Source: Acidobacteriota bacterium | GTDB lineage: Bacteria; Acidobacteriota; Terriglobia; Terriglobales; SCQP01 | Direction: 5' to 3' | Assembly (NCBI GenBank): GCA_021818955.1 | Contig: JAKASR010000013.1 | Coordinates: 1 to 64,000 of the forward strand | DNA length: 64,000 bases | Part shown: piece by piece, positions 1-64,000 of the stretch | Position numbering within the stretch: position 1 is the stretch's first letter | Layout: each line of letters begins with the position of its first letter | Program-made: the position numbers and the translations under genes | The notes under the pieces: model-generated | The model's input: only the letters and a program-made list of their open reading frames with translations | Told to the model about the DNA's origin: nothing | The model's database searches: none

Positions 1-376
1 TGCGCTCGGCGCGGCCGCGGGGGGCATTGGCGAGGTAGGGGAAGAGGAGGCGCATGGAGGTTTTATCGCCCTGGAGCGCGGCGTTGGTCATGCGCAACAG
101 CAGCAGCGGGAAGGAGGCTTCGAGATGTTCGGCGGCCAACTGATGCAGCCAGCGGACGTAGCCGGGGTTGCGCTGCCAGCGGTAGTAGGCGGCGCGGCTG
201 ACGTTGGAGAGGCGGCAGAGGGTGGTGACGTCCATATCGAAGCCGGCCAACTGCAGGCCTTCGGCGAGGCGCAGTTGGGCGGGGCTGGGCTGAAACTCGA
301 AGGCAGGGAGTTCTTCGGCGCCGGAGGATTTTTCCGGGGCGGCGGGAAGAGGAGTTAGCGTCATTGACGAAGTCAT
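1..376 (-). CDS. Partial helix-turn-helix protein, possibly phage/transposon-related
   Basis: The gene runs off the left edge, so only the first 125 residues are visible. Residues 48-75 (LCRLSNVSRAAYYRWQRNPG) look like a helix-turn-helix of the phBC6A51/insertion-element type, followed by helices ending in a GDKTSMRLLFPYL segment typical of small terminase-like or transposase-associated DNA-binding proteins. The start ATG at 376 has a GGAGAA ribosome-binding site about 8 bases upstream. The heptanucleotide array lies just upstream. Function is unknown; the DNA-binding call rests only on the visible motif. Confidence 0.6.
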   Translation of the reverse strand, partial: MTSSMTLTPLPAAPEKSSGAEELPAFEFQPSPAQLRLAEGLQLAGFDMDVTTLCRLSNVSRAAYYRWQRNPGYVRWLHQLAAEHLEASFPLLLLRMTNAALQGDKTSMRLLFPYLANAPRGRAER

Positions 377-423
377 GAAATATTCTCCGAAAAGATAAAA
401 AAATACCTTCCCGCGAATGGGGA

Positions 424-662
424 AGGCGAAGAGCGCAAAGCGCAGAGCGCAAAGCGCAAAGCGCAAAGCGCAAAGCGCAAAGCGCAGGGCACAAAGCGCA
501 GGGCACAGAGCGCAGGGCACAAAGCGCAAAGCGCAGAGCGCAAAGCACAAAGCGCAGAGCGCAAAGCACAAAGCGCAGAGCGCAAAGCGCAGAGCGCAAA
601 GCACAAAGCGCAGGGCACAAAGCGCAGGGCACAGAGCGCAGAGCGCAGAGCAGAACGCAAGG
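424..662. repeat. Heptanucleotide tandem array 1 (GCRCARR)n
   Basis: About 33 consecutive 7-bp units, mostly GCGCAAA, GCGCAGA, GCGCAGG and GCACAAA. Because 7 is not a multiple of 3 and the unit holds no stop, every forward frame reads as open Ala/Gln/Ser/Lys/Arg repeats and the reverse frames as Leu/Cys/Ala repeats. These are not genes. The array fills the gap upstream of the partial helix-turn-helix gene. Confidence 0.9.
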
Positions 663-726
663 CGGAAGATTAGGGAGCGGGCATGGGACCTCCTTTGAAA
701 GGGCGGAAAAATGGTGATGCGGTTAT

Positions 727-772
727 GCGGCTCAACCGCCTTCAACCGCCTTTACTTTTAAGCGCAGGCGCG
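727..772 (+). repeat. Degenerate CPIE left-end fragment
   Basis: CGGCTCAACCGCC followed by CCTTTACTTTTAAGCGCAGG resembles the CPIE left end with several substitutions. No internal palindromes or right end follow. Confidence 0.4.
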
Positions 773-856
773 CGCTTTATCCGGATTCGCGCAGGCTGCC
801 TTTTAAATTCAGCGCCTTTACGCTTTAGGAACCAGACACCTCAAGCGGCAGAAATA

Positions 857-885
857 AAAACAGCGGCCGGAAGGCCGCTGTTTTA
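857..885. terminator. Intrinsic terminator hairpin
   Basis: Perfect 12-bp stem AAAACAGCGGCC with a GGAA loop and the complementary arm ending in TTTT. It can act in both directions. No gene ends immediately next to it; the nearest transcript is the candidate RNA on the minus strand. Confidence 0.65.
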
Positions 886-947
886 GCGAACGCGATCACA
901 TCGAACCCGGACGAAATAAAAACAACTTCAGGGCCGGATCAGAAATG

Positions 948-1214
948 AAAAAAGCGGCTCGTTAGCCGCTGTATAGACACAGTAGGGAGAACCCTTTTAC
1001 CGAAAGTCCTAGCCGGCCCGTTTAGGGACGGGCCGCCCTGGCCCAAACCGCCCGAGGCGGAGAGGGCCGCCGGTTGCAGACTGCCAACCGTCACGGGAGC
1101 AGGGGCATGAGGCCCTGGTCGCGTAGTTAAATTCCCGCTTCCGCCGCTGCCGGCGGAACGCTCACACGGCGGGATGACGACTCATCCCGGGAGATAGAGA
1201 ATCATCCGTATCTC
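948..1214 (-). ncRNA. Candidate structured non-coding RNA (family unknown)
   Basis: Read on the minus strand, a TATAAT box (1226-1221) is followed by about 267 nt that fold into successive local hairpins. These include CGGGATGA/TCATCCCG, TTCCGCCG/CGGCGGAA, CAGGGC/GCCCCTG, CGGTTG/CAACCG, CCGCC/GGCGG and GGCCCGT/ACGGGCC. The stretch ends in a textbook terminator, AGCGGCTAACGAGCCGCT followed by T-rich sequence at 948-953. No open reading frame with a ribosome-binding site lies inside. Several perfect stems in a row with promoter and terminator argue for a stable RNA. I could not match it to tmRNA, RNase P, SRP or a known riboswitch; 6S-like, IscB-type omega RNA or an Acidobacteria-specific RNA remain possible. 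Confidence 0.5.
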
Positions 1215-1220
1215 AGTTAC

Positions 1221-1226
1221 ATTATA
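1221..1226 (-). promoter_or_regulatory. -10 box TATAAT of the candidate RNA
   Basis: Perfect TATAAT on the minus strand inside an AT-rich stretch. The best -35 (TTCCTG, 16-bp spacer) is weak. Predicted start of transcription is near 1214. Confidence 0.5.
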
Positions 1227-1347
1227 ACAGGCGTAATTTAAACAGGAATGAGCGACCAAATCCATTTACTTCAAGAGGATACGAGCCATTTCCGGGCAAA
1301 CTGCACCATCAATGGGGCACAAATTTATTTTTCCATTATTGTCAATA

Positions 1348-1385
1348 ACTTATAGCGTAATGGAACCATGCTCCACGCTATAAGT
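1348..1385. promoter_or_regulatory. 11-bp perfect inverted repeat, operator-like
   Basis: ACTTATAGCGT and ACGCTATAAGT are exact inverted copies separated by 16 bp, in AT-rich sequence about 90 bp upstream of the interrupted nuclease-like gene. It could be an operator for that gene or a stem-loop; no regulator gene adjoins it. Confidence 0.4.
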
Positions 1386-1474
1386 ATTTACCAATCAGTC
1401 ATAGATGCCTGTGCCGGCCGAAGCGGGATTACAATAACTTCCGTTCTTGATTGATCGTCTACAGGAGGGATGAG

Positions 1475-2365
1475 ATGGCACAGATTGGTTGTGGCTACGG
1501 CAGTGATTGGCATTTGATGATGCAGATGGCGCGACGGCGGCATGCCATGAACCTGGGCATCCAAGCGCAGACCGGATGCGGCGCAATCGTGTGGCTGGAT
1601 TTTGATGAGCACGGCCATGAGATCAGCGGCTCGGCCGCTTTTACTTTTAGGCGCTGACGCTTTTGCAATGGACCGGCCGAAACCGGACGCAGGGCGAATA
1701 CTCATGGATGCGGAAAGTTTAATGTCGTTAATAGGCACGAGACCTAAAAGGAACCCCGCGCTTCGGCCTGCGATCTCGGACGAAAACTGCTGTCCAACTC
1801 GGCCGTTAACGTTTAAGGCCTGGATTTTTTTCATCCGGAAGACCCGGTTCGAAAAAATTGGGAAGCAAGATGGCCGCAGAAGGGCAACGTGCCGAATTGG
1901 GACGCGGTGGGAAAGACGACGATGCAAGGCCGCACGACCTGGCTACTGGCCGAAGCCAAAGCGCATACCCAGGAAATGTTTTCGCATTGTGGCGCAGAAA
2001 ATCAAGACAGCCTGAAGCACATCCAAGCTTTCTTGACGGAAGCGATTCACGAACTCCATGGCAACCCGGAAGCCGATTTGACCCGGAACTATTATCAATA
2101 CTGCAACCGGCTGGCGACGCTGCACTATCTCAACAAAAATGGAATCGAGGCGCAGTTGCTGATGCTTTATTTCACCGGCGACCGGCATGAAGGCCGGGTT
2201 TGCCCCAAAAACAAGGCCGAATGGCAGGACGCGATCAAACAGCAAGACGCTTATTTCGCTTTAAGTCCCCAGCCGGCGTGGGTGCATAAGATATATCTGA
2301 AAGCTATTCACCGGGGGGAAGAAAAGCCGCGCGCCCGCGCCGCCGGCGCCGAAGATGGTTTTTGA
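1475..2365 (+). pseudogene. Nuclease-like hypothetical gene split by a CPIE copy
   Basis: The 5' part starts at ATG 1475 behind AGGAGGG and encodes MAQIGCGYGSDWHLMMQMAR, reaching IVWLDFDEHGHEIS before running into the repeat element. The 3' part resumes after the element, in the same frame, with LDFFHPEDPVRKNWEARWPQ and WDAVGKTTMQGRTTWLLAEAKAHTQEM, ending at 2365. The WLLAEAKAH segment resembles the E-x-K strand of PD-(D/E)XK nucleases, but this family has no assigned function that I can name. The element (1626-1816) introduces stops, so the gene is probably dead unless the distal half starts at an internal GTG (1889). The two halves read as one protein if the element is removed. Confidence 0.7.
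1626..1816 (+). repeat. CPIE copy 1, short form, inside a gene
   Basis: Left end GCGGCTCGGCCGCTTTTACT, then the TTTAGGCGCTGACGC block, the imperfect CGGCCGAAACCGG stem, a GGCACGAGACC/CCCCGCGC stem region and the right end AACTCGGCCGTTAACG. It lacks the internal CAATTTC palindromes. It interrupts the nuclease-like reading frame; the flanks suggest the uninterrupted gene read E-I-S-G-L-D-F. Confidence 0.85.
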
Positions 2366-2380
2366 TAATCGCGGACGGAT

Positions 2381-2557
2381 GCGGCACGGCCGCTTTTACT
2401 TTTAGGCGCGGACGCTTTCGCAAAGGTTCGGCCGAAACCAGAAGCATGGTGAATACTCATGGATGCCGGGCATTGCCGGGCGGAATGCTCGCGGAATTGC
2501 CGGGCTTGCCGGGCGCGATTCCGTTCATGCTTCGCGCAAATTTCAGAATTTAACGCT
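2381..2557 (+). repeat. CPIE copy 2, between split gene and rimO
   Basis: Left end is intact; the middle has GCCGGGCATTGCCGGGC and related inverted repeats; the right end is degenerate (CAGAATTTAACGCTCG). Its TTAACG motif supplies the rimO stop codon (2550-2552, read on the minus strand), so element and gene end overlap. Confidence 0.75.
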
Positions 2558-4079
2558 CGACCACGCGAGCGACCAGATCGTAGTCGTGGGCGGCGGTGAT
2601 TTCGGCGGTGACGAAGCTGCCGATGGCGGGGGGCGGGGCGGGCGAGCCGCCGGGGCGCAGGCCGAAGTCGTTGAGCAGGACTTTGCCGTCGATGCCGGGG
2701 GCCTGGCCTTCGAGGCGGGCCTGCCAGAGCAGGGCGCTTTCTTCGGCCGGACCTTCGACCAGCACCGTGGGGCGCGCGCCGAGGAGCGCGCGGCGGCGCC
2801 GGCGGGAGATTTTGCGCTGCAACTGCATGAGCTGGTCGCGGCGAGCTTCGGCCACCTCGGAGGGCACTTTGGCGTCGAGCGCGTGCGAGCGGCTGGTGGA
2901 TTCATCCGAGTAGGCGAAGACGCCGAGCCAATCGAGCTCGGCGGCCTGTATAAAGTCGCAGAGGATTTTATGGTCGTCTTCGGTTTCGCCGGGAAAGCCG
3001 GTAATGAACGTCGAGCGCAGGGCGACGCCGGGGATGGCGGCGCGGATGCGGGCGAGGAGCTGGAGGAAATGGTCGCCGGAGCCGCCGCGGCGCATGCGCG
3101 CCAAGACTTGGCCGCTGGCGTGCTGCAAGGGCATATCGACATAGCGGCAGAGGCGGGGATGGGCGGCGAGGGTATCGAGCAATGGCGGGGTGACGCGGTT
3201 GGGATAGAAGTAGAGGGTACGGATCCAGACCAATTCTTCGATGGCGGCGAGGCGGGCGAGCAGTTGCGCCAGGCCGTGGCGGAGTCCGAGGTCGGCGCCG
3301 TAGCTGGTGGTATCCTGCCCGACGAGCACCAGCTCGCGGGCTCCGGCGGCGGCGAGGCGGCGGGCTTCGGCCTCGACCGAAGCCAGGGCGCGGCTGCGGA
3401 AGGCGCCGCGGTAGTGGGGGATAACGCAAAACGAGCAGGGGTGGTCGCAGCCCTCGGCGATTTTGAGGTAGGCGGTATGGCGGGCGGTGGTAAGCAGCCG
3501 CGGGGTGCGGTCGTCGTAGAGATAGCCGGGCTGAGCGGCTTGGGCGGCCGGCGGCATAACACGGCCGTTAACGCTTAGGGAGGGAGACGCAGCCGGCGGC
3601 GGGGAGGGCAGCACGGGCAGAGCGGCGCCGGCGGTGCGCGGCCGGCTGAAAGCGGGCGCGGATGCCAGCGCGGCCGCGGTTTCATGCTTTACGGCCGGAT
3701 TGATCGCAGTAGCCTCGGCAACACGCGGCGAGTTGCCGGCGACGGCGGCCAGGATTTGGGGCAGCTCGTTGGTGCCGACGAGGGCATCCACTTCGGGAAT
3801 TTCGGCCTGAATCTGCTGGCGAAAGCGCTCGACCAGGCAGCCGGCGACGATGAGGCGGCGGGCGCGTCCGCTGCGCTTGAGCTGGGCCAGCTCGAGGATG
3901 GCGTCGACGGATTCCTGCTGGGCGCTTTCGATAAAGGCGCAAGTGTTGACGACCAGCACCTCGGCATCTTCGGCGCGGGGGGTGAGGGTGTGTCCCTGCT
4001 CGCCGAGCAGGCCCATCATGACTTCCGAATCGACCAGGTTTTTGGGGCAGCCGAGGCTGATAAATCCAACTTTAGGCAT
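2550..4079 (-). CDS. rimO: Ribosomal protein S12 methylthiotransferase RimO
   Basis: RimO adds a methylthio group to an aspartate of ribosomal protein S12 using two iron-sulfur clusters and S-adenosylmethionine. The N-terminal domain has the three cluster cysteines Cys11 (SLGCPKN), Cys47 (VNTCAF) and Cys81 (VAGCL). The radical SAM motif is CDHPCSFC (Cys211, 215, 218), and a TRAM-like domain ends the protein. At 509 residues it is longer than the usual 430-450. The excess is an Ala/Pro-rich insert at about residues 120-183, between the two conserved domains. Residues SLSVNGR in that insert are encoded by the right end of the CPIE repeat (3562-3577). All catalytic cysteines remain, so the enzyme is probably active. 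Confidence 0.93.
   Translation of the reverse strand: MPKVGFISLGCPKNLVDSEVMMGLLGEQGHTLTPRAEDAEVLVVNTCAFIESAQQESVDAILELAQLKRSGRARRLIVAGCLVERFRQQIQAEIPEVDALVGTNELPQILAAVAGNSPRVAEATAINPAVKHETAAALASAPAFSRPRTAGAALPVLPSPPPAASPSLSVNGRVMPPAAQAAQPGYLYDDRTPRLLTTARHTAYLKIAEGCDHPCSFCVIPHYRGAFRSRALASVEAEARRLAAAGARELVLVGQDTTSYGADLGLRHGLAQLLARLAAIEELVWIRTLYFYPNRVTPPLLDTLAAHPRLCRYVDMPLQHASGQVLARMRRGGSGDHFLQLLARIRAAIPGVALRSTFITGFPGETEDDHKILCDFIQAAELDWLGVFAYSDESTSRSHALDAKVPSEVAEARRDQLMQLQRKISRRRRRALLGARPTVLVEGPAEESALLWQARLEGQAPGIDGKVLLNDFGLRPGGSPAPPPAIGSFVTAEITAAHDYDLVARVVER
3562..3577 (+). repeat. CPIE right-end fragment within rimO
   Basis: CGGCCGTTAACGCTTA is the exact CPIE right end, here inside the rimO coding sequence and translated on the minus strand as part of SLSVNGR. 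The rest of the element is missing or unrecognisable. Confidence 0.7.
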
Positions 4080-4202
4080 TGGTTTAGTTTAAAGCACGGG
4101 CGGCACGGGGTTAGGGCGGCGCGGGGTTGGGCAAGCAGGGGACGCAGCGGCGGCGCACGAAAAGATTTTTAGCGCATTTCGTGGAAAAGAGCGGCACCAC
4201 GG

Positions 4203-4391
4203 AGCAGGCTGCAGACAATTTCTCCGATATTGATAATGCCGCAGGCAATTTCTCCGAAATTGACTGGCCGCAGGCAATTTCTCCGAAATTGACTGGCCGC
4301 AGGCAATTTCTCCGAAATTGATAATGCTTCAGGCAATTTCTCCGAAATTGCCATAGACGAAAACTGCGGTCCGACTCGGCCGTTAGCGTTT
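4203..4391 (+). repeat. CPIE copy 3, right half with five palindromes
   Basis: The left end is missing. Five tandem units of about 30 bp each hold CAATTTCTCCGAAATTG (the first one mutated), followed by GACGAAAACTGCGG and a right end with one change (CGGCCGTTAGCG). It fills most of the gap between rimO and the PrsW-like gene. Confidence 0.85.
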
Positions 4392-4502
4392 CGGGATTGA
4401 CAGCCGGCGAAAGGAAACGCTAAGGTTTGGCTGCCCCGCGCGCGCAGGGCGGCGGCAACGCGCCTTTCCATGCCTGCGCCGGATTCAGGAGAAACGAACT
4501 CT

Positions 4503-5690
4503 ATGTTTTGTCCGCATTGCGGAAACCAGTATGCCGTCCAACAGCGCTTTTGCACTCACTGCGGCGGGGCCATGGCCGCTACCCCGCCCGCGGGCGCGGC
4601 AGGCTTGCCCATGGCGGCGGCAGCGGCGGCGGCGGCGGAACATGAGCATAAAAGCCTGGTCGGCGGCGTAAGCTCGCGCATCAACCGCCTGGCCGGCACG
4701 GAAAAGCTGGAAGGCTTCAGCCTGAAGGAGATGTTTTCGCAGGTCTTCAAAAAGCGCACGCCGGAGGAGGTGGAAGATTACCTGATCGCCGGCACGCTGA
4801 AGACCACGCCCAACATCACGGATGTACAGACCGGCTGGCCGCATCCGTGGCTGTTCGCGCGGGTGCTGGGGCTGCTGGTGCTGGCCTATTTCGGGCTGGT
4901 GATGGGTTGGAACCAATTCCAGAACACCAACTTCATTCCCGGCATCATGCTGCTGGGCGACTTTGCCGTGCCGCTGGCGATGGTGGTGCTGTTTTACGAG
5001 TTGAACACGCCGCGCAACGTATCGCTGCCCAAGCTGGCGCAGTTGTTCCTTACCGGGGCGGTGCTGTCGCTGTTTATCGCCATGATCGGGTACACGGATA
5101 TCGGCGGGGCGCTGAAATGGATGGGCGATTCGCAAGCGGGCATCGTGGAAGAACTGGCCAAACTGGCGGCGGTCATACTGATCGCGCGCAGCATACGGTA
5201 CAAATACATATTGAACGGACTGTTGGTAGGCGCCACGGTGGGGGCGGGATTTGCCGCCTTTGAGAGCGCCGGCTATGCGTTCACCGCCGTTTTCCAAACC
5301 CACAATGCGAATTTCATGCTGCAGGAAATCCAGATGCGCGCCATGTGGGCGCCTTTCGGCCATATCGCCTGGACGGCGATCGCCGCCGCCGCCTTGTGGC
5401 GGGCCAAGGGGGAAGCCGCCTTCCATTTGGGCGTGCTGAAAAACGGGGCTTTCTGGCGTACCATGCTGATTCCCATGGGCCTGCACGCGTTATGGGATTT
5501 TTATCCGCAATGGCCAGTCTTCGTGGCCGCGGGCGTGGTGGGCTATTTCGTCATTTTCGGGCTGGTGCAGCAGGGGCTACACCAGGTGCGCGACGACCAG
5601 AAGTGGCAATTGAGCGAGCAGTTGAGCCAATTGCAAGCGGCGCCGGCGGGACTGACGGCGGCAGCGGGAAGCGGCGCGGAAGGGGCGTAA
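4503..5690 (+). CDS. PrsW-family intramembrane metalloprotease with zinc ribbon
   Basis: A 395-residue membrane protein. Residues 3-20 form a zinc ribbon (CPHC and CTHC), then an Ala-rich linker and an amphipathic region to about residue 110. At least seven hydrophobic segments follow. PrsW motifs are visible: VEELAK at 215-220, AFESAGYAF at about 252-260, GHIAW near 286 and GLHALWDF near 326. In Bacillus PrsW cleaves an anti-sigma factor; the substrate here is unknown. I chose ATG 4503 because CAGGAGAAA lies 9 bases upstream and the zinc ribbon starts at once. No sigma/anti-sigma pair is adjacent. The stop is followed within 10 bp by heptanucleotide array 2. Confidence 0.85.
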   Translation: MFCPHCGNQYAVQQRFCTHCGGAMAATPPAGAAGLPMAAAAAAAAEHEHKSLVGGVSSRINRLAGTEKLEGFSLKEMFSQVFKKRTPEEVEDYLIAGTLKTTPNITDVQTGWPHPWLFARVLGLLVLAYFGLVMGWNQFQNTNFIPGIMLLGDFAVPLAMVVLFYELNTPRNVSLPKLAQLFLTGAVLSLFIAMIGYTDIGGALKWMGDSQAGIVEELAKLAAVILIARSIRYKYILNGLLVGATVGAGFAAFESAGYAFTAVFQTHNANFMLQEIQMRAMWAPFGHIAWTAIAAAALWRAKGEAAFHLGVLKNGAFWRTMLIPMGLHALWDFYPQWPVFVAAGVVGYFVIFGLVQQGLHQVRDDQKWQLSEQLSQLQAAPAGLTAAAGSGAEGA

Positions 5691-5885
5691 GGCTAGGGAA
5701 GGCGCAGAGCGCAAAGCGCAGAGCGCAAAGCGCAGAGCGCAAAGCGCAGAGCGCAAAGCGCAGAGCGCAAAGCGCAGAGCGCAAGGCGCAGAGCGCAAAG
5801 CGCAGAGCGCAAGGCGCAGAGCGCAGGGCCAGAGCGCAGGGCGCAGAGTGCAGAGCGCAGAGCGCAGAGCACAGAGCACAGAGCC

Positions 5886-5945
5886 AGAATTGATCTGGGC
5901 GCAGCCCGCAAGCGGGCTGCTTTCCACGGAAGGAAAAAGCAGAAA
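5886..5945 (+). repeat. 60-bp stem-loop module, copy 1
   Basis: Contains GCAGCCCGCAAGCGGGCTGC (9-bp stem) followed by TTTCCACGGAAGGAAAAAGC. The segment CTGCTTT can also pair with AAAGCAG downstream, so two alternative hairpins are possible. Confidence 0.85.
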
Positions 5946-6022
5946 GCGCAGAGCGCAAGGCGCAGAGCGCAGGGCCAGAGCGCAGGGCGCAGAGCACAGG
6001 GCACAGAGCACAGAGCACAGAG

Positions 6023-6083
6023 CCAGAATTGATCTGGGCGCAGCCCGCAAGCGGGCTGCTTTCCACGGAAGGAAAAAGCAGAA
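6023..6083 (+). repeat. 60-bp stem-loop module, copy 2
   Basis: Nearly identical to module copy 1, including the GAATTGATCTGGGCGCAG entry sequence. Confidence 0.85.
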
Positions 6084-6147
6084 AGCGCAGAGCGCAAAGC
6101 GCAGAGCGCAAGGCACCGAGCGCAGGGCTCAGAGCACAGAGCGCAGA

Positions 6148-6210
6148 GCCTGAATTTGTCTGGGCGCAGCCCGCAAGCGGGCTGCTTTCCACGGAAGGAA
6201 AAAGCAGAAA
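6148..6210 (+). repeat. 60-bp stem-loop module, copy 3
   Basis: Same stem-loops; the entry sequence is GAATTTGTCTGGGCGCAG, matching the modules of array 3 more closely than copies 1 and 2. Confidence 0.85.
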
Positions 6211-6410
6211 GCGCAGAGCGCAAAGCGCAGAGCGCAAGGCGCAGAGCGCAAAGCACAGGGCGCAAAGCGCAGGGCGCAAGGCAAAGAGCGCAGAGCGCAA
6301 AGCGCAGAGCGCAAAGCGCAGAGCGCAGAGTGCAGAGCGCAGGGCGCAAGGCTCAGGGCACAGAGCTCAAGGCGCAAAGCGCAGGGCGCAAGGCAAAGAG
6401 CGCAGAGCGC

Positions 6411-6701
6411 ATTAGGCGCTGACGCTTTCGCCAAGGTCCGGCCGAAACCGGACGCATGGCGAATATTCATGGATGCCGGGCATGGCCAGCGCAATTCCTG
6501 CGGAATTGCCGGCTTGCTTGGCGCAATTCCTGCGGAATTGCTTGGCAATGTCGTTCATAGGCGCGGGACCTAACCGGAACCCGGCGCGAAACGGCCTGCG
6601 AGCATGACTAAAGGCAATTTCTCTGAAATTGAGCAGGCTGGAGGCAATTTCTTCGAAATTGCCAAGGACGAAAACTGCTGCCCGACTCGGCCGTTAACGC
6701 T
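6411..6701 (+). repeat. CPIE copy 4, long form
   Basis: The first bases of the left end are replaced by the heptamer array. The body contains TCCGGCCGAAACCGGA, two GCAATTCCTGCGGAATTGC palindromes, a GGCGCGGGACC/CCCGGCGC stem, two CAATTTCTYYGAAATTG palindromes and the canonical right end. It is one of the most complete long copies. Confidence 0.9.
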
Positions 6702-6764
6702 TTCGGCTTCTGTATTTGTCCATGTGACAGAAATGAACGTAATGGCTCCTCTATAAGGTGCGCG

Positions 6765-7727
6765 ATGAAAGCTGCACTCGTATTCACAGTGCGGGTACTT
6801 GTCCTTACCCTGGTTCTGATGGTTGTATTCACGATCGCCTCCAAGGTGTCGGGGGTGGCACAGGCGGCGTATCCATCAGCCCAGGCGGCGCCCACGCCAA
6901 CGGCGCCGGCGCAGCAGGCCGCTTTGTTACTCGGGCCACTCCTCGCCTATGCGTTCCTGGTCTCGCTAGTGACTGGCTGCGTCATCCAGAGATCGCGCTG
7001 GCGTGGATTGAAGTTGATTGCGACTATGGTCTTCACCTGCTACGGCCTAATGACCGTTATGAGCCAGATTGAAACCGTCATTTATTTGCGCGCGAGAATG
7101 CCGCCCGGGTTGATTGAGAAACTCTTTGTGATGGGAGCAATAGAAGCGGTGTTGTTTGTTCCCCTGGCCGTGCTGATCATGGGGAGAATACGGGGGCCCG
7201 AGACGCCTGCAGGCAAACCTACTCTTGCTTTGAAGAGTCTGGCGGCTCGTTTCGGCATTCTGGCCTTCGTTTACCTGGTGCTTTACTACCTGTTTGGATA
7301 TTACGTGGCTTGGCAGAATCCCGCATTACGCATGTACTACTCCGGAACCACGGAGCTGAAGAGCTTTTTCGAGGTAATGCAAACTAATGTGACGGGAACA
7401 CCTTGGATGCTGCCGATTCAGTTCGGACGGGGACTGCTTTGGGCCATGTTCGCGTATCCAGTGGTCAGGATGATGAACGGCAACAGAATTGAAGCGACGG
7501 GTATTATCTCAATGTTATTCGGGGTATGGAGCTTTGCCTTGTTAATTCCCAACCCGCTGATGCCCGCTTCCGTAGCGTATAGCCACTTCCGGGAGACGCT
7601 GGGAAGCAACCTTCTCCTTGGTGCCCTTGTGGGATGGGTGCTGGCCGTAGGCGCGAAGCCCGGTTCGCAGGGCCAAGGCCAAGTAAGCGCAATGCGAGTA
7701 ATGCGGCTCGGCCGCTTTTTCTTTTAG
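6765..7727 (+). CDS. Hypothetical polytopic membrane protein
   Basis: 320 residues with about eight hydrophobic segments. An N-terminal segment (LVLTLVLMVVFTIAS) is followed by a Pro/Ala linker, then membrane segments at roughly 50-67, 80-100, 120-140, 165-190, 220-235, 245-265 and 280-300. I recognise no family. AAGGTG precedes the ATG. The last residues (RVMRLGRFFF) and the TAG stop are supplied by the left end of CPIE copy 5, so the original C-terminus may have been replaced. Confidence 0.7.
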   Translation: MKAALVFTVRVLVLTLVLMVVFTIASKVSGVAQAAYPSAQAAPTPTAPAQQAALLLGPLLAYAFLVSLVTGCVIQRSRWRGLKLIATMVFTCYGLMTVMSQIETVIYLRARMPPGLIEKLFVMGAIEAVLFVPLAVLIMGRIRGPETPAGKPTLALKSLAARFGILAFVYLVLYYLFGYYVAWQNPALRMYYSGTTELKSFFEVMQTNVTGTPWMLPIQFGRGLLWAMFAYPVVRMMNGNRIEATGIISMLFGVWSFALLIPNPLMPASVAYSHFRETLGSNLLLGALVGWVLAVGAKPGSQGQGQVSAMRVMRLGRFFF

Positions 7728-7811
7728 GGTCCGGTTTCGGCCGGATCTTGGCGAAAGCGTCAGCGAAATTGCCAATGACGAAAACTGCTATCCGACTCGG
7801 CCGTTAACGCT
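7703..7811 (+). repeat. CPIE copy 5, short, with an inverted internal segment
   Basis: Canonical left end GCGGCTCGGCCGCTTTTTCT and canonical right end flank a block that is the reverse complement of the usual CGCTGACGCTTTCGCC plus CCGGCCGAAACCGGA part. The internal arms were therefore inverted while both ends kept their orientation. Confidence 0.8.
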
Positions 7812-7868
7812 AAACGAGCGAAACGAGCGAAAGCGAACTAAACGAGCGCAGGCGAGCGAAAACGAAAA
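7811..7868. repeat. Short imperfect repeats of ACGAGCGAA
   Basis: About five copies of ACGAGCGAA/GCGAGCGAAA in the gap before the isomerase-like gene. No gene lies between 7728 and 8077; apart from CPIE copy 5 and these repeats I see nothing else there. Confidence 0.5.
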
Positions 7869-8077
7869 TGTACATAGCGATAATGCGCAGGTCGCAAGAA
7901 ATCCGGTAAGATAGCGCGTGTTCGCCGGCGTAGCGGACGGGAAAGGCGGCCGGCCGATATTATGCGGCCAGGCCGCATCCGGCGCCGATTTCGCCATACG
8001 GGACGACTCGCCCGCGAGCGCGCAACGCCAGCGCACCGAGGCGGCGCGGCCGCGATTTCCGATGAAGGAGCGCGAGG

Positions 8078-9253
8078 ATGAAGACATCACGCAGAGGTTT
8101 TGGCAAGTCCCTGCTGGGCGGGATACCGCTGACGGCGGCGCTGCTGACGGGCAAGCGGCCGGCGGCGGCGGCAGGGCCGGGGCCGCAGGATGCGCCCCTA
8201 ACGGGCCTGCTCAATCGCCGGGGGGCGGGATGCAGCCGCGGCGATTTCAGCTCGCGCTTCGCGGGAGTGCAGATTGGCTGCATCGTGTTTTATTCCTATC
8301 GCCAAATGCCGGCGCTGGACGTGCGTTCGCTGCTGGGCTACCTGATAGAAAACGGGATCAACGCCTGCGAAATGGAGTGCGCGTCGGCGGAAATGTTTGC
8401 CGGGGCGCCGCCGGCGGCGTATGCGATGCTGACCATGATGCAGCAGTTCTCGCCGCCGCCTGGACATCGCAAGCCCGGGCCGATGCCGCCGGCGGAGCTG
8501 GCCAAGATCCGGGCCTGGTTTAAGCAGGCGCAAGCCGCCATGCCGGCCGTGAACCGGTGGCGCGCTACGGCGCCGATGTCCAAGTTCGAGGAAATCCGGC
8601 GGATGTACGCGGACCAGGGGGTCAAAATCTACGCCTATAAACTGGAGCCGGTGGAGGCGTCATTTCCCGATGCCGTATTCGAGTATGCCTTCAACGCCGC
8701 CAAAACGCTGGGCGCCGATCAGGTAACGATGGAAATGCCAGGGAGCGGTGGCGTGGCGGGCATGATGGGGCAGGCCAAGTTCAAAGTCGATACGGGGCTG
8801 ACCCGGCGGCTGGGACGACTCGCCGCCAAACATAAAATCATGGTCGCCTATCACGCCCACCTGGAAGCCTCGCCGACGCTGTGGGATGCGCCAATGGCGC
8901 AATCGGAATATAACGGCATCAACCTCGACGTCGGCCACTACGTGGCCGCCGGCAACCACGACGTCATCGAATTCATCCGCAAGCACCATGCCCGCATCGG
9001 CAGCCTGCACTTGAAAGACCGCTGCTATCCGCAACACAACCACGGCCGCAACCAGCCCTTTGGGCAGGGAGACACGCCGCTGAAGGGGATATTGCAATTG
9101 CTACGCGACGAGCATTACCGGTTTCCGGCGTCGATTGAGCTGGAATACGACATCCCGCGAGGGTCGAATCCGGTAATTGAAGCCGGGCGCTGCCTGGCCT
9201 GGACCAAGGACATACTGCTGCGCAACGGGCCGGAGATCACGGAAACGGCGTAA
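8078..9253 (+). CDS. Tat-exported sugar phosphate isomerase/epimerase-like protein
   Basis: 391 residues. The N-terminus has a twin-arginine signal (SRRGFGK at 4-10, hydrophobic stretch, cut after about residue 32). The rest matches a xylose-isomerase-like TIM barrel: VTMEMPGSGG, MVAYHAHLE, NLDVGHYVAAGNH and GSLHLKDR carry the acidic and histidine residues that bind a metal in this superfamily. An insert with IRRMYADQGVKIYAYKLEP is typical of exported acidobacterial and planctomycete members. The substrate cannot be told from sequence. GGAGCGCGAGG precedes the ATG. It stands alone. Confidence 0.85.
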   Translation: MKTSRRGFGKSLLGGIPLTAALLTGKRPAAAAGPGPQDAPLTGLLNRRGAGCSRGDFSSRFAGVQIGCIVFYSYRQMPALDVRSLLGYLIENGINACEMECASAEMFAGAPPAAYAMLTMMQQFSPPPGHRKPGPMPPAELAKIRAWFKQAQAAMPAVNRWRATAPMSKFEEIRRMYADQGVKIYAYKLEPVEASFPDAVFEYAFNAAKTLGADQVTMEMPGSGGVAGMMGQAKFKVDTGLTRRLGRLAAKHKIMVAYHAHLEASPTLWDAPMAQSEYNGINLDVGHYVAAGNHDVIEFIRKHHARIGSLHLKDRCYPQHNHGRNQPFGQGDTPLKGILQLLRDEHYRFPASIELEYDIPRGSNPVIEAGRCLAWTKDILLRNGPEITETA

Positions 9254-9282
9254 AAGACAGCGGCAATTTCATTAAAATTGAG

Positions 9283-9588
9283 GCGGCACGGCGGCTTTTA
9301 CTTTTAGGCGCTGACGCTTTCGCAAAGATCCGGCCGAAGCCGGACACATGGCGAATACTCATGGCTGCCGGGCATGGCCGGGCGCAATGCCGGCGGAATT
9401 GCTTGGTATTGTCGTTCATAGGCGCGGGACCTAACCGGAACCCCGCGCTGCGGCCTGCGGGCATGGCTGCAGGCAATTGCTTCGAAATTGAGCATGCTTC
9501 AGGCAATTTCTTCGAAATTGAAAATGTTTAAGCAATTTCTTCGAAATTGCCAATGACGAAAACTGCTGCCCGATTCGGCCGTTAACGC
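9283..9588 (+). repeat. CPIE copy 6, long form
   Basis: Both ends are present (left end GCGGCACGGCGGC carries one change). Three CAATTTCTTCGAAATTG-type palindromes are visible plus a related CAATTTCATTAAAATTG just outside at 9263. It fills the whole gap between the isomerase-like gene and the next gene. Confidence 0.9.
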
Positions 9589-9591
9589 TTT

Positions 9592-10137
9592 ATGCACTTT
9601 ATCAGTAGAACAATCGGAATTTCATTGCTGCTTGTAGCGATGGCTAATGCAAATACGCCCTCAAACAGCCATGCTAAATGCTCCATACCAAACGCAGCCA
9701 TGCAACTTACTGTCATGAAATTTCCGGGCATGCATATTGTTAAATTGAACGATCTCCAAATACATGAACAAACATTATGGAAACGATACCATTACAACTT
9801 GTGCCCGGGAATGGCGAAAGGAATTTTCGCCCCGAGAATCGCAGGATATGCAATTTCCTTGATCCGACCTCTGGAAAATTACAAGTACATTGTAGCCTTT
9901 ATAATTATATTCAAAGCGGGACGGAAATTTAAAATCAAGTCGCTCGCACCAGTATCCATATCTGTTGGCCATATACCGGTCGTTCTATTACACCGCCCAG
10001 GCAAATTCGAATCCGCCGAACACGATCGGACTATTCACACTCGCTGGCAATTAATAGAATATGCCGCTATGGAAGCAGCATCTATTGGCTATTATTGGCA
10101 GGACGGTTCCTTTCACAAAATACAACTTTCAGAGTAG
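9592..10137 (+). CDS. Hypothetical secreted protein, AT-rich
   Basis: 181 residues with a signal peptide (ISRTIGISLLLVAMANA, cut near residue 21). The mature part has a YHYNLCPGMAKG segment, several beta-like stretches and no family I recognise. Its base composition is clearly lower in GC than all neighbours, and it sits exactly between two CPIE copies. Its ATG starts 2-4 bp after the TTAACGCTT end of copy 6. This suggests transferred DNA. Confidence 0.6.
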   Translation: MHFISRTIGISLLLVAMANANTPSNSHAKCSIPNAAMQLTVMKFPGMHIVKLNDLQIHEQTLWKRYHYNLCPGMAKGIFAPRIAGYAISLIRPLENYKYIVAFIIIFKAGRKFKIKSLAPVSISVGHIPVVLLHRPGKFESAEHDRTIHTRWQLIEYAAMEAASIGYYWQDGSFHKIQLSE

Positions 10138-10138
10138 T

Positions 10139-10227
10139 GCGGCACGGCCGCTGTTACTTTTAGGCGCTAACGCTCGCCCCCCTCGATCCACCCCTCCCGC
10201 TGCGAATTGGGACAAACCACTAACGCT
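10139..10227 (+). repeat. CPIE copy 7, decayed
   Basis: The left end GCGGCACGGCCGCTGTTACT and TTTAGGCGCTAACGC are clear; the centre is unrelated, and only a TAACGCT remnant marks the right end. Confidence 0.65.
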
Positions 10228-10254
10228 AAGGCGCGGCACTATATTCCAGCGCGT

Positions 10255-10986
10255 TTAGCGGGCGAAGCGGAGCAGGAGATAGAGGTAGATCCAGAGGAAA
10301 TCAAGGAAGTGCCAGAGGGGGGAGGCGAGTTGGAGGAGGGGGGCGCCGCGGCGGAGGCGTCCGCGCCAGGCCAGGGCGGCGGCGGCGGCGAGCAGACTCC
10401 ATCCGGCGACGAGGTGCAGGGCGTGCGCCAGGGTTAAAAGATAGAGGAAGGCGCTGGCGGGGTTGGCGGCGGTATAAGCGCCGGCGCGGAGCCAGTCGAG
10501 CCAGACGGCGAGCTGGCCGGCAAGAAAGATGAAGCCCAGGAGCGCGGCCGCGGTCAGGCCCCAGCGCAGGCGTCCGTAATCGACAAACCAGCCGAATTCG
10601 TCATTGAGCGGGTCGGGCTCGGGGCGGCGGCGCAGGGCGTAGTGCAGGGCCACGCTGCTTGAGGCGAGCGCCAGGGTGTTCCAGAAAAGCAAGCCGGGCA
10701 GCGGCACCGGGCGCCATTGTCCATCGAACCAGCGCAGCGCCACATAGGCCAGGCTGAAGGCGGCAAACAGGGACGCGATGGAGGCTATCGCCAGGCGCAG
10801 GCCGAGTTGCAAGCGGGAACGAGGAGCGGGAAAGCGGCGTTCAGGGCCGCCGCCGCCATTCTCGCCCGGATGCGGCGGGCCGCCTCCACGCTGGGGCCGC
10901 AGGGCCGAAGCGGCCGCGGGGCGCTCGAGAACAATCCCGGGCGGTTCCACCACGGCGAGCGGAGGGTCTTCCACCAGAGTCGGCAT
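10255..10986 (-). CDS. Heme-copper oxidase subunit III family protein
   Basis: 243 residues. After a Pro-rich N-terminal tail of about 55 residues come five membrane segments. FLYLLTLAHALHLVAG and the C-terminal WHFLDFLWIYLYLLL are typical of cytochrome c oxidase subunit III, which supports assembly and proton delivery in the oxidase. No subunit I, II or IV gene is nearby, so it is an orphan, perhaps acting with an oxidase encoded elsewhere. No ribosome-binding site is obvious upstream of the ATG. Confidence 0.8.
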   Translation of the reverse strand: MPTLVEDPPLAVVEPPGIVLERPAAASALRPQRGGGPPHPGENGGGGPERRFPAPRSRLQLGLRLAIASIASLFAAFSLAYVALRWFDGQWRPVPLPGLLFWNTLALASSSVALHYALRRRPEPDPLNDEFGWFVDYGRLRWGLTAAALLGFIFLAGQLAVWLDWLRAGAYTAANPASAFLYLLTLAHALHLVAGWSLLAAAAALAWRGRLRRGAPLLQLASPLWHFLDFLWIYLYLLLRFAR

Positions 10987-11014
10987 ACGGTTATAGGGAT
11001 TTTAGATGTAAAAA

Positions 11015-11291
11015 GCGGCACGGCCGCTTTTACTTTTAGGCGCTGACGCTTTCGCAATGATCCGGCCGAAACCGGACGCTTCGTTAATAGGCGCGGGACC
11101 TAAAAGGAACCCCGCGCGAAAGCGGCCGGCGGGCATCGCTTGAGGCAATTTCTTCGAAATTGCGCAGGCTTGAGGCAATTTCTCCGAAATTGCGCAGGCT
11201 TGAGGCAATTTCTCCGAAATTGAAAATGTTCAGGCAATTTCTCCGAAATTGCCAATGACGAACCCTGCACTCCAACGCGGCCATTAACGCT
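11015..11291 (+). repeat. CPIE copy 8 with four palindromes
   Basis: Canonical left end, the GGCGCGGGACC/CCCCGCGC stem, then four tandem units of about 30 bp each holding CAATTTCTYCGAAATTG, and a slightly altered right end (GCGGCCATTAACGCT). It separates the oxidase subunit and FG-GAP genes. Confidence 0.9.
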
Positions 11292-11298
11292 CAACGGC

Positions 11299-12597
<1,299 letters not shown>

Positions 12598-12626
12598 GGG
12601 GGGATTGTACAAGAAAAGCGAGGCGG

Positions 12627-12801
12627 GCGGCACGGCCGCTTTTACTTTTAGGCGCTGACGCTTTCGCCAAAGTCCGGCCGAAAGCGGACGCAGGGCGAAT
12701 ACTCATGGCGGCCGGACATGGCCGGGCGCAATGCCGGCGGAATTGCCGGCTGGCTTGATGCAATTTCCGCGGAATGGCTGTCCGACTCGGCCGTTAACGC
12801 T
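12627..12801 (+). repeat. CPIE copy 9
   Basis: Complete left end, TCCGGCCGAAAGCGGA stem, one GCCGGCGGAATTGCCGGC region, no CAATTTC palindromes, and a complete right end GACTCGGCCGTTAACGCT. It sits between the divergent FG-GAP and MFS genes, where their promoters should be. Confidence 0.85.
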
Positions 12802-12931
12802 CCTGGCTCTGCCCGCTGCCCGCCTCGCTCCAGGTGTTTTTTACAGCGGATGCGGCACCCAGCGATATTTTCACCGGCATGGGTCTTGCGCGCGCCAGCC
12901 TGGGGGGAGCGGGCGGCTATGCTAGAAGCAT

Positions 12932-14137
12932 ATGGACCGCAAGCGCACCCGACAACTGCTGGCGCTGGGGTTGTTTCGCACCTCGCGCAGCATTGCCGCC
13001 GGCATGATCATGCTGGGCTTTCCTTATTTCATTTTGCAGCACCTGCATCTGGGGGCGCTCACACTGGGGCTGCTCTACGCCGCAGCCGGCATCGCCACGG
13101 CGGTGCTGGGGCTGGCAATCGGCTATCTGGCCGACACTTGGGGACGGAAGCACGCTTTGATTCTGGTGGGGGCGACGCTGCCGGCGAGCACGGCGCTGGT
13201 GGTTTATAGCGATCGCCTGGCGCACCCGCTGCCCTGGCTGTATCTGGCGTCCATGCTAGGCGGGTTTTCGGCCACAGGCTCGCTGATGGGCGGCGGGGTA
13301 GGCGGGGCGGCGGCGCCGATCCAGAGCGCGGTGATTGTCGATTTGGCCAAGCCGTACAAGCCGACCGCGTATTTTTCCTGGTTCAACTTCTTCAGCGGAG
13401 TGTTTGCCGCGCTGGGCGCGCTGCTGGGCAAGCTGCTGAGCGTGCCGGAAATTTTTTTAGCCGCCACCCTGATCTCGCTCGCCGGGCTGGCGGCGCTGGC
13501 GCCGTTGCGGCTGCCGCGCTATCATGCCAACCCGCGCCAACTCAAAGGCAAACGCATCATCGGCCAATTTTCGATGACGGGCGCACTCAACGGCCTGACG
13601 CAGGGGCTGATTACCCCGTTCCTGATTCCCTTCTTCGTGCTGATTTTCGACGTGCCGAAAAGCCAAATGGCGGTGTACGGCTTCATCAGCGGCGGGTTGG
13701 GAGCGCTGGCGCTGCTGGCGGCACCGCCGCTGGAAAAGCGCTGGGGATTTGTCAAAACCGTCGCCCTGACCCGCGGGCTGGGAGCGATCCTGCTGCTGAT
13801 TTTGCCCTTCGAGCACTGGCTGCCGCTGGCGCTGGCGATTTATTTTGTGACGCCGGCGCTGCGGGTCATGGCCGTGCCGGTGCAGCAAACCGCGCTGAGC
13901 GAGCGGGTCGAGGCGCATGAGCTGGGACGGGCGCTGGGATTGAACCAAGTGGCGCGGCTGGCCGCGTCCTCGGGCGCCATCGCCTTCACCGGCGCCATGT
14001 TCGAATCCGCGCTGGAGGTGCCGTTCGTGGTCTATTTCGTGATTATGAGCATGAATATCTATCTCTATTACCGCTTCTTCGGCGAACGCCAGGAGAACGC
14101 CGCGCTGGCCGAGCCGCCGCCGGGGGAGACAGCGTAA
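12932..14137 (+). CDS. MFS transporter
   Basis: 401 residues with about 12 membrane segments. The conserved loop between segments 2 and 3 is present as GYLADTWGRK (64-73). It resembles major facilitator drug or metabolite exporters; the substrate is unknown. Its stop is followed by heptanucleotide array 3 after 2 bp. No operon partner is visible. Confidence 0.85.
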   Translation: MDRKRTRQLLALGLFRTSRSIAAGMIMLGFPYFILQHLHLGALTLGLLYAAAGIATAVLGLAIGYLADTWGRKHALILVGATLPASTALVVYSDRLAHPLPWLYLASMLGGFSATGSLMGGGVGGAAAPIQSAVIVDLAKPYKPTAYFSWFNFFSGVFAALGALLGKLLSVPEIFLAATLISLAGLAALAPLRLPRYHANPRQLKGKRIIGQFSMTGALNGLTQGLITPFLIPFFVLIFDVPKSQMAVYGFISGGLGALALLAAPPLEKRWGFVKTVALTRGLGAILLLILPFEHWLPLALAIYFVTPALRVMAVPVQQTALSERVEAHELGRALGLNQVARLAASSGAIAFTGAMFESALEVPFVVYFVIMSMNIYLYYRFFGERQENAALAEPPPGETA

Positions 14138-14167
14138 GAGCGCAGAGCGCAAAGCACAAAGCACAAA

Positions 14168-14230
14168 GCCGGAATTTGTCTGGGCGCAGCCCGCTAGCGG
14201 GCTGCTTTCCACGGAAGGAAAAAGCAGAAG
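14168..14230 (+). repeat. 60-bp stem-loop module, copy 4
   Basis: Carries the perfect 20-bp palindrome GCAGCCCGCTAGCGGGCTGC, then TTTCCACGGAAGGAAAAAGC. Confidence 0.85.
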
Positions 14231-14266
14231 GCGCGGAGCGCAGAGCGCAAAGCACAAAGCACAAAG

Positions 14267-14330
14267 CCGGAATTTGTCTGGGCGCAGCCCGCTAGCGGGC
14301 TGCTTTCCACGGAAGGAATAAGCAGAAAGC
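14267..14330 (+). repeat. 60-bp stem-loop module, copy 5
   Basis: Same as copy 4 with one change (GGAATAAGCAG). Confidence 0.85.
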
Positions 14331-14363
14331 GCGGAGCGCAGAGCGCAGAGCGCAGAGCGCAAA

Positions 14364-14426
14364 GCCGGAATTTGTCTGGGCGCAGCCCGCTAGCGGGCTG
14401 CTTTCCACGGAAGGAAAAAGCAGGAA
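14364..14426 (+). repeat. 60-bp stem-loop module, copy 6
   Basis: Same as copy 4; the following heptamers change to GCGCAGG. Confidence 0.85.
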
Positions 14427-14515
14427 GCGCAAGGCGCAGGGCGCAGGGCGCAGGGCGCGGGGCGGCGCGGGGGAACTGGACACGGGCCGCCGGAGACGGG
14501 AAACTGAAATAAAGC

Positions 14516-16492
<1,977 letters not shown>

Positions 16493-16532
16493 ATAGCGCT
16501 GCCAGTTGCCAACCACCAGCCAATAATCGGCA

Positions 16533-16903
16533 GCGGCACAGCCGCTTATATTTTTAGGCACCGACGCTTGCGTAATGGTCCGGCCGAAGCCGGACGCATG
16601 GCGAATACTCCTGGCTGCCGGGCATTGCCGGGCGCAATTCCCGCGGAATTGCCGGCTGGCTTGATGCAATTCCTGCGGAATTGCTTGGTATCGTTGTTAT
16701 TAGGCGCGTGCTCTAACCGGAACCCCGCGCGAAAGCGGCCTGCGGGCATGGCTTGAGGCAATTTCTTCGAAATTGAGCAGGCTGAAGGCAATTTCTCCGA
16801 AATTGAGCATGCTCAGGCAATTTCTCCGAAATTGAGCATGCTCAGGCAATTTCTCCGAAATTGCCATTGACGAAAACTGCGGTCCGACTCGGCCGTTAAC
16901 GCT
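16533..16903 (+). repeat. CPIE copy 10, longest form
   Basis: Contains nearly every module: left end (GCGGCACAGCCGCTTATAT), CCGGCCGAAGCCGG stem, GCAATTCCCGCGGAATTGC and GCAATTCCTGCGGAATTGC palindromes, the GGCGCGTG...CCCCGCGC region, four CAATTTCTYCGAAATTG units and the right end. It fills the uvrB-proS gap. Confidence 0.92.
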
Positions 16904-16961
16904 ATCGGCATGCGAAAGAAGATTTGCCGAAGAGAGGCGAAGTCTGCGACATTAAAAGCTT

Positions 16962-18710
16962 ATGCGCTGGAGTCAAGCCTTCATACCCACGCTGCGCGAG
17001 GCGCCGGCGGATGCCGAGTCCGCCAGCCATATTCTGCTGCTGCGCGCCGGCTACGTGCGCCAACTGTCGGCCGGGGTGTACAGTTACCTGCTGCTGGGGC
17101 AGCGGGCGCTGCTGAAAATCATGGCAATCGTGCGGGAGGAGATGGACCGCATCGGGCAGGAATTCTATTTACCGGCGCTGCATCCGGCCGAGCTGTGGCA
17201 GGCCAGCGGGCGCTGGGAGACGATGGGGGACAATCTGTTCCGGCTGAAGGACCGCTTTCAGCGCGATCTCTGCCTGGGGATGACGCACGAGGAAAACATG
17301 GCGGCCATCGCCGCCGGCGAGCTGCGCTCGTACAAGCAACTGCCGCAGATCTGGTACCAGATCCAGACCAAATTCCGCGACGAGCCGCGGCCGCGCGGCG
17401 GGCTGCTGCGGGTGCGGCAGTTCATCATGAAAGATTCCTACAGCTTCGACCTGGACGAAGCGGGGCTGGACGCCAGCTACCAGAAGCACCATGACGCCTA
17501 CCGCCGCATTTTCGACCGCTGCGGACTGAGCTACGTGACGGTGGAGGCGCACTCGGGCCAGATGGGCGGCTCGCGGTCGCAGGAGTTCATGGTGATCAGC
17601 CCGGCGGGCGAGGACTGGATTGCCAATTGCCGCGGCTGCGGCTACGCCGCCAACCTGGAAAAAGCCGAAGCGGCGCCGGCCAAGCCGGAAGAGGAGGAGC
17701 GGGACGCCGAGCGGGAGAGTTTTCCCACGCCCGGGCAGCGCACGATCGAGGAAGTTTCGCGCTTCACCGGCTTGCCGGCTTCGCGGCTGATCAAGTCGCT
17801 GCTGTACATGGCTCCGGTGAAGGACGAACAGGGGGTAGTGAACTGGGAGCCGCGGCTGCTGGTGGTGCGCGGCGACGACGAGGTCAACGAGACCAAGCTG
17901 CTGGGCTTGTGGCCGAACGCGCGTCCGGCGCACCCGGTGGAAATCGAACAGTACACCGGCGCGCCGGCCGGCTCGGTGGGTCCGGTGGACTTGATGGACA
18001 AAAGCGTGAAAGTGTACGCCGACCGGACGCTGTCGGGGCGCAAGAACCTGGTGGCGGGCGCCAATCGCGAGGGCTACCACCTGCGCGGGCTGACGCCGGG
18101 GCGCGACTTCCAGCCGGAATGGGTGGACGCGCGCCAGGTGCGCGCGGGCGACGGCTGCAAGCATTGCGGGCAGCCGCTGGAAGTGCAGCCGACGATCGAA
18201 ATCGGGCATATTTTCAAGCTGGGGCGCAAGTACAGCCAGGGCTTGAACGTGCGCGTGCTGGACGAGCACGGCAAGGAAGCGGTGCCCATCATGGGCTCCT
18301 ACGGCATCGGCATGGAGCGCATTCTGACGGCGGCGATCGAGCAGAACCATGACGAGCAGGGCTTCTGGCTGCCGCCGGCGATCGCGCCGTTTCAAGCGGT
18401 GGTGAGCGTGGTGAATACCGGCGAGAGCGAGATGCGGCAGGCGGGCGAACGCATTTATGAAGAATTGCGGCGGCTGGGAGTGGACGCGCTGCTGGACGAC
18501 CGCAACGAGCGTCCGGGAGTGAAGTTCAAAGACGCCGACCTGATCGGCATTCCCTGGCGCATCACCGTGGGCAAGAAAATCGCAAGCGGCGAAGTCGAGT
18601 TGAGCGAGCGGGGCAAGCAGGTTTTAAAGGCCCCCGCGGAGACGCTGCCGGTAGGCAAGGCGGCCGCCGAGCTGGCCCACCGGTTACCAGCGGGCCCGCC
18701 GCGGGGGTAG
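16962..18710 (+). CDS. proS: Prolyl-tRNA synthetase
   Basis: 582 residues, bacterial-type ProS, which charges tRNA-Pro. Class II motif 2 region ([25 protein letters not shown]), the YbaK-like editing insertion (about 235-385, with [22 protein letters not shown]) and motif 3 ([11 protein letters not shown]) are present, followed by the anticodon-binding domain (VVSVVNTGE onward). The start [15 protein letters not shown] fits the family. The small membrane protein gene follows 71 bp downstream. Confidence 0.96.
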
Positions 18711-18781
18711 ACTTCGGGCGGCAGAAGAAACCGCAGCCTGAAGCGGCAGAAACGCTTTATGATGGCGGCAAGGTTCAAGGT

Positions 18782-19150
18782 ATGCGCGCACGAGAGACTC
18801 GTCAAAGCGGGAGCCTGAAACTCTCCAATTTGCTGCTGCTGGCGATTCTGGCCGTAGCGGTCTATGTGGGCGTGCAGGCAGTTCCGGCCGAATATCATAA
18901 TGACCAACTGCAGAACCGCCTGGCGCAGGAAGCGCGCATCGCCAGCTATTACAACGCCGACAATGCCCACATCCGCAGCCGCGTGCTGGCCGACGCGCAG
19001 CAACTCGACTTGCCCTTGAGCGCCCCCCAGATCAGGATTGAGCGCACCGGGGGGGCGGTCACCATCCAGATACAGTACAGCGTGCCGATACAGATTCCGT
19101 TCTATCGCTGGCAATTGAACTTTACCGACAACTCCGCCAGCGCGTTATAG
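18782..19150 (+). CDS. Small single-pass membrane protein, paralogue 1
   Basis: 122 residues: a short charged N-terminus, one membrane segment (LSNLLLLAILAVAVYVGVQAVP) and an extracytoplasmic domain with LQNRLAQEARIASYYN and a beta-rich end (VTIQIQYSVPIQIPFYRWQLNF). It resembles DUF4845-type anchored proteins; function is unknown. A close paralogue follows at 19366, so this is a tandem duplication. Both copies end in the same NFxDNSASAL. Confidence 0.75.
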   Translation: MRARETRQSGSLKLSNLLLLAILAVAVYVGVQAVPAEYHNDQLQNRLAQEARIASYYNADNAHIRSRVLADAQQLDLPLSAPQIRIERTGGAVTIQIQYSVPIQIPFYRWQLNFTDNSASAL

Positions 19151-19159
19151 GCGGCTTCC

Positions 19160-19305
19160 AAGCGGACGCTGCCGGAATTGCCCGGCTGATTGGGGGCAAT
19201 TCCCGCGGAATGGCTTGGTTTAGCCCTATACAGGCGCGGGAGCGGAAACCCGGCGCGAAGCCGGGCGGCGGGCATTATTTCCTGACGCTTCGGGCATTAA
19301 CGCCC
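19160..19305 (+). repeat. CPIE copy 11, strongly decayed
   Basis: Remnants only: GCAATTCCCGCGGAATGGC, AGGCGCGGGAGCGGAAACCCGGCGC and GGGCATTAACGCC in the expected order. It separates the two paralogues and looks older than most copies. Confidence 0.55.
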
Positions 19306-19365
19306 CCTCACTCCCCCTTCGACTTTTGGCCCGTTGATTGCAAGTAGCTGGGCAAGGTACCCGCT

Positions 19366-19737
19366 ATGGCCATGTCAGGAAAAGTTCGTCAACGCGGCGC
19401 AATCCAGCTTTCCAGCATGCTGCTGCTGGTGGTGTTTGCAGCAGCACTTTATGTCGGCATCCAAGTTGTCCCCATCGAGTTTCACAACTACGAATTGCAA
19501 AACCGCCTGGCGCAGGAAGCGCGCATCGCCAGCTTTTACAACAGCGATAATGCGCAAATTCGGAGCCGTGTTTTGGAATATGCCCGGCATTGTCAACTGC
19601 CATTGGACTCACATGAAATCGTCATCGAGCGCAGCGGGGGGGCAGTCACTATCCAGGTGCAGATGCGCATTCCGGTCCAGATTCCTTTTTATCACTGGCA
19701 AATGAACTTTATCGATAACTCCGCCAGCGCATTGTAG
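19366..19737 (+). CDS. Small single-pass membrane protein, paralogue 2
   Basis: 123 residues with the same layout as paralogue 1: membrane segment IQLSSMLLLVVFAAALYVGIQVVP, then ELQNRLAQEARIASFYNSDN and VTIQVQMRIPVQIPFYHWQMNF. The two proteins are roughly 60 percent identical by eye. A strong terminator follows 31 bp after the stop. Function is unknown. Confidence 0.75.
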   Translation: MAMSGKVRQRGAIQLSSMLLLVVFAAALYVGIQVVPIEFHNYELQNRLAQEARIASFYNSDNAQIRSRVLEYARHCQLPLDSHEIVIERSGGAVTIQVQMRIPVQIPFYHWQMNFIDNSASAL

Positions 19738-19768
19738 GTAGTCACCAAAAGCAACTTTCTCCCTTTGC

Positions 19769-19804
19769 CATCCGCCGATGCATCTAATCGGCGGATGTTT
19801 TTTT
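19769..19804 (+). terminator. Intrinsic terminator after the paralogue pair
   Basis: Perfect 11-bp stem CATCCGCCGAT/ATCGGCGGATG with a 7-base loop, followed by seven T residues. Confidence 0.9.
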
Positions 19805-19806
19805 GC

Positions 19807-19888
19807 CCGGCACGGCCGCTTTTACTTGCAGGCGCTGACGCTTTCGCCAAAGTCCGGCCGAAACCGGACACATGGCGAAAACTCATGA
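19807..19888 (+). repeat. CPIE copy 12, left half only
   Basis: Left end CCGGCACGGCCGCTTTTACT, then TGCAGGCGCTGACGC and the TCCGGCCGAAACCGGA stem; it stops after CATGGCGAAAACTCATG. From 19889 to 20230 I see no gene or further repeat, only a possible AGGAGG near 20212. Confidence 0.75.
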
Positions 19889-20230
19889 ACTGCGGCAGGT
19901 TGAGAGCTAAATTCAAGCGGAATTTGAAGTTAAAAAACGTAACGAAAGGTGCCCGGCGCCGATAGTGGATAAATATTACACAGGATGGACATTTTTCCAT
20001 GACTAAAGCATCGACTTTCGGCGTGCGCCCCGGCCCTTGGATAGAATCTCCGGAAATTCCAAGCGTTCCCGGATAGCCGGATAGGCAAGATTGCACGCCG
20101 CAGCCAGGTGGATTACGGCACCGGAATCCCATGCAGGAATTGCGCACAAGCCGATTTCGCTTAGGTTTCAGAGGCATTTAAAGGATCAACCACTCAGGCG
20201 GATATCCACCCCAGGAGGGCGCTTCGGCTG

Positions 20231-22903
20231 ATGTATGCTGAAAGAAGCGGCACGGCCGCTTTTACTTTAAGGCGCGGATCCGCCGGGGCGGACCGGGGCG
20301 GCCGGGGAACGCATAAAGCAGGGAGAAAAAGCCTGAAACTGAGCATTAAAGGCCCACGCTGGATACGTTTGCTGGCGCATCCGGTCACCAAAACCCTGCT
20401 GGCCCTGCTGATAATCGCGCTGGTGGCGGGCGGCTGGATTTTCATCGATCTTTATAATCACTACTCGCGGCTGATCGACGCAAGACTGAACGGCAGCATT
20501 TTCGCGCATCCCTCAATCCTGTTCGCCGCGCCCGAACAGATCTATACCGGCGAAAAAATCACGCTGGAAGCGATTGCCGAGCACCTGCGCCGGGCCGGCT
20601 ATAACCGCAACTCGGCCTCGCCGGTAGGGATATACAGTTTGCGAGGGAATCAGTTGACGATCCAACCCGGACCGGAGGCGTTCGTCTCGCCCGAGCCGGT
20701 GCAGGTGCAGTTTCAAGGCGGGCAAATCAGCGCGATAAACGACCCCACCACCGGCTTGCAACTGAGCAGCTACGCGCTGGAGCCGGAAGTGCTGACCTCA
20801 CTTTATGACACTCGCGGGGTCAAGCGCCAACTGCTGCACTACCACGACCTGCCGCCGGAACTGGTGGACGCGGTGCTCGCCACCGAAGACCAATATTTTT
20901 TCCAGCATGGCGCGATAGATTACCCGCGGGTGCTGGCCGCCGCCTGGCGCGATTTGCGCAGCGGGCGCAAAGAGCAGGGCGCCAGCACGCTGGCCATGCA
21001 GGTGGCGCGGAACTTTTTCCTGACCCCGAAAAAGCAGTTCCGGCGAAAGCTGGAAGAAATGCTGATCGCTTACGAACTGGAAGATCGGTTCACCAAACAG
21101 CAGATCTTCACGCTCTACGCCAACGAAGTTTACGAGGGCCAGCACGGCACCTATCAGATCCGCGGCTTCGGCGAAGCGGCGCGGGCCTATTTCGGGGTGA
21201 GCGTGCGGCATCTTTCGCTGCCGGAATGCGCCCTGCTGGCGGGGCTGCTGCATGGCCCCAGCCTGGACAATCCCTACCGGCACCCGAAGCGCGCGGTGGC
21301 GCGGCGCAATTTCGTGCTGAAGATGATGCACCGCGACGGGTTTATCAGCCGCGCGCGCGAGCAGGAGGCGGCGGCGCAGCCGCTGAAGCTGGCGCCGCTC
21401 TATCGCGAAAGCGGCGACGCGCCGTATTTTGTGGACATGGTGCAGGACCAGTTGGCGCACACCGTGCCGCGGCGCGAACTGCTGTCGCAAAGCTTCCATA
21501 TTTACACCACGCTCGATCCCGACCTGCAACGCTTCGCGGTGCAGGCGGTGCAGGACGGGCTGCAAGCGGTGAATGCGCGGCTGGCGCAACGGGCGCGGCG
21601 GGAACGGCTGCGGCGGGTACGCACCCGTCATGGCTGGCGCTGGCTGCATCCCAAGCCGGAAGTGGCGCAGGCGGCGCTGATCGCACTCGACCCGCACACC
21701 GGCGATATCCGCGCGCTGGTGGGCGGCAGCAATTACGCCATCAGCCAGTTGAACCATATTCTGGCCAGCCGCCCGACCGGCAGCATCTTCAAGCCCTTTG
21801 TCTATGCGGTGGCGATGAATACCGCCATCGACGGCTCGCCCCAGGTGTTCACGGAGATGTCCACGCTGATGGACCAGCGCACGGTCTTTCCCGGCGGCTA
21901 CAGCCCGACCAACTTCCGCAACGAATACATGGGCCAGGTGACGGTGCGGCAGGCGCTGGAGCATTCGCTGAACAATGCCACCATCTCGCTGGCGATGCAG
22001 GTGGGGCTGGGCAAGATTGCCGCTTTAGCCAAAGCCGCGGGCATCCGCGGCCTGGAAGCCACGCCGGCCATGGCGATTGGCTCCTACGACGCCTCGCCCT
22101 GGGAAATGGCGCAGGCCTATACCCTTTTCGCCAACGCCGGGGTGCTGGTGCAGCCGCGCATGATTTACCAGGTGGAGAACGCGCAACGGCAAGTGATTTT
22201 ACGCAATGGGGTGAAGAGCCAGGCGCTGCTGGATCCGCGCACCGCCTTTCTGGTGGACGATCTGATGGAATCGGTGGTCAACCACGGCACTGGCGCCGGG
22301 TTGCGGGCGATGGGGCTGACACAGCCGATTGCGGGCAAGACGGGCACGTCGCACGATGGCTGGTTTGCGGGCTTTACCAATACGCTGGAATGCGTGGTCT
22401 GGGTAGGGTTGGACGACTATCACAATTTAAATATTCAAGGCGCGCACTCGGCGCTGCCGATCTGGGGCGAGTTCATGAAGCAAGCGCTGGCGCAGCCGGC
22501 GTATAGCAACGTGCAGCCGTTCCAGCCGCCGGCGGGGGTGGTGGCGGCGACGCTCGACAAGGCCAGCCTGCGTCTGGTGACGCCGCTGTGTCCCAGCAGC
22601 GACAGCCGCGTGGATTATTTCATTGCCGGCACCCAGCCGACGCAAGGCTGCGGGGTGAATGCGGTGACCAAGCTGCCCGGCGCCATTGTCAACGGTTTCC
22701 GGGCGCTCTTTGGCCAGCATCCGGCCAAGCCGCCGGCGCCGGCCCCCGCCGCGGCGGCCGCGCCGCCGCCGGCCATGACCAGCCCCAGCACGCAAGCCGC
22801 AATACCCGCCTCCGCGTCCGCCCCGAAAAAGAAGAAGAAAGGTTTTTGGGGCAAAGTCTTCGGCGGCATTTTTGGCGGGGGCAAAAAGAAGCCGCACGAG
22901 TAA
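20231..22903 (+). CDS. mrcB: Class A penicillin-binding protein (PBP1b-like)
   Basis: A bifunctional murein polymerase of about 890 residues. One membrane anchor (LLALLIIALVAGGWIFI) lies near residues 58-74. A UB2H-like domain (about 95-180, LFAAPEQIYTGEKITLEAI) points to PBP1b. The glycosyltransferase GT51 domain has TEDQYFFQHGAIDY near 220 and KEQGASTLAMQVARN. The transpeptidase domain has SIFK (about 518), SLNN (about 579) and KTGTS (about 702). The tail is Ala/Pro-rich with Lys clusters. The first ~16 residues (MYAERSGTAAFTLRRG) are read from the CPIE left end (20247-20277), whose usual stop is lost. AGGAGGG lies 12 bp before this ATG. A later non-ATG start is possible, so the N-terminus is uncertain. 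Confidence 0.92.
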   Translation: MYAERSGTAAFTLRRGSAGADRGGRGTHKAGRKSLKLSIKGPRWIRLLAHPVTKTLLALLIIALVAGGWIFIDLYNHYSRLIDARLNGSIFAHPSILFAAPEQIYTGEKITLEAIAEHLRRAGYNRNSASPVGIYSLRGNQLTIQPGPEAFVSPEPVQVQFQGGQISAINDPTTGLQLSSYALEPEVLTSLYDTRGVKRQLLHYHDLPPELVDAVLATEDQYFFQHGAIDYPRVLAAAWRDLRSGRKEQGASTLAMQVARNFFLTPKKQFRRKLEEMLIAYELEDRFTKQQIFTLYANEVYEGQHGTYQIRGFGEAARAYFGVSVRHLSLPECALLAGLLHGPSLDNPYRHPKRAVARRNFVLKMMHRDGFISRAREQEAAAQPLKLAPLYRESGDAPYFVDMVQDQLAHTVPRRELLSQSFHIYTTLDPDLQRFAVQAVQDGLQAVNARLAQRARRERLRRVRTRHGWRWLHPKPEVAQAALIALDPHTGDIRALVGGSNYAISQLNHILASRPTGSIFKPFVYAVAMNTAIDGSPQVFTEMSTLMDQRTVFPGGYSPTNFRNEYMGQVTVRQALEHSLNNATISLAMQVGLGKIAALAKAAGIRGLEATPAMAIGSYDASPWEMAQAYTLFANAGVLVQPRMIYQVENAQRQVILRNGVKSQALLDPRTAFLVDDLMESVVNHGTGAGLRAMGLTQPIAGKTGTSHDGWFAGFTNTLECVVWVGLDDYHNLNIQGAHSALPIWGEFMKQALAQPAYSNVQPFQPPAGVVAATLDKASLRLVTPLCPSSDSRVDYFIAGTQPTQGCGVNAVTKLPGAIVNGFRALFGQHPAKPPAPAPAAAAAPPPAMTSPSTQAAIPASASAPKKKKKGFWGKVFGGIFGGGKKKPHE
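20247..20277 (+). repeat. CPIE copy 13, left end fused into the PBP reading frame
   Basis: GCGGCACGGCCGCTTTTACT followed by TTAAGGCGCGG. The TTTTAGGCGCTGA form that normally gives a stop in this frame is changed, so the frame stays open into the penicillin-binding protein. Confidence 0.75.
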
Positions 22904-22938
22904 GCCGAGCCGCGGCTCACGGTCCGCGGTCCGCCAGC

Positions 22939-23538
22939 TCAACGGCGCTCAAGGGGCGGGGCGGCGAAGATGCCGGAAAAAAACAGGGCGGTATATTGCC
23001 GGATCAGTTCCTCTTCCTGAATGCGGCCTTCGGGCCGGTACCACTGATAGATCCAGTTGATCATGCCGAGCAAGGCAAAAGCGGCGACGCGCGGATCGAC
23101 CGCCGGCGCGGGGGCGGGCAGATGCCGTTTCTGCACCTCGGCAATCAGGGCTTCCAGATAGACGATATAGGCTTTTTTGCGGGCATTGATGCGCTTGCCA
23201 GGCTCGGCGGGCAGGGCGCGATTTTCATGCAGGATGACGGTGATTTCGCGATCGCGGCCGCGCAGCACCAGTTGAATGTGCAGGCGGATGCAAGCGCGCA
23301 GGCGCTCTTCGGGGTCGGCAATCTGGCGCACCACGCGCAGCACGCGCTCCTCGAAAATATCCATCCCGTAGCTCATGATCTGGTACAGGATCTCGTCCTT
23401 GCTCTCGAAGTGGTGATAGAGCGCGGCCTTACTGAGATCGAGGGCGGAGGCGACATCCTGCATCGAAGTGGCGTCGTAGCCGCGTTCCTGAAAGAGGCGG
23501 GCGGCCGTGCGCAGGATATCGCGGCGGGAATCGGTCAT
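22939..23538 (-). CDS. TetR-family transcriptional regulator
   Basis: 199 residues from the start MTDSRRDILRTAARLF at 23538 (an upstream in-frame start at 23601 would add 21 residues without similarity). The helix-turn-helix is at about 25-47 (TSMQDVASALDLSKAALYHHFESKDEIL). The C-terminal ligand domain, with ILHENRALPAEPGKRINARKKAY, is similar to regulators of fatty-acid or acyl-CoA metabolism such as KstR2/FadR-like proteins. The target is unknown; the neighbouring genes do not suggest one. It converges on the penicillin-binding protein gene. Confidence 0.88.
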   Translation of the reverse strand: MTDSRRDILRTAARLFQERGYDATSMQDVASALDLSKAALYHHFESKDEILYQIMSYGMDIFEERVLRVVRQIADPEERLRACIRLHIQLVLRGRDREITVILHENRALPAEPGKRINARKKAYIVYLEALIAEVQKRHLPAPAPAVDPRVAAFALLGMINWIYQWYRPEGRIQEEELIRQYTALFFSGIFAAPPLERR

Positions 23539-23636
23539 GGGAGTGCGCACGGCGGCAGAATAGCAAGCCGCGGCGCGGCTGGCAAATAGCGCCCGGCGCA
23601 CTTCCCTTCCAGGCGCCCTCGCATAGCGCCGCGCTG

Positions 23637-23826
23637 GCGGCTCGGCCGCTTTTATTTTTAGGCGCTGACGCGCGCTCCATTCCGGCGGAATGGCTGACGT
23701 GATGCCGTTCAGCGGCCGCGGGGCCTAAAAGCCACCTCGCGCGCACCCGGCCGGCGAGCATGACACGAGGCACTTTGCGCGAAATTGACTGAGACATGCA
23801 CAGCTGCCCGGCGCGGCCGTTAACGC
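23637..23826 (+). repeat. CPIE copy 14, diverged
   Basis: Left end GCGGCTCGGCCGCTTTTATT, a TTCCGGCGGAATGG remnant, GGGGCCTAAAAGCCACC, a palindrome remnant (CACTTTGCGCGAAATTG) and the right end GCGCGGCCGTTAACGCC. It separates the divergent TetR and Rieske genes. Confidence 0.75.
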
Positions 23827-23877
23827 CTGCTGCCATCCACCAGCCGTGATTGCGGTCACGAGGCGGCGGAAATTTTT

Positions 23878-23941
23878 TGCGTACAGTCACGGTTAAACTC
23901 CAGCCCGATCACTGTCCTATCCGGCGGCTGTGCGTACAGTC
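23878..23941. promoter_or_regulatory. Direct repeat TGCGTACAGTC upstream of the Rieske gene
   Basis: Two identical 11-bp copies at 23878-23888 and 23931-23941, 53 bp apart start to start (about five helical turns), followed by AC-rich sequence. They could be paired binding sites for a regulator of the Rieske/cytochrome unit. No known regulator motif was recognised. Confidence 0.3.
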
Positions 23942-24074
23942 GTAACTGACAGCGATTGCCGGAGACGCGAACATAGTCGCGATCACCCCGGCAATGCGCC
24001 ACACGGTTTCCCGGCGGGAGGCGCGCGGCGGCCGAGTCCTCCCGCCACGGCCTTCCGCCGGGAGCAGAAAGCGA

Positions 24075-24770
24075 ATGCAGCGCATGTCCGCAACGAATGA
24101 CTCTTCCGCCCTCTCCTCCTCCCCCGCCGCCGCGCCCGCGGGCGCCATCAGCCGGCGCCGCGCCGCCTGGCTGCTGGGCCTCGGCTCCGGCGTGGCGGCC
24201 GGGCTGATGGGATTTCCCCTGGTCCGGTTCTTTCTGTATCCCCTGACCGCGCAGGCGGCGACGAAGCGGCGGCGGCTGGCGTATCTGGCCGCCTCGCCGG
24301 AGCCGCTGCAACAGGTCTGGTGGCGGCTGCGCCGTCCGTGGAGCGGGCCAGCCGGGGCGACGGCCGCGGCCTCTGCGCCGGCCTCCGCCGTTTGGACCGA
24401 TCTCGGCCCGGCGGCGCCGTTGCGCGCGCTGACCGCGCCCAAGAAGCTGGTGATCGCGCTCGAAACCAGCGACGGCTGGCAGACGCGCGTCAGCCATCAG
24501 GCGGTCTATATCACGCACAATCCGCGCGGCGGGTTGCGCGTGCTCTCCGCCGTCTGCCCGCATCTGGGCTGCGCGGTGGCCTGGGAGGCCGCCAAGGATG
24601 ATTTCCACTGCCCCTGCCACAACAGCGTGTTTTCGGCCGATGGCGCTTACGAATCCGGACCGGCGCCGCGAGGCATGGATGCGCTGCCGATCCGCATCGT
24701 CGCCGGAAGATTGCAGGTGCGCTACCAGTACTACCGCAACCTCTTGCCGAGGAAAGTAAGGTTGAGTTAA
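24075..24770 (+). CDS. Rieske iron-sulfur protein of a cytochrome bc complex
   Basis: 231 residues (start could also be ATG 24084). A twin-arginine-like segment (SRRRAAWLLGLGSGVAAGLMGFPLVRFF) anchors it in the membrane. The [2Fe-2S] site is complete: CPHLGC (Cys161, His163, Cys166) and CPCHNS (Cys179, Cys181, His182). Cys161/His163 and Cys179/His182 bind the cluster, while Cys166 and Cys181 should form the disulfide. It transfers electrons from quinol to cytochrome c. The cytochrome b gene starts 4 bp after its stop, so the two form one operon. Confidence 0.92.
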   Translation: MQRMSATNDSSALSSSPAAAPAGAISRRRAAWLLGLGSGVAAGLMGFPLVRFFLYPLTAQAATKRRRLAYLAASPEPLQQVWWRLRRPWSGPAGATAAASAPASAVWTDLGPAAPLRALTAPKKLVIALETSDGWQTRVSHQAVYITHNPRGGLRVLSAVCPHLGCAVAWEAAKDDFHCPCHNSVFSADGAYESGPAPRGMDALPIRIVAGRLQVRYQYYRNLLPRKVRLS

Positions 24771-24774
24771 GCCG

Positions 24775-26289
24775 ATGAAGCAAACGCCCTCTTCACGTTC
24801 CATGGCGCAGCCGCTGACGGCGCCGCCGGCCGCCGCCAGCCCGGCCGCCGCGCCCGCCGATTGGCTGGACGAGCGCACCGGCTGGCGCGGCCTGCTGCGG
24901 CAGGCGCTGGAAGAACGCATTCCCGGCGGCGCGCGCTGGGCCTACGTGTTCGGGTCGGGACTGCTATTTCTTCTGCTTTCGCAGATCGTGACCGGCGTCT
25001 TTTTGACCTTTTATTACGTGCCTTCGGCCGACCACGCGCATACGACCGTGGCCTACATCACCAAGGTAGTCGCGGACGGGGCTTTTCTGCGCAGCCTGCA
25101 TGCCTGGGGCGCCAGCCTGATGGTGATCCTGATTGTGCTGCACGTGGCGCAGATCATGCTGTATGGGGCGTACAAAGGCAAGCGCGAATTGCTCTGGCTT
25201 TCCGGCGGCGGGCTGATGGCGCTGGTGCTGGGCATGGCGTTCACCGGATACCTGCTGCCCTGGGACGAGCGCGCCTACTTTGCCACCGCCGTGGGCACCA
25301 ACGCCATCAGCGAGGTGCCCGGCATCGGCAACACGCTCAAATTATTGTTGCGCGCCGGACCGGGCATGGGCACGCTGACCCTGTCACGCTTTTTTTCGCT
25401 GCACGTGTTCATCATTCCCGCCGGACTATTGCTGTTCGTGCTCTTGCATCTGCTGCTGTTCCGCAAGGCGGGACCGGCGGGACCGCCGAGCGCCGATCCG
25501 GTTCGCCCCGCGGCAAAGACGGAGAAGTTTTATCCCCGGCAAGTGCTGATGGATGCCGGGTTCGCGCTGCTGCTGATCGCCACGCTCACGCTGCTGGCGA
25601 CGCTGCTGCCGGCGACGCTCGGCCCGCGCGCCAATCCCGCCGACACCCGGTTCATACCGCGTCCGGAGTGGTATTACCGCCCGCTGTTTCAGTGGCTGAA
25701 GTATTGGGAAGGCTCGCGCGTCATCATTGGCTTGCTGGTCATACCGGGCGGGCTGGCGCTGCTGTTTTTAGGGCTGCCGTTTTTCGATCGCCGCGCCGAG
25801 CGCCGGCCCTGGCGGCGTCCGTTCGCGGTGGGGATCTTTTTGGCGGTGCTGGGGGGACTGGTGAAGCTGGGCGTGACCAGCTACCGCGCCGATGCGCGCA
25901 ATCCGGTGGTGGCGGCGCAACTGGCGCGCCAGGCGCAGCAGGAACGCGCCTATATGCGCCAGCCGTTTGCGCCCAGCACCAGCGGCGGCGCGCCGCAGCC
26001 CGCGCCGGCGGCCGCGGCCGCCGCGCTGAACCCGAAGCAGGCGGCGGCGATAGCCGACGGCAAGAAGATTTATGCCGCGCAGGGCTGCATCGCCTGCCAT
26101 GGCGACGCGGGCAGCGGCACCGCCATGGCGCCCAAGCTGGCCGGCATTCACGCCAAGCTCTCGCCGGCCCAGCTCAGCGCCCTGATCAGCCAGCCCACGC
26201 CGGCGATGAGCGCCAAGGGCATGCCGCCGCATTTCAATTTAAATACGGCGGAGCTGAAACACCTGGTGGCGTACGTCGAAAGCTTATAG
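24775..26289 (+). CDS. Cytochrome b/b6 fused to a cytochrome c domain
   Basis: 504 residues. The N-terminal cytochrome b part has heme ligand pairs His109/His123 and His210/His225. The 14-residue gap in the second pair is typical of b6 rather than mitochondrial cytochrome b. The PEWYYRPLFQWLKYW segment is the PEWY quinol-site motif of subunit IV. Further membrane segments reach about residue 370. After an Ala/Pro linker, residues 430-504 form a c-type cytochrome with CIACH (Cys438, Cys441, His442) and a Met ligand region (AMSAKGMPPHF). Cytochrome b, subunit IV and a cytochrome c are thus one polypeptide. With the Rieske protein it makes a compact quinol:acceptor oxidoreductase. Confidence 0.92.
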   Translation: MKQTPSSRSMAQPLTAPPAAASPAAAPADWLDERTGWRGLLRQALEERIPGGARWAYVFGSGLLFLLLSQIVTGVFLTFYYVPSADHAHTTVAYITKVVADGAFLRSLHAWGASLMVILIVLHVAQIMLYGAYKGKRELLWLSGGGLMALVLGMAFTGYLLPWDERAYFATAVGTNAISEVPGIGNTLKLLLRAGPGMGTLTLSRFFSLHVFIIPAGLLLFVLLHLLLFRKAGPAGPPSADPVRPAAKTEKFYPRQVLMDAGFALLLIATLTLLATLLPATLGPRANPADTRFIPRPEWYYRPLFQWLKYWEGSRVIIGLLVIPGGLALLFLGLPFFDRRAERRPWRRPFAVGIFLAVLGGLVKLGVTSYRADARNPVVAAQLARQAQQERAYMRQPFAPSTSGGAPQPAPAAAAAALNPKQAAAIADGKKIYAAQGCIACHGDAGSGTAMAPKLAGIHAKLSPAQLSALISQPTPAMSAKGMPPHFNLNTAELKHLVAYVESL

Positions 26290-26349
26290 GCGAAGCCGGC
26301 CCTTCCCGGCTCTTCCCGGCGGGGAGCCTGCATCGCGGAATTGCATGAG

Positions 26350-26537
26350 GCGGCACGGCTGCTTTTACTTTTAGGCGCTGACGCTTTCGCTAGGATCCGG
26401 CCGAAACCGGACGCAGGGCGAATACGCATGGCGGCCGAAAGTTTATTGTCGTTCATAGGCGCGGATCCTAATAGGAACCCCGCGCTTCGACCTGCGATCT
26501 CGGACGAAAACTACTGTCCGACTCGGCCGTTAACGCT
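26350..26537 (+). repeat. CPIE copy 15, short form
   Basis: Same type as copies 1, 17 and 22: AGGATCCGGCCGAAACCGGAC stem region, GAAAGTTTATTGTCGTTCAT, GGCGCGGATCC and CCCCGCGC, ATCTCGGACGAAAACTACTG and the canonical right end, with no CAATTTC palindromes. Confidence 0.9.
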
Positions 26538-26581
26538 TATCGCCTGCTGCAAATGAAACCAGGCAGCATACAATATTCAGC

Positions 26582-27892
26582 ATGGCTTCGAATGTTTCCC
26601 GCCGCCGCTTGCTGGCCACCGGGCTGCGCGCCGCCTCCGGACTGGCGATTCTCTCCCGCCTGAACCGCGTCTATGCCGCCGCCGCGCCGGAAGAGCTGGC
26701 GCAGGAAGAGGCGTTCTGGAAGCAGATCCGCCTGGCCTACGACCGCGCGCCGGGAATCTTGAACTTCAACAACGGCGGCGTGGCGCCGGCGCCCAATTCC
26801 GTGCTGGACGAGCAGATACGGCTGACGCGCCAGTCGAACCGCGCCCCCTCGTACGAATTGTGGACCGTGCTCGAACCGCAACTGGAGGCGGTGCGCAAGC
26901 GGATGGCCGCCACCTGGGCGGTGGACGCCGAAGAGATCGCCATTACCCGCAACGCCACCGAATCGCTGGAAACGGCCGAGCTGGGACTGAACCTGAAGCC
27001 CGGCGACGAGGTGCTGATCACGAACCAGGATTATCCGCGCATGATCAACACCTGGCTGCAGCGCCAGCGGCGCGAGGGCATCGTGGTCAAGCAACTTTCG
27101 CTGAAGGTGCCGGTGCAGCGGGCGGCGGACGTGGTGGAGACCTACCGCCGCGCCATCACCCCGCGCACCCGGGTGCTGCATTGCTGCCACGTCATCAACC
27201 TGACGGGAGAAATTCTGCCGGTAGCGCAACTGTGCGCGCTGGCGCGGCAGCACCGGTTGCTGAGCATTGTCGACGGCGCGCACGCGATCGCGCACTTTCC
27301 CTTCACGCTGGCCGAGCTGGGCTGCGACTACTATGGCGCCAGCCTGCACAAATGGCTTTCGGCGCCCATCGGCACCGGCGTGCTCTATGTGCGCCGGCCG
27401 CTGATCGAACATACCTGGCCGCTGTTCGGGGAGTGGCCGGGAGAGGATAAAAACATCCGCAAATTCGAGGAAATCGGCACGCATCCGGCGGCGCCGCACA
27501 ATGCCATTCTCGAGGCGCTCGATTTCTACGACGCGCTCGGGCACGAACGCAAGGCCGCGCGGTTGCAAGCCTTGAAAATGCGCTGGGCCGACCGCCTGCT
27601 GCGGCAACCCGGGGCGCGGCTGCTGGCGCAATCCTGCCGCGAGCATTCCTGCGGGGTCGCCACCATCGATTTTCCCGGCGTGGACCCGAACTGGATGCAG
27701 ACCCAGCTTTGGAAGCAATACAAAATCCTGGTGCAGGAGATCACGCACCCGGAATTTCGCGGCACGCGCGTCACCCCGAACGTGTACAACAGTTTTGATG
27801 AAGTGGACCGCTTCTCCGCGGCGATGGAGCAACTGCTCGCTCAATGGCGGCAGCAACACGCTCCCGCGCCCGCCGGCACGCATTCCAACTGA
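26582..27892 (+). CDS. Tat-exported class V aminotransferase-like protein
   Basis: 436 residues. A twin-arginine signal (SRRRLLATGLRAASGLAIL) leads into a fold type I PLP enzyme similar to isopenicillin-N epimerase and cysteine desulfurase-like proteins. ITRNATESLE binds the cofactor phosphate, SIVDGAHAIAHFP carries the PLP aspartate, and YYGASLHKWLSAP carries the Schiff-base lysine at about residue 257. The reaction is unknown; exported members of this family are frequent in Acidobacteria and Planctomycetes. A terminator follows about 45 bp after the stop. Confidence 0.87.
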   Translation: MASNVSRRRLLATGLRAASGLAILSRLNRVYAAAAPEELAQEEAFWKQIRLAYDRAPGILNFNNGGVAPAPNSVLDEQIRLTRQSNRAPSYELWTVLEPQLEAVRKRMAATWAVDAEEIAITRNATESLETAELGLNLKPGDEVLITNQDYPRMINTWLQRQRREGIVVKQLSLKVPVQRAADVVETYRRAITPRTRVLHCCHVINLTGEILPVAQLCALARQHRLLSIVDGAHAIAHFPFTLAELGCDYYGASLHKWLSAPIGTGVLYVRRPLIEHTWPLFGEWPGEDKNIRKFEEIGTHPAAPHNAILEALDFYDALGHERKAARLQALKMRWADRLLRQPGARLLAQSCREHSCGVATIDFPGVDPNWMQTQLWKQYKILVQEITHPEFRGTRVTPNVYNSFDEVDRFSAAMEQLLAQWRQQHAPAPAGTHSN

Positions 27893-27938
27893 GAAACCAG
27901 CCGCGTCTATAACCGGCACTAAGCTGAATTTAAGTTTC

Positions 27939-27975
27939 ATGCCGGCTAAAGCCGCGCCGGCATTCATTTTATTTT
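27939..27975 (+). terminator. Terminator after the aminotransferase gene
   Basis: Stem ATGCCGGC/GCCGGCAT with a 9-base loop, followed by the T-rich run TCATTTTATTTT. Confidence 0.75.
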
Positions 27976-28138
27976 AAGTCTGAATGTTTCATTCTTTCCC
28001 GTAACTGGAAAGAATTGCTCAGGCGGGGGCGGGCGCCGCAAACGTAAATGCAACCTTTCACGGGGAGTTTGCAGGATGGGCCAACGATTGCAGGTGTAAC
28101 GCTGTTCGGCTCAGGAGCACGGGCTCCGAGGAGGCGAT

Positions 28139-29371
28139 ATGAAAAGCAAGCATTACCGCTGGCTGGCCGTGCTGATGTTGCTGATGGCTCCGCTGGCGCT
28201 GAGCCTCAGCCTGCCGGCGCAAGTCTCGATTGGCATCGGCATCCAAATCGGTCCGCCGCCGCTGCCGATGTATGTGCAACCGCCGTGTCCCGGACCGAAT
28301 TTGATCTGGGTCCCGGGGTATTGGGCCTGGGGGCCGTATGGATATTACTGGGTGCCGGGGGCGTGGATGATGGCGCCGGAACCGGGGCTGCTGTGGACGC
28401 CGGGCTGGTGGGGCCGCAGGGATGACGACGACTACTACTGGCATGCCGGTTATTGGGGTCCCCGCGTCGGCTTTTATGGCGGCATAGATTATGGCTACGG
28501 TTATTTCGGATACGGGTATGTCGGCGGTTACTGGGATCACGACCGCTTCTTTTACAACCGGGCGGTGAATCGCCTCGACGACCGGGAAATCCACGACGTT
28601 TATTACCGGCGAGTGGACCGGCGCGAGTTCAACCAGCGGCGCATCAGCTTTAACGGCCCGGGGGGCATCATGGCGCGTCCTACGCGGGGGCAGATGCGGG
28701 CGGAGCAACACCGGCGCTTTGGCGCCACCCCGGAACAGGCGCGGCAAGTGCGGCTGGCCGGCCAGGCGCGCGCGCAGCGCGTCAGCTTCAATCATGGCCA
28801 TCCGCCGGTGGCCGCAATGAGCCGGCCGGGGCCAATCCGCGGCTTTTCCGGACCCGCCGCGCAACGGAGGTGGGGACGATTCTCGCCGCAGGGTGCGGGC
28901 GCGCGTCCAGGCAGGCCGGCGCGCGGCCAGATGCCGGCGCGCGGAAATTCCTGGCGCTCGTTTCAAAACGCCCGCCCCGGGCACGCTCCCGCCCGCGGAC
29001 AAGCCCACCGCGGCTGGGGCAACCGCCCGGCCTATGGCGCCCCAGCCGGCCACGGGCGATTCACGCGCGGGCAGCCGCGCAGTTCCGGTTCGCGCCGCTA
29101 CGCCCGGCCACGCGCGCCCAGCCATAGCGGGGGCTTCGGGCGGCAGAACGGACAGTTCGGAAGCCGGCAGGTCAACCGCTATCCCGCGCAGCGCGGCTAT
29201 GCCCGGCCTCAGCGCGGCTACGCCCGGCCCCAGCGCGGTTACGCCCGGCCCCAGCGCGGTTACGCCCGGCCGCAGCGCGGCTACGCCCGGCCGCAGCGCG
29301 GCTACGCCCGGCCGGCATATCGCGGAGGACGCGCGCGCGGGGGGAACTGGCATCCGCATGGCCGGCATTAA
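28139..29371 (+). CDS. YXWGXW-repeat exported protein with RGYARPQ tail
   Basis: 410 residues with an N-terminal signal peptide (cut near LSLPAQ, about residue 28). Residues 55-140 hold aromatic Gly/Trp/Tyr repeats (PGYWAWGPYGYYWVPGAW, TPGWWG, HAGYWGP), the YXWGXW pattern common in Acidobacteria. The second half is Arg/Gly/Pro-rich and basic. The C-terminus contains six tandem RGYARPQ units encoded by 21-bp DNA repeats (about 29190-29315), then RGGRARGGNWHPHGRH. AGGAGG precedes the ATG. It may be a cell-surface or RNA/polyanion-binding protein; this is inference. It is monocistronic, with a strong terminator. Confidence 0.82.
   Translation: MKSKHYRWLAVLMLLMAPLALSLSLPAQVSIGIGIQIGPPPLPMYVQPPCPGPNLIWVPGYWAWGPYGYYWVPGAWMMAPEPGLLWTPGWWGRRDDDDYYWHAGYWGPRVGFYGGIDYGYGYFGYGYVGGYWDHDRFFYNRAVNRLDDREIHDVYYRRVDRREFNQRRISFNGPGGIMARPTRGQMRAEQHRRFGATPEQARQVRLAGQARAQRVSFNHGHPPVAAMSRPGPIRGFSGPAAQRRWGRFSPQGAGARPGRPARGQMPARGNSWRSFQNARPGHAPARGQAHRGWGNRPAYGAPAGHGRFTRGQPRSSGSRRYARPRAPSHSGGFGRQNGQFGSRQVNRYPAQRGYARPQRGYARPQRGYARPQRGYARPQRGYARPQRGYARPAYRGGRARGGNWHPHGRH
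29190..29315 (+). repeat. 21-bp coding tandem repeats (RGYARPQ)
   Basis: Six near-identical 21-bp units differing mainly at third codon positions (CGCGGYTAYGCCCGGCC). The in-frame length means that copy-number changes would keep the reading frame. Confidence 0.9.
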
Positions 29372-29394
29372 ACCTTCGCCAATTTCAATCGAGG

Positions 29395-29426
29395 AAAACC
29401 GCCGGCTAACGCCGGCGGTTTTTTTT
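29395..29426 (+). terminator. Strong intrinsic terminator after the YXWGXW gene
   Basis: Stem AAAACCGCCGGC/GCCGGCGGTTTT with a TAAC loop and a run of eight T residues. Confidence 0.92.
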
Positions 29427-29431
29427 ACTCA

Positions 29432-29474
29432 AGCGGCTGCGGAAAACCACGGCCCGACGCGGCCGTTAACGCTT
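29432..29474 (+). repeat. CPIE copy 16, right end only
   Basis: GGAAAACCACGGCCCGACGC followed by GGCCGTTAACGCTTA. No left end; it directly follows the terminator. Confidence 0.7.
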
Positions 29475-29550
29475 AACGCGTAAGGCGGTTCCAAGCAAGC
29501 CCCGGCGCAATCATACCGTTGACTTATCACTCATGCGCGGATTCCATAAT

Positions 29551-30807
29551 TTAAAGCAGATGACGCGCGGCCTGCTTCAAGCGGACTAATTCCCGCCAAT
29601 GCTGCAACAGTTCGGCGGCGACCACGGACCAGTCATAACGCGCGAGCACGGCCTGGCGTCCGGCTTGCGCCAGGCGCGCGCGAGACTCCGTATCCGCCAG
29701 CCAGCGGCGCAACTCGCCGGCAAACGATTCGGCATTGTCGGCAAGGACCACGCCCTCTATACCGGGGCGCAGGTCGAGGCCTTCCAGGCCGAGCGAAGTG
29801 GTCACCACCAGGCGCTCGTAGGCGCAGGCTTCGAGAATCTTGCCCCGGGTGCCGCTGCCTTCAAACAAAGGCGCAATGCAGAGCGCATGCGCGGCATACA
29901 CCGGCGTTAAATCCGCGGGAGTGTCGAGCAAGACCGCCCCGGCGGCGGCCAGACGGCGGCGCAACTCCGGGCCGGCGCCGCTGCCGGCGACGGTCAAGGC
30001 GACGCCGGGCGCCAGACGCGGCAGCACCTGGTCGAGCAGCCAGAACAGGCCGCGCACATTGGGCGTCCAGGACAGCGAACCGACAAACAACAGTTTGGCG
30101 GCCGCCACTTGCGGCGGCGGCCGCAGCGGGCGCGCCTGGGCGCCATTGCGGGTCAGCGCCCAGTTCGCCCGGGGATAAAGCGCGCGATAACGCTCCAGGT
30201 CGGCGGGCGAAAACGCAAAAGCCCGATCGACGAGCGAGATCATCCGGCGTTCATAAGTTTCCAGCGAGCGCTGGTGCAGGCGGTTGATGAGGGCGGCGGC
30301 GGCGGAAATGGGGGCGCTGCCCAGCCGGCGGTGCAGCCCGGATTCCACGTTATGCAAAGTCAGCGTCTGCGCCGCCCGGAAGGCTTGGGAGCGGCTGCGG
30401 GGCAGGTAAAAGCCCATGCGCAACTCCTCGGCGTGAATCACCTCCGGCCGCCAGGCGGCGGCCAGCGCATCCACGCGGGCGGCCAGAGCCTGCGAGCGCG
30501 GCCATACGTGATAACTATGCCGCGCGGCGTTCCAGGCACGCGCCGGCAGCGATTGGCGCTCGCGCGTGAAAAACTCGCCCGGCACGCCAGGCGGTCCGGA
30601 GGCCGGCGCGGAAGCGGGGCCGGGCGACACATCGTAGCCGAGCACTTGAACCTCGACGCCGAGCGCCTGCAACGCCGGCCATAAATAATAATTCCGCACC
30701 CGGGCGCCGCCAATCGGCGGCGTGGGACGGTCGGCAATGAGCGCTAATATTCGCACGGGGGGATGAGTCTCGTTCGAAGCCGGGTTTGGCGGCTCGATCG
30801 AAATCAA
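29551..30807 (-). CDS. Group 1 glycosyltransferase
   Basis: 418 residues, GT-B fold. The N-terminal half has IADRPTPPIGGARVRNYYLWPALQALG, and the donor-binding half has LFVGSLSWTPNVRGLFWLLDQVLP and CIAPLFEGSGTRGKILEACAYERLVVTTSLGLEGLDL, with the E-x7-E type region. It resembles the glycosyltransferases associated with PEP-CTERM exopolysaccharide loci (Stp1-like). It lies 6.5 kb from the main cluster, on the other side of the tRNA integration site. It may have been split off from that locus by insertions; that is inference. Confidence 0.85.
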   Translation of the reverse strand: MISIEPPNPASNETHPPVRILALIADRPTPPIGGARVRNYYLWPALQALGVEVQVLGYDVSPGPASAPASGPPGVPGEFFTRERQSLPARAWNAARHSYHVWPRSQALAARVDALAAAWRPEVIHAEELRMGFYLPRSRSQAFRAAQTLTLHNVESGLHRRLGSAPISAAAALINRLHQRSLETYERRMISLVDRAFAFSPADLERYRALYPRANWALTRNGAQARPLRPPPQVAAAKLLFVGSLSWTPNVRGLFWLLDQVLPRLAPGVALTVAGSGAGPELRRRLAAAGAVLLDTPADLTPVYAAHALCIAPLFEGSGTRGKILEACAYERLVVTTSLGLEGLDLRPGIEGVVLADNAESFAGELRRWLADTESRARLAQAGRQAVLARYDWSVVAAELLQHWRELVRLKQAARHLL

Positions 30808-30932
30808 ATACTAAGCAAAAACCGCGCCACGCAAGGAAGTTTGCATCATACACAAATTCCGCCTTGCCACCAACCACCGCCGCCGGAAAACCGGCTGCGG
30901 GTTAATAAATCCGTCCTGGCGGCGGGATAAAA

Positions 30933-30977
30933 TGGCCAGTTTTGAGGTGACCCTCACTGGCCGGTTTTAAGGTGACC
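30933..30977 (+). mobile_element. Transposon-end remnant with two TGGCCRGTTTTRAGGTGACC repeats
   Basis: TGGCCAGTTTTGAGGTGACC (30933-30952) and TGGCCGGTTTTAAGGTGACC (30958-30977) are direct repeats 25 bp apart. This resembles the multiple terminal repeats of IS21-family elements. No istA or istB gene is here, so it is a relic end. Confidence 0.55.
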
Positions 30978-30998
30978 ACTTAGGGCAAAAACGCGGGA

Positions 30999-31184
30999 AT
31001 GCTCGATCAAGCCGAATCCGTGCATTACAGGCAGGCGCCCAAGCTCCTGGTTCAACGGCAATCGGTTTTGGATGCCGCTTACTTGGCCCATTCAGAACGT
31101 TTTGTCCGGCGGGCGCCGCGCCCGCCGGAATTACCTACCCAGGTCTGGATCAATCCGCCCAAAAAGGAGGAAAAAGCTTTTTAA
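30999..31184 (+). pseudogene. C-terminal fragment of an integrase-core transposase
   Basis: 61 residues: YRQAPKLLVQRQSVLDAAYL then AHSERFVRRAPRPPELPTQVWINPP. The pattern VLDAAYxxHPERFVRxxPxPPxLPxxVWINPP is the usual end of a DDE (rve-type) transposase. All catalytic parts are missing. It lies next to the transposon-end remnant. Confidence 0.6.
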
Positions 31185-31608
31185 TCTTTGCGTCAGGTAA
31201 TGATATCCCGCACGGAGGAGCGGCGGTGCGTGTCAATGAGAATGAGACCAGCTCATATGAACTTGGCGGGAGATGAGCGGACTGTTTGAGTGCTACACAG
31301 CGGCTGGCGAAGGGAGGGCGAAGCCCGACCGGCGCCAACCGCCTGAGAGGCGCCCACGAAGCTCCGAGTGATAGGATCTTTTGGGTTTTCCGACTCAAGA
31401 AACCGGCCACCAGGAGAATTTCATGAGCACCCGCGCGCAGGCAGCGCGGATAGACAACAGTTTATCCTCAATGGCTGAATCCGGCATGGTCAACATCGAA
31501 TGGTAAATTTAACTCGAAACCATCCAAGTCGACCGATTCTGCCGCTCTCGATTGCGGCGTAATATCGGATAATTTAATGCAGGCGCCATTGCATGGCGTT
31601 GCAGTTGC
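31185..31608. other. Non-coding debris upstream of the tRNA gene
   Basis: No credible gene. From 31224, GTGCGTGTCAATGAGAATGA, then CATATGAACTTGGCGGGAGA and several GC-rich stems, has the look of a bacterial group II intron 5' region (GTGCG start), but no domain V or reverse transcriptase is present. Around 31465-31600 I see nothing except a possible tRNA promoter (GATAAT near 31568). Confidence 0.3.
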
Positions 31609-31684
31609 GGGGCCATAGCTCAACGGTCAGAGCAGCGGACTCATAATCCGTTGGTTCCTGGTTCGAATCCAGGTGGCCCCACCA
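31609..31684 (+). tRNA. tRNA with CAU anticodon (Met, or Ile2)
   Basis: 76 nt with encoded CCA. The acceptor stem is GGGGCCA/TGGCCCC, the D arm is GCTCAACGGTCAGAGC, the anticodon loop CTCATAA has anticodon CAT, and the T arm is CCTGGTTCGAATCCAGG. Sequence alone does not separate elongator Met from the lysidine-modified Ile tRNA. Its 3' part is repeated at 34131, marking it as an integration site. Confidence 0.95.
31639..31684 (+). other. Attachment site, tRNA-proximal (46-bp direct repeat)
   Basis: The 46 bp from the anticodon arm to CCA are identical to 34131-34176. Repetition of a tRNA 3' end is the mark of a tyrosine-recombinase integration; this is the copy that completes the functional tRNA. 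Confidence 0.85.
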
Positions 31685-31730
31685 TTTAAAATCAATCGTT
31701 TACATCAGCACCTCCCGCGCCGCGCCCGCC

Positions 31731-31750
31731 GTTTGTGACGTATTTGTGAC
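31731..31750 (+). repeat. Island-flank motif, first occurrence
   Basis: GTTTGTGACGTATTTGTGAC, related to TTTGTGACGTAATTGTGAC at 33977 and TTGTGGCGTGATTGTGAC at 35136. Such sequences often lie next to integrase genes at tRNA attachment sites; no integrase remains. Confidence 0.5.
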
Positions 31751-32467
31751 GTGCGCGAGGAAGTGATCGGTTTCTATGCCCGCCGCATTGCGCAGGAAGT
31801 CAAATATCCGGCGCAATTCGCAGCGATAGCGCCCAAGGTGCGGGAGTTTTTTGAAGCCAAGGCGTTCGGCCATCCTGTCAGTCTGGACGACCCTGCCACG
31901 GTTAAAGCCATGAGCACGGCCATTGCGCATTATGTCTGCGTGGATGTGTTCAAAAAAGCCCTGCTAGGGTTGACTATCGAGCCGCAGGAACCGCAGTTGA
32001 TGACGCCAGGCCGCATGCTCTCCACCTGCCAGCCCTTCCCTTGGTCGCGGCCCGTCTGGGAAGGCCGGAAATGCATTTTTAACCTGGTCGCCTGCGACAA
32101 CAATTTTGAGCGCGATTTCGCCAAGTTCCTGGACAATGCGCCCGATGTCCAGGCATTTTCAAAGCTGCCGCAAGTCTTTGGTTTTTCCATCGAATATACT
32201 GACTCGGCCATGAATCTGCGCTATTATTATCCCGATTTCGTGGCCGTGGACACGCAAGGCACATACTGGCTTTTGGAAACCAAGGGCCAGGAAACGTCCG
32301 AAGTACCGCGCAAGGACGCAGCGGCGGATATGTGGTGCGAAAACGCCACGCAATTGACCGGCATGAACTGGAAATATCAGAAGATCACACAGGAACTTTT
32401 TGAATCTTTACACCCTAATAATTTATCCAATCTCTCATTATTTTATATTGCTAATGGAATATTATGA
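31751..32467 (+). pseudogene. C-terminal fragment of a type III restriction enzyme (Res subunit)
   Basis: 238 residues matching the tail of type III Res proteins, which are normally about 950-1000 residues. The PD-(D/E)XK endonuclease core is intact: YYYPDFVAVDTQGTYWLLETKGQ supplies D and E-x-K. The conserved MWCENATQLTGMNWKYQKI follows. All helicase domains are absent; the open frame begins at a GTG directly behind the island-flank motif. No Mod methylase is present. It overlaps the next gene by 4 bp (ATGA). It is a relic, though the nuclease domain could still be expressed. Confidence 0.75.
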
Positions 32468-33099
32468 AACGCGATCCATGGCTTTCGGAAAGTATTCAAG
32501 ATTTTATCAGTCAAAGAGGACAAGATGATGCTGACTATTATCATCAAATATCAGCAGAAGACAGAAAATACATAATGAATATAATTGAATTAATTATATT
32601 TTCAAGAGAAAATATTAGCGGTAAATCATTTTATAAATTTGAACAATTTATCAAAGAATTACCCGATCCAACAATACATATGATAAACGATTACTTATGC
32701 AATAAATTCATTCATGATATTCCATGCTATGTGATGAGAATACTCGATCTATCCAGCATAGAAAGCTCTATTAAAGCACCAAATATTGTAAATTCATTTC
32801 TCAAAGAAGCAGTTAGGACTTATATATTAGGCTTACCACAAGCATCAATAGTGCTTTGCCGTTCGACATTAGAACAAGCATTAAAAGATAAAATCCCCGA
32901 ATTAAATGATGATACAACCTTATATACGCTTATTGAAACAGCATATAATAAAAATATTATAGATCAAACTATTAAATCATGCTCTACAGAAATAAGACTC
33001 ACCGGAAGAAATGCGGTGCATCGTAATATAACAGAGTTATCTCAAGCCCGTGATATTTTAATAAAACTTCGTGGTATATTACAACATTTATATTCATAA
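32464..33099 (+). CDS. AT-rich DUF4145/HEPN-like protein
   Basis: 211 residues, mostly helical. LPQASIVLCRSTLEQALKDKIPEL and TEIRLTGRNAVHRN match the pattern of DUF4145 proteins, whose R-N-x-x-H is the HEPN ribonuclease-type motif. These often accompany restriction systems. GC content is far below the genome average, so it is transferred DNA. The ATGA overlap couples it to the restriction enzyme fragment. Function is inferred only from this motif and context. Confidence 0.6.
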   Translation: MKRDPWLSESIQDFISQRGQDDADYYHQISAEDRKYIMNIIELIIFSRENISGKSFYKFEQFIKELPDPTIHMINDYLCNKFIHDIPCYVMRILDLSSIESSIKAPNIVNSFLKEAVRTYILGLPQASIVLCRSTLEQALKDKIPELNDDTTLYTLIETAYNKNIIDQTIKSCSTEIRLTGRNAVHRNITELSQARDILIKLRGILQHLYS

Positions 33100-33172
33100 T
33101 TACTAATTAATTCATCTATTTTTCTATTTCAAATCCCTTTATTTTGACTCATATAATCAACCTTTAATATAA

Positions 33173-33936
33173 TTAAGCAAAATTATCTTTACGAATCATA
33201 TTAATACGGGAAGCTATTTCAGCTATCTCCTGTTCGCAATTTGCGACCCAAATCAGCTTTTTAGATGATGAAACACAACACACTTCATTTGGACTGACAT
33301 AACCCAAAAATACTTTGAAAAATAATCCAAGAGCAATAAAACCATATACATAGGGCGGGCGTTTTAAAGCAAGCGAAGGAAGAGTGCAACAACCCTGACC
33401 TAATTTATCTTCACATACTACTGCCCAAATTTTTGCTTCATTCGGAAATGATGTTTCCCCAAGCAAATATTTGCGAAACTTTTCTTCCCATGGCCCTAAA
33501 TCGAGCTTAACTGAATTATATGGTGGTACAGGCATTCGCCATTGACGTATTGCAGCCCGCCATATATAGCTAATAGCAAAATATGCCATTTTTCTGTATC
33601 AATATTTAAAGAAAGCCCTGAATAACCAAGCATATTTTTTGTTTTTATATCAGGCTTCGCGACTCGAAGTCGTTCAAGTAATGGAAAAACACCCGTTTTC
33701 CAATTGGCCGCATTTTTTAACACATAATCTTCTCCGCTTTTATCAAAACGATGTTCGCAATCTACGCATAAAATATAAGCGCGAGTTTGTCGAGATGTAG
33801 TACGAACCGAATGAGTTGTAATCAAGCCCGGCATGTTCATTCGACGATAAAACCCTGCAGGAAGAAAATGACTATTACGCAATATTTCAAAGTGCCCACA
33901 TAAGGCACATGTACCAGTTGGTGCATTTTTCTTCAT
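33173..33936 (-). pseudogene. Frameshifted AT-rich gene with paired CxxC motifs
   Basis: Read from ATG 33936: CALCGHFEILRNSHFLPAGFYRR, then CVDCEHRFDKSGEDYVLKN, giving a possible treble-clef/HNH-like zinc site. The frame is lost near 33588 at an A5 run (GACACAGAAAAATGG-type context) and continues in another frame as MAYFAISYIWRAAIRQWRMP and KYLLGETSFPNEAKIW to 33173. One added A would restore a ~250-residue protein. Similar proteins are found near restriction genes; function is unknown. A sequencing error at the homopolymer is possible. Confidence 0.65.
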
Positions 33937-33976
33937 TAAAATTGTCAAACTACAATTATTATAAAAAAAAATCATT

Positions 33977-34064
33977 TTTGTGACGTAATTGTGACATACG
34001 CCGTCCCGCAAACCCCTCAAAACCCAACAAAACCAACGCAGCCGGGAACTCCTTCCGTGCGGGC
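33977..34064 (+). repeat. Island-flank sequence, second occurrence
   Basis: TTTGTGACGTAATTGTGACA, then TACGCCGTCCC and CCCCTCAAAACCCAACAAAA. About 70 bp of this recurs at 35135-35204. Confidence 0.7.
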
Positions 34065-34130
34065 GGAAATGGGGTTAAATCCCTGGTTTGGTTGGGGTTT
34101 AGGGCCGCCACCGGGATACTCTATCAGGCA

Positions 34131-34176
34131 ACTCATAATCCGTTGGTTCCTGGTTCGAATCCAGGTGGCCCCACCA
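34131..34176 (+). other. Attachment site, distal copy of the tRNA 3' end
   Basis: 46 bp identical to 31639-31684, here without the 5' half of a tRNA. It marks the far end of a 2.45-kb insertion (31685-34130). Followed by GCGCCGGCGCCAAGCGCCGC and sequence partly repeated near 35211. Confidence 0.88.
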
Positions 34177-34350
34177 GCGCCGGCGCCAAGCGCCGCCTGT
34201 CCCGCTTGAATGCCTTCCCTGCAAAATTTCGATAGAGCGCATTGCGGCTGGGTAGTTTCCAATATTTTTCGCACTGCATGCTGAGCAGTCTGAAGTGCCT
34301 CCGATGCCGAACCGCTACTTAAGCTGGAACCTGGACGCTGGGAAATCGCG

Positions 34351-34572
34351 GCGGCTCGGCCGCTTTTACGTTTAGGCGCTGACGCTTTCGCCAAGGTCCG
34401 GCCGAAACCGGACACAGGGCGAATACTCATGGATGCCGACAGTTTATCGTCGTTAATAGGCGCGGGTCCTAAACCGGAACCCCGCGCTTCGGCCTGCGGA
34501 CATGGCTTGAGGCAATTTCTTCGAAATTGCCAAGTTGACGAAAACTGCTGTCCGACTCAGCCGTTAACGCTT
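34351..34572 (+). repeat. CPIE copy 17
   Basis: Left end GCGGCTCGGCCGCTTTTACG, the TCCGGCCGAAACCGGA stem, the GGCGCGGGTCC/CCCCGCGC stem region, one CAATTTCTTCGAAATTG palindrome, and a right end with one change (GACTCAGCCGTTAACGCT). It is intermediate between short and long forms. Confidence 0.88.
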
Positions 34573-34667
34573 CTGGCGGCGAAATCCAGCCAACCCTCGG
34601 GCTGGAATGCCGCTGGAGTAGCCAGCAAAATGCAAGCGCCATGCACTTCGATCCCAACTCAATCGCG

Positions 34668-34673
34668 TATAAT
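34668..34673 (+). promoter_or_regulatory. -10 box of the HicBA-like module
   Basis: Perfect TATAAT 28 bp upstream of the antitoxin start. No good -35 hexamer is visible, which fits an autoregulated promoter. Confidence 0.45.
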
Positions 34674-34700
34674 CGGCATGACTATAAGGTTTGAGGAACG

Positions 34701-34931
34701 ATGTACCATATCAAGGCAATTTGGGACAATGAGGCCCGGGTCTGGGTCGCGGAAAGCGAGGAAGTTCCCGGCCTGGTTGCCGAAGCCGCGAGTCTGGACG
34801 GACTCAAAGCCAAGCTGGATATTTTGATTCCGGAACTGCTCGAAGCCAACGGCCGAATTCCCGCAGGGCGGAAGAGTGTTGAAATTCCCATACAGCTAAT
34901 GGCGGAATATCAGGAATTGGTGCGCAGCTAA
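34701..34931 (+). CDS. HicB-like (DUF1902) antitoxin
   Basis: 76 residues: MYHIKAIWDNEARVWVAESE followed by EVPGLVAEAASLDGLKAKLDILIPELLEANG. This is the short HicB/DUF1902 fold that binds and neutralises HicA toxins. GAGGAACG precedes the ATG. The toxin frame begins 6 bp after its stop. The antitoxin-first order is seen for some HicBA modules. It lies between two island-flank sequences. Confidence 0.8.
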   Translation: MYHIKAIWDNEARVWVAESEEVPGLVAEAASLDGLKAKLDILIPELLEANGRIPAGRKSVEIPIQLMAEYQELVRS

Positions 34932-34937
34932 AGCTTC

Positions 34938-35131
34938 ATGGCGAGCTATACGCCGGAGTTGAAACGAATACTTCAAGAAAACGGCTGTAATTTTATCCGC
35001 CAAGGAAAGGCGATCATGAAATCTGGTACAGCCCGATCAGCAAGTTGCATTTCCCCATGGATCAAAAAATTCTTTCTCGTCATACGGCCAATGGGGTTTT
35101 AAAGCAGGCGGGAATACCGAAGAAGTTTTAA
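34938..35131 (+). pseudogene. Frameshifted HicA-like toxin
   Basis: The frame from ATG 34938 reads MASYTPELKRILQENGCNFIRQGKA; one base later it continues as GDHEIWYSPISKLHFPMDQK, then ILSRHTANGVLKQAGIPKKF and a stop at 35131. Together these make a normal HicA mRNA interferase of about 65 residues, including the GxHEIW-type catalytic His. A single missing G near 35011 breaks the frame. The toxin is therefore probably dead while the antitoxin stays intact. Confidence 0.8.
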
Positions 35132-35134
35132 ACC

Positions 35135-35280
35135 GATTGTGGCGTGATTGTGACATACGCCTTCCCCCAATCCCCTCAAAACCCAGCAAAACCAAAGCAG
35201 CCGGCTTGGGCCAGAGCGCCGCCTGCCCCGCATCTCCCGCTTGAATAGCCGCCATTCAAAATTCCGATGGGGCGCTTGGC
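35135..35280 (+). repeat. Island-flank sequence, third occurrence
   Basis: 35135-35204 matches 33977-34064, and 35211-35280 (GCGCCGCCTGCCCCGC, TTGAATAGCC, AAAATTCCGAT) matches 34187-34250, the sequence on the other side of the distal attachment site. The tRNA piece itself is absent. This suggests a second insertion (34177-35134) at the same locus. From 35281 to 35420 I see nothing further. Confidence 0.6.
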
Positions 35281-35420
35281 GGCCGCATGCTAGGCTGAAA
35301 TGAAGCATATGCGGCGCCGCGAACTCCATCTCCAGGCTTGTTGTTGTCCGGCCATGGCCGGCGGGGATGGCTGGAGCGGCGGCTAAACACAGCTCGCTTA
35401 AGTTCCGGTCTTCAGTCCCA

Positions 35421-35457
35421 AACGGCCTGTTTCGCCCCGCGCGACGGGCCGTTTTCA
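35421..35457 (+). terminator. Terminator or attenuator upstream of cysH
   Basis: AACGGCC pairs with GGCCGTT, with an inner GCCC/GGGC stem, followed by TTCATTTT. It ends 20 bp before the cysH start, so it may attenuate cysH transcription. Confidence 0.5.
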
Positions 35458-35477
35458 TTTTCGGAGGGCTCCACAGC

Positions 35478-36302
35478 ATGCCATGCGAACCGATGGAACG
35501 AACTCGAACGGCGCCAGCCCCAAAGCCGCCGGCGGCGCTGGCCGCGGCGGAAAGCCTGCCGGCGGAGGCATTGCTCACGGCGGCGTTTGCGCATTGGGGA
35601 CGCGCCCTGGTGTTGTGCACCGCGCTGCAATCGGAAGGCCTCGTGCTGCTGGATTTGTGCCGCCGCATCTTTCCCGCAGTGCGCGTGCTGACGCTCGATA
35701 CCGGGCGCCTGCCGGATGAGACCCATGCCTTCCTGGAACAGGTCGAAGGCCATTTTGGGGTGCGGATCGAGGTGATTTATCCGGATGCGGGCGAGCTGCG
35801 CCGGCTGACGGAGCGGCAGGGCGTGAATGGCTTTCGCGCCGGCCAGGTGGAGCGCGAGCTGTGCTGCCAGATTCGCAAAGTGCGGCCCTGGCAAGCGGTG
35901 CTGGCGGGCCGCTGGGGCCCGGCGCCGGCGGCCTGGATCAGCGGCTTGCGGCGGGAGCAGAGCCCGGCGCGGCGGCGCACGCCCAAGCTGCAACCCGACC
36001 CGGAAACGGCCGGAGCATGGAAACTGGCGCCGCTGGCCGATTGGAGCGCCGAGCAGGTGGAACGCTATACCTTAAGGCGCGGATTGCCCCGGCATCCCCT
36101 GTATGCGCGCGGCTACGCCAGCCTCGGCTGCGCGCCCTGCACGCGCGCTCTGCGTCCGGGGGAGAACGAGCGCCTAGGGCGCTGGTGGTGGGAGATAAGC
36201 TCCAAGGAATGCGGCCTGCACCGCGGCGCCAGCCCCGAGCTGAATCTCAGGCTGCAAGAACTGTTGCCGTCGCGAAAGAGCGAGGCGATCAGCCTCGCCT
36301 AG
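35478..36302 (+). CDS. cysH: Phosphoadenylyl/adenylyl-sulfate reductase
   Basis: 274 residues from ATG 35478, which has GGAGGG 9 bases upstream. CysH reduces activated sulfate to sulfite in the assimilation pathway. It carries the paired cysteines ELCCQIRKVRP and CAPC in the middle and C-terminal part plus KECGLH at the C-terminus. Having both cysteine pairs points to the [4Fe-4S] type that favours adenylyl sulfate (APS). The usual LSFSGG-type phosphate loop reads LVLCTALQSEGLVLLDL and departs from consensus. No other cys genes are adjacent. Confidence 0.9.
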   Translation: MPCEPMERTRTAPAPKPPAALAAAESLPAEALLTAAFAHWGRALVLCTALQSEGLVLLDLCRRIFPAVRVLTLDTGRLPDETHAFLEQVEGHFGVRIEVIYPDAGELRRLTERQGVNGFRAGQVERELCCQIRKVRPWQAVLAGRWGPAPAAWISGLRREQSPARRRTPKLQPDPETAGAWKLAPLADWSAEQVERYTLRRGLPRHPLYARGYASLGCAPCTRALRPGENERLGRWWWEISSKECGLHRGASPELNLRLQELLPSRKSEAISLA

Positions 36303-36320
36303 CCCGCTGGCATTTCTCGA

Positions 36321-36339
36321 GCAATTTCTTCGAAATTGC
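36321..36339 (+). repeat. Solitary CPIE palindrome
   Basis: GCAATTTCTTCGAAATTGC alone, 18 bp after cysH, without other parts of the element. It could serve as a weak terminator hairpin. Confidence 0.6.
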
Positions 36340-36481
36340 ATAATGCTCGGCGATGCTCCAAAGGCGCCCTTCACGCCTTCACGAAATCGGCGGCGCGGCC
36401 GCTTGCAAGCTAAACGCCAGCCGCCGGGCCGCCGCGCGGCGGACAAACGGGCTGTCGCCACAGCCGATAAAAGCAACATTC

Positions 36482-36508
36482 AAACGCGCGGGCGAGAGGC
36501 CCGCGTTT
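36482..36508 (-). terminator. Possible terminator of the lipoprotein gene
   Basis: AAACGCGGGC/GCCCGCG-C-GTTT stem with one bulge, just beyond the minus-strand gene end; no real T run follows, so it is tentative. Confidence 0.35.
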
Positions 36509-36542
36509 CCAGGCTTCGGCGTTGCGTTTCCAGGGTTCGGCG

Positions 36543-37031
36543 TTACGGGTGCGCGGCGGCGGCGCGGCGCAAGCGCAGCGTGGCGGAATCCACCAGCGAA
36601 CGCAGATATAGCACGCCCTTCACATACGCCAGCTCCCAATCGTCTTGCTCGATGCCGGCGGCGGAGCCGATGCGCAGCTCATTGCCTTCAATTTGAAAAT
36701 CCAGCCGGATGCGCTGCCCGGGCGCTTCCAGCACGAGGCCGCCGGATGGCAGGAAGGTCAAGGTGGTCCAGCGCTTGATGCCGGCAATCTGGGCATAGCG
36801 GCGAAAAATATTGGGCTCGGCTTCCAGGCTGCGATCTCCGGGGCGGATGTCGAGAATCCGCCAACGGCCGGTCAAAATACGGCGATAATCGGGCGAGCCA
36901 TAAAGGCGCAGATGCCCGGCCGGCCGGCTGCCGGCAGGCAAATGGACGCGGGTGGCGCAGCCGGCGCCGAAGATTAAACCCGCCGCCAGGACAGCTCCCG
37001 AAAAAGACTGGGCCACCGATACCATATCCAT
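36543..37031 (-). CDS. Putative lipoprotein
   Basis: 162 residues from ATG 37031. The signal MDMVSVAQSFSGAVLAAGLIFGAGC ends in a lipobox (FGAGC). The mature part is a small beta-rich domain: GRWRILDIRPGDRSLEAEPN, TTLTFLPSGGLVLEAPGQRIRLDFQIEGNELRI and YVKGVLYLRSL. This fits lipocalin-like META-type or META-like folds but is not assignable. Upstream in-frame residues are read from CPIE sequence and are unlikely to be translated. Confidence 0.75.
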   Translation of the reverse strand: MDMVSVAQSFSGAVLAAGLIFGAGCATRVHLPAGSRPAGHLRLYGSPDYRRILTGRWRILDIRPGDRSLEAEPNIFRRYAQIAGIKRWTTLTFLPSGGLVLEAPGQRIRLDFQIEGNELRIGSAAGIEQDDWELAYVKGVLYLRSLVDSATLRLRRAAAAHP

Positions 37032-37044
37032 GATTATGATCCGT

Positions 37045-37086
37045 GCGGCCCGGCCGCTTTTACTTGCAGGCGCTGACGCTCGCCCC
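37045..37086 (+). repeat. CPIE copy 18, left end
   Basis: GCGGCCCGGCCGCTTTTACT followed by TGCAGGCGCTGACGCTCGCCC. A matching right end (CCGGCCGTTAAGGCTT) lies at 37269-37284. The 170 bp between them are unrelated and contain a CCGGCGG/CCGCCGG stem. Confidence 0.7.
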
Positions 37087-37149
37087 ATCGAGCACCTATT
37101 TAACCGCAAAGCGGCCCGATGACATGCGTCCACTCACAACCGTATCTCA

Positions 37150-37178
37150 TTGACTTCTTTGGGTGTCTCTGTTATGGG
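37150..37178 (+). promoter_or_regulatory. Possible promoter of the exopolysaccharide genes
   Basis: TTGACT, 17-bp spacer, TATGGG. The -35 is good and the -10 is weak. It lies about 150 bp upstream of the first glycosyltransferase of the plus-strand cluster. Confidence 0.35.
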
Positions 37179-37268
37179 TCTTACAGGCCGGAGGTGTACA
37201 TCCATACGGGAACGCGAGTTCCCCCGGCGGTTTTTGCCGCCGGCCCACCCGGCGGCGGCCCGGCCAAC

Positions 37269-37284
37269 CCGGCCGTTAAGGCTT
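37269..37284 (+). repeat. CPIE copy 18, right end
   Basis: CCGGCCGTTAAGGCTT, one base different from the canonical right end. It pairs with the left end at 37045-37086. Confidence 0.55.
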
Positions 37285-37329
37285 GGCGCCCGCGGCCCGG
37301 GCCCGGCGCGTTATCCAACGGTTCCCCCC

Positions 37330-38496
37330 GTGCAAATTTGTCATCTGGCCAAATACTATCCTCCGGCGCGCGGCGGAATCGAGAGCCATGTGCAGACGCT
37401 GGCGCGGCTGCAGGCTGCCGCCAAGATGCGCGTGCAGGTCATCGCCATTGAACACCGCGACGGCGGCGTTCCGGGCCTGCGTTGGGAAGATGACCAGGGC
37501 GTGCAGGTGGCGCGGGTAACTCCGCGCCTGCGGCTCAATCACGCGCAATGGTCGCCGGAGATGAATGCTTGGCTGCGCCACGAAATGACCGCCGATATCG
37601 TGCATCTGCACCTGCCCAACCCCAGCATGCAGATCGCGTGGCTGCTGGCCCGGCCGGCGGGCGCGCTGATCGTGACCCATCACAGCGACATCATTCGCCA
37701 GCGCTGGTTGCACATTCCGCTGGCGCCGCTGGAGCGCGCCACGCTGGCGCGCGCGGCCGCCATTCTGGCCAGCTCGCCCAACTACATTCGCCATTCGCCC
37801 CTGCTGCGCCGCTTTGCCGGCAAAACCATGGTATTGCCGTTAGGGGCGCAACTGGCGCCCTTTCTCCAGCCCAATGCCGCCGCCCGCGCCTGGAGCCAAC
37901 GGCTGCGCGCCGAGCAGGGCGAGCCGCTATGGCTTTTCGTGGGCCGGCTGGTGTATTACAAAGGGCTGGACACGGCGATCCGGGCGCTGGCGCACTGTCC
38001 GGGCAAGCTGTTGATCATCGGCACCGGGCCGCTCGAAGCCCGGCTGCGCCGCCTGGCGCGGCGCAGCGGCGTCGAGACCCGGGTGATCTGGGCCGGACAA
38101 GTCGAGGAGGACTTTTTGGCGGGCGCTTACGCCGCCGCGACCGCCTTCTGGTTTCCCAGCCATGCGCGCAGCGAAGGCTTCGGGCTGGTGCAAATCGAGG
38201 CCATGGCCAGCGGCTGCCCTTTGATCAACGCCGGCATCGCCGGCTCGGGCGTCAATTGGGTTTCGCCGCACGAGGAAAGCGGCTTGACGGTGCCCGCCAA
38301 AGATCCCGGCGCGCTGGCGGCCGCGGCGCTGCGCCTCTGGCAAGACGGCGAGCTGCGGCGGCAACTGGGCGCCAGGGGACGCGAACGGGCGCAACGGGAG
38401 TTCACCCAGGAAATCATGGCGCAGCGGGTGCTGCAGTGTTATTGGCAGGCGCTGGCCGAAAAAGAAAAACGACCCGCCGCCGGCGACCCGTCATAG
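37330..38496 (+). CDS. Group 1 glycosyltransferase
   Basis: 388 residues from GTG 37330 (VQICHLAKYYPPARGGIESH), the natural beginning of a GT4 enzyme; longer frames would include repeat-derived sequence. The acceptor half has YYPPARGGIESHVQTLA, and the donor half has LFVGRLVYYKGLDTAIRAL, FPSHARSEGFGLVQIEAMASGCPLINAGIAGSG and the E-x7-E motif. It is cytoplasmic or membrane-associated and transfers a nucleotide-activated sugar during repeat-unit assembly. It is the first gene of the plus-strand exopolysaccharide cluster. Confidence 0.9.
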   Translation: MQICHLAKYYPPARGGIESHVQTLARLQAAAKMRVQVIAIEHRDGGVPGLRWEDDQGVQVARVTPRLRLNHAQWSPEMNAWLRHEMTADIVHLHLPNPSMQIAWLLARPAGALIVTHHSDIIRQRWLHIPLAPLERATLARAAAILASSPNYIRHSPLLRRFAGKTMVLPLGAQLAPFLQPNAAARAWSQRLRAEQGEPLWLFVGRLVYYKGLDTAIRALAHCPGKLLIIGTGPLEARLRRLARRSGVETRVIWAGQVEEDFLAGAYAAATAFWFPSHARSEGFGLVQIEAMASGCPLINAGIAGSGVNWVSPHEESGLTVPAKDPGALAAAALRLWQDGELRRQLGARGRERAQREFTQEIMAQRVLQCYWQALAEKEKRPAAGDPS

Positions 38497-38511
38497 AATC
38501 GCAGCTTCGAC

Positions 38512-38616
38512 GCGGCTCGGCCGCGCTTAGTTTGCGGCTCGACCGCTTCGGCAAAATTGCCCATGACATCCACCGCGATCCGACTCGGCCGTTAACGCTT
38601 CTCGGCCGTTAACGCT
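38512..38616 (+). repeat. CPIE copy 19, with a doubled right end
   Basis: Left end GCGGCTCGGCCGCGCTTAGT, a CGGCTCGACCGC repeat, CAAAATTGCCCATGACATCC, then CTCGGCCGTTAACGCTT twice in tandem. The second copy ends 2 bp before the next glycosyltransferase ATG. Confidence 0.8.
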
Positions 38617-38617
38617 T

Positions 38618-39775
38618 ATGGAAATCCTGCACGCCTATTCCGGGAATCTGTGGGGCGGCATCGAGCGCACGCTTTTGAACCTGGCGGAGTTTCAAGCCCG
38701 GAGCCGGGAGCTGAGTTCGGCCGCGCCGGCGCACCAGCATGAATTCGCGCTCTGTTTTCCGGGACACCTCTGGTCCGGGTTGGAAGCCGCCGGCGCCGTT
38801 TGCCATGCCTTGGGGCCGGTGCGTTTCAGCCGTCCATGGAGCGTATGGAGCGCGCGGCGGCGGTTATGCCGGCTGCTGGCAACCCGGCATTACGACGCCG
38901 TGTTGCTGCATGCCAGTTGGCCCTATGCCGCGCTGGCGCCGGCGGTCAAAGCTTGCGGCTTGCCGCGGCTCTGGGCCGCCCACGACATCGCCGACGGCCG
39001 GCACTGGCTGGACCGCCGCGTGATCCGCAACCCGCCGCAACTGGCGCTGGCGAATAGCCGCTATACCGCCGCGGCCTGGCGCCGTTGGCTGCCGGCCAGC
39101 CAGATCGAAGTGTGGTATCCGCCCATGATGCCGCCGCCGGCATTGGACGAGAATGAACGCGGCCGCCAGCGCCGGCGCTGGCAAACCACACCGGAGAGCC
39201 TGGTGATTTTGATTGCCGGACGCCTGGAGCCGATGAAGGGACATCGGGTGCTGCTGCAAGCCTTGGCGGCGCTGCCGCCCGAACTTGACTGGACGGCCTG
39301 GATTGCCGGCGCGGCGCAACGCCCGCGGGAAGCGCGCTACCGGCAAGCTTTGGAGGAGCAGGCGCATCGGCGGGGGATCGCGCCGCGTTTGCGCTGGCTG
39401 GGGATGCGTGCCGATCTGGGCGCGGTCATGTCCGCCGCGGATGTGTTTTGCCAACCGAACCTCAAGCCCGATGCGATGGCCTGGAGCGTGATCGAAGCGC
39501 TGGCCCACCGCTTGCCGGTGATTGCCAGCGATCTCGGCGGCCCGGCGGAGATTCTGGCCGGCGGCGAAACCGGCCTGCTGGTCCCGCCCGGAGAACCGCC
39601 GGCGCTGGCGCAGGCGCTGGAGCGGCTATGGCGCGCACCCGCACTGCGGTTGCAACTTGGGCAAAATGGCGCGCGACGCGCCCGCCAACTCACGGACGCG
39701 GCCACGCAGGCGGAGCAGCTATATCATTACCTCTTGCCTTTCGCATCCATGCCGAAGGCCAAGACGGCATCATGA
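38618..39775 (+). CDS. Group 1 glycosyltransferase
   Basis: 385 residues, GT-B fold. SGNLWGGIERTLLNLAEFQ near the start, ILIAGRLEPMKGHRVLLQALAAL in the middle, and CQPNLKPDAMAWSVIEALAHRLPVIASDLGGPAEIL with the E-x7-E donor motif. Its ATG follows the doubled CPIE right end, which must contain its ribosome-binding region; no classic Shine-Dalgarno is visible. The stop overlaps the next start (ATGA), so expression is coupled to the polymerase-like gene. Confidence 0.9.
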   Translation: MEILHAYSGNLWGGIERTLLNLAEFQARSRELSSAAPAHQHEFALCFPGHLWSGLEAAGAVCHALGPVRFSRPWSVWSARRRLCRLLATRHYDAVLLHASWPYAALAPAVKACGLPRLWAAHDIADGRHWLDRRVIRNPPQLALANSRYTAAAWRRWLPASQIEVWYPPMMPPPALDENERGRQRRRWQTTPESLVILIAGRLEPMKGHRVLLQALAALPPELDWTAWIAGAAQRPREARYRQALEEQAHRRGIAPRLRWLGMRADLGAVMSAADVFCQPNLKPDAMAWSVIEALAHRLPVIASDLGGPAEILAGGETGLLVPPGEPPALAQALERLWRAPALRLQLGQNGARRARQLTDAATQAEQLYHYLLPFASMPKAKTAS

Positions 39776-41199
39776 AACCCGATTTCCCGATGAACGCGCC
39801 GGCCAAGCACCCTCTTCAACTGCGATGGATACTCTCGGCCTTCGTTTTGGCGGAGATCGTGACCCGCCTGTTGTTGTTGAGCGGCGGCGCGGGATTTTCG
39901 CGCGTGCTGCTGCGTTTTGCCACCTTCGGCACCAGCCTGTTGCTGCTGATCCTATTGCCGTGGCGGGGACGACGGCATCCCGCGGCGCTGCCGCTGCTGT
40001 GGGTGATGATCCTCCTGGCCTTCGAATTATTTCATCCCCAGACCAACACCATGCTTTCCGGCCTGGCGCAGTTTGGCATGTATTTGGCCATTCTCTCGCC
40101 GCTGCTCTGGGTGCCGCGCCTGCAGGTGCGGGAGCGAAACCTGCGCGCCGCTCTCCTCTTGCTCTGGCTGTTTTATTCCTTGAGCTCCGCGATCGGCGTG
40201 CTGCAAATGTATTTCCCCGGCCGGTTTCAACCCCCACTCTCGCCCATCATCGCCAGCCTGGGACCGAATGTGCAAGGTTTAATGATCCACCTGGCGAATG
40301 GCCAGCGGGTATTCCGGCCCATGGGACTGACCGACACGCCAGGCGGCGCCGGCCTGGCGGGATTGTGGGCCATCCTGTTCAGCTTGGGCGTGCTGTTGAC
40401 CAAATCCCCGTTCTGGCTGCGCATGTTGTGCTTTGCCAGCATGAGCGTGGGCATTGTCTGCGTGATTCTGGCGCAAATCCGCTCGGTCATGGTCATGTTG
40501 CTGATCATGTTGATCGTGCTGGCGGTGGCGCTGGCCTGGCGCCGGGAATGGATGCGATTGTTGCGATGGATGGCGATTCTCAGCGTGCTGACCGGGGCCA
40601 GCATCAGTTGGGCCTTGAGCGTGGGCGGCCAGCAGGCGCTGCAGCGGTTGGAAACGCTGGGACAAAACTATCAGGGCCAAAACCTCTATGAAGTGGACCG
40701 GGGACAATTCCTGCGCTCGACTTTTCAAGTGGACCTGAAGAAATACCCCTTCGGCGCCGGCTTGGGCCGCTGGGGAATGATGAACTATTACTTCGGCACG
40801 AAAACCAATCCCCGCAGCTTGCCGTTATATGTGGAAATTCAGTGGACCGCCTGGCTGTTCGACGGCGGCATTCCTTTGATGGCTTGCTACACTCTGGCCA
40901 TCCTGCTGGCGATTCTTACCATGGTAAGAATCATCCTGTCGGAGCGCCGCTCCGGCCGCGACCTGCGTTTCTGGGCCATGATCGTGCTGGCCTATAACAT
41001 CGCCTGCCTGGCCGACACCTTCGATTACACTTTTTTCGCGGGCCAGTCGGGCATGATGTTCTGGTTTTTAAACGCGGTCATCTTCACCGCCTGGCTGGAT
41101 TCGCGCCGCGCGCCGGGTCCGGCCGCCGCGCCCGCGCTTCATGCCCTGCCCGCCACCCCCGAGCAGCAGCTCGCCTGGCGCCGTTGGATACACCCCTAA
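39772..41199 (+). CDS. Wzy/WaaL-like O-antigen polymerase or ligase 1
   Basis: 475 residues with about 12 membrane segments and a larger periplasmic loop (about 275-360: QNLYEVDRGQFLRSTFQVDL, YPFGAGLGRWG, YVEIQWTAWLFDGG). The loop pattern of Gly/Trp and Arg residues is that of Wzy_C-family polymerases and ligases. It would polymerise exopolysaccharide repeats at the periplasmic face. The start at 39772 overlaps the upstream stop by ATGA. A second protein of the same kind is encoded at 59760. Confidence 0.85.
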   Translation: MKPDFPMNAPAKHPLQLRWILSAFVLAEIVTRLLLLSGGAGFSRVLLRFATFGTSLLLLILLPWRGRRHPAALPLLWVMILLAFELFHPQTNTMLSGLAQFGMYLAILSPLLWVPRLQVRERNLRAALLLLWLFYSLSSAIGVLQMYFPGRFQPPLSPIIASLGPNVQGLMIHLANGQRVFRPMGLTDTPGGAGLAGLWAILFSLGVLLTKSPFWLRMLCFASMSVGIVCVILAQIRSVMVMLLIMLIVLAVALAWRREWMRLLRWMAILSVLTGASISWALSVGGQQALQRLETLGQNYQGQNLYEVDRGQFLRSTFQVDLKKYPFGAGLGRWGMMNYYFGTKTNPRSLPLYVEIQWTAWLFDGGIPLMACYTLAILLAILTMVRIILSERRSGRDLRFWAMIVLAYNIACLADTFDYTFFAGQSGMMFWFLNAVIFTAWLDSRRAPGPAAAPALHALPATPEQQLAWRRWIHP

Positions 41200-41201
41200 C
41201 C

Positions 41202-42332
41202 ATGCCACTTTACCTGCTGGTGAGCGGGGATTTCCGGCCGCACGGCGGCATGGACCACCCCAATCACGCCCTGGCCAGCTATTTGGCCGGGCTGCCGGGA
41301 GCGGAAGTCCACCTGGTGGCGCATCGGGTGGAAGACCAGCTGGCGGCGCATCCGGCGGTGCACTTTCATCCGGTCGCGCGTCCGCTGGACCGGCCCTGGC
41401 TGGGCAAGGCAGCGCTGGAGCGCGCCGGGCAGCGTTGGGCGAGCCGCATTACCGCGCGCGGGGGACGGGTCATCGTCAATGGCGGCAATTGCCGTGGGAA
41501 CGATATCAACTGGGTGCATTATGTGCATGCGGCATATGCCGCACCGGCGCAGAACCGCTTGCGCCGTATATGGCAGGGCTGGAAACACCGCCGATTTCTC
41601 CTCGACGAACGCCGTTGCCTGGCCCCGGCGCGCCACATCGTTGCCAATTCGCAACGTACCCGCCGGGACCTGGTCGAACGGCTGGGGCTCGAGCCGGAAC
41701 GGATCCAGGTCGTCTATTACGGCTGCGACCCGGCGTTCACCGGCCGCAACGCCGCCGAACACAGCGCGGCGCGGCGCGAGCTGGGCTGGCCGGAGGATCG
41801 GCCGCAGGCGCTGTTTATCGGCGCGCTGGGCGATAACCGCAAGGGCTTCGACCGCCTCTATGAAGTCTGGCGGCTGCTCTGCCTCGATCCGGCCTGGGAT
41901 GTGGACCTGCGCGCCGCCGGCCGCGGCGCCGACCTGGAATACTGGCGGCAACGGGTGCGGGCGGAGGGCATGAGCGGCCAGATCGATTTGCTCGGTTTTC
42001 GACAGGATATTTCCCGCCTGCTGGCCGCCGCCGACGTGCTCATCGCCCCGGTGCGCTATGAAGCTTACGGGCTGGCGGTTCAAGAAGCGCTCTGCCGCGG
42101 GCTGCCGGCGCTGGTCAGCGAAAACGCCGGCGTGGCGGAACGCTATCCGCCCGCCTTGCGTGAATTGTTGCTGCCCGATACGGAAATTCCCGAATGCCTG
42201 GTGGGCGCCCTCTATGGCTGGCGCCGCCAGGCCGCCACCTGGCCGGACCGGCTGGCCGAATTCAGCGAAAGCCTGCGGCGGCACGATTGGACCGCCATGG
42301 CGCAAGCATTTATCCAAGCCACCGCCGCCTGA
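41202..42332 (+). CDS. Group 1 glycosyltransferase
   Basis: 376 residues from ATG 41202, 2 bp after the polymerase stop. N-terminal LLVSGDFRPHGGMDHPNHALASYL; INWVHYVHAAYA in the acceptor domain; LFIGALGDNRKGFDRLYEVW and VLIAPVRYEAYGLAVQEALCRGLPALVSENAGVAER in the donor domain. It is part of the same operon as the flanking genes and has the same assembly role, with unknown sugar specificity. Confidence 0.9.
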   Translation: MPLYLLVSGDFRPHGGMDHPNHALASYLAGLPGAEVHLVAHRVEDQLAAHPAVHFHPVARPLDRPWLGKAALERAGQRWASRITARGGRVIVNGGNCRGNDINWVHYVHAAYAAPAQNRLRRIWQGWKHRRFLLDERRCLAPARHIVANSQRTRRDLVERLGLEPERIQVVYYGCDPAFTGRNAAEHSAARRELGWPEDRPQALFIGALGDNRKGFDRLYEVWRLLCLDPAWDVDLRAAGRGADLEYWRQRVRAEGMSGQIDLLGFRQDISRLLAAADVLIAPVRYEAYGLAVQEALCRGLPALVSENAGVAERYPPALRELLLPDTEIPECLVGALYGWRRQAATWPDRLAEFSESLRRHDWTAMAQAFIQATAA

Positions 42333-42397
42333 AAAGCCGGCCGCGGCTCGAAATTCGTTCCCTCTTCGCCGCCGCGCCCGCTTGCTCGGCATTTCCC

Positions 42398-43570
42398 ATG
42401 CGTTGGATCATTTTGACGGGCGAATATCCGCCGCAACCGGGCGGCGTCGCCGAATATACGCGCACCCTGGCGCGCGGCCTGGCGCAAGCGGGCGATGCGG
42501 TCACGGTCATCGCGCCCGAGCTTGCCGCGGCGCCCCCCGCCGAATTGCCCGCGGATGAGGGCGTGGAACTTTACCCGTTGAAGGGCGGCTTTAGTTGGCG
42601 CGGGCAGGCGCAACTGCGGCGCATCCTGCGCGCGCGCCCGCCCGACAGCCTGCTCGTCGAGTACACGCCTTATGCGTTCGGCTGGAAGGCGATGAATCTG
42701 CCGATGGCCTGGCGATTGGCGCACGAACCCGGCGCGGCCATGGCGGTCATGTTTCATGAGGTTCACTATCCGCTGGAGCGGGGCCAGCCCTGGCGGCTTC
42801 GCCTGCTGGCGCAGGCGCATCGCCGGATGGCGGCGTGGCTGGCGAGCGCGGCGCGCCTCACGCTGGTCTCGACTTCCGCCTGGATTCCGTTACTGCGCCA
42901 ACTGGCGCCGGCCGCGCAGCCGGTCTGCCTGCCGGTGCCCAGCAGTCTGCCGGATCAGGCCGAGGCGCGGCGCGTCCGGGAAATTCGCTGCCAACTGGCG
43001 GCCGGGGACGAGCTTCTGCTCGGCCACTTCGGCACCTATGGCGCGCCGATTGGCGACATGCTCGATGCCATTTTGCCGGAGGTGCTGGCGTCGCGTCCCG
43101 CCGGCCGCCTGTGTTTGCTGGGCCGGCACAGCGAGGCCTTTGCGGCGCGATTGACGCAGCGCCACCCCCGGCTGGCGGAGCGCATCAGCGCGCGCGGCGG
43201 CCTGGGCGAGCAAGAGCTGGCCAATCACCTGGCCGCCTGCGATCTTCTGCTGCAGCCTTATCCGGATGGCGTCACCACGCGCCGCAGCAGCCTCATGGCC
43301 GGCCTGGCGCTGGGCCGGCCGATTGTGACGAATCGCGGCAGCCTGACCGAACCCTTCTGGCAGGAGGCGAAGGCGGTCTGGTTGCTCGAGGCCGCCGCGC
43401 CGCAGGCGTGGTCGGCGGCGGTTTGGGCCCTGGCGGAAGCCAGCTCGCGCCGCCAACTGGGCGCGCGGGGTCGCGCGTACTATCAAACGCATTTCTCCTG
43501 CGCGCAGGCGATTGCGCGCCTGCGCGCGTTGGCGGGCGGCGCCCTCCCGCTCACCCGCGGGCAAAGCTAA
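42398..43570 (+). CDS. Group 1 glycosyltransferase
   Basis: 390 residues beginning MRWIILTGEYPPQPGGVAEY, the classic GT4 start. A second half with LGHFGTYGAPIGDMLDAILP and LLLQPYPDGVTTRRSSLMAGLALGRPIVTNRGSLTEPFW follows. The typical E-x7-E is altered in this segment (no clear glutamate pair), as in some wall and capsule transferases. The gap of 65 bp from the previous stop makes a shared transcript likely. Confidence 0.88.
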   Translation: MRWIILTGEYPPQPGGVAEYTRTLARGLAQAGDAVTVIAPELAAAPPAELPADEGVELYPLKGGFSWRGQAQLRRILRARPPDSLLVEYTPYAFGWKAMNLPMAWRLAHEPGAAMAVMFHEVHYPLERGQPWRLRLLAQAHRRMAAWLASAARLTLVSTSAWIPLLRQLAPAAQPVCLPVPSSLPDQAEARRVREIRCQLAAGDELLLGHFGTYGAPIGDMLDAILPEVLASRPAGRLCLLGRHSEAFAARLTQRHPRLAERISARGGLGEQELANHLAACDLLLQPYPDGVTTRRSSLMAGLALGRPIVTNRGSLTEPFWQEAKAVWLLEAAAPQAWSAAVWALAEASSRRQLGARGRAYYQTHFSCAQAIARLRALAGGALPLTRGQS

Positions 43571-43585
43571 CCCCTGCAGGCTTCC

Positions 43586-44335
43586 ATGCGCTGGCGCGTT
43601 CCCATGCATCCCATCGAGCACGTCTTGCCGGGTGCGGGCGCGCTTTTGGATATCGGCTGCAATACGGGCGCTTTTCTGCGTTATGCGCGGGAACGTTTTC
43701 CCCAAATCCAGGCTTACGGCGTGGACTTGAACTTCCTGGCTTTGCGGCAAATTCCGCGGCATGAAATTGCCTCTTGCCAATCGGTTTCCTATCAACTGCC
43801 TTTCGCCGACGAAGTGTTTAGCTGCGTAACCTGCATTCAGGTTTTCGAGCATATTCCCCCCGGCGAACGCCGGGCGACACTCGAGGAAATCTGGCGCGTG
43901 TTGAAACCCGGCGGCCGATTTGTGCTGAGCACGCCTCACGCCGGCATCACCGCCTGGGCCGACCCGAACAACCTGCGCTTTCGCTGGCCGCGGCTCTATC
44001 GCGCCCTCATCCGCACCGGCCTGCGCGACCGGGCCTTTACACGAGAGCGCGAAGTGATTTGGCATGATCACTTTCATTTGCATGAAATTCGCGAACTCGC
44101 CGGCACGCGCGCTTGGAAAACGGAATACGTCTATCGGGGAGGATGCCTGACGCCGTTCCTGGATTTATTGTGCTGGCCGCTCTATCGCCTGGGGCTGGAC
44201 GCCAGCCCCGTCAATCGTTGGCTGCAGCGCCTTTCCGGCTGGGATTTATCGCTCAACCTGGGCCGCGCCGGCTATAACCTGCTGATTGCTTTGCGGAAAG
44301 CGGAGTCGTATTCCGAGGCGGCGCCGTCATGCTGA
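43586..44335 (+). CDS. Class I SAM-dependent methyltransferase
   Basis: 249 residues. SAM motif I is LLDIGCNTGAFLRYA (about 20-34), then YGVDLNFLAL and the post-motif FEHIPPGERRATLEEIWRVLKPGGRFVLSTPH. The fold is a Methyltransf_11-type Rossmann domain. In this context it probably methylates a sugar or lipid-linked intermediate. It overlaps the next gene by 7 bp, so translation is coupled. Confidence 0.88.
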   Translation: MRWRVPMHPIEHVLPGAGALLDIGCNTGAFLRYARERFPQIQAYGVDLNFLALRQIPRHEIASCQSVSYQLPFADEVFSCVTCIQVFEHIPPGERRATLEEIWRVLKPGGRFVLSTPHAGITAWADPNNLRFRWPRLYRALIRTGLRDRAFTREREVIWHDHFHLHEIRELAGTRAWKTEYVYRGGCLTPFLDLLCWPLYRLGLDASPVNRWLQRLSGWDLSLNLGRAGYNLLIALRKAESYSEAAPSC

Positions 44336-45495
44336 AAAAGCTTCGCCTGCTCAGCCTGGGACATTCCTATGTGGTGGCGCAGAACCGCCGCCTGGCGCAC
44401 GAGATGGCGCGCGCGGGCGAGGGCTGGGAAGTGACCGCGGCGGCGCCCCGTTTTTTTCCAGGCGACCTGCGCCCCATCGCCTTGGAAGCCCTGGCCGGCG
44501 AAGCTTGCGCCCTGGCGCCGCTGGAGACGCATGCCGGCCGCTGGCCGCATCTGTTCGGCTATGGACGCGAATTGCGCCCGCTGCTGGCGCAAGGCTGGGA
44601 CGTGGTGCATTGCTGGGAGGAACCCTATGTCCGCGCGGCGGCGCAAATTGCCCGCTACACGCCCGCCGGCGCGGCTTTGGCCGTGGCTACCGCGCAAAAT
44701 CTGGCGAAGTCCTATCCCCCGCCCTTTCGCGGATTTGAACGGCGCGTGATGCAACGCGCCGCCGGCTGGATCGGTTTTGGCGAAACCGTCGTCCAAACCC
44801 TTGCCAGCCGGGAACTATATGCCTCCCTGCCCCACCGCCGCATCGCGCTGGGCGTGGATTGTGAACGCTTCTACCCGGACCCGGCCGCGGGCGCGGCGGT
44901 CAGGCGCGAGTTGGGCTGGCATGAAGCCGGACCGCCGGTGATCGGGTATTTGGGCCGGTTTGTGCCGGAAAAAGGGCTGCCGCTGCTGCTCTCCGTACTG
45001 GAAAAGCTCGGCGCTTCGTGGCGGTTATTGCTGGCCGGCGGCGGCCCGATGCAGGCGGAGCTGGAAACTTGGGCGCGGCGGTTTCCCGGACGCCTGCGTA
45101 TTGCCAACGGAATTACCCACGACCAGGTGCCGCGCTATCTCAACGCCATGGATGTGCTCTGCGCTCCCAGCCAGACCACGCCGCGTTGGCGCGAACAATT
45201 CGGCCGCATGCTGGTCGAAGCCTTTGCCTGCGGCATTCCGGTCATGGCCAGCCGCTCGGGCGAAATCCCCTATGTGGTCGGCGAGGCCGGCTGTTTGCTG
45301 GCGGAAGACGACGCCGCTGCCTGGCGGGCGGAACTCGGCAGGCTGCTGGAAAATTCCGGGCGGCGGCGGGAGCTGGCGCAGGCCGGCCGGGAACGCGCAT
45401 TGCGCAATTATGCCTGGCCGGTAATCGCGCGGCGCCACCTGGAATTTTTTCAGGACATTTTGGAGCGGCGGGCCGCGTCCGCGCGGCGCTCTTGA
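44329..45495 (+). CDS. Group 1 glycosyltransferase
   Basis: 388 residues, start MLKKLRLLSLGHSYVVAQNR. GYLGRFVPEKGLPLLLSVLEKL and VLCAPSQTTPRWREQFGRMLVEAFACGIPVMASRSGEIPYVV supply the GT4 donor-site motifs. It overlaps the methyltransferase gene by 7 bp upstream and converges with the next, opposite gene, sharing 46 bp at their 3' ends. Confidence 0.9.
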   Translation: MLKKLRLLSLGHSYVVAQNRRLAHEMARAGEGWEVTAAAPRFFPGDLRPIALEALAGEACALAPLETHAGRWPHLFGYGRELRPLLAQGWDVVHCWEEPYVRAAAQIARYTPAGAALAVATAQNLAKSYPPPFRGFERRVMQRAAGWIGFGETVVQTLASRELYASLPHRRIALGVDCERFYPDPAAGAAVRRELGWHEAGPPVIGYLGRFVPEKGLPLLLSVLEKLGASWRLLLAGGGPMQAELETWARRFPGRLRIANGITHDQVPRYLNAMDVLCAPSQTTPRWREQFGRMLVEAFACGIPVMASRSGEIPYVVGEAGCLLAEDDAAAWRAELGRLLENSGRRRELAQAGRERALRNYAWPVIARRHLEFFQDILERRAASARRS

Positions 45496-46415
45496 GCGTG
45501 AACGGGCAGGCGGGCGATCGAGCCGGGGCGATCGAGCAGCAAGCCGAATTGAGGATACATGGGCGCCGCCGTTTCGCCGCCGGAAAATTCGATGACGGTG
45601 GCCCGCAAGCCCGGCGGCAGCACGGCCAACAGGCGCGACCGGACGGTTTGCGGGCTGTAAAAACGCGCATGCCGCTGGCCAAAATTGCTCACCGCAATGC
45701 ATTCCGCGCCCGCGTCGAAGGACTCCAGCAAAGACGCCGTCACTCGCCGCGGGTCGAAATAAATGCGATCGGCCGGCGCCATATATAAAGGAAGGATGAG
45801 GCAAGCGCCGAGGGGACTTAGAATGCGATGCACTTCCGGAATCAGTTCCGAATCGGCCGCGCCCTCGAAATGCTCGAAGGAATTATGCAAAGTGAGCGCG
45901 TCGAAATACCCGTCGGGTACCGCGGTCAGGCGGGCGGCGGATCCGCCCAGGGTACGCCGCGGCAGATCGGTGGCGTATTCCAGGTCCTGCCGCCAGCATT
46001 CCAGCGCGGGAAATTCCGCCGGCGCGATGCGCTGAAACGGACTGGCGGCGGAAGCGAGATCGCAATATCTGGCCGCGCGGGAAAAGTCGAGCAATTCCAT
46101 GCCGAGAAAATGCTCCAGCGCTTTGCCTTTGCCCTGGCCGATCCGGTACAGCGCCTCGTAAGCATGGTAAAAAGCCTGGAAGCGGCCGAGCCAGGCCGGA
46201 GCGGCCAAATCCAGCTCGCAGTAGCCAAGCTTTTCCCCCGCCGCCCGCATCAACTGCCGGCGCAGCTCCGCCCGTTCGAAGCCGGCGGGGATGCTGCCGG
46301 TGGAAATGGGCCGGCGGCAGCGCAATTTGAGCGCGGCGAGCGCGCGATAATGGCGGGCCTGAATCAAGCCTGCCGACAGATGCCGCTTGATCGCTTGCCG
46401 CCGGGTTTCGCTCAT
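45450..46415 (-). CDS. SAM-dependent methyltransferase-like protein
   Basis: 321 residues on the opposite strand to its neighbours. The N-terminal half is helical and unlike known domains (residues 1-130). DGYFDALTLHNSFEHFEGAADSELIPEVHRILSPLGACLILPLYM is a Methyltransf_11-type core, but the usual glycine-rich SAM motif I is not obvious upstream (the region reads CDLASAASPFQ). It may be a degenerate or specialised methyltransferase. Its 3' end overlaps the convergent glycosyltransferase by 46 bp. Confidence 0.75.
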   Translation of the reverse strand: MSETRRQAIKRHLSAGLIQARHYRALAALKLRCRRPISTGSIPAGFERAELRRQLMRAAGEKLGYCELDLAAPAWLGRFQAFYHAYEALYRIGQGKGKALEHFLGMELLDFSRAARYCDLASAASPFQRIAPAEFPALECWRQDLEYATDLPRRTLGGSAARLTAVPDGYFDALTLHNSFEHFEGAADSELIPEVHRILSPLGACLILPLYMAPADRIYFDPRRVTASLLESFDAGAECIAVSNFGQRHARFYSPQTVRSRLLAVLPPGLRATVIEFSGGETAAPMYPQFGLLLDRPGSIARLPVHAQERRADAARRSKMS

Positions 46416-46541
46416 TGCCTTTCAATCCGCGCGCGCCAGCCAGGCACGCCTACAGGGATCGTAAGATTATAGACATAGTCGCTGAAAGCCGTCTTCGCTC
46501 AGCGGGCTCACGCTTTCACGCGCTGTTGGAACGTTTTTTTT

Positions 46542-48374
46542 ATGTGCGGGATTAACGGATATTGCGGCTGGCGGGCGCCGGGACTGGCGGCCGCGATGAA
46601 TCGCGCCCTGCGGCATCGCGGCCCCGATGCGGAAGGCGTTTGGCTGGCCCCCCGCGGCGATATCGGCTTGGGCAACCGGCGGCTGAAAATCGTGGACCTG
46701 TCGCCGGCGGCGGCCATGCCGATGAGCAATGAAGAGGGAACCGTCTGGCTGACTTTCAATGGCGAAATTTATAATGCCGCCGGGCTGCGGGCGCAACTGC
46801 AAGACCGCTACCGTTTCCGTTCACGTTCCGACACCGAAGCGCTGCTCCACGCCTATGAGGAATGGGGGGTGGAGTGCCTGGAGCGGCTGCGCGGCATGTT
46901 CGCCTTCGCGCTCTGGGATGAGCGCCGGCAATGGCTGTTTCTGGCCCGCGACCGGCTGGGAAAAAAACCGCTCTATTACTGGAGACAAGGCCGGCGGCTA
47001 GCCTTCGCATCCGAAATCAAAGCGTTGTGGCAGGTCCCGGAAATCAGCCGCGAGCCGGACGCGGCGGCGCTGGCCGATTTTGTGCGGTTCCGTTATGTGC
47101 TCGGCGAGCGCAGCGGGTTTCGCGATATCCGCCGCCTGCCGCCGGCGCACGCCGCGATCTGGCGGGAAGGCGAGTGGCGCAGCTGGCGTTACTGGGAGCT
47201 GCCCGCGCCGGAAAGCGCCGCGCGAACGGACGGCGAATGGGAAGCGCGCATCCGCGAGCTGCTGGAGGAGTCGGTCGAGTTGCGCATGATCAGCGACGTG
47301 CCGGTGGGGGTGATGCTTTCCGGCGGCTTGGATTCTTCGCTGCTGGCGGCCCTGGTGGCGCGGCGGCATGCCGCGCTGAAAACCTTCACGGCGGAATTTC
47401 CCGGCGCGGGCGGCCTGGACGAAGGCGGCAAAGCGCGGCGCTTGGCGCAAGCGTTGGGGTTCGAGCATCACTCCACCGCCATCCTGCCGCCCACGCCGGA
47501 TGAACTGATGGAGCTGGCCGGAATCCTGGAAGAACCCCTGGCGGATGCCGCCGCCTGGCCCACGCTTCAGGTGGCGCGCCTGGCGCGCAGCCAGGGCGTT
47601 CCCGTGTTGTTGTCGGGAGAAGGCGCGGACGAGGTTTTCTGGGGATACCCCCGCTATCGTGCCCTGGAACTGGGCGAGCGGCTGAGCGGGCTGCGCTGGG
47701 GAAGCGCCGAAGGCGGCGAACTGGACCGCTCGCGCTGGCGGCGATATTGGCAGCGCGGCGGCCTGAACGCGCGCAATTATCGCGCCCTTCTCGCCCTGCC
47801 GGACAGCGCGCGCCGGCGGCTTTATCCCGGCTTGCCGGCGGGCGAGCCGCCGCCGCTGCCGGCCACAGGCGGTGCGGCGCAGCGCGCCGCGCAATGGGAC
47901 CTCATGCACTGGATGCCCAACGATCTGCTGCTGAAACTCGATAAGACCACCATGGCGGCCAGCATTGAAGGCCGTTGCCCCTATCTCGACGCTTATCTGG
48001 TGGAAAGCGCGCAACGTTTGCCGGCGCACTTGAAACAAACCTGGCGCGAGAACAAAATCGTGCTGCGGCGGCTGGCCGTCCGGCTGGTGCCTGCCGACAC
48101 CCGCGCCGCGCGGAAACAGCCCTTTCGGCCGCCGTTTGATGCCTGGCTGGAGCCGCAAACGCCGCTGGGCGGCTGGCTGCCCGCCAGGCTGGCCGAAAGC
48201 GAGTTGATGCGGCAAGGGCTCGTCTCCGGCGACGCCATCGTGTGGCTGCGCCGGCAGGCGGAGGCGGGTGCGGTGGCGGCCAAACAACATTTATGGACAT
48301 TAGCCAGCCTGCTGGCCTGGCACGAAGCCGCACGCCAACTCGCGCCCGTCCCCGCGCCAACCGCGGCCGGCTGA
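46542..48374 (+). CDS. asnB: Asparagine synthase-type glutamine amidotransferase
   Basis: 610 residues. Cys2 is the glutaminase nucleophile (MCGINGYCGW), followed by RHRGPDAEG and LTFNGEIYN. The ATP-pyrophosphatase motif SGGLDSS is at 260-266, and LLSGEGADEVFWGY and IEGRCPYLD complete the synthase domain. Members in exosortase-type exopolysaccharide loci are thought to amidate a sugar acid or modify the polysaccharide rather than make free asparagine. The context supports that reading; the sequence alone does not decide it. Confidence 0.92.
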   Translation: MCGINGYCGWRAPGLAAAMNRALRHRGPDAEGVWLAPRGDIGLGNRRLKIVDLSPAAAMPMSNEEGTVWLTFNGEIYNAAGLRAQLQDRYRFRSRSDTEALLHAYEEWGVECLERLRGMFAFALWDERRQWLFLARDRLGKKPLYYWRQGRRLAFASEIKALWQVPEISREPDAAALADFVRFRYVLGERSGFRDIRRLPPAHAAIWREGEWRSWRYWELPAPESAARTDGEWEARIRELLEESVELRMISDVPVGVMLSGGLDSSLLAALVARRHAALKTFTAEFPGAGGLDEGGKARRLAQALGFEHHSTAILPPTPDELMELAGILEEPLADAAAWPTLQVARLARSQGVPVLLSGEGADEVFWGYPRYRALELGERLSGLRWGSAEGGELDRSRWRRYWQRGGLNARNYRALLALPDSARRRLYPGLPAGEPPPLPATGGAAQRAAQWDLMHWMPNDLLLKLDKTTMAASIEGRCPYLDAYLVESAQRLPAHLKQTWRENKIVLRRLAVRLVPADTRAARKQPFRPPFDAWLEPQTPLGGWLPARLAESELMRQGLVSGDAIVWLRRQAEAGAVAAKQHLWTLASLLAWHEAARQLAPVPAPTAAG

Positions 48375-48422
48375 ACGCTGGCGGCCTTGCGCGCGAAGCC
48401 GCTTTTCGCGTTTTCAACTTTC

Positions 48423-49622
48423 ATGTCACCGGCTGGCGCTCAACCCGCATCGGATTCCACCGCGTGCCCGGGCCGGATTGCGGTGGTAACGCTCGACTAT
48501 CCGCCGGCGCGGGGCGGCATCCAAACCCTGGCGCATGAAGTTTACAGCCGGCTGGCGGAACATGTGGCGTTCTTGCTGGCGCCGGCGCACCCCGGCGCCG
48601 CCGCCTGGGACGCGAGCGATCCGGCGCCGGTGGTCCGCGCCCGCTGCGGCATGAGCAGCCTGGCGGCCCGCGCCGGGTTCGCGCTGGAAGCGCGCTGGCG
48701 GTTACGCAGCCTGCCCCGCGACGTCAGCCTGCATTTTCTGAATTTATATGCCGCGCGCGCCGCCGGCGCGCCCGCGCTGGAACATGCTTATGCGCTCTGG
48801 GTGCATGGAGAAGAAATCCTGCGGCGCCGGCCTTCGCGGGCTTCCCAGGCCTGCCTGAGCGGCGCCGGCCTGATCTATGCCAATAGCCGCTACACCGCCG
48901 CCGCGGCACGCACGCTCGCCGGACCGCGAGTTCCCATCGAGATCATTCCCCTGGGAGCCCCGCCCGGCTGGCTGCGCCGCCCGCCCTCGGCGCAAGCCGC
49001 CGATTGGCGGCGGCGCCTCGCGCCGAACCGCGCCCCCCTGATTTTGAGCGTCGGCCGCCTGACCCGCCGCGACCGCTACAAAGGCATGGACCTTGCCCTC
49101 GAAGCCGGCGCAATTTTACGCCGGCTGGGCGCGGACTTCCGGTTGGCGGTGGTGGGCGAAGGCGATGATCGCGCGGAATTGCAGAGCCGCGCCCGGGCCG
49201 CCGGTATTGCCGGCTGGACGCATTGGCTGGGCCGGGTGGAAGCGGATACCCTGGTCGATCTCTACGATGCCTGCGATTTGTTCCTGCTCTATAGCCGTGA
49301 AGAAGCCGGCCCGCGCGGCGTCGGCGCGGAAGGCTTCGGCATCGTGTTTCTGGAAGCGGCGGCGCGCGGCAAAGCCGCGGTCGGAGGCCGCTCGGGCGGC
49401 GTGACCGATGCGATTGCGGACGGCGTCAGCGGAGTGCTGGTCAATCCCAACCAGCCCCGGGAATTGGCCGAAGTTTTACTGCGTTTGCTGGCCAATCCCA
49501 CTGCGCGCGCCCGGTTGGGAGAAGCGGGGAAGGCCCGGGTGGAGCGGGAATACAATTGGGACCGCTCGGCGCAAGCGGTCTGGGCGGCGCAACGGCGCCT
49601 GAGTTCGCGCCCACAGCCATAA
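48423..49622 (+). CDS. Group 1 glycosyltransferase
   Basis: 399 residues from ATG 48423. RIAVVTLDYPPARGGIQTLAHEVYSRL opens the acceptor domain. ILSVGRLTRRDRYKGMDLALEAG and LFLLYSREEAGPRGVGAEGFGIVFLEAAARGKAAVGGRSGG carry the donor-site glutamates. It lies 48 bp after asnB and 20 bp before the next glycosyltransferase, so the three form one operon. Confidence 0.9.
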   Translation: MSPAGAQPASDSTACPGRIAVVTLDYPPARGGIQTLAHEVYSRLAEHVAFLLAPAHPGAAAWDASDPAPVVRARCGMSSLAARAGFALEARWRLRSLPRDVSLHFLNLYAARAAGAPALEHAYALWVHGEEILRRRPSRASQACLSGAGLIYANSRYTAAAARTLAGPRVPIEIIPLGAPPGWLRRPPSAQAADWRRRLAPNRAPLILSVGRLTRRDRYKGMDLALEAGAILRRLGADFRLAVVGEGDDRAELQSRARAAGIAGWTHWLGRVEADTLVDLYDACDLFLLYSREEAGPRGVGAEGFGIVFLEAAARGKAAVGGRSGGVTDAIADGVSGVLVNPNQPRELAEVLLRLLANPTARARLGEAGKARVEREYNWDRSAQAVWAAQRRLSSRPQP

Positions 49623-49642
49623 CCTCCGGCTGTTCACGCTTT

Positions 49643-50836
49643 ATGACACCGAGGCGAATTCTATATCTCAATCCTTCCGCTCACCTGGGCGGCGCCGAGC
49701 GCAGCCTGGTGGGGTTGCTGGAAGCGCTCGACCGGCGGGCGTTCGAGCCTCTGGCGGCGCTGGGCCATCACGGCCTGCTGGAAAATGCCTTGCGCCGACT
49801 GGGCATCGCCTGCGAGGTTTGGCCCTGGCCCCCGGCGTTGTTGCGCTACGGCCGCTATCATGCCAACTCCGCCGCCGCGAAAATTTCGGCGCTGGCGCAA
49901 TTGCCGTCCTATGCCGTGCGCGTCCGCGCCCGCGCCCGCGCGCTCGCACCGCTCGCGCTGGTGCACAGCAATGGCATTAAAAGTCACTTGCTGGGCGCCT
50001 GGATCAAAGGCGGCGCGAAGCTTTTATGGCATGTGCGCGATTTTCCGCCGGCCGGCGAGGCCGGACGCCTGCTGGGTGCGGCCGCAAGGCGCGCCGATGG
50101 CGTCGTCGCCAACTCTTACGCGGTGGCGCAGGCCTGGAAGGCGCGCTATCCGCGCCTCGGCGGCCGCATCGAAGTGGCGCACAATGGCGTGAACCTGCCA
50201 CAGTTTGCCCATGGCCAGGGTGAATTATTCCGGCAGCGGCATCAACTCTGGCCGGGCGCGCCGCTGGTCGGCATGATCGGCGTCCTGGCGCCCTGGAAGG
50301 GGCAGGAAATTTTTATCCAAGCCGCGCGCCGCGTGCTCGATGTCCGTCCCGATACCCGCTTTCTGATCGTCGGCGACGATGTGTACGACACCGCCGGCCA
50401 TGGCGGCCGGCGGCAGGAACTCGAGCGCATGGCCGCCGGGCTGGGCTTGAGCGATGCGCTGCGGTTTACCGGTTTTGTTGATGAGGAAATTGCCGATGCT
50501 TATGCCGCGCTGGATCTGGCGGTGCACGCCTCCACCCGCCCCGAGCCTTTCGGCAGGGTCGTGATCGAAGCCATGGCGGCGGGCAAGCCCATCATTGCCG
50601 CCGATGATGGCGGCGTGCCGGAAATCATTCGCCATGGCGAAAACGGCTGGCTTACCCCGCCGGGCGATGTCGAAGCACTGGCGCTGGCCATCCTTAAACT
50701 GCTCGAGGACCAGGATTTACGAGCTAAGCTAGCCGGCCGGGCAAAGTCGGATGTAAAACTGAATTACTCCGCTGAGTCACACGCATTACGAATTCAAGCT
50801 ATATATAACAAAATAATTGGCGGGACTCCTGTATAG
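49643..50836 (+). CDS. Group 1 glycosyltransferase
   Basis: 397 residues from ATG 49643. RRILYLNPSAHLGGAERSLVGLLEAL is the GGAE-type start of GT4 enzymes. MIGVLAPWKGQEIFIQAARRVL and ASTRPEPFGRVVIEAMAAGKPIIAADDGGVPEII give the E-x7-E motif. The last 30 codons (KSDVKLNYSAESHALRIQAI) are noticeably AT-richer than the rest. It is the last glycosyltransferase of this strand; the PEP-CTERM genes follow. Confidence 0.9.
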   Translation: MTPRRILYLNPSAHLGGAERSLVGLLEALDRRAFEPLAALGHHGLLENALRRLGIACEVWPWPPALLRYGRYHANSAAAKISALAQLPSYAVRVRARARALAPLALVHSNGIKSHLLGAWIKGGAKLLWHVRDFPPAGEAGRLLGAAARRADGVVANSYAVAQAWKARYPRLGGRIEVAHNGVNLPQFAHGQGELFRQRHQLWPGAPLVGMIGVLAPWKGQEIFIQAARRVLDVRPDTRFLIVGDDVYDTAGHGGRRQELERMAAGLGLSDALRFTGFVDEEIADAYAALDLAVHASTRPEPFGRVVIEAMAAGKPIIAADDGGVPEIIRHGENGWLTPPGDVEALALAILKLLEDQDLRAKLAGRAKSDVKLNYSAESHALRIQAIYNKIIGGTPV

Positions 50837-50927
50837 CTTCCAGGAATTACTATATGCATCGCCTCTGCATGGCCATTACTGGCCGGTTCAACTCATAAAT
50901 GGACCTTCGCGCGATCCTTTTTTCCAG

Positions 50928-50943
50928 TGGCAGTCTTGTTGCT
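50928..50943 (+). promoter_or_regulatory. Sigma-54-type promoter upstream of PEP-CTERM gene 1
   Basis: TGGCAGTCTTGTTGCT has the GG at -24 and GC at -12 with the exact 10-base gap of the sigma-54 consensus TGGCAC-N5-TTGCW. Transcription would start near 50955, leaving a leader of about 90 nt. In PEP-CTERM systems, a PrsK/PrsR-type sigma-54 regulator controls such genes in other bacteria; neither regulator is in this window. Confidence 0.65.
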
Positions 50944-51047
50944 GGCTCGACGGCCCTCATCAATCCGCCAGAATACTTGATTAAAATCAGCTTTATTGCC
51001 AGAATAAAATCCATCGGGATAATGCCGTGAGGTTCGGAAATGAGTCC

Positions 51048-51389
51048 ATGCAACTGTTTTTAAGCATGCTTTTCGTAACCGGTATCGTCGCCATGCCGCC
51101 CAGGCCGGCGAACCGGAGCATGATAGTCGTGCCCGCCGCCTGGCTGCAAATGGCAAAGCCGGTCAATACCCCGCCGGGTTTCAATCATCCCCAGCCTTAT
51201 GGCTTCGGCGGCTCGGGCAACTCGCAATCCGGCGCCAACCAGTCCGGGCTCAAAAAACACGTTGAGACATCTTCTTGTAATAATGGCCAGCCGCATCAAC
51301 AGACGCCGGAATCCCCCACTTGGGCGCTGGGCCTGCTCGGTCTGGCCGCCGCCGGCGTAGCTTATAAACTCAAGCCCCGGCAAAATTGA
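51048..51389 (+). CDS. Small PEP-CTERM-type protein 1
   Basis: 113 residues from ATG 51048 (a GTG at 51027 would add seven). Signal peptide MQLFLSMLFVTGIVAMPPRP; Gly/Ser/Asn-rich middle (YGFGGSGNSQSGANQSGLKK). The C-terminus TPESPTWALGLLGLAAAGVAYKLKPRQN has a PEP-like motif, a hydrophobic helix and basic end. This is the tripartite exosortase-sorting signal, with PES in place of PEP. The exosortase encoded at 55919 should process it. The near-identical copy at 51623 is a tandem duplicate. Confidence 0.82.
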   Translation: MQLFLSMLFVTGIVAMPPRPANRSMIVVPAAWLQMAKPVNTPPGFNHPQPYGFGGSGNSQSGANQSGLKKHVETSSCNNGQPHQQTPESPTWALGLLGLAAAGVAYKLKPRQN

Positions 51390-51410
51390 GCGGCCGCGCC
51401 GCTTCTCCAG

Positions 51411-51426
51411 CGACAGTCTTGTTGCT
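51411..51426 (+). promoter_or_regulatory. Degenerate sigma-54-like site upstream of PEP-CTERM gene 2
   Basis: CGACAGTCTTGTTGCT is the duplicate of the site at 50928, but the -24 GG is changed to GA. The -12 TTGCT is intact. It is predicted to be weak or inactive. Confidence 0.45.
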
Positions 51427-51622
51427 GGCTCGACGGCCCTCATCAATCCGCCAGAATGCTCCCGAAAAAGCTGAATATTGGAGGCTTGATGAGTGTGCCG
51501 GGCGCGGATTCGTCAGCCTGCGGCCGTATGCATTACCCGTAAAAGATTAACTTGATTAAAATCGGCTTTATTGTCAGGATAAGGTCCATCCGGGTAATGC
51601 AGTGAGGTTCGGAAGTGAGTCC

Positions 51623-51955
51623 ATGCAACTGTTTTTAAGCATGCTTTTCGTAACCGGCATTGCCGCCATGCCACACAGGCCGGCGAACCGGAGCATGATA
51701 GTCGTGCCCGCCGCCTGGCTGCAAATGGCAAAGCCGGTCAATACCCCGCCTGGTTTCACCCATCCCCAGCCCTATGGCTTCGGCGGCTCGGGCAACTCGC
51801 AATCCGGCGCCAACCAGTCCGGGCTCAAAAAACACGTTGAGAGCCCGGGATGTAATATTGGTCACCCGACGCCGGAATCCCCCACTTGGGCGCTGGGCCT
51901 GCTCGGTCTGGCCGCCGCCGGCGTAGCTTATAAACTCAAGTCCCGGAAAAATTGA
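51623..51955 (+). CDS. Small PEP-CTERM-type protein 2
   Basis: 110 residues from ATG 51623 (GTG-like upstream frame from 51602). Almost identical to protein 1 through the signal peptide and the GFGGSGNSQSGANQSGLKKHVE core. The linker differs (SPGCNIGHPTPESPTW instead of TSSCNNGQPHQQTPESPTW), and the C-terminal sorting helix is the same. The upstream region is also duplicated but carries about 90 extra bp and a damaged sigma-54 site. A terminator follows. Confidence 0.82.
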   Translation: MQLFLSMLFVTGIAAMPHRPANRSMIVVPAAWLQMAKPVNTPPGFTHPQPYGFGGSGNSQSGANQSGLKKHVESPGCNIGHPTPESPTWALGLLGLAAAGVAYKLKSRKN

Positions 51956-51980
51956 GCGGCCGAGCCGCTTGCGGCAGGGA

Positions 51981-52020
51981 AAAAAGCTCGCGCGCCAACC
52001 GGTGCGCGAGCTTTTCATTT
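51981..52020 (+). terminator. Terminator after the PEP-CTERM pair
   Basis: AAAAGCTCGCGC/GTGCGCGAGCTTTT stem with a short loop, followed by CATTTT. Confidence 0.85.
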
Positions 52021-52021
52021 T

Positions 52022-52119
52022 GCGGCGCGGCCGCTTTTACTTTTAGGCGCTGACGCTCGCCCAATTTCTCCGCCATTGCTTCGGACGAAAACCGCTGCCC
52101 GACTCGGCCGTTAACGCTT
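52022..52119 (+). repeat. CPIE copy 20, short
   Basis: Both ends are intact (GCGGCGCGGCCGCTTTTACT and GACTCGGCCGTTAACGCT) with only 45 bp between, including half a palindrome (CAATTTCTCCGCCATTG). It is the smallest copy with both ends. Confidence 0.85.
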
Positions 52120-52163
52120 TATGTGTCGGAATCCGCAATGCGGGCCGGCCCTGCCGCTAAAGC

Positions 52164-52823
52164 TTAATGCGATTGGCTGTTGGTTTGCTCGCTGGTGGTT
52201 GTGCTGGGCGCCGGGAATTGGGAATTTGCGTTCGAACTCGTGGCCACATATTGAATACTACTGGAGGTCACCTGCACGGCCTGTCCGGCATGCAAACTCG
52301 CCTGCGAGGCCGAACCGGCCGTGGCCGAACCGGCCCCGGCCGATCCCAGGCTTTTAACGCTAGAATTGCCGGAAACCTGTTGCACCCCCGATTGCTGGCA
52401 ACCCTGGGCGCTGACGGTCACGATGGTTTCACTGTTTTGCGGGGTCACCATCGAAGTGCAGGTTTCGACCGGCACGGTGCCTTGGGTCTGGACCGCGCCT
52501 TGGATCAGGTTCACTTGCGGCCCGGCGCTGTTGGTCACGACCGTGGTCTGGGTCTGCTGGCCCAATTGCACAACCCCGCCGTTTTCTCCGGTGCTGACCA
52601 AGGTGGCGGTGCCGCCGGAAATAGTGGTGACGTTCTCGCCGGGAAGCACCGCGGTGCCGGGCAGCAGCGGCTGGCCATTCATTACCGCGCCGCTCGTGTT
52701 CGAGCCGACGATAAAACCGCCGGGGCCGGCATTGGAACTCGCGGCGGTTTGTCCCGTTTGTTGCGCGCCCAAAGCCAGGGCCAGAAAAAGCGGCAGCCCG
52801 GCCGCCATCATATGTCGCTTCAT
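52164..52823 (-). CDS. Secreted FecR-like/beta-rich hypothetical protein
   Basis: 219 residues from ATG 52823 with signal peptide MKRHMMAAGLPLFLALALGAQQ. The core (GQPLLPGTAVLPGENVTTISGGTATLVSTGENGGVVQLGQQTQTTV) matches the FecR-like beta-helical pattern in which a surface is built from short strands. Two cysteines (CTSM and CQQS) follow, then a Ser/Ala/Gln-rich low-complexity tail. Exported FecR-domain proteins are frequent in exopolysaccharide loci. AGGGG lies upstream of the ATG. Function is unknown. Confidence 0.75.
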   Translation of the reverse strand: MKRHMMAAGLPLFLALALGAQQTGQTAASSNAGPGGFIVGSNTSGAVMNGQPLLPGTAVLPGENVTTISGGTATLVSTGENGGVVQLGQQTQTTVVTNSAGPQVNLIQGAVQTQGTVPVETCTSMVTPQNSETIVTVSAQGCQQSGVQQVSGNSSVKSLGSAGAGSATAGSASQASLHAGQAVQVTSSSIQYVATSSNANSQFPAPSTTTSEQTNSQSH

Positions 52824-52959
52824 GGATATACCCCTGCCAGGCGTCGTGGTCTGCTTCCCCTGGAGAATAACATAAGGCTGAGTTACCTGGCTAAGCGGAC
52901 GCCGAGAGCAGTGGCGCAAGCCGGGGAAAAACGTGCTCACGCCTTGCAGGTACAAGCAG

Positions 52960-53145
52960 CGCTAACGGCCGAGTCGGACAGCAGTTTTCGTCCGAAATCG
53001 CAGGCCGAAGCGCGGGATTCCTTTTAGGTCCCGCGCCTATTAACGACGATAAACTTTCGGCATCCATGAGTATTCGCAAAGCGTCCGGTTTCGGCCGGAC
53101 CTTTGCGAAAGCGTCGGCGCCTAAAAGTAAAAGCGGCCGAGCCGC
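52960..53145 (-). repeat. CPIE copy 21, short form, inverted
   Basis: The only full copy in reverse orientation. Read on the minus strand it has left end GCGGCTCGGCCGCTTTTACT, the TCCGGCCGAAACCGGA stem, GGCGCGGGACC/CCCGCGC, ATTTCGGACGAAAACTGCTG and the right end. It is closest to copies 1, 15 and 17. From 53146 to 53262 I see nothing else. Confidence 0.9.
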
Positions 53146-53262
53146 CTATTTACAATCAGTTACTGCCTGGTATTTCAGTACATCGCGCTTCGCGGCGCAA
53201 TTAAATTCGGCATTGCCGGCGGCCAAAAGCTCGCACCCCTTGCGGTTGCCAGCTTTTGCTTT

Positions 53263-54219
53263 TTAGGCCTTTCCGCCCGGGGCGCGCCCGCGCAGCACGC
53301 GCCAGCCACGCGGGCCCAGGGCGTGCCGCAATCCGAGCAAATCAAGCGTGGCGATCATCGAGGGCGCCAGCCAGCGCCGGCCTGGTCCGGAAGCGGCGAC
53401 GGACGCCGGCTCCAGGCGCGGTCCCCAGAAGTTTATTCCCAGCGAGAAGACGGCATAGCCGAAGCTTTCCAGCAATTGTGAGACCGGGTTGGGATATTGC
53501 TCCTGGGCTTCGAAAATAATGTGGCGCACTCGCCGCCCGGCGAGCAGGCCGGTGGCGCCTTCGAGCGCCTGGCGCTCATGTCCTTCGATATCGATTTTCA
53601 TCACCGCGAACTCGTCCCGCCCGGTCAGATCATCGAGCCGCGCGGCGGCAACGGTTACAGTTGGTATCCCATCCGGCTCGCCCATGCGGGCGAGATGGGC
53701 TAAACCGCGGTTGGCGGCAAACTCGGGAGGCACGATCAACTGTACCGAGCCTTCGATATTGCTGATGGCGAGTTCATAAGCTTGAACCACCCCGGACAGC
53801 CCATTTTTTTCCCAGCGGCGCAGATTTTCGGCCAGGCAGGCATAGACCGCGGGTTGCGGCTCGAAGGCCAGCACCCGGCCGGCGGCGCCTACCCGGAAAG
53901 CCATGAGCGCGGTCATATAACCGAGATTGGCGCCAAGATCCAGGGCGCGGTCGCCGGGCTCCAGCAGGCGCCATAACGCTTCGCTGACCGGCAAATCGTA
54001 AATTCCCAGACAGTGGATGGCGTGACCGATATCTTCGCGCGGATTTATCTGCAACTCCATGCCCCAGGGCAGTCGAATCAGTCTGGAATCGGGCGCCGGC
54101 GGGGAGGCAGGCAGCAGGCGTTGCAGCAGTTTTTTCGGTTGAAAAAAATATTCCGGCTTCTGCAGCCGCTGGAGAAACGTGTCGTTGCCGCGCACAAAAA
54201 TTAGTGGGCCATCGGCCAA
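53263..54219 (-). CDS. FkbM-family methyltransferase
   Basis: 318 residues. ALDLGANLGYMTALMAFRVG is SAM motif I, followed by VLAFEPQPAVYACLAENL. FAVMKIDIEGHERQALEG is the hallmark FkbM segment. These enzymes O-methylate sugars in many exopolysaccharide loci. It is the first gene of the minus-strand block nearest wza, but 27 bp separate its start from the wza stop, so it is probably cotranscribed with it. Confidence 0.9.
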   Translation of the reverse strand: MADGPLIFVRGNDTFLQRLQKPEYFFQPKKLLQRLLPASPPAPDSRLIRLPWGMELQINPREDIGHAIHCLGIYDLPVSEALWRLLEPGDRALDLGANLGYMTALMAFRVGAAGRVLAFEPQPAVYACLAENLRRWEKNGLSGVVQAYELAISNIEGSVQLIVPPEFAANRGLAHLARMGEPDGIPTVTVAAARLDDLTGRDEFAVMKIDIEGHERQALEGATGLLAGRRVRHIIFEAQEQYPNPVSQLLESFGYAVFSLGINFWGPRLEPASVAASGPGRRWLAPSMIATLDLLGLRHALGPRGWRVLRGRAPGGKA

Positions 54220-54246
54220 CCCAAGCTTACCGCAAGTTTCAGCGGG

Positions 54247-55200
54247 TTACTTGGCCAACCGGACGCCGAGAGTAGTGGCGCTGGCGGTGGTGAGAATGGT
54301 GAGCGCCGCGGTGAGCGCGGCGTAACTGACGGTTTTCAAGCCATTGGTGGGCACATAAATCACGTCATTGGGACGCAGCGCCATGTCCGCCTGCCGCTGC
54401 GCGACGATTTCAGGCAAATTCAAATGGATGATTTGCAACTTGCCCTGGAAGGAACGCACCAGGATGGTTTTTTCCGGCTTGGCGTTACTCTTCCAGCCGT
54501 GCATCAGAGCCACCGCCCGCAACACGGTCATGCGATTGTTGAAGTCGATGGGAAAGGCGCCTTGAGCATTGGCGTCGCCGGAAACATAGAATTGGCTGCC
54601 ATAGGTCACCCGCACCTCATCGCCGCCACTCAGCAGGGGGTTATCGGCGGGATTTGAGGAAAACAGCACCTGCTCCGTCAGCAGCTTCCTCGTGCGCAAT
54701 TGGCCTTGCGGGCCGGGGGTGGTCAGCAAAATATACCGGCCGGCTTGGGTGGTTAACCCGCTGGCCTGGGTCAGGCACTGGCGCAGGGTGACAGGCATGA
54801 CGGCTTGCAGCGTGATCGGCTGCCGCACCGCCCCCAGCACTATAATCGGACGCGATTTCACCGAAACAATCTGGACGAGAACCTTGGGTTGCAGCTCCAG
54901 TTGATGCGCTACGAGCGATTGTTCAATGATCGGCACCAATTGCGCCACGGTTTTCCCGGTGGCCAGTATGGGTTCGGGATCGTACGGGAGATAGATATGC
55001 CCATGCAAGCCCACCTGCACCTTGCCGGAGAGTTCCTGCGAGCCGAACACGGACACGTTCAAGGTATCACCGCGCCCGACCCGATAGCCGCCGCCAATGG
55101 CGCCGGTGGATTTGGAAGGCGCGAGTTGGGCGGCGAGCGGCACGCTGAGAGTCAGGGCGAACGCGAGCCATGCCAGGCGGGAATAACGCCGCGACTTCAT
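54247..55200 (-). CDS. wza: Polysaccharide export protein (Wza-like)
   Basis: 317 residues from ATG 55200, which has GAGGAAAAA upstream. An alternative ATG at 55251 overlaps the epsI stop (ATGA) and would add 17 residues. Signal peptide SRLAWLAFALTLSVPLAAQ. The Poly_export domain (YRVGRGDTLNVSVFGSQELSGKVQVGLHGHIYLP) is followed by SLBB-type domains (RPIIVLGAVRQPITLQAVMP, EVRVTYGSQFYVSGDANAQGAFPIDF). A C-terminal hydrophobic segment (AALTAALTILTTASATTLG) may anchor it. There is no lipobox cysteine, unlike E. coli Wza. It forms the outer-membrane channel. Confidence 0.9.
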   Translation of the reverse strand: MKSRRYSRLAWLAFALTLSVPLAAQLAPSKSTGAIGGGYRVGRGDTLNVSVFGSQELSGKVQVGLHGHIYLPYDPEPILATGKTVAQLVPIIEQSLVAHQLELQPKVLVQIVSVKSRPIIVLGAVRQPITLQAVMPVTLRQCLTQASGLTTQAGRYILLTTPGPQGQLRTRKLLTEQVLFSSNPADNPLLSGGDEVRVTYGSQFYVSGDANAQGAFPIDFNNRMTVLRAVALMHGWKSNAKPEKTILVRSFQGKLQIIHLNLPEIVAQRQADMALRPNDVIYVPTNGLKTVSYAALTAALTILTTASATTLGVRLAK

Positions 55201-55247
55201 GCCGCTTTTTCCTCGCGCCCCGGTCGGGCGTCGAATGGCGCAATTCT

Positions 55248-55922
55248 TCATGAAGGATTCTCCTCGCGAGCCAGGCACGCGTTGAGAGGCGCCGGGCTCC
55301 AGGCTTGAATGAAATCGGATAATTGGCGGTCGAACCAGGCCAGGGCGGGGGACGGCGAAGCCGCGCCGGAGGGTAGTAAAACGGAAACATGTACGGCCAC
55401 GGTGGGGCGATACGGCGCCCGCCATCCGGCAAGCCAAAGCTGGAACGGACCGTCGAAACAGTGCCCCGGCTGGCAGCGCATGGTCGCCTCCAACCAGCGG
55501 TTTTGCTGCTGATCTTGCATTGCGGCCACCGCAAACTGCCGATACCCGCCGGCCGAACGGAACGAACGCTGGTGGCGCTGCAGCACGGTGTAGCCTTCCA
55601 GGCGATAGCTTTGCAGCCAAGGGTGCCAGGCGCGCGGTCCCACGCCGTAGGTCAAATAGATTTGCGCCTGGGGTGCGGCCGGCCGCGGTTTCGTCCCGCC
55701 GATTGGCCTGGCGGCCGGCCGCGCATAAGCGGCCCAAATATCCATACCGCCCATCACCGGCCGGAACTCGCGCCGCATTTGCCGATAGTGGCCGATTTGG
55801 GCTGGGAGCGCGGTGGTTTCCAGACAGGCCTCCAGGCGCGGCGAAACCGGCCGAACCTGGCGCGCCGGCCAAAAGGCCAACGCCGCCGCCATGCCCCCCA
55901 GGATCGCCAGCTTGATTCTCAT
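55248..55922 (-). CDS. EpsI-family exosortase-associated protein
   Basis: 224 residues from ATG 55922, with an N-terminal membrane anchor (IKLAILGGMAAALAFWP) and a periplasmic domain matching EpsI/DUF3485: ETTALPAQIGHYRQ, QIYLTYG, HNxCF-like RCQPGHCFDGPF and AWFDRQLSDFIQAWS. EpsI proteins accompany exosortases and are required for exopolysaccharide or sorting in several bacteria. Both its start and its stop overlap neighbours by ATGA, so it is tightly coupled to the exosortase upstream and wza downstream. Confidence 0.82.
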   Translation of the reverse strand: MRIKLAILGGMAAALAFWPARQVRPVSPRLEACLETTALPAQIGHYRQMRREFRPVMGGMDIWAAYARPAARPIGGTKPRPAAPQAQIYLTYGVGPRAWHPWLQSYRLEGYTVLQRHQRSFRSAGGYRQFAVAAMQDQQQNRWLEATMRCQPGHCFDGPFQLWLAGWRAPYRPTVAVHVSVLLPSGAASPSPALAWFDRQLSDFIQAWSPAPLNACLAREENPS

Positions 55923-56800
55923 TCCGCGGCTCCTGCCGCCGCGCCGGCAGCTAGCGGCTTGACCGGCGCTGGCTGCAACCGCAGCACCAGCAGGAATCCG
56001 GTGGCGCCCAGAAAAAACAACAAGCCGCCCCACAAGTGATCGGCCACATTCTCATAGGGATTCAAGGCCAGCCAATGGCCAGCGGCCAAATGAAAGAGCA
56101 CCATACCGCTCAAACGCAACGCATTCAATCCATACGCCAAGGCTACTCCGGCCGCGGTCATCGCCAGCCATCGCATCCAGGCCAGCCCGCGCCAGTACCC
56201 GGCAATCAGGCCGATATAGAACAGCGCCACCGCGCTGCGCAAGCCATCGCACTGGTTCGCCAGGTACATCGTCTGATGATTGGAAAACCTCAGGGCGAAA
56301 CTCTGCCGCACCGGATGCATTCCCAAAACGCTCGCCAGCGCTTGCGCCAGCCATACCGCCCCATTCTGCAGGCGCACGTCCACGCTGGCGGAGAGGAACA
56401 TGGGCACCGGATTCAGCAGCAGCAATAAACCTAATCCGAACCAGGCGCGGCGCCAATCCCGCCAGCCGCGCAGCCAAATCACCAGGCCGCCGACCCCGGC
56501 CCAGATCAACAAGCCGGTCGGTAGCTGCCACCAGCGCGCCCCGGCCAATGCGGCCAGCAGGATGAGCAATCCCCAGAAGCTGCCCGCGCCGGGAGTGGCC
56601 CGCTTCCAGGCTCGCCACACCAGCACCGCGGCGGCGAGCGGCAGCAGCATGCCGATGGAGCGCAGGCCGCTACTGGTCCACCGCCACCAGAGATAACTCC
56701 ATTGCGCCGGAAATCCCAGCCCCAGCACCAGCCCGCAGCCCCCGAGCGCCAGCCCCCACTCGATCCGGCTGGCCTGCGCCTTGCCGGCCGCCGGCGTCAA
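55919..56800 (-). CDS. xrt: Exosortase
   Basis: 293 residues with about eight membrane segments. The predicted catalytic triad is in place: Cys184 (NQCDGLRSA), Arg229 (LNALRLSG) and His255 (ADHLWGG). Exosortases are membrane cysteine transpeptidases that recognise the PEP-CTERM tail. It may be of the XrtJ type known from Acidobacteria; I could not settle the subclass. Its likely substrates in this window are the two proteins at 51.0-52.0 kb. It overlaps wzc by 4 bp. Confidence 0.9.
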   Translation of the reverse strand: MTPAAGKAQASRIEWGLALGGCGLVLGLGFPAQWSYLWWRWTSSGLRSIGMLLPLAAAVLVWRAWKRATPGAGSFWGLLILLAALAGARWWQLPTGLLIWAGVGGLVIWLRGWRDWRRAWFGLGLLLLLNPVPMFLSASVDVRLQNGAVWLAQALASVLGMHPVRQSFALRFSNHQTMYLANQCDGLRSAVALFYIGLIAGYWRGLAWMRWLAMTAAGVALAYGLNALRLSGMVLFHLAAGHWLALNPYENVADHLWGGLLFFLGATGFLLVLRLQPAPVKPLAAGAAAGAAE

Positions 56801-59655
56801 AGGTTCTCCTCGTGCGCGTCCTCGTGGGAATAGGTGTAATAACTGCCCCCGTAATGGCTGTAATACGGGCTCATGCTCTGCACCACCTGGTTGAGCACCA
56901 CGCCAATGACATTGGCGCGGACGCGGCGCAGTTGCTGCAGCATGGCGTGAACCTGCTCGCGCTTGTTCTTGCCGGCCAGCACCACCACCATCACCATATC
57001 CACCAGGCTATCCACCAGCAGGGTTTCGGAAAAACCCAGCAGCGGCGGGGTATCGATAAAGATGATCTGGTAATCCTTTTTTAACTGCTCCAGCAAGCCG
57101 GAGAGCCCGGTATGCAGCAGTTGCGAGGGATTGGCTACTCGCCCGCCGGAAGGCAGAACCCAGAGATTGTTAATGGCGGTGGGCAGAATGCATTCGCCGG
57201 GTTCGGCCACGCCGCGCAAGATCTCGCTCACGCCCTGGCGGTTGGGGACGTCGAGCATGCGGTGAATTTGCGGCCGGCGCAACTCGGCATCCAGCAGCAG
57301 CGTCTTGACCCCATGCATCGACATGGCGATGGCCATGTGCGCCAGGATGGTGGATTTGCCCTCGCCCGGGGTTGAACTGGTAATGGTAAAGGTGCGCGCT
57401 TCGGAGGCTCCGGGCGCCAGCATGATCGCGGTGCGCAAGCTGAGCACGGCCTCCTCGAAGACGGAAGGCGCGGCCGCCTCGCCATCGCGGCTGCTGCCTG
57501 AAAAGGTATTGCGCACCGAAATGGCTTCCAAGGACAGCGGCAGCGAGCCGAGGAAGTTCGCTCCCAGGTGGGCGACGTCCTCGGGTGTTTTCAAGCTGCG
57601 GTCCAGGTAGCCGATGCCGACCGCCAGCACGCAGCCGCCCAGCAGGGACATCAAAAACGCCAGGATGACTTCCCGCCGCACGTTGGGATACACCGGCGCG
57701 CCGTTGGGAGTGGCGGGATTGACGATGCGCAGCATCTCGCCATGGAAGCTGGCGCTCAGATTGGCGGCGTTGAATTGCTGCTGCAGATCGTTATAAAGCT
57801 GCCGATTATTGTTTACATCCTGATGCAGCAGGTTGTAATCCAGCGTGCTGGCGTTGAAATCCCGTTGTTTCAACTGTCCCGAGTTCAGCGCCTGGCGGAG
57901 CAGCGTTTCCTGGTCCCGGGCCTTTTCATACAGCATTTGAATTTGCGCCGTCGCTTCTTGCCGCATGCGCTGCAACTGGCGATTCGCGACCTGCAACTGT
58001 TGTTGGGCCTGAATATAAGCCGGGTTCGCCGGCCCGGCGTACATCTCGACGGCATCGAAGTTGGTTTCCGCTTTTTGTTGCGCCGTTAGCGCGTCGGCCA
58101 GCGAATGGCCAATGGTGGAGTTGGCGATGGAGGTGGTCAGCAGCGCGGGAAGGCTGTTGCCTTTCACCACGGCCAAATCGGCCTGGTAGCGGAAACGTTC
58201 GACTTGTATCGCGCTCAGTTGCTGGTTGATGAGCTGCATGCTCTGCTGCATCAGGGCGTCCTGATCCGTGGGATTCAACAACGCCTTCTGATGCTGATAA
58301 TCAACCAGCGCTTTTTGGCTCAGTTCCAGCTTGGCTTTCAGGGCGAGCAGTTGCGTGTGCATCCACTCGTTCGACTTGGTGATGGCGTTGAGCCGGGTCT
58401 GGTACTCATGCTCGATCAGGCCCTTGGCCATGGCATTGGCGATATTGGCCGCCGCCACCGGATTACCGGCCACCGCGGTGATCTGGAAGTTGCGCGTACC
58501 GGGTACGGCATTGACCGAAACCGAGCCGCCAACCAGCCGTGCCAGCGCCTCGCGGCTGTAATGGGCGCTGCTGGGCACAATACTGGGATCGCGAGCCAGC
58601 TTGCCGACGCGAACGGCCGCGTCCACCACCGAAGGCGTGACCACATCGCTCATGATCGTCGCCATCAGCGTTTGCAGATTATCCAGGTAGTCGCCGGAAT
58701 AGCCGCTGTTGACCAATCCGCTATTGCCGGCCAGCATGGCGGAGATACGTACCGTGGCGGTGCTGCCATATTCCTTGGGAATGAGGCGCATGTGGATGCC
58801 CACCAGCACGGTTACCAGCAGGGCGGCGGCCAGCACTTTGATCCAATGGCGGCGGATCTGCTGCCCATAAAAGGCGAGCGGCAGCTCCCGCCGCGCCGGT
58901 TCGGCCGGCTCCAGCATGTTCTCGTAAAAACCGCTGGCCGGCGTGGCCGGCATGAGCCCGGAGGCGTAAGGCGGCAAGGCGTTTGCCGGCACCAACGGCA
59001 CCCAACCCGGTGGCGGCATCCCCGGCGGAAGCCCCCATCCGGCAACCATCGGCGGTGTAACCCCCGCAACCGCAGCGCCCGGAACCGGCGGCGTATTCCC
59101 CGATGGACTGGCTTTGCCCGTGGAAGCTTGAGCCGCGGCGGCGGGATACGCGCTCGCTGGCGGCGTTTCGCTCGTGGACGCCGGACTGAATTTTCGCGAT
59201 TTTGCCGCCGCCGGCGCCGGACGCTCAACGCTGACCGGCTCGCTGGCGGCAGAGGCCTGCTCCGGTTTGTTTTCCGTACCGGCGGTGACGGGTATGGCGG
59301 CCGCGGCGGCCGCCGGCTCGGGTTTCCACGCGACCAGGTGCAACCCGGCTAAAAAGTGTTCAACCGCTTGCGGCGGAGGGTCTTGCGCCAGTTGCTGCCG
59401 CACCTCGGCTTTGCCATACAACGAGCCGCGCAAACGGTCGCGTTTTAACGGCAATACCCCATTGGCCGCCAAATAGCGGCCCACGATCGCCGCCTGTTCA
59501 TGTATGCTGCGATCGCGAAGATAGTCCCGCCAGGTATCCTGTTCTCTAAGCTTGGCAATCAGTTCACTAGGAGAAAACTCCTCGGTGTCTAATGCAGACA
59601 GGGCTTCTGTAATTTCAATAGCAAGCTGATTCCGGCGTACTGGTTGCGACGACAT
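56797..59655 (-). CDS. wzc: Polysaccharide co-polymerase with tyrosine kinase domain (Wzc-like)
   Basis: 952 residues, longer than the usual 720-750. Residues 1-110 are an extra domain (FSPSELIAKLREQDTWRDYL, YLAANGVLPLKRDRLRGSLY), then a Pro/Ala-rich linker to about 260. The Wzz domain between two membrane segments (about 285-300 and 680-700) has a coiled-coil region. The BY-kinase domain has Walker A TSSTPGEGKST (about 762-770), LLLDAELRRPQ (Walker A') and IIFIDTPPLL (Walker B, about 865). A tyrosine cluster (YYSHYGGSYYTYSHED) ends the protein for autophosphorylation. It controls chain length and export. A promoter lies just upstream. Confidence 0.93.
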   Translation of the reverse strand: MSSQPVRRNQLAIEITEALSALDTEEFSPSELIAKLREQDTWRDYLRDRSIHEQAAIVGRYLAANGVLPLKRDRLRGSLYGKAEVRQQLAQDPPPQAVEHFLAGLHLVAWKPEPAAAAAAIPVTAGTENKPEQASAASEPVSVERPAPAAAKSRKFSPASTSETPPASAYPAAAAQASTGKASPSGNTPPVPGAAVAGVTPPMVAGWGLPPGMPPPGWVPLVPANALPPYASGLMPATPASGFYENMLEPAEPARRELPLAFYGQQIRRHWIKVLAAALLVTVLVGIHMRLIPKEYGSTATVRISAMLAGNSGLVNSGYSGDYLDNLQTLMATIMSDVVTPSVVDAAVRVGKLARDPSIVPSSAHYSREALARLVGGSVSVNAVPGTRNFQITAVAGNPVAAANIANAMAKGLIEHEYQTRLNAITKSNEWMHTQLLALKAKLELSQKALVDYQHQKALLNPTDQDALMQQSMQLINQQLSAIQVERFRYQADLAVVKGNSLPALLTTSIANSTIGHSLADALTAQQKAETNFDAVEMYAGPANPAYIQAQQQLQVANRQLQRMRQEATAQIQMLYEKARDQETLLRQALNSGQLKQRDFNASTLDYNLLHQDVNNNRQLYNDLQQQFNAANLSASFHGEMLRIVNPATPNGAPVYPNVRREVILAFLMSLLGGCVLAVGIGYLDRSLKTPEDVAHLGANFLGSLPLSLEAISVRNTFSGSSRDGEAAAPSVFEEAVLSLRTAIMLAPGASEARTFTITSSTPGEGKSTILAHMAIAMSMHGVKTLLLDAELRRPQIHRMLDVPNRQGVSEILRGVAEPGECILPTAINNLWVLPSGGRVANPSQLLHTGLSGLLEQLKKDYQIIFIDTPPLLGFSETLLVDSLVDMVMVVVLAGKNKREQVHAMLQQLRRVRANVIGVVLNQVVQSMSPYYSHYGGSYYTYSHEDAHEENL

Positions 59656-59729
59656 TAAACTGATTCCCCGCCTGCTTTTCTGGAGAAACCAAAAGTTTTC
59701 TATCCTAAAGTATCATTTTGGATCAATTA

Positions 59730-59758
59730 CATTTAGCAGAATTTTCAGGGGGTGTCAA
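59730..59758 (-). promoter_or_regulatory. Promoter of the wzc-exosortase-epsI-wza operon
   Basis: On the minus strand, a perfect -35 TTGACA, 17-bp spacer and a weak -10 TAAATG. The start of transcription would be near 59722, giving a leader of about 65 nt. It starts just inside the end of the upstream gene, so the wzc unit has its own promoter. Confidence 0.55.
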
Positions 59759-59759
59759 A

Positions 59760-61160
59760 TTAATGACTCCCCCCTCCGGGGCGCCGGGAAGTGACCGGCG
59801 CCGCCATAATTCCCACCAGTAGCGAGGTAACCATCATGATCGCAGGGAGATGCATATTAAACTGCGCCAGTGATGATAACATGACGGCGCCAACTCCCAT
59901 GGTCGCTGCCCAACTTAATTTTTCGCCAATACGGTCTGGAGAGCGAATTTTCTGCCTCACGGTCCAGGCAAGCCACCCTAGTCCCAACAGGGCAATGACT
60001 GACCCGATGATGCCGGTTTCAGCCAGCCATTGCAGCCAGTCATTATGGGCATATTCAAAAACGGCGACGGTATTCAAGTGGGCATAGTGGTAATACATGG
60101 GTTGCCAGGTGTTCAGTCCCCAGCCGGTCCAGGGGCGTTGCTGCCATAAGGCCAGGGTGCTGCGGGCCAGGTCCAGGCGCTGCCGGGTGGAGACATCGGT
60201 TTGCAAATGGCCCAAACGTAAAGCCTGTGGGCCGAGGCCGGTCAGTCTGAGCAGGATGATCAGCAGCAGAAGGCCCAATCCGGCGAGGCGCCAGGGCCGG
60301 GCGGCGCGGCGCCGGAATTCCGGCCCGGATTTGCTTGACCGGCGCTCCTGGCCCTGGGCAGGCTTCATCTCCCGCTTGCGCCAGATCGAGAACAGGAACG
60401 ACATACAGACCAGTTCCACCCCCAGCGTCAGCAATCCGCTCAGGCTGCGAGACAAGATGATATCGGCCATGCCCACGATGGGAATGGCCGACCAGAGCAA
60501 GGCGTAATCCGGGCGATGGCGGGCGTGCCAGACCTGGAGCGCGCTGATCGGCAATAATGCCGTCATGCAGGCGGCAAAGTTATCGGCATTGACAAATGGG
60601 CCGAAGGGTTTGGCGAGCAGGTAATGGAAGTGCCAGTAAATGCCATGGCTGCCGCTCGCCCATTCGACCAGGCCCAGCCAGGCCAATCCGCCGCATAACC
60701 AGGCCAGCCGCCGCCCCAGCCAATGGCTATCCTCGCGCGCTTGAAAATTCTGGCTGACGAGAAAATAGACGGCCGCGGCCGCATAGACATGCAGTAGCGA
60801 GGTCAAGGTGCGCCCCGGGATGGGTGAGACCCACAGCCATTGCGCTGCAACCCAAACGAGCAGCGCCAGCACGGGGATCAACAGCGGATCGGGGCGCAAC
60901 CGGACCCGCCCACGCAGCCATTGCACAGCCCAGAACAGCACGCCGAGATCCAACAGGAAATAGGCGATCGTGTATGCCCAGGTATAGACGCCTCCAAATG
61001 CAAAAATCGACCAGGCGGCGGCCACGAGGGTCAAATCGAGCATGCCGCGAGCAATGCTGAAGTGCCAGCGCCAAAGGTTTAAGCGCTGGCGCCAGCGCTG
61101 GCGGGTTTTGGACTCGGACGCCGTCACGGCGGCGGCGGGTTTGGAGGCTTCGCCGGTCAT
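59760..61160 (-). CDS. Wzy/WaaL-like O-antigen polymerase or ligase 2
   Basis: 466 residues with about 10-12 membrane segments. A large periplasmic loop contains RPWTGWGLNTWQPMYYHYAHLNTVAVFEYAHNDWLQWLAETG, where the WGxGxN and H-N-D-W-L residues are typical of Wzy_C-family proteins. It would polymerise or ligate exopolysaccharide. It overlaps the TPR-type gene by 4 bp. The earlier protein at 39772 shares only the general fold, so the locus has two separate enzymes of this type. Confidence 0.88.
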   Translation of the reverse strand: MTGEASKPAAAVTASESKTRQRWRQRLNLWRWHFSIARGMLDLTLVAAAWSIFAFGGVYTWAYTIAYFLLDLGVLFWAVQWLRGRVRLRPDPLLIPVLALLVWVAAQWLWVSPIPGRTLTSLLHVYAAAAVYFLVSQNFQAREDSHWLGRRLAWLCGGLAWLGLVEWASGSHGIYWHFHYLLAKPFGPFVNADNFAACMTALLPISALQVWHARHRPDYALLWSAIPIVGMADIILSRSLSGLLTLGVELVCMSFLFSIWRKREMKPAQGQERRSSKSGPEFRRRAARPWRLAGLGLLLLIILLRLTGLGPQALRLGHLQTDVSTRQRLDLARSTLALWQQRPWTGWGLNTWQPMYYHYAHLNTVAVFEYAHNDWLQWLAETGIIGSVIALLGLGWLAWTVRQKIRSPDRIGEKLSWAATMGVGAVMLSSLAQFNMHLPAIMMVTSLLVGIMAAPVTSRRPGGGSH

Positions 61161-62533
61161 GGACGTGGCCTCGCCGTGCGCGCGGATGGCCGGCCCGGCG
61201 GGGTGGGCGCCGCCGGCAGGGTTTCAACCGAGATGCGCCTGACGCGCAAGCTGCCATCCAGCGGAGTCGCGCCGAAAGGCCGCTGATAGGTCAACCGGAG
61301 TTGATAGGCCATGAGCGAAGGAGAAAGCCGCTGTTGAATTTTCCGGGCAAGGGGTTTGACCGCGGCGGGCGCCGGGGGCAATACGAAAGTCGCGCTTGCC
61401 CTCTGCCAGTCCGCGGCGGCGGGCGCCGGCAGCCGGAATAGCGTCTTCTGATGGTGGCGTAATTGCAAGCTGAAACCGCCGCATTCGCCGGGGTCGCGGC
61501 GGGAACGGCAGCGGCTTTCCATGCTAAGCTTCAGCGCCGTGCCCGGCGCGGTTAGCAACCATTGCCGCAGCAACTCCACCGTTTGGCTGCCTTCCATGCC
61601 GCTCAGGTCGATGACCAGCCGTCCGCCGCGATGATTTTCCAAATTGAATTCCGTGGCGGTATTGCCTAGCGGAAACCAGCCCAGCCAATCGGTATTCGCG
61701 CCGGTGTAGCGTTGCAGGCTGCTGGCCGGAAAATCGGGCGCGGTCACCAGTTCGCCACGGGCGTATTTAGGCCGCCCCTGAAAGACCCCCAGGCGCAAAC
61801 CGCGATTCCAGATCATCAAGGCTTCAACCGGATCGGCGCTCAGATCGCGCTGCAAGACGGCGAGCAAGGCCGTTCGCGCCCGATCCCGTTGTCGCGGGTC
61901 CAGATGCCGGCTGAGTTGCAGCACGCGGACCAGCGCCAGCGGCAGTTGACGCGTACGCTGCAAGCTCAGGGCGATGCGCAAGAAACCCGCCGCCGCCGCC
62001 AGCGATTGCGGCGGCAATTCCGCCCAAACGCGGCGCGAGGAGGGGCGTGGAATGGTCATGGCGCGCATGATCATGGGGCGGAAATAACTATCATCGGCCA
62101 ATTGGCAACTGCGGTGGAATTGCCGCCAAAAACTTTCCCGCTTGCCGGCGGTCAGCGCTAGATTGGCCCAAAGCCAATGCAGCCGGAAGCTATAGGGAAA
62201 ATGGCGCGCCGAGCGGGCGGCGGTGGCCTGCGCGCGCGCGAGTTGCCCGGTGGCGAGCTCGGCCGTGACCAGATCCATGCGGGTCAGCGCGCTTTCCGGA
62301 TTCATCCGGACCGAGCGTATTAATAAAGGCAAGGCTCGTTTCGCGTGCGTGGCCAGCATCTGCTCGCCCAGCACGCGCAGATCGGGACCGTTATCCGGGC
62401 GCCAGGCAATCGCCCGGGCAAAATCGTCCCGATGCGCGTAGGTTTCCGCCCGCCAGTTGGCGAAGCCCAGTGCGAGCGAGCCCAGGCTAGCCAGCATCAA
62501 GCCCAGGGCCGGCGCCAGCCGCCGCCGGATCAT
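61157..62533 (-). CDS. Anchored TPR-like protein of the exopolysaccharide locus
   Basis: 458 residues. An N-terminal membrane anchor (LAPALGLMLASLGSLALGFANWRAE) is followed by helical repeats, e.g. ALPLLIRSVRMNPESALTRMDLVTAELATGQLARAQATAARSARHFP, which look like tetratricopeptide units to about residue 250. The C-terminal half is beta-rich (VIDLSGMEGSQTVELLRQWL, LSMESRCRSRRDPGECGGFS) and unassigned. The arrangement resembles periplasmic scaffold proteins of exopolysaccharide secretion. Its stop overlaps the next start by ATGA. Confidence 0.75.
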   Translation of the reverse strand: MIRRRLAPALGLMLASLGSLALGFANWRAETYAHRDDFARAIAWRPDNGPDLRVLGEQMLATHAKRALPLLIRSVRMNPESALTRMDLVTAELATGQLARAQATAARSARHFPYSFRLHWLWANLALTAGKRESFWRQFHRSCQLADDSYFRPMIMRAMTIPRPSSRRVWAELPPQSLAAAAGFLRIALSLQRTRQLPLALVRVLQLSRHLDPRQRDRARTALLAVLQRDLSADPVEALMIWNRGLRLGVFQGRPKYARGELVTAPDFPASSLQRYTGANTDWLGWFPLGNTATEFNLENHRGGRLVIDLSGMEGSQTVELLRQWLLTAPGTALKLSMESRCRSRRDPGECGGFSLQLRHHQKTLFRLPAPAAADWQRASATFVLPPAPAAVKPLARKIQQRLSPSLMAYQLRLTYQRPFGATPLDGSLRVRRISVETLPAAPTPPGRPSARTARPRP

Positions 62534-62774
62534 GCCGCGCCTCCGCTTTGCAACCGCCGGAAACGTGGCTCAAGCACTTCGGCGCCGGCCCGCGGCCGGC
62601 CGTCCCGGTTAGCCCCCGCCCCCGAATGTCTGGCGTAAATCAAGTGTGCCTGCATCGTACTGCCCGGATTGCATGCTAGACAAATCTCATCTTCCGCGCA
62701 AGCGGACGAGGTGGGATGGCGGATATCTAGGGAAAAACCCCGCGCATGCAGCATAATCGGTGACAAGTCCGTCC

Positions 62775-64000
62775 ATGTCCATGCATGACCAGCCCGCGAA
62801 CCGCTCGCTCGCATCCGTCGCCGCGGCATTGGAGGGCGAGCCGGCCGAGCCCGCGACGACGCATCGCGGCGCGCGTTCTTTGATCACCTTTACCAGCGGC
62901 CTTTTCTACACCGTCATCACCGTGCTGCTGGGTTTTGTGGCTACGCCGCTGTTGGTGCGCTGGCTGGGCGATACCCGTTTCGGCGCGTATCGCGCCGCGG
63001 TGGATTGGTTTGGCCATTTTTCCCTGCTCGATTTCGGTTTAGGCGGAGCTTTAATGCCGCTGCTGGCGATGACGATGGCGCGCCAGCCGCGCCGCTTACT
63101 GCTGGTGCTGCGCACCGCCATTTACGCCTATGCCCGCATTACGCTTTTTATTCTGCTGGCCGGCGTGCCCCTCATCCTTTTCCTGCCGCATCTGGTGCGG
63201 GTCGCTCCGGCGATGCGCGCCGACCTGATCACGGGCGGCTTCATCGGCCTCGCCGGTTTTCTGCTGTTGCCGCTGACCCCACTGGCCAAATGGCTCGAAA
63301 CCGCCCAGACCGGTTATTGGATCAACTTCGCGCTATTGGCGCAATCGCTGTTGACCGTGGGCTTAGCCTTGGGTTTGGCCCGGCTGGGTTGGGGCATTAC
63401 CGGACAGTTTGTGGCGCTGAGCGCGGGCTTGCTTTTGGTGTCGCTGGTCTATCTCTGGCGTGCGCGTCATCGCCTCTCGGGAGGGTGGCGTGCATTGCTG
63501 GGACGCCCCGATGCCGCGATTCTGGGCCAGTTGCGCCGGCTGCAATGGCCGGCCTGGGTGCTGACGCTCTCCGGCCGATTGCAATTTTTCACCGACAACA
63601 TCCTCGTCGCCGGCCTGATCTCGCCCGCCGCCGTGGTGCCCTTTCTGATTACCCAAAAACTGCCCGCTCTCGGTTTGCGCGAAGCCCAGCGCGTCTCCGC
63701 CGCCAGTTGGCCCGCGCTGGCGGAAATGCATGCCCGCGGCGAACTGCCGCTTTTCCGCCGCCGCCTCTTCGACCTTACGCGCATGACCAGCGTGCTGGGC
63801 TGCCTGTTGATGCTGCCGGTGGTGATCTTCAACCGCGAGTTCGTGATCGCCTGGATGGGCACGCGCTATTATGCCGGCCTGGGGCTGACGTTCTTTGCCG
63901 CGCTCAATGCGGTGCTGCAATCGAATCTGACGGTTTGGCAGTATTGCATTGACGGCACCGGACAGATGCGCCGCATCGCGCCCATGTCCGCCCTGCAGGC
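62775..64000 (+). CDS. Partial Wzx-like flippase (polysaccharide transporter)
   Basis: The gene runs off the right edge; 408 residues are visible with at least ten membrane segments. The start MSMHDQPANRSLASVAAALE leads into LITFTSGLFYTVITVLLGFVATPLLVRWLGDTRFGAYRAA and FSLLDFGLGGALMPLLA. This is the MATE/MVF-type pattern of O-antigen flippases, which move lipid-linked repeat units across the inner membrane. It is divergent from the TPR gene, with 241 bp between them that hold no other gene. Confidence 0.87.
   Translation, partial: MSMHDQPANRSLASVAAALEGEPAEPATTHRGARSLITFTSGLFYTVITVLLGFVATPLLVRWLGDTRFGAYRAAVDWFGHFSLLDFGLGGALMPLLAMTMARQPRRLLLVLRTAIYAYARITLFILLAGVPLILFLPHLVRVAPAMRADLITGGFIGLAGFLLLPLTPLAKWLETAQTGYWINFALLAQSLLTVGLALGLARLGWGITGQFVALSAGLLLVSLVYLWRARHRLSGGWRALLGRPDAAILGQLRRLQWPAWVLTLSGRLQFFTDNILVAGLISPAAVVPFLITQKLPALGLREAQRVSAASWPALAEMHARGELPLFRRRLFDLTRMTSVLGCLLMLPVVIFNREFVIAWMGTRYYAGLGLTFFAALNAVLQSNLTVWQYCIDGTGQMRRIAPMSALQ

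Follow-up and report, generated by a model that had tools for sequence, protein, structure and literature searches.

A precisely inserted, non-coding repeat element interrupts a putative nuclease-like gene in an Acidobacteriota genome

In the stretch of DNA analysed here (the window, 64,000 nucleotides of an Acidobacteriota genome), a mobile element insertion interrupts one gene, the two parts of which lie at positions 1475–1625 and 1815–2365 of the forward strand, while the 189-bp element itself (copy 1 of its family) occupies 1626–1814, also on the forward strand. The explanation that best accounts for all the evidence taken together, and that we consider probable, is that a non-autonomous, hairpin-rich element was moved in trans, most likely in single-stranded form, and inserted precisely into a nuclease-like gene that was thereby inactivated.

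The 5′ part of the gene is preceded by a Shine-Dalgarno-like AGGAGG (1463–1468, +), read directly from the sequence and lying 6 nt before the ATG; it comprises 50 codons together with the first base of a Lys codon, and is homologous to residues 1–50 of uninterrupted relatives. The 3′ part, which includes the stop codon at 2363–2365, contains a D...ExK nuclease-like motif (NWDAVG...WLLAEAKA). An earlier, sequence-only reading of this region had proposed that the two halves lie in one frame and would form a single protein once the element was taken out, and this holds: positions 1475 and 1820 each leave a remainder of 2 on division by 3, and the outer parts stay in frame because the insert is 189 bp, i.e. 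63 codons (63 x 3), in length. Straight translation of 1475–2365 opens MAQIGCGYGSDWHL...HEIS and ends LDFFHPEDP...GF at the terminal stop, with three stops between (1655–1657, 1745–1747 and 1814–1816), all of them inside the element or at its edge; the insertion would be expected to inactivate the gene, with translation stopping after 60 residues. If 1626–1814 is excised, ATCA is fused with AAGGCC to give ATC AAA GGC CTG GAT TTT (I-K-G-L-D-F), which rebuilds the Lys codon (A plus AA), and the joined protein then reads HEIKGLDFF. The E-I-S ending originally read for the first half was thus partly correct, in that HEI belongs to the gene, but the S comes from a hybrid codon that takes its A from the gene and its GC from the element, the true codon being Lys. 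Homologues at the corresponding point read EWKGVDF, EWRGVDF, ELKGIK and EFKGVEF, an E-x-K/R-G pattern, showing that the K/R and G are restored by the excision.

Uninterrupted relatives, which the sequence-only reading had suggested looking for, were found using tblastn with the joined protein as query. On the Azospirillum ramasamyi plasmid NZ_CP029830.1 the match consists of one uninterrupted piece over residues 1–212 (43% identity, E=1e-47; the homologous CDS is 237 aa long), and because this one piece covers both halves, they are halves of one gene and do not belong to different families. Further uninterrupted homologues occur in Azospirillum sp. 412522, a Bacteroidaceae MAG and Planctomycetales ZRK34 (N-terminal part), while a homologue in a Rhodospirillales MAG matches the 3′ part; in the first scan of genome contigs, the 3′ half alone as query gave no match. 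It might be argued that two unrelated reading frames have come into register by chance, given that GC-rich DNA yields many chance open frames and that removal of the element across all copies does not as a rule join frames; however, one homologous protein spans both halves in several organisms, and the single tblastn piece refutes this candidate explanation, whose probability we regard as practically negligible. The homologues are uninterrupted and contain no element-like residues, which supports the earlier suggestion that the element was inserted after the gene existed. Since the 3′ part remains open over 181 codons, with neither stop nor frameshift, the gene was probably not broken long ago on the time scale of gene decay.

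Fixing the exact ends of the insertion requires more care, as the homologues are about 6 residues longer just before the junction (e.g. SRTWLDG). The Planctomycetales homologue AEHGDREFKGVEF spans the junction, aligning with DEHGHE-IKGLDF, so that the length difference must lie upstream, with no loss at the point of insertion. When pairs of boundaries were scanned against the homologue proteins, the exact cut ranked 6th of 278, some other pairs outscoring it because the element bases that they retain fill the 6-residue gap to the homologues. An attempt to fix the left boundary from protein data alone was rejected on this ground, and that boundary rests instead on the alignment of element copies and on the nested copies described below; these, together with the exact restoration of the gene, place the element at 1626–1814, with no duplicated target bases.

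The element is non-coding and belongs to a large family with well-defined ends. Thirty full-length copies in the genome agree on termini GCGGC...AACGCTT, while copy 1, which is 93% identical to the consensus of these 30, has AACGTTT at its 3′ end (1800–1814, +; CGGCCGTTAACGTTT, against a consensus of CGGCCGTTAACGCTT). The 5′ end (1626–1649, +) consists of a hairpin, GCGGC/GCCGC, the pairs of which are kept in 33/33 aligned copies, followed by TTTTACTTTTA; judged by sequence, this hairpin and T-rich run resemble an intrinsic terminator. The terminal GCGGC is conserved at 94–98% per base (125 ends). The commonest length is 189 bp, and forms of 219, 222, 250 and up to 398 bp have identical ends, the longer ones bearing expandable hairpin arrays at two places. 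These arms are built of two kinds of hairpin unit in tandem, one of about 30 nt (GGCAATTTCTYCGAAATTG...) and one of about 34 nt (GGCGCAATTCCTGCGGAATTGCC...), in numbers that vary between copies; within the window such units are seen in element copies at 4200–4350, 6600–6730, 9465–9590 and 16750–16900. In the copy alignment the outermost ends do not form an inverted repeat, and pairing between the subterminal segments (columns 25–35 with 204–214) is imperfect. The whole element folds no better than shuffled sequences do, and compensatory changes are nearly absent (3/47 pairs), so that no functional fold is demonstrated for the element in its entirety; both results count against the explanation favoured here. 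No match to the element was found in Rfam, no convincing autonomous long version was found between element ends, and neither viral contigs, plasmids nor phages yielded a copy. The literature searched, which did not extend to subscription papers, contained no description of it.

Within the window the 3′-end motif occurs 19 times, compared with 0.2 expected. A second copy, consisting of the 5′ portion only (2381–2533, +), starts 15 nt beyond the stop of the interrupted gene, and others on the same strand comprise a 308-bp copy with both optional hairpin arrays (9283–9590), a 278-bp copy with a tandem hairpin array (11015–11292), a 176-bp copy (12627–12802), a 372-bp copy again with both optional arrays (16533–16904), a 189-bp copy (26350–26538) and a 222-bp copy (34351–34572), while one 189-bp copy (52957–53145, −) has the opposite orientation. 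An exact 3′-end motif CGGCCGTTAACGCTT is also present at 3562–3576 (+) inside a RimO-like open reading frame on the other strand (2550–4079, −), where it is in frame and yields an extra ..LSVNGRV.. in a proline/alanine-rich insert of this conserved enzyme gene; it is possibly a remnant of the element tolerated within a protein. Distinct from the element are low-complexity arrays of a 7-nt unit (AGCGCAA / AGCGCAG) that lie between genes at 420–660, 5690–6470 and 14115–14456.

Across the assembly of the host genome (G000; 3.8 Mb in 47 contigs, 96% complete) there are 444 matches to the 5′ end, allowing up to 2 mismatches, compared with 20 for a reversed control, and 302 matches to the 3′ end compared with 1. 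Taking the 3′ counts in the window with the 5′ counts genome-wide, chance is excluded, and the element is an interspersed one, with about 300–440 end matches in the genome. Copy statistics cover roughly 22% of the genome plus fetched loci, and genes were called with our own simple codon-usage gene finder on 847 kb, again about 22% of the genome; 75% of this sequence was called coding, and on this basis 49/51 paired copies are intergenic, and they lie in either orientation relative to the genes. Exact removal across 80 copies gave no excess of long joined frames, and the idea that frame-joining might be a general sign of insertion into genes was accordingly rejected, copy 1 being the exception. 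As copies are almost all intergenic and their removal does not as a rule join frames, the split gene represents a rare hit on a gene. In the genome of a sister species in the same genus (G001), some syntenic spacers lack copies, e.g. across the 250-bp copy in contig C12, these spacers being too diverged to serve as base-exact empty sites.

It is also at this point that one may consider an intron-like or retro-type RNA element, which would splice out and leave the gene functional. Such an element would be structured, precise, free of duplication and of frame-keeping length, as this one is, but the lack of any Rfam match and the almost wholly intergenic location of the copies, in either orientation, are difficult to reconcile with it. 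In addition, the only reverse transcriptase found is an RT-Cas1 fusion beside a CRISPR-like array, and we judge this explanation very improbable indeed. The fusion itself (G000:C28:103523–105622, −; locus L084) adjoins a regularly spaced repeat array of about 3 kb (about 100045–103002), and this CRISPR locus may acquire spacers from RNA.

Evidence as to how the element inserts comes from three copies nested in other copies (L007, L009 and L018), where deletion restores the host copy with a gap-free junction, implying insertion with neither target-site duplication nor loss. For 80 copies, exact matches between left and right flanks are close to chance at every length from 1 to 8. What does stand out is position +4 beyond the 3′ end, which is occupied by G in 74/80 copies (intergenic G frequency 0.29; p ~2e-32). 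This G belongs to the target, being present in the AAGG past the insertion point in the split gene (1815–1818, +) and in the TAGG, TTGG and TAGG of the nested sites, and it also follows element-like 3′ ends in G001 and in a genome of another genus (G004), persisting there even where the last base of the element has diverged. The target rule is thus shown to be insertion at N^NNNG, with zero duplication and zero loss. The sequence-only reading had instead taken GGC/GCGGC at the junctions as a hint of target preference; this does not survive, since GCGGC is the element's own 5′ terminus and so cannot describe the target, while the GGC to the right is target DNA, so that the two sequences make up no common target motif and are not duplicated bases. 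The same data bear on the possibility of a classical MITE moved by a DDE transposase, an idea that the small size, non-coding nature, intergenic location and high copy number of the element would all suit; however, duplication of any length is absent from the 80 copies, the split gene and the nested sites alike, and the outermost ends are not mutual inverted repeats, making this quite improbable.

Orientation adds a further strand to the argument. Neighbouring copies are alike in orientation in 79/96 cases compared with a shuffle mean of 66.8, copy orientation is correlated with local GC skew (53/10 against 17/20), and contigs C2, C6, C12 and C14 carry long same-orientation runs that partly follow the skew; the link is moderate, and local spreading or copying could produce the same pattern. 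Insertion of IS608 is a single-strand process linked to replication (PMC6006769), and the clustering and skew association would suit an insertion of this type. The mechanism we favour is one in which a non-autonomous, non-coding element (basic length 189 bp, with longer forms carrying hairpin arrays), which inserted precisely into an accessory gene, was moved in trans by an enzyme recognising its ends, with transposition most likely taking place on single-stranded DNA as for REP or IS200/IS605 elements. Single-strand-type transposition in trans is our best guess because it is in keeping with insertion without duplication, with a hairpin at the terminus, with a target signal on one side only and with the association of orientation with GC skew.

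A search for the enzyme responsible gave mainly negative results. The Y1/RAYT transposase family PF01797 has no match in the host genome, although controls match, as do 10/15 genomes; relatives' genomes do have Y1 transposases, and none of the three loci checked showed convincing element ends around these genes; this result, like the missing match in the host genome, counts against the favoured mechanism. The IS110-type transposase PF02371 likewise has no match in the host genome while controls match, and a search for Y2/IS91 found nothing, in control genomes as well. The gene for the mobilising enzyme may have disappeared from this genome or may be absent from the assembly. Twelve phage-integrase-family matches in the genome are possible movers, and they lend some weight to an alternative in which a tyrosine or serine recombinase, and not an HUH enzyme, moved the element in trans on folded or subterminal sites (integron-cassette-like or integrative). 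Zero duplication would fit this too, and the subterminal 5′ and 3′ segments can pair, but there is no attC-like or att core common to element and target, the targets have just one base in common, and at least two of the integrase matches appear to score like ordinary Xer proteins; we regard this alternative as unlikely, though by no means negligible.

Among the known systems closest to the element are the RAYT-moved REPs and REPINs, which share its hundreds of non-coding, hairpin-forming, mostly extragenic copies, its lack of an autonomous form and its presumed movement in trans (PMC3116915, PMC2817692, PMC3733652). However, the element is 189–400 bp long whereas REPs are units of 20–40 bp or doublets (PMC3116915, PMC2817692, PMC3733652), it lacks GTAG, its termini being GCGGC and, for the reverse-complemented 3′ end, AAGC, it has a target with G at +4, and no RAYT gene was found in the host genome. 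CGTC-tagged repeats and Rickettsia palindromic elements are similarly palindromic, 100–200 bp long, able to sit in genes and associated with no known dedicated transposase (PMC3733652, PMC2229807), but the copy alignment shows no CGTC terminus, and the element brings three stops into the frame of the gene where a Rickettsia element gives a readable in-frame fusion. Bacterial MITEs (Correia/NEMIS, RUP, ERIC, YPAL) resemble it in being under 400 bp, non-coding and interspersed (PMC2229807, PMC10969869), although the element is neither A+T-rich nor bounded by TA termini, and has neither outermost terminal inverted repeats nor target duplication. With IS200/IS605 it shares the absence of target duplication, hairpins near the ends and strand-linked orientation (PMC6006769), the last seen here as a correlation with GC skew. 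It differs in that no transposase gene lies within the element or was found in the genome. IS200/IS605 elements use a fixed 4–5 base site on the 5′ side, whereas here the target signal consists of one G, on the 3′ side. From the IS110 family it differs in the lack of a PF02371 transposase in the host genome. The element thus forms a clearly bounded family within a known broad group, the miniature non-autonomous repeats, and is set apart from REPs and MITEs by its ends, by the absence of duplication and by its target rule. That it forms a class of miniature mobile DNA of its own, defined by fixed ends, expandable hairpin arms, a strict ^NNNG target and insertion without duplication, seems to us rather doubtful; if true, the recombination enzyme behind it would be one not yet linked to any miniature element.

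As to the gene itself, it is an accessory gene of patchy distribution, and motifs together with predicted structure suggest a PD-(D/E)XK nuclease-like product. D...ExK is kept (as NWD...EAK) in the split gene and in both Azospirillum, the Rhodospirillales and the Bacteroidaceae proteins, while the Planctomycetales ORF diverges before ExK. For the predicted structure of the Azospirillum homologue (pLDDT 79.5) the best structural rows are BstEII, NucS/EndoMS, SfsA, XisH and PaqCI, with Z of 5–7, below 8, and Foldseek alone gave no significant E. These best rows, nucleases of the PD-(D/E)XK fold, make that fold a candidate for the product, which stands apart from the superfamily in being covered by no family in Pfam, NCBIfam, PADLOC or PHROGs, and phages and the defence and phage-family libraries gave no convincing match to the gene. 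On the A. ramasamyi plasmid (L042:1502–2509) the homologue follows, at a distance of two genes, another protein annotated as belonging to the PD-(D/E)XK nuclease family, a setting that suggests a nuclease or defence neighbourhood.

Disruption of this gene is an ordinary outcome of an insertion, and its value lies in providing an exact empty-site reference. For miniature bacterial repeats, filled and empty sites defined to the base are seldom available; in this case the split gene and three nested copies establish the ends of the element, its lack of duplication and a one-base target rule. The fixed ends and target rule narrow the range of possible enzymes, and make the element a concrete substrate for testing how repeats spread where no cognate transposase is visible.

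Follow-up and report, generated by a model that had tools for sequence, protein, structure and literature searches.

An in-frame fragment of a dispersed repeat in the variable linker of an acidobacterial RimO

The rimO gene of an Acidobacteriota bacterium contains, as part of its coding sequence, a short piece of a dispersed repeat named CPIE. The preferred explanation, given a probability of about 0.85, is that a short terminal CPIE fragment sits in a tolerant linker of RimO and is kept as neutral filler, and that the linker is an older spacer which has caught repeats repeatedly. In this model, the fragment either was inserted into the disordered linker that connects the MTTase and radical SAM domains or is a remnant left there. 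It would have kept the reading frame and been carried along as the filler peptide SLSVNGR. The linker would serve as a tether joining two intact domains, so that its length and sequence matter little and many in-frame sequences are tolerated. Insertions that keep the frame would survive and others would be lost, and different repeats may have been caught in this way several times in related bacteria.

The stretch of DNA that was analysed, referred to here as the window, is 64,000 nucleotides long and is part of contig C14 in a 3.8-Mb genome (G000). The gene is a member of RimO by sequence family, domain order and fold. The RimO equivalog profile TIGR01125 matches it over its full length (residues 3-503) with 450.3 bits, compared with a cut-off of 356.95. 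The best fold match of the predicted core, the top match alone being used, is the RimO structure 4jc0 (Z 40.6, rmsd 2.0, 420 aligned). Six cysteines (C11, C47, C81, C211, C215 and C218) are invariant across 38 aligned RimO proteins; these are presumably the cluster ligands, three of them N-terminal and three in the radical SAM domain. The RimO of a same-genus genome (G001) is 83% identical to that of the window. Among proteins from titled records the closest is the 70% identical RimO of L128, from an acidobacterial metagenome genome. RimO is probably made and active in this genome. A first-pass annotation of the window had described it as an essential-type enzyme, which is doubtful, since RimO is dispensable in E. 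coli. The features of the gene are collected in Table 1.

Table 1. Position of rimO, its domains and its linker features in the window.
Feature	Position	Strand	Basis
rimO, 30S ribosomal protein S12 methylthiotransferase (family assignment)	2550..4079	-	509 aa; TIGR01125 and fold match 4jc0
TRAM domain (TRAM_2), residues 434-507	2559..2780	-	Pfam PF18693, E 1.9e-12
Radical SAM domain, residues 207-376	2952..3461	-	Pfam PF04055, E 6.1e-20
Linker, residues 118-186, almost without counterpart in Thermotoga RimO	3522..3728	-	4jc0 alignment gap; no invariant column; low pLDDT
Solo right end of dispersed element (CPIE); minus-strand reading SLSVNGR, residues 167-173	3562..3580	+	19 nt identity; 14-mer copy number
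Some 20 additional residues (roughly 119-138) missing from same-genus RimO	3666..3725	-	alignment with G001
UPF0004 (MTTase) domain, N-terminal, residues 3-102	3774..4073	-	Pfam PF00919, E 6e-27

The linker is much longer than that of Thermotoga maritima RimO. In the alignment, 69 residues of the window protein (118-186) stand opposite nine residues (116-124) of the 4jc0 chain, which bears out the earlier estimate of about 60 extra residues between the first two domains. Between E105 and L187 there is no invariant column in the 38 aligned RimOs, and RimO alignments show a hypervariable linker bounded by invariant blocks on either side. In the predicted structure, pLDDT falls below 50 at residues 123-134 and 137-183, and SLSVNGR lies inside the second of these stretches. 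The model, which the first-pass annotation had proposed as a way to see whether the insert forms an external loop, thus predicts a disordered linker next to an intact core that matches the solved 4jc0.

Linker length can be compared among genomes by the spacing between GCPKN and the radical SAM cysteine motif. This spacing is 201 in the window, 175 in the same-genus genome and 152-166 in 12 further genomes of the same family. Over 122 distinct RimOs, drawn from a search for relatives and from the genome collection, it ranges from 140 to 297, with a median of 182.5. The genome collection is the source of all 24 proteins with a spacing below 150, and their titles, which do not place each of them in an order, include gp2 acidobacteria, Bryobacterales, Candidatus Acidiferrum and Terriglobia. 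At the same position, every one of the 13 other genomes of the family has a linker that is variable and mostly rich in Pro and Ala, with the element there in none of them. The insert as a whole is therefore not species-specific and recurs in relatives without the element, which is the outcome that the first-pass annotation had named as refuting its proposal; the peptide SLSVNGR does not recur in this way. Since it is order-wide, hypervariable and present in relatives that lack the element there, the long linker is not due to the element. It is an older, fast-changing spacer and an ordinary trait of the group.

The fragment itself reads CGGCCGTTAACGCTTAGGG on the plus strand. When the linker is compared with its own genome, these 19 bases are found unchanged at C46:23095-23113 and C17:12491-12509. 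The first-pass annotation had recognised 16 of them as the exact CPIE right end coding for SLSVNGR, so that its identification stands and is extended by three bases. The whole linker gives many further matches of about 23-24 bases at 91-92% identity, as well as several weak matches outside the repeat end. The sequence at rimO has the core of the right end, CGGCCGTTAACGCT, followed by TnnnG, and so includes both outer bases, T at +1 and G at +5. Upstream of it only 7 of 21 bases agree with the element, and no left end occurs within 450 bases. Because the upstream modules and the left end are absent, the fragment is a solo end and not a copy of the element.

The repeat end is in frame, with UPF0004 and Radical_SAM on either side and the frame open. 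Both the 14-base core and the peptide pattern S[VI]NGR are found in one of 124 RimO linkers (130 scanned loci minus 6 without a parsed RimO), namely that of the window. Part of a dispersed repeat has become rimO coding sequence without loss of the frame, and among the genomes examined only this one has it there. To this extent the proposal of the first-pass annotation was correct. A broader reading, in which the repeat accounts for the whole insert of about 60 residues, is not supported; the idea that all of this is element DNA was rejected, since in the own-genome search the linker matches element ends at the right-end part only. The restriction of the fragment to one genome and the predicted disorder suggest that it is neutral. 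The species is represented by one genome, and the 19 bases could be an assembly error, a rare allele or fixed.

The core is abundant in this genome, with 188 exact copies (99 and 89 on the two strands) against a single match to the reversed control pattern. The same-genus genome has five exact copies and two genomes of the same family have one each; the core is absent from the other 37 of 41 genomes, over all of which the reversed control finds five matches. Given five exact right ends in one genome and 188 in the other, either the element multiplied in the lineage of the window genome or it decayed in that of G001. Within the window, 20 matches with at most two mismatches are found, compared with 0.95 expected from shuffles. 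A search of the literature for CPIE returned nothing.

Copies of the right end were examined at 96 of the 188 sites, namely all of the 100 listed sites apart from four on contig C26 (the other 88 are unlisted). On the outer side of the core, position +1 is T in 85 of these and position +5 is G in 93. Most are preceded by the usual upstream sequence, GACGAAAACTGCTGTCCGACT. Eleven of the 96, rimO included and one indel-shifted copy excluded, are solo ends with little or no upstream sequence, and short fragments of the right end thus recur in the genome.

Several other repeat arrangements can be seen. At 38586-38616 of the window two right ends stand in tandem, 17 bases apart (38585/38602), the second being a solo end, and the solo end L093 is followed by the apparent start of another end. 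Four stretches of the window (4204-4350, 9462-9549, 11134-11251 and 16747-16863) hold tandem hairpin modules of 29-30 bases (CAATTTCTCCGAAATTG) within element copies, in varying numbers. Tandem-repeat arrays with spacings of 14 and 21 bases lie at 338-731 and 5600-6467; several of their frames are open, with CALRSALCALRFAL-like peptides. The orientation of right ends is clustered. All listed exact copies on C6 are on the plus strand and all those on C4, C13 and C22 on the minus strand, and the right ends in window positions 1800-52118 are nearly all plus. Replication strand was considered as a cause; GC skew, measured over 13 stretches, does not vary with the orientation.

A solo end may have reached rimO as such, or may be the remnant of a longer insertion that was trimmed later. 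The second route, in which a longer CPIE copy was inserted and then cut back by deletions to its right end, perhaps together with the private residues 119-138, is the strongest alternative, although it is unlikely. It would fit the upstream sequence that accompanies most examined copies. It would also fit the comparison with the same-genus RimO, relative to which the window protein has 26 extra residues, about 20 near 119-138 and about six around SLSVNGR, while the repeat end codes for about seven. The existence of solo ends elsewhere speaks against the need for trimming, and no other part of the element is clearly matched in the linker DNA. In the comparison of the linker with its own genome, no repeat match falls wholly within the 119-138 part at E <0.02. 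The extra stretch around SLSVNGR roughly equals the 19-base end in length, in a region aligned too loosely for a break point to be set. The linker has diverged so far from that of G001 that neither an empty site nor the exact limits of the insertion can be made out.

The presence of other repeats at the same place in other genomes supports the preferred explanation, capture in a tolerant linker. Such repeats were sought in linkers that had been picked because a motif had been seen in them by eye. Patterns taken from four linkers (G031, G032, G016 and G017) are found again in the respective genomes, where control matches are zero. The clearest case, stronger than that of the window, is G031. 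About 250 nt of its linker (query 126-377) have 70 other matches in the genome at 71-96% identity, and the next 1028 nt match only themselves. The repeat (L047:876-1127; G031:C3 73975-74226) is in frame in rimO, and the RimO frame is the only open one, the other five having stops. Of seven other copies aligning over at least 170 nt, six are interrupted by a stop in the frame corresponding to that of RimO, a rough count since indels can shift frames.

Further examples are found in G060 (locus L205, titled Terriglobus sp.), with 54 other matches centred on 34 nt (query 86-119), and in G016, where about 50 nt (query 188-242) have 40 other matches in their own genome. The linkers of L180, L189 and L193 are similar by motif alone. 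Not all linker growth can be ascribed to repeat capture, since the long linker of G033, which has no such motif, matches only itself in its genome. The chosen motifs occur in 10 of 124 linkers, L006 being judged a coincidence; the counts are post hoc, the motifs having been picked after they were sighted in some of the linkers. The 9-mer GGGTGCCCC also occurs six times elsewhere in genes, and the remaining motifs are confined to linkers.

At least three separate captures are claimed, one in G000, one in G016, and one in G031 together with L205; the number may be as high as five or six. Independence is judged by repeat type and place only. G031 and L205 are counted as one because they share the place and type of the insert and may descend from one event. 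The balance tips slightly towards the RimO linker being a recurrent acceptor in this order of Acidobacteria, in which different repeats were captured in frame independently, several times, and capture was one engine of linker growth from about 140 in other acidobacterial genomes to 152-297. Literature searches found nothing on RimO linkers, no description of repeats in RimO in titles or the beginnings of abstracts, and no printed case of different repeats recurring in one gene.

These other linkers also bear on whether the CPIE end is a functional DNA site, for instance for protein binding or recombination, that is kept for its role in DNA and is not filler. The recurrence of solo ends, their sharp limits and the strong clustering of end orientation by contig would suit such a site. 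Linkers holding other repeats would be unexpected for a site-specific role, and this explanation is improbable. To our knowledge no functional DNA site of this kind has been described. Still less probable is selection on the added residues for some new property of RimO, such as a ribosome contact or regulation. Parts of the linker are indeed conserved within the neighbouring family f2 (for example SRPEGDLRE..GRFSR), but SVNGR is confined to one of the 124 linkers and lies in a region predicted to be disordered and devoid of invariant columns. That an Ala/Pro-rich linker spelled the 19 bases by chance or codon use is hardly credible despite its high GC content and its several weak matches elsewhere, since the reversed control is so rare beside 188 element ends, the match extends to the outer T and G of the element, and its GTTAAC is AT-rich, unlike the remaining linker.

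Another reading, that coding capture of CPIE ends is as common as repeat capture in Rickettsia, was rejected. Among the 96 sites, 26 distinct ORFs of at least 190 aa cover a right end, and 20 of these were scanned. Nine of them matched Pfam, and the end falls between two domains in rimO alone; in the others it lies before, after or outside the domain match. Many of the ORFs covering right ends are probably over-long.

Rickettsia provides the best-known cases in which selfish or dispersed repeats have been captured as coding sequence. The Rickettsia palindromic elements (RPEs) are dispersed palindromic repeats found in frame in unrelated housekeeping genes; as described in PMC10969869, they are about 150 bp long, each codes for a conserved peptide, and in R. 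conorii close to half of them are located in ORFs. The rimO fragment resembles them as a dispersed repeat in frame within a conserved gene. It differs in having 19 bases in place of some 150 bp coding for a conserved peptide. A second precedent is the intragenic GTAG/CGTC REPs, short dispersed repeats in coding genes, for which insertion in flexible linkers or loops is proposed by the authors of PMC3733652. According to that article, REPs form stem-loops carrying a GTAG or CGTC tag, and many lie in replication and repair genes; RimO and MiaB do not occur in its main text. Much as with RPEs and intragenic REPs, the RimO linker seems to take in repeats recurrently and neutrally. The rimO fragment is much shorter than either and is otherwise of the same, precedented kind.

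Taken alone, the window presents a small matter of about seven filler residues. If the RimO linker does accept repeats recurrently, one housekeeping gene taking different repeats in different genera would amount to a replicated natural experiment. Such an experiment would address the rate at which repeats enter genes, the purging of those that break the frame, and the growth of disordered linkers.
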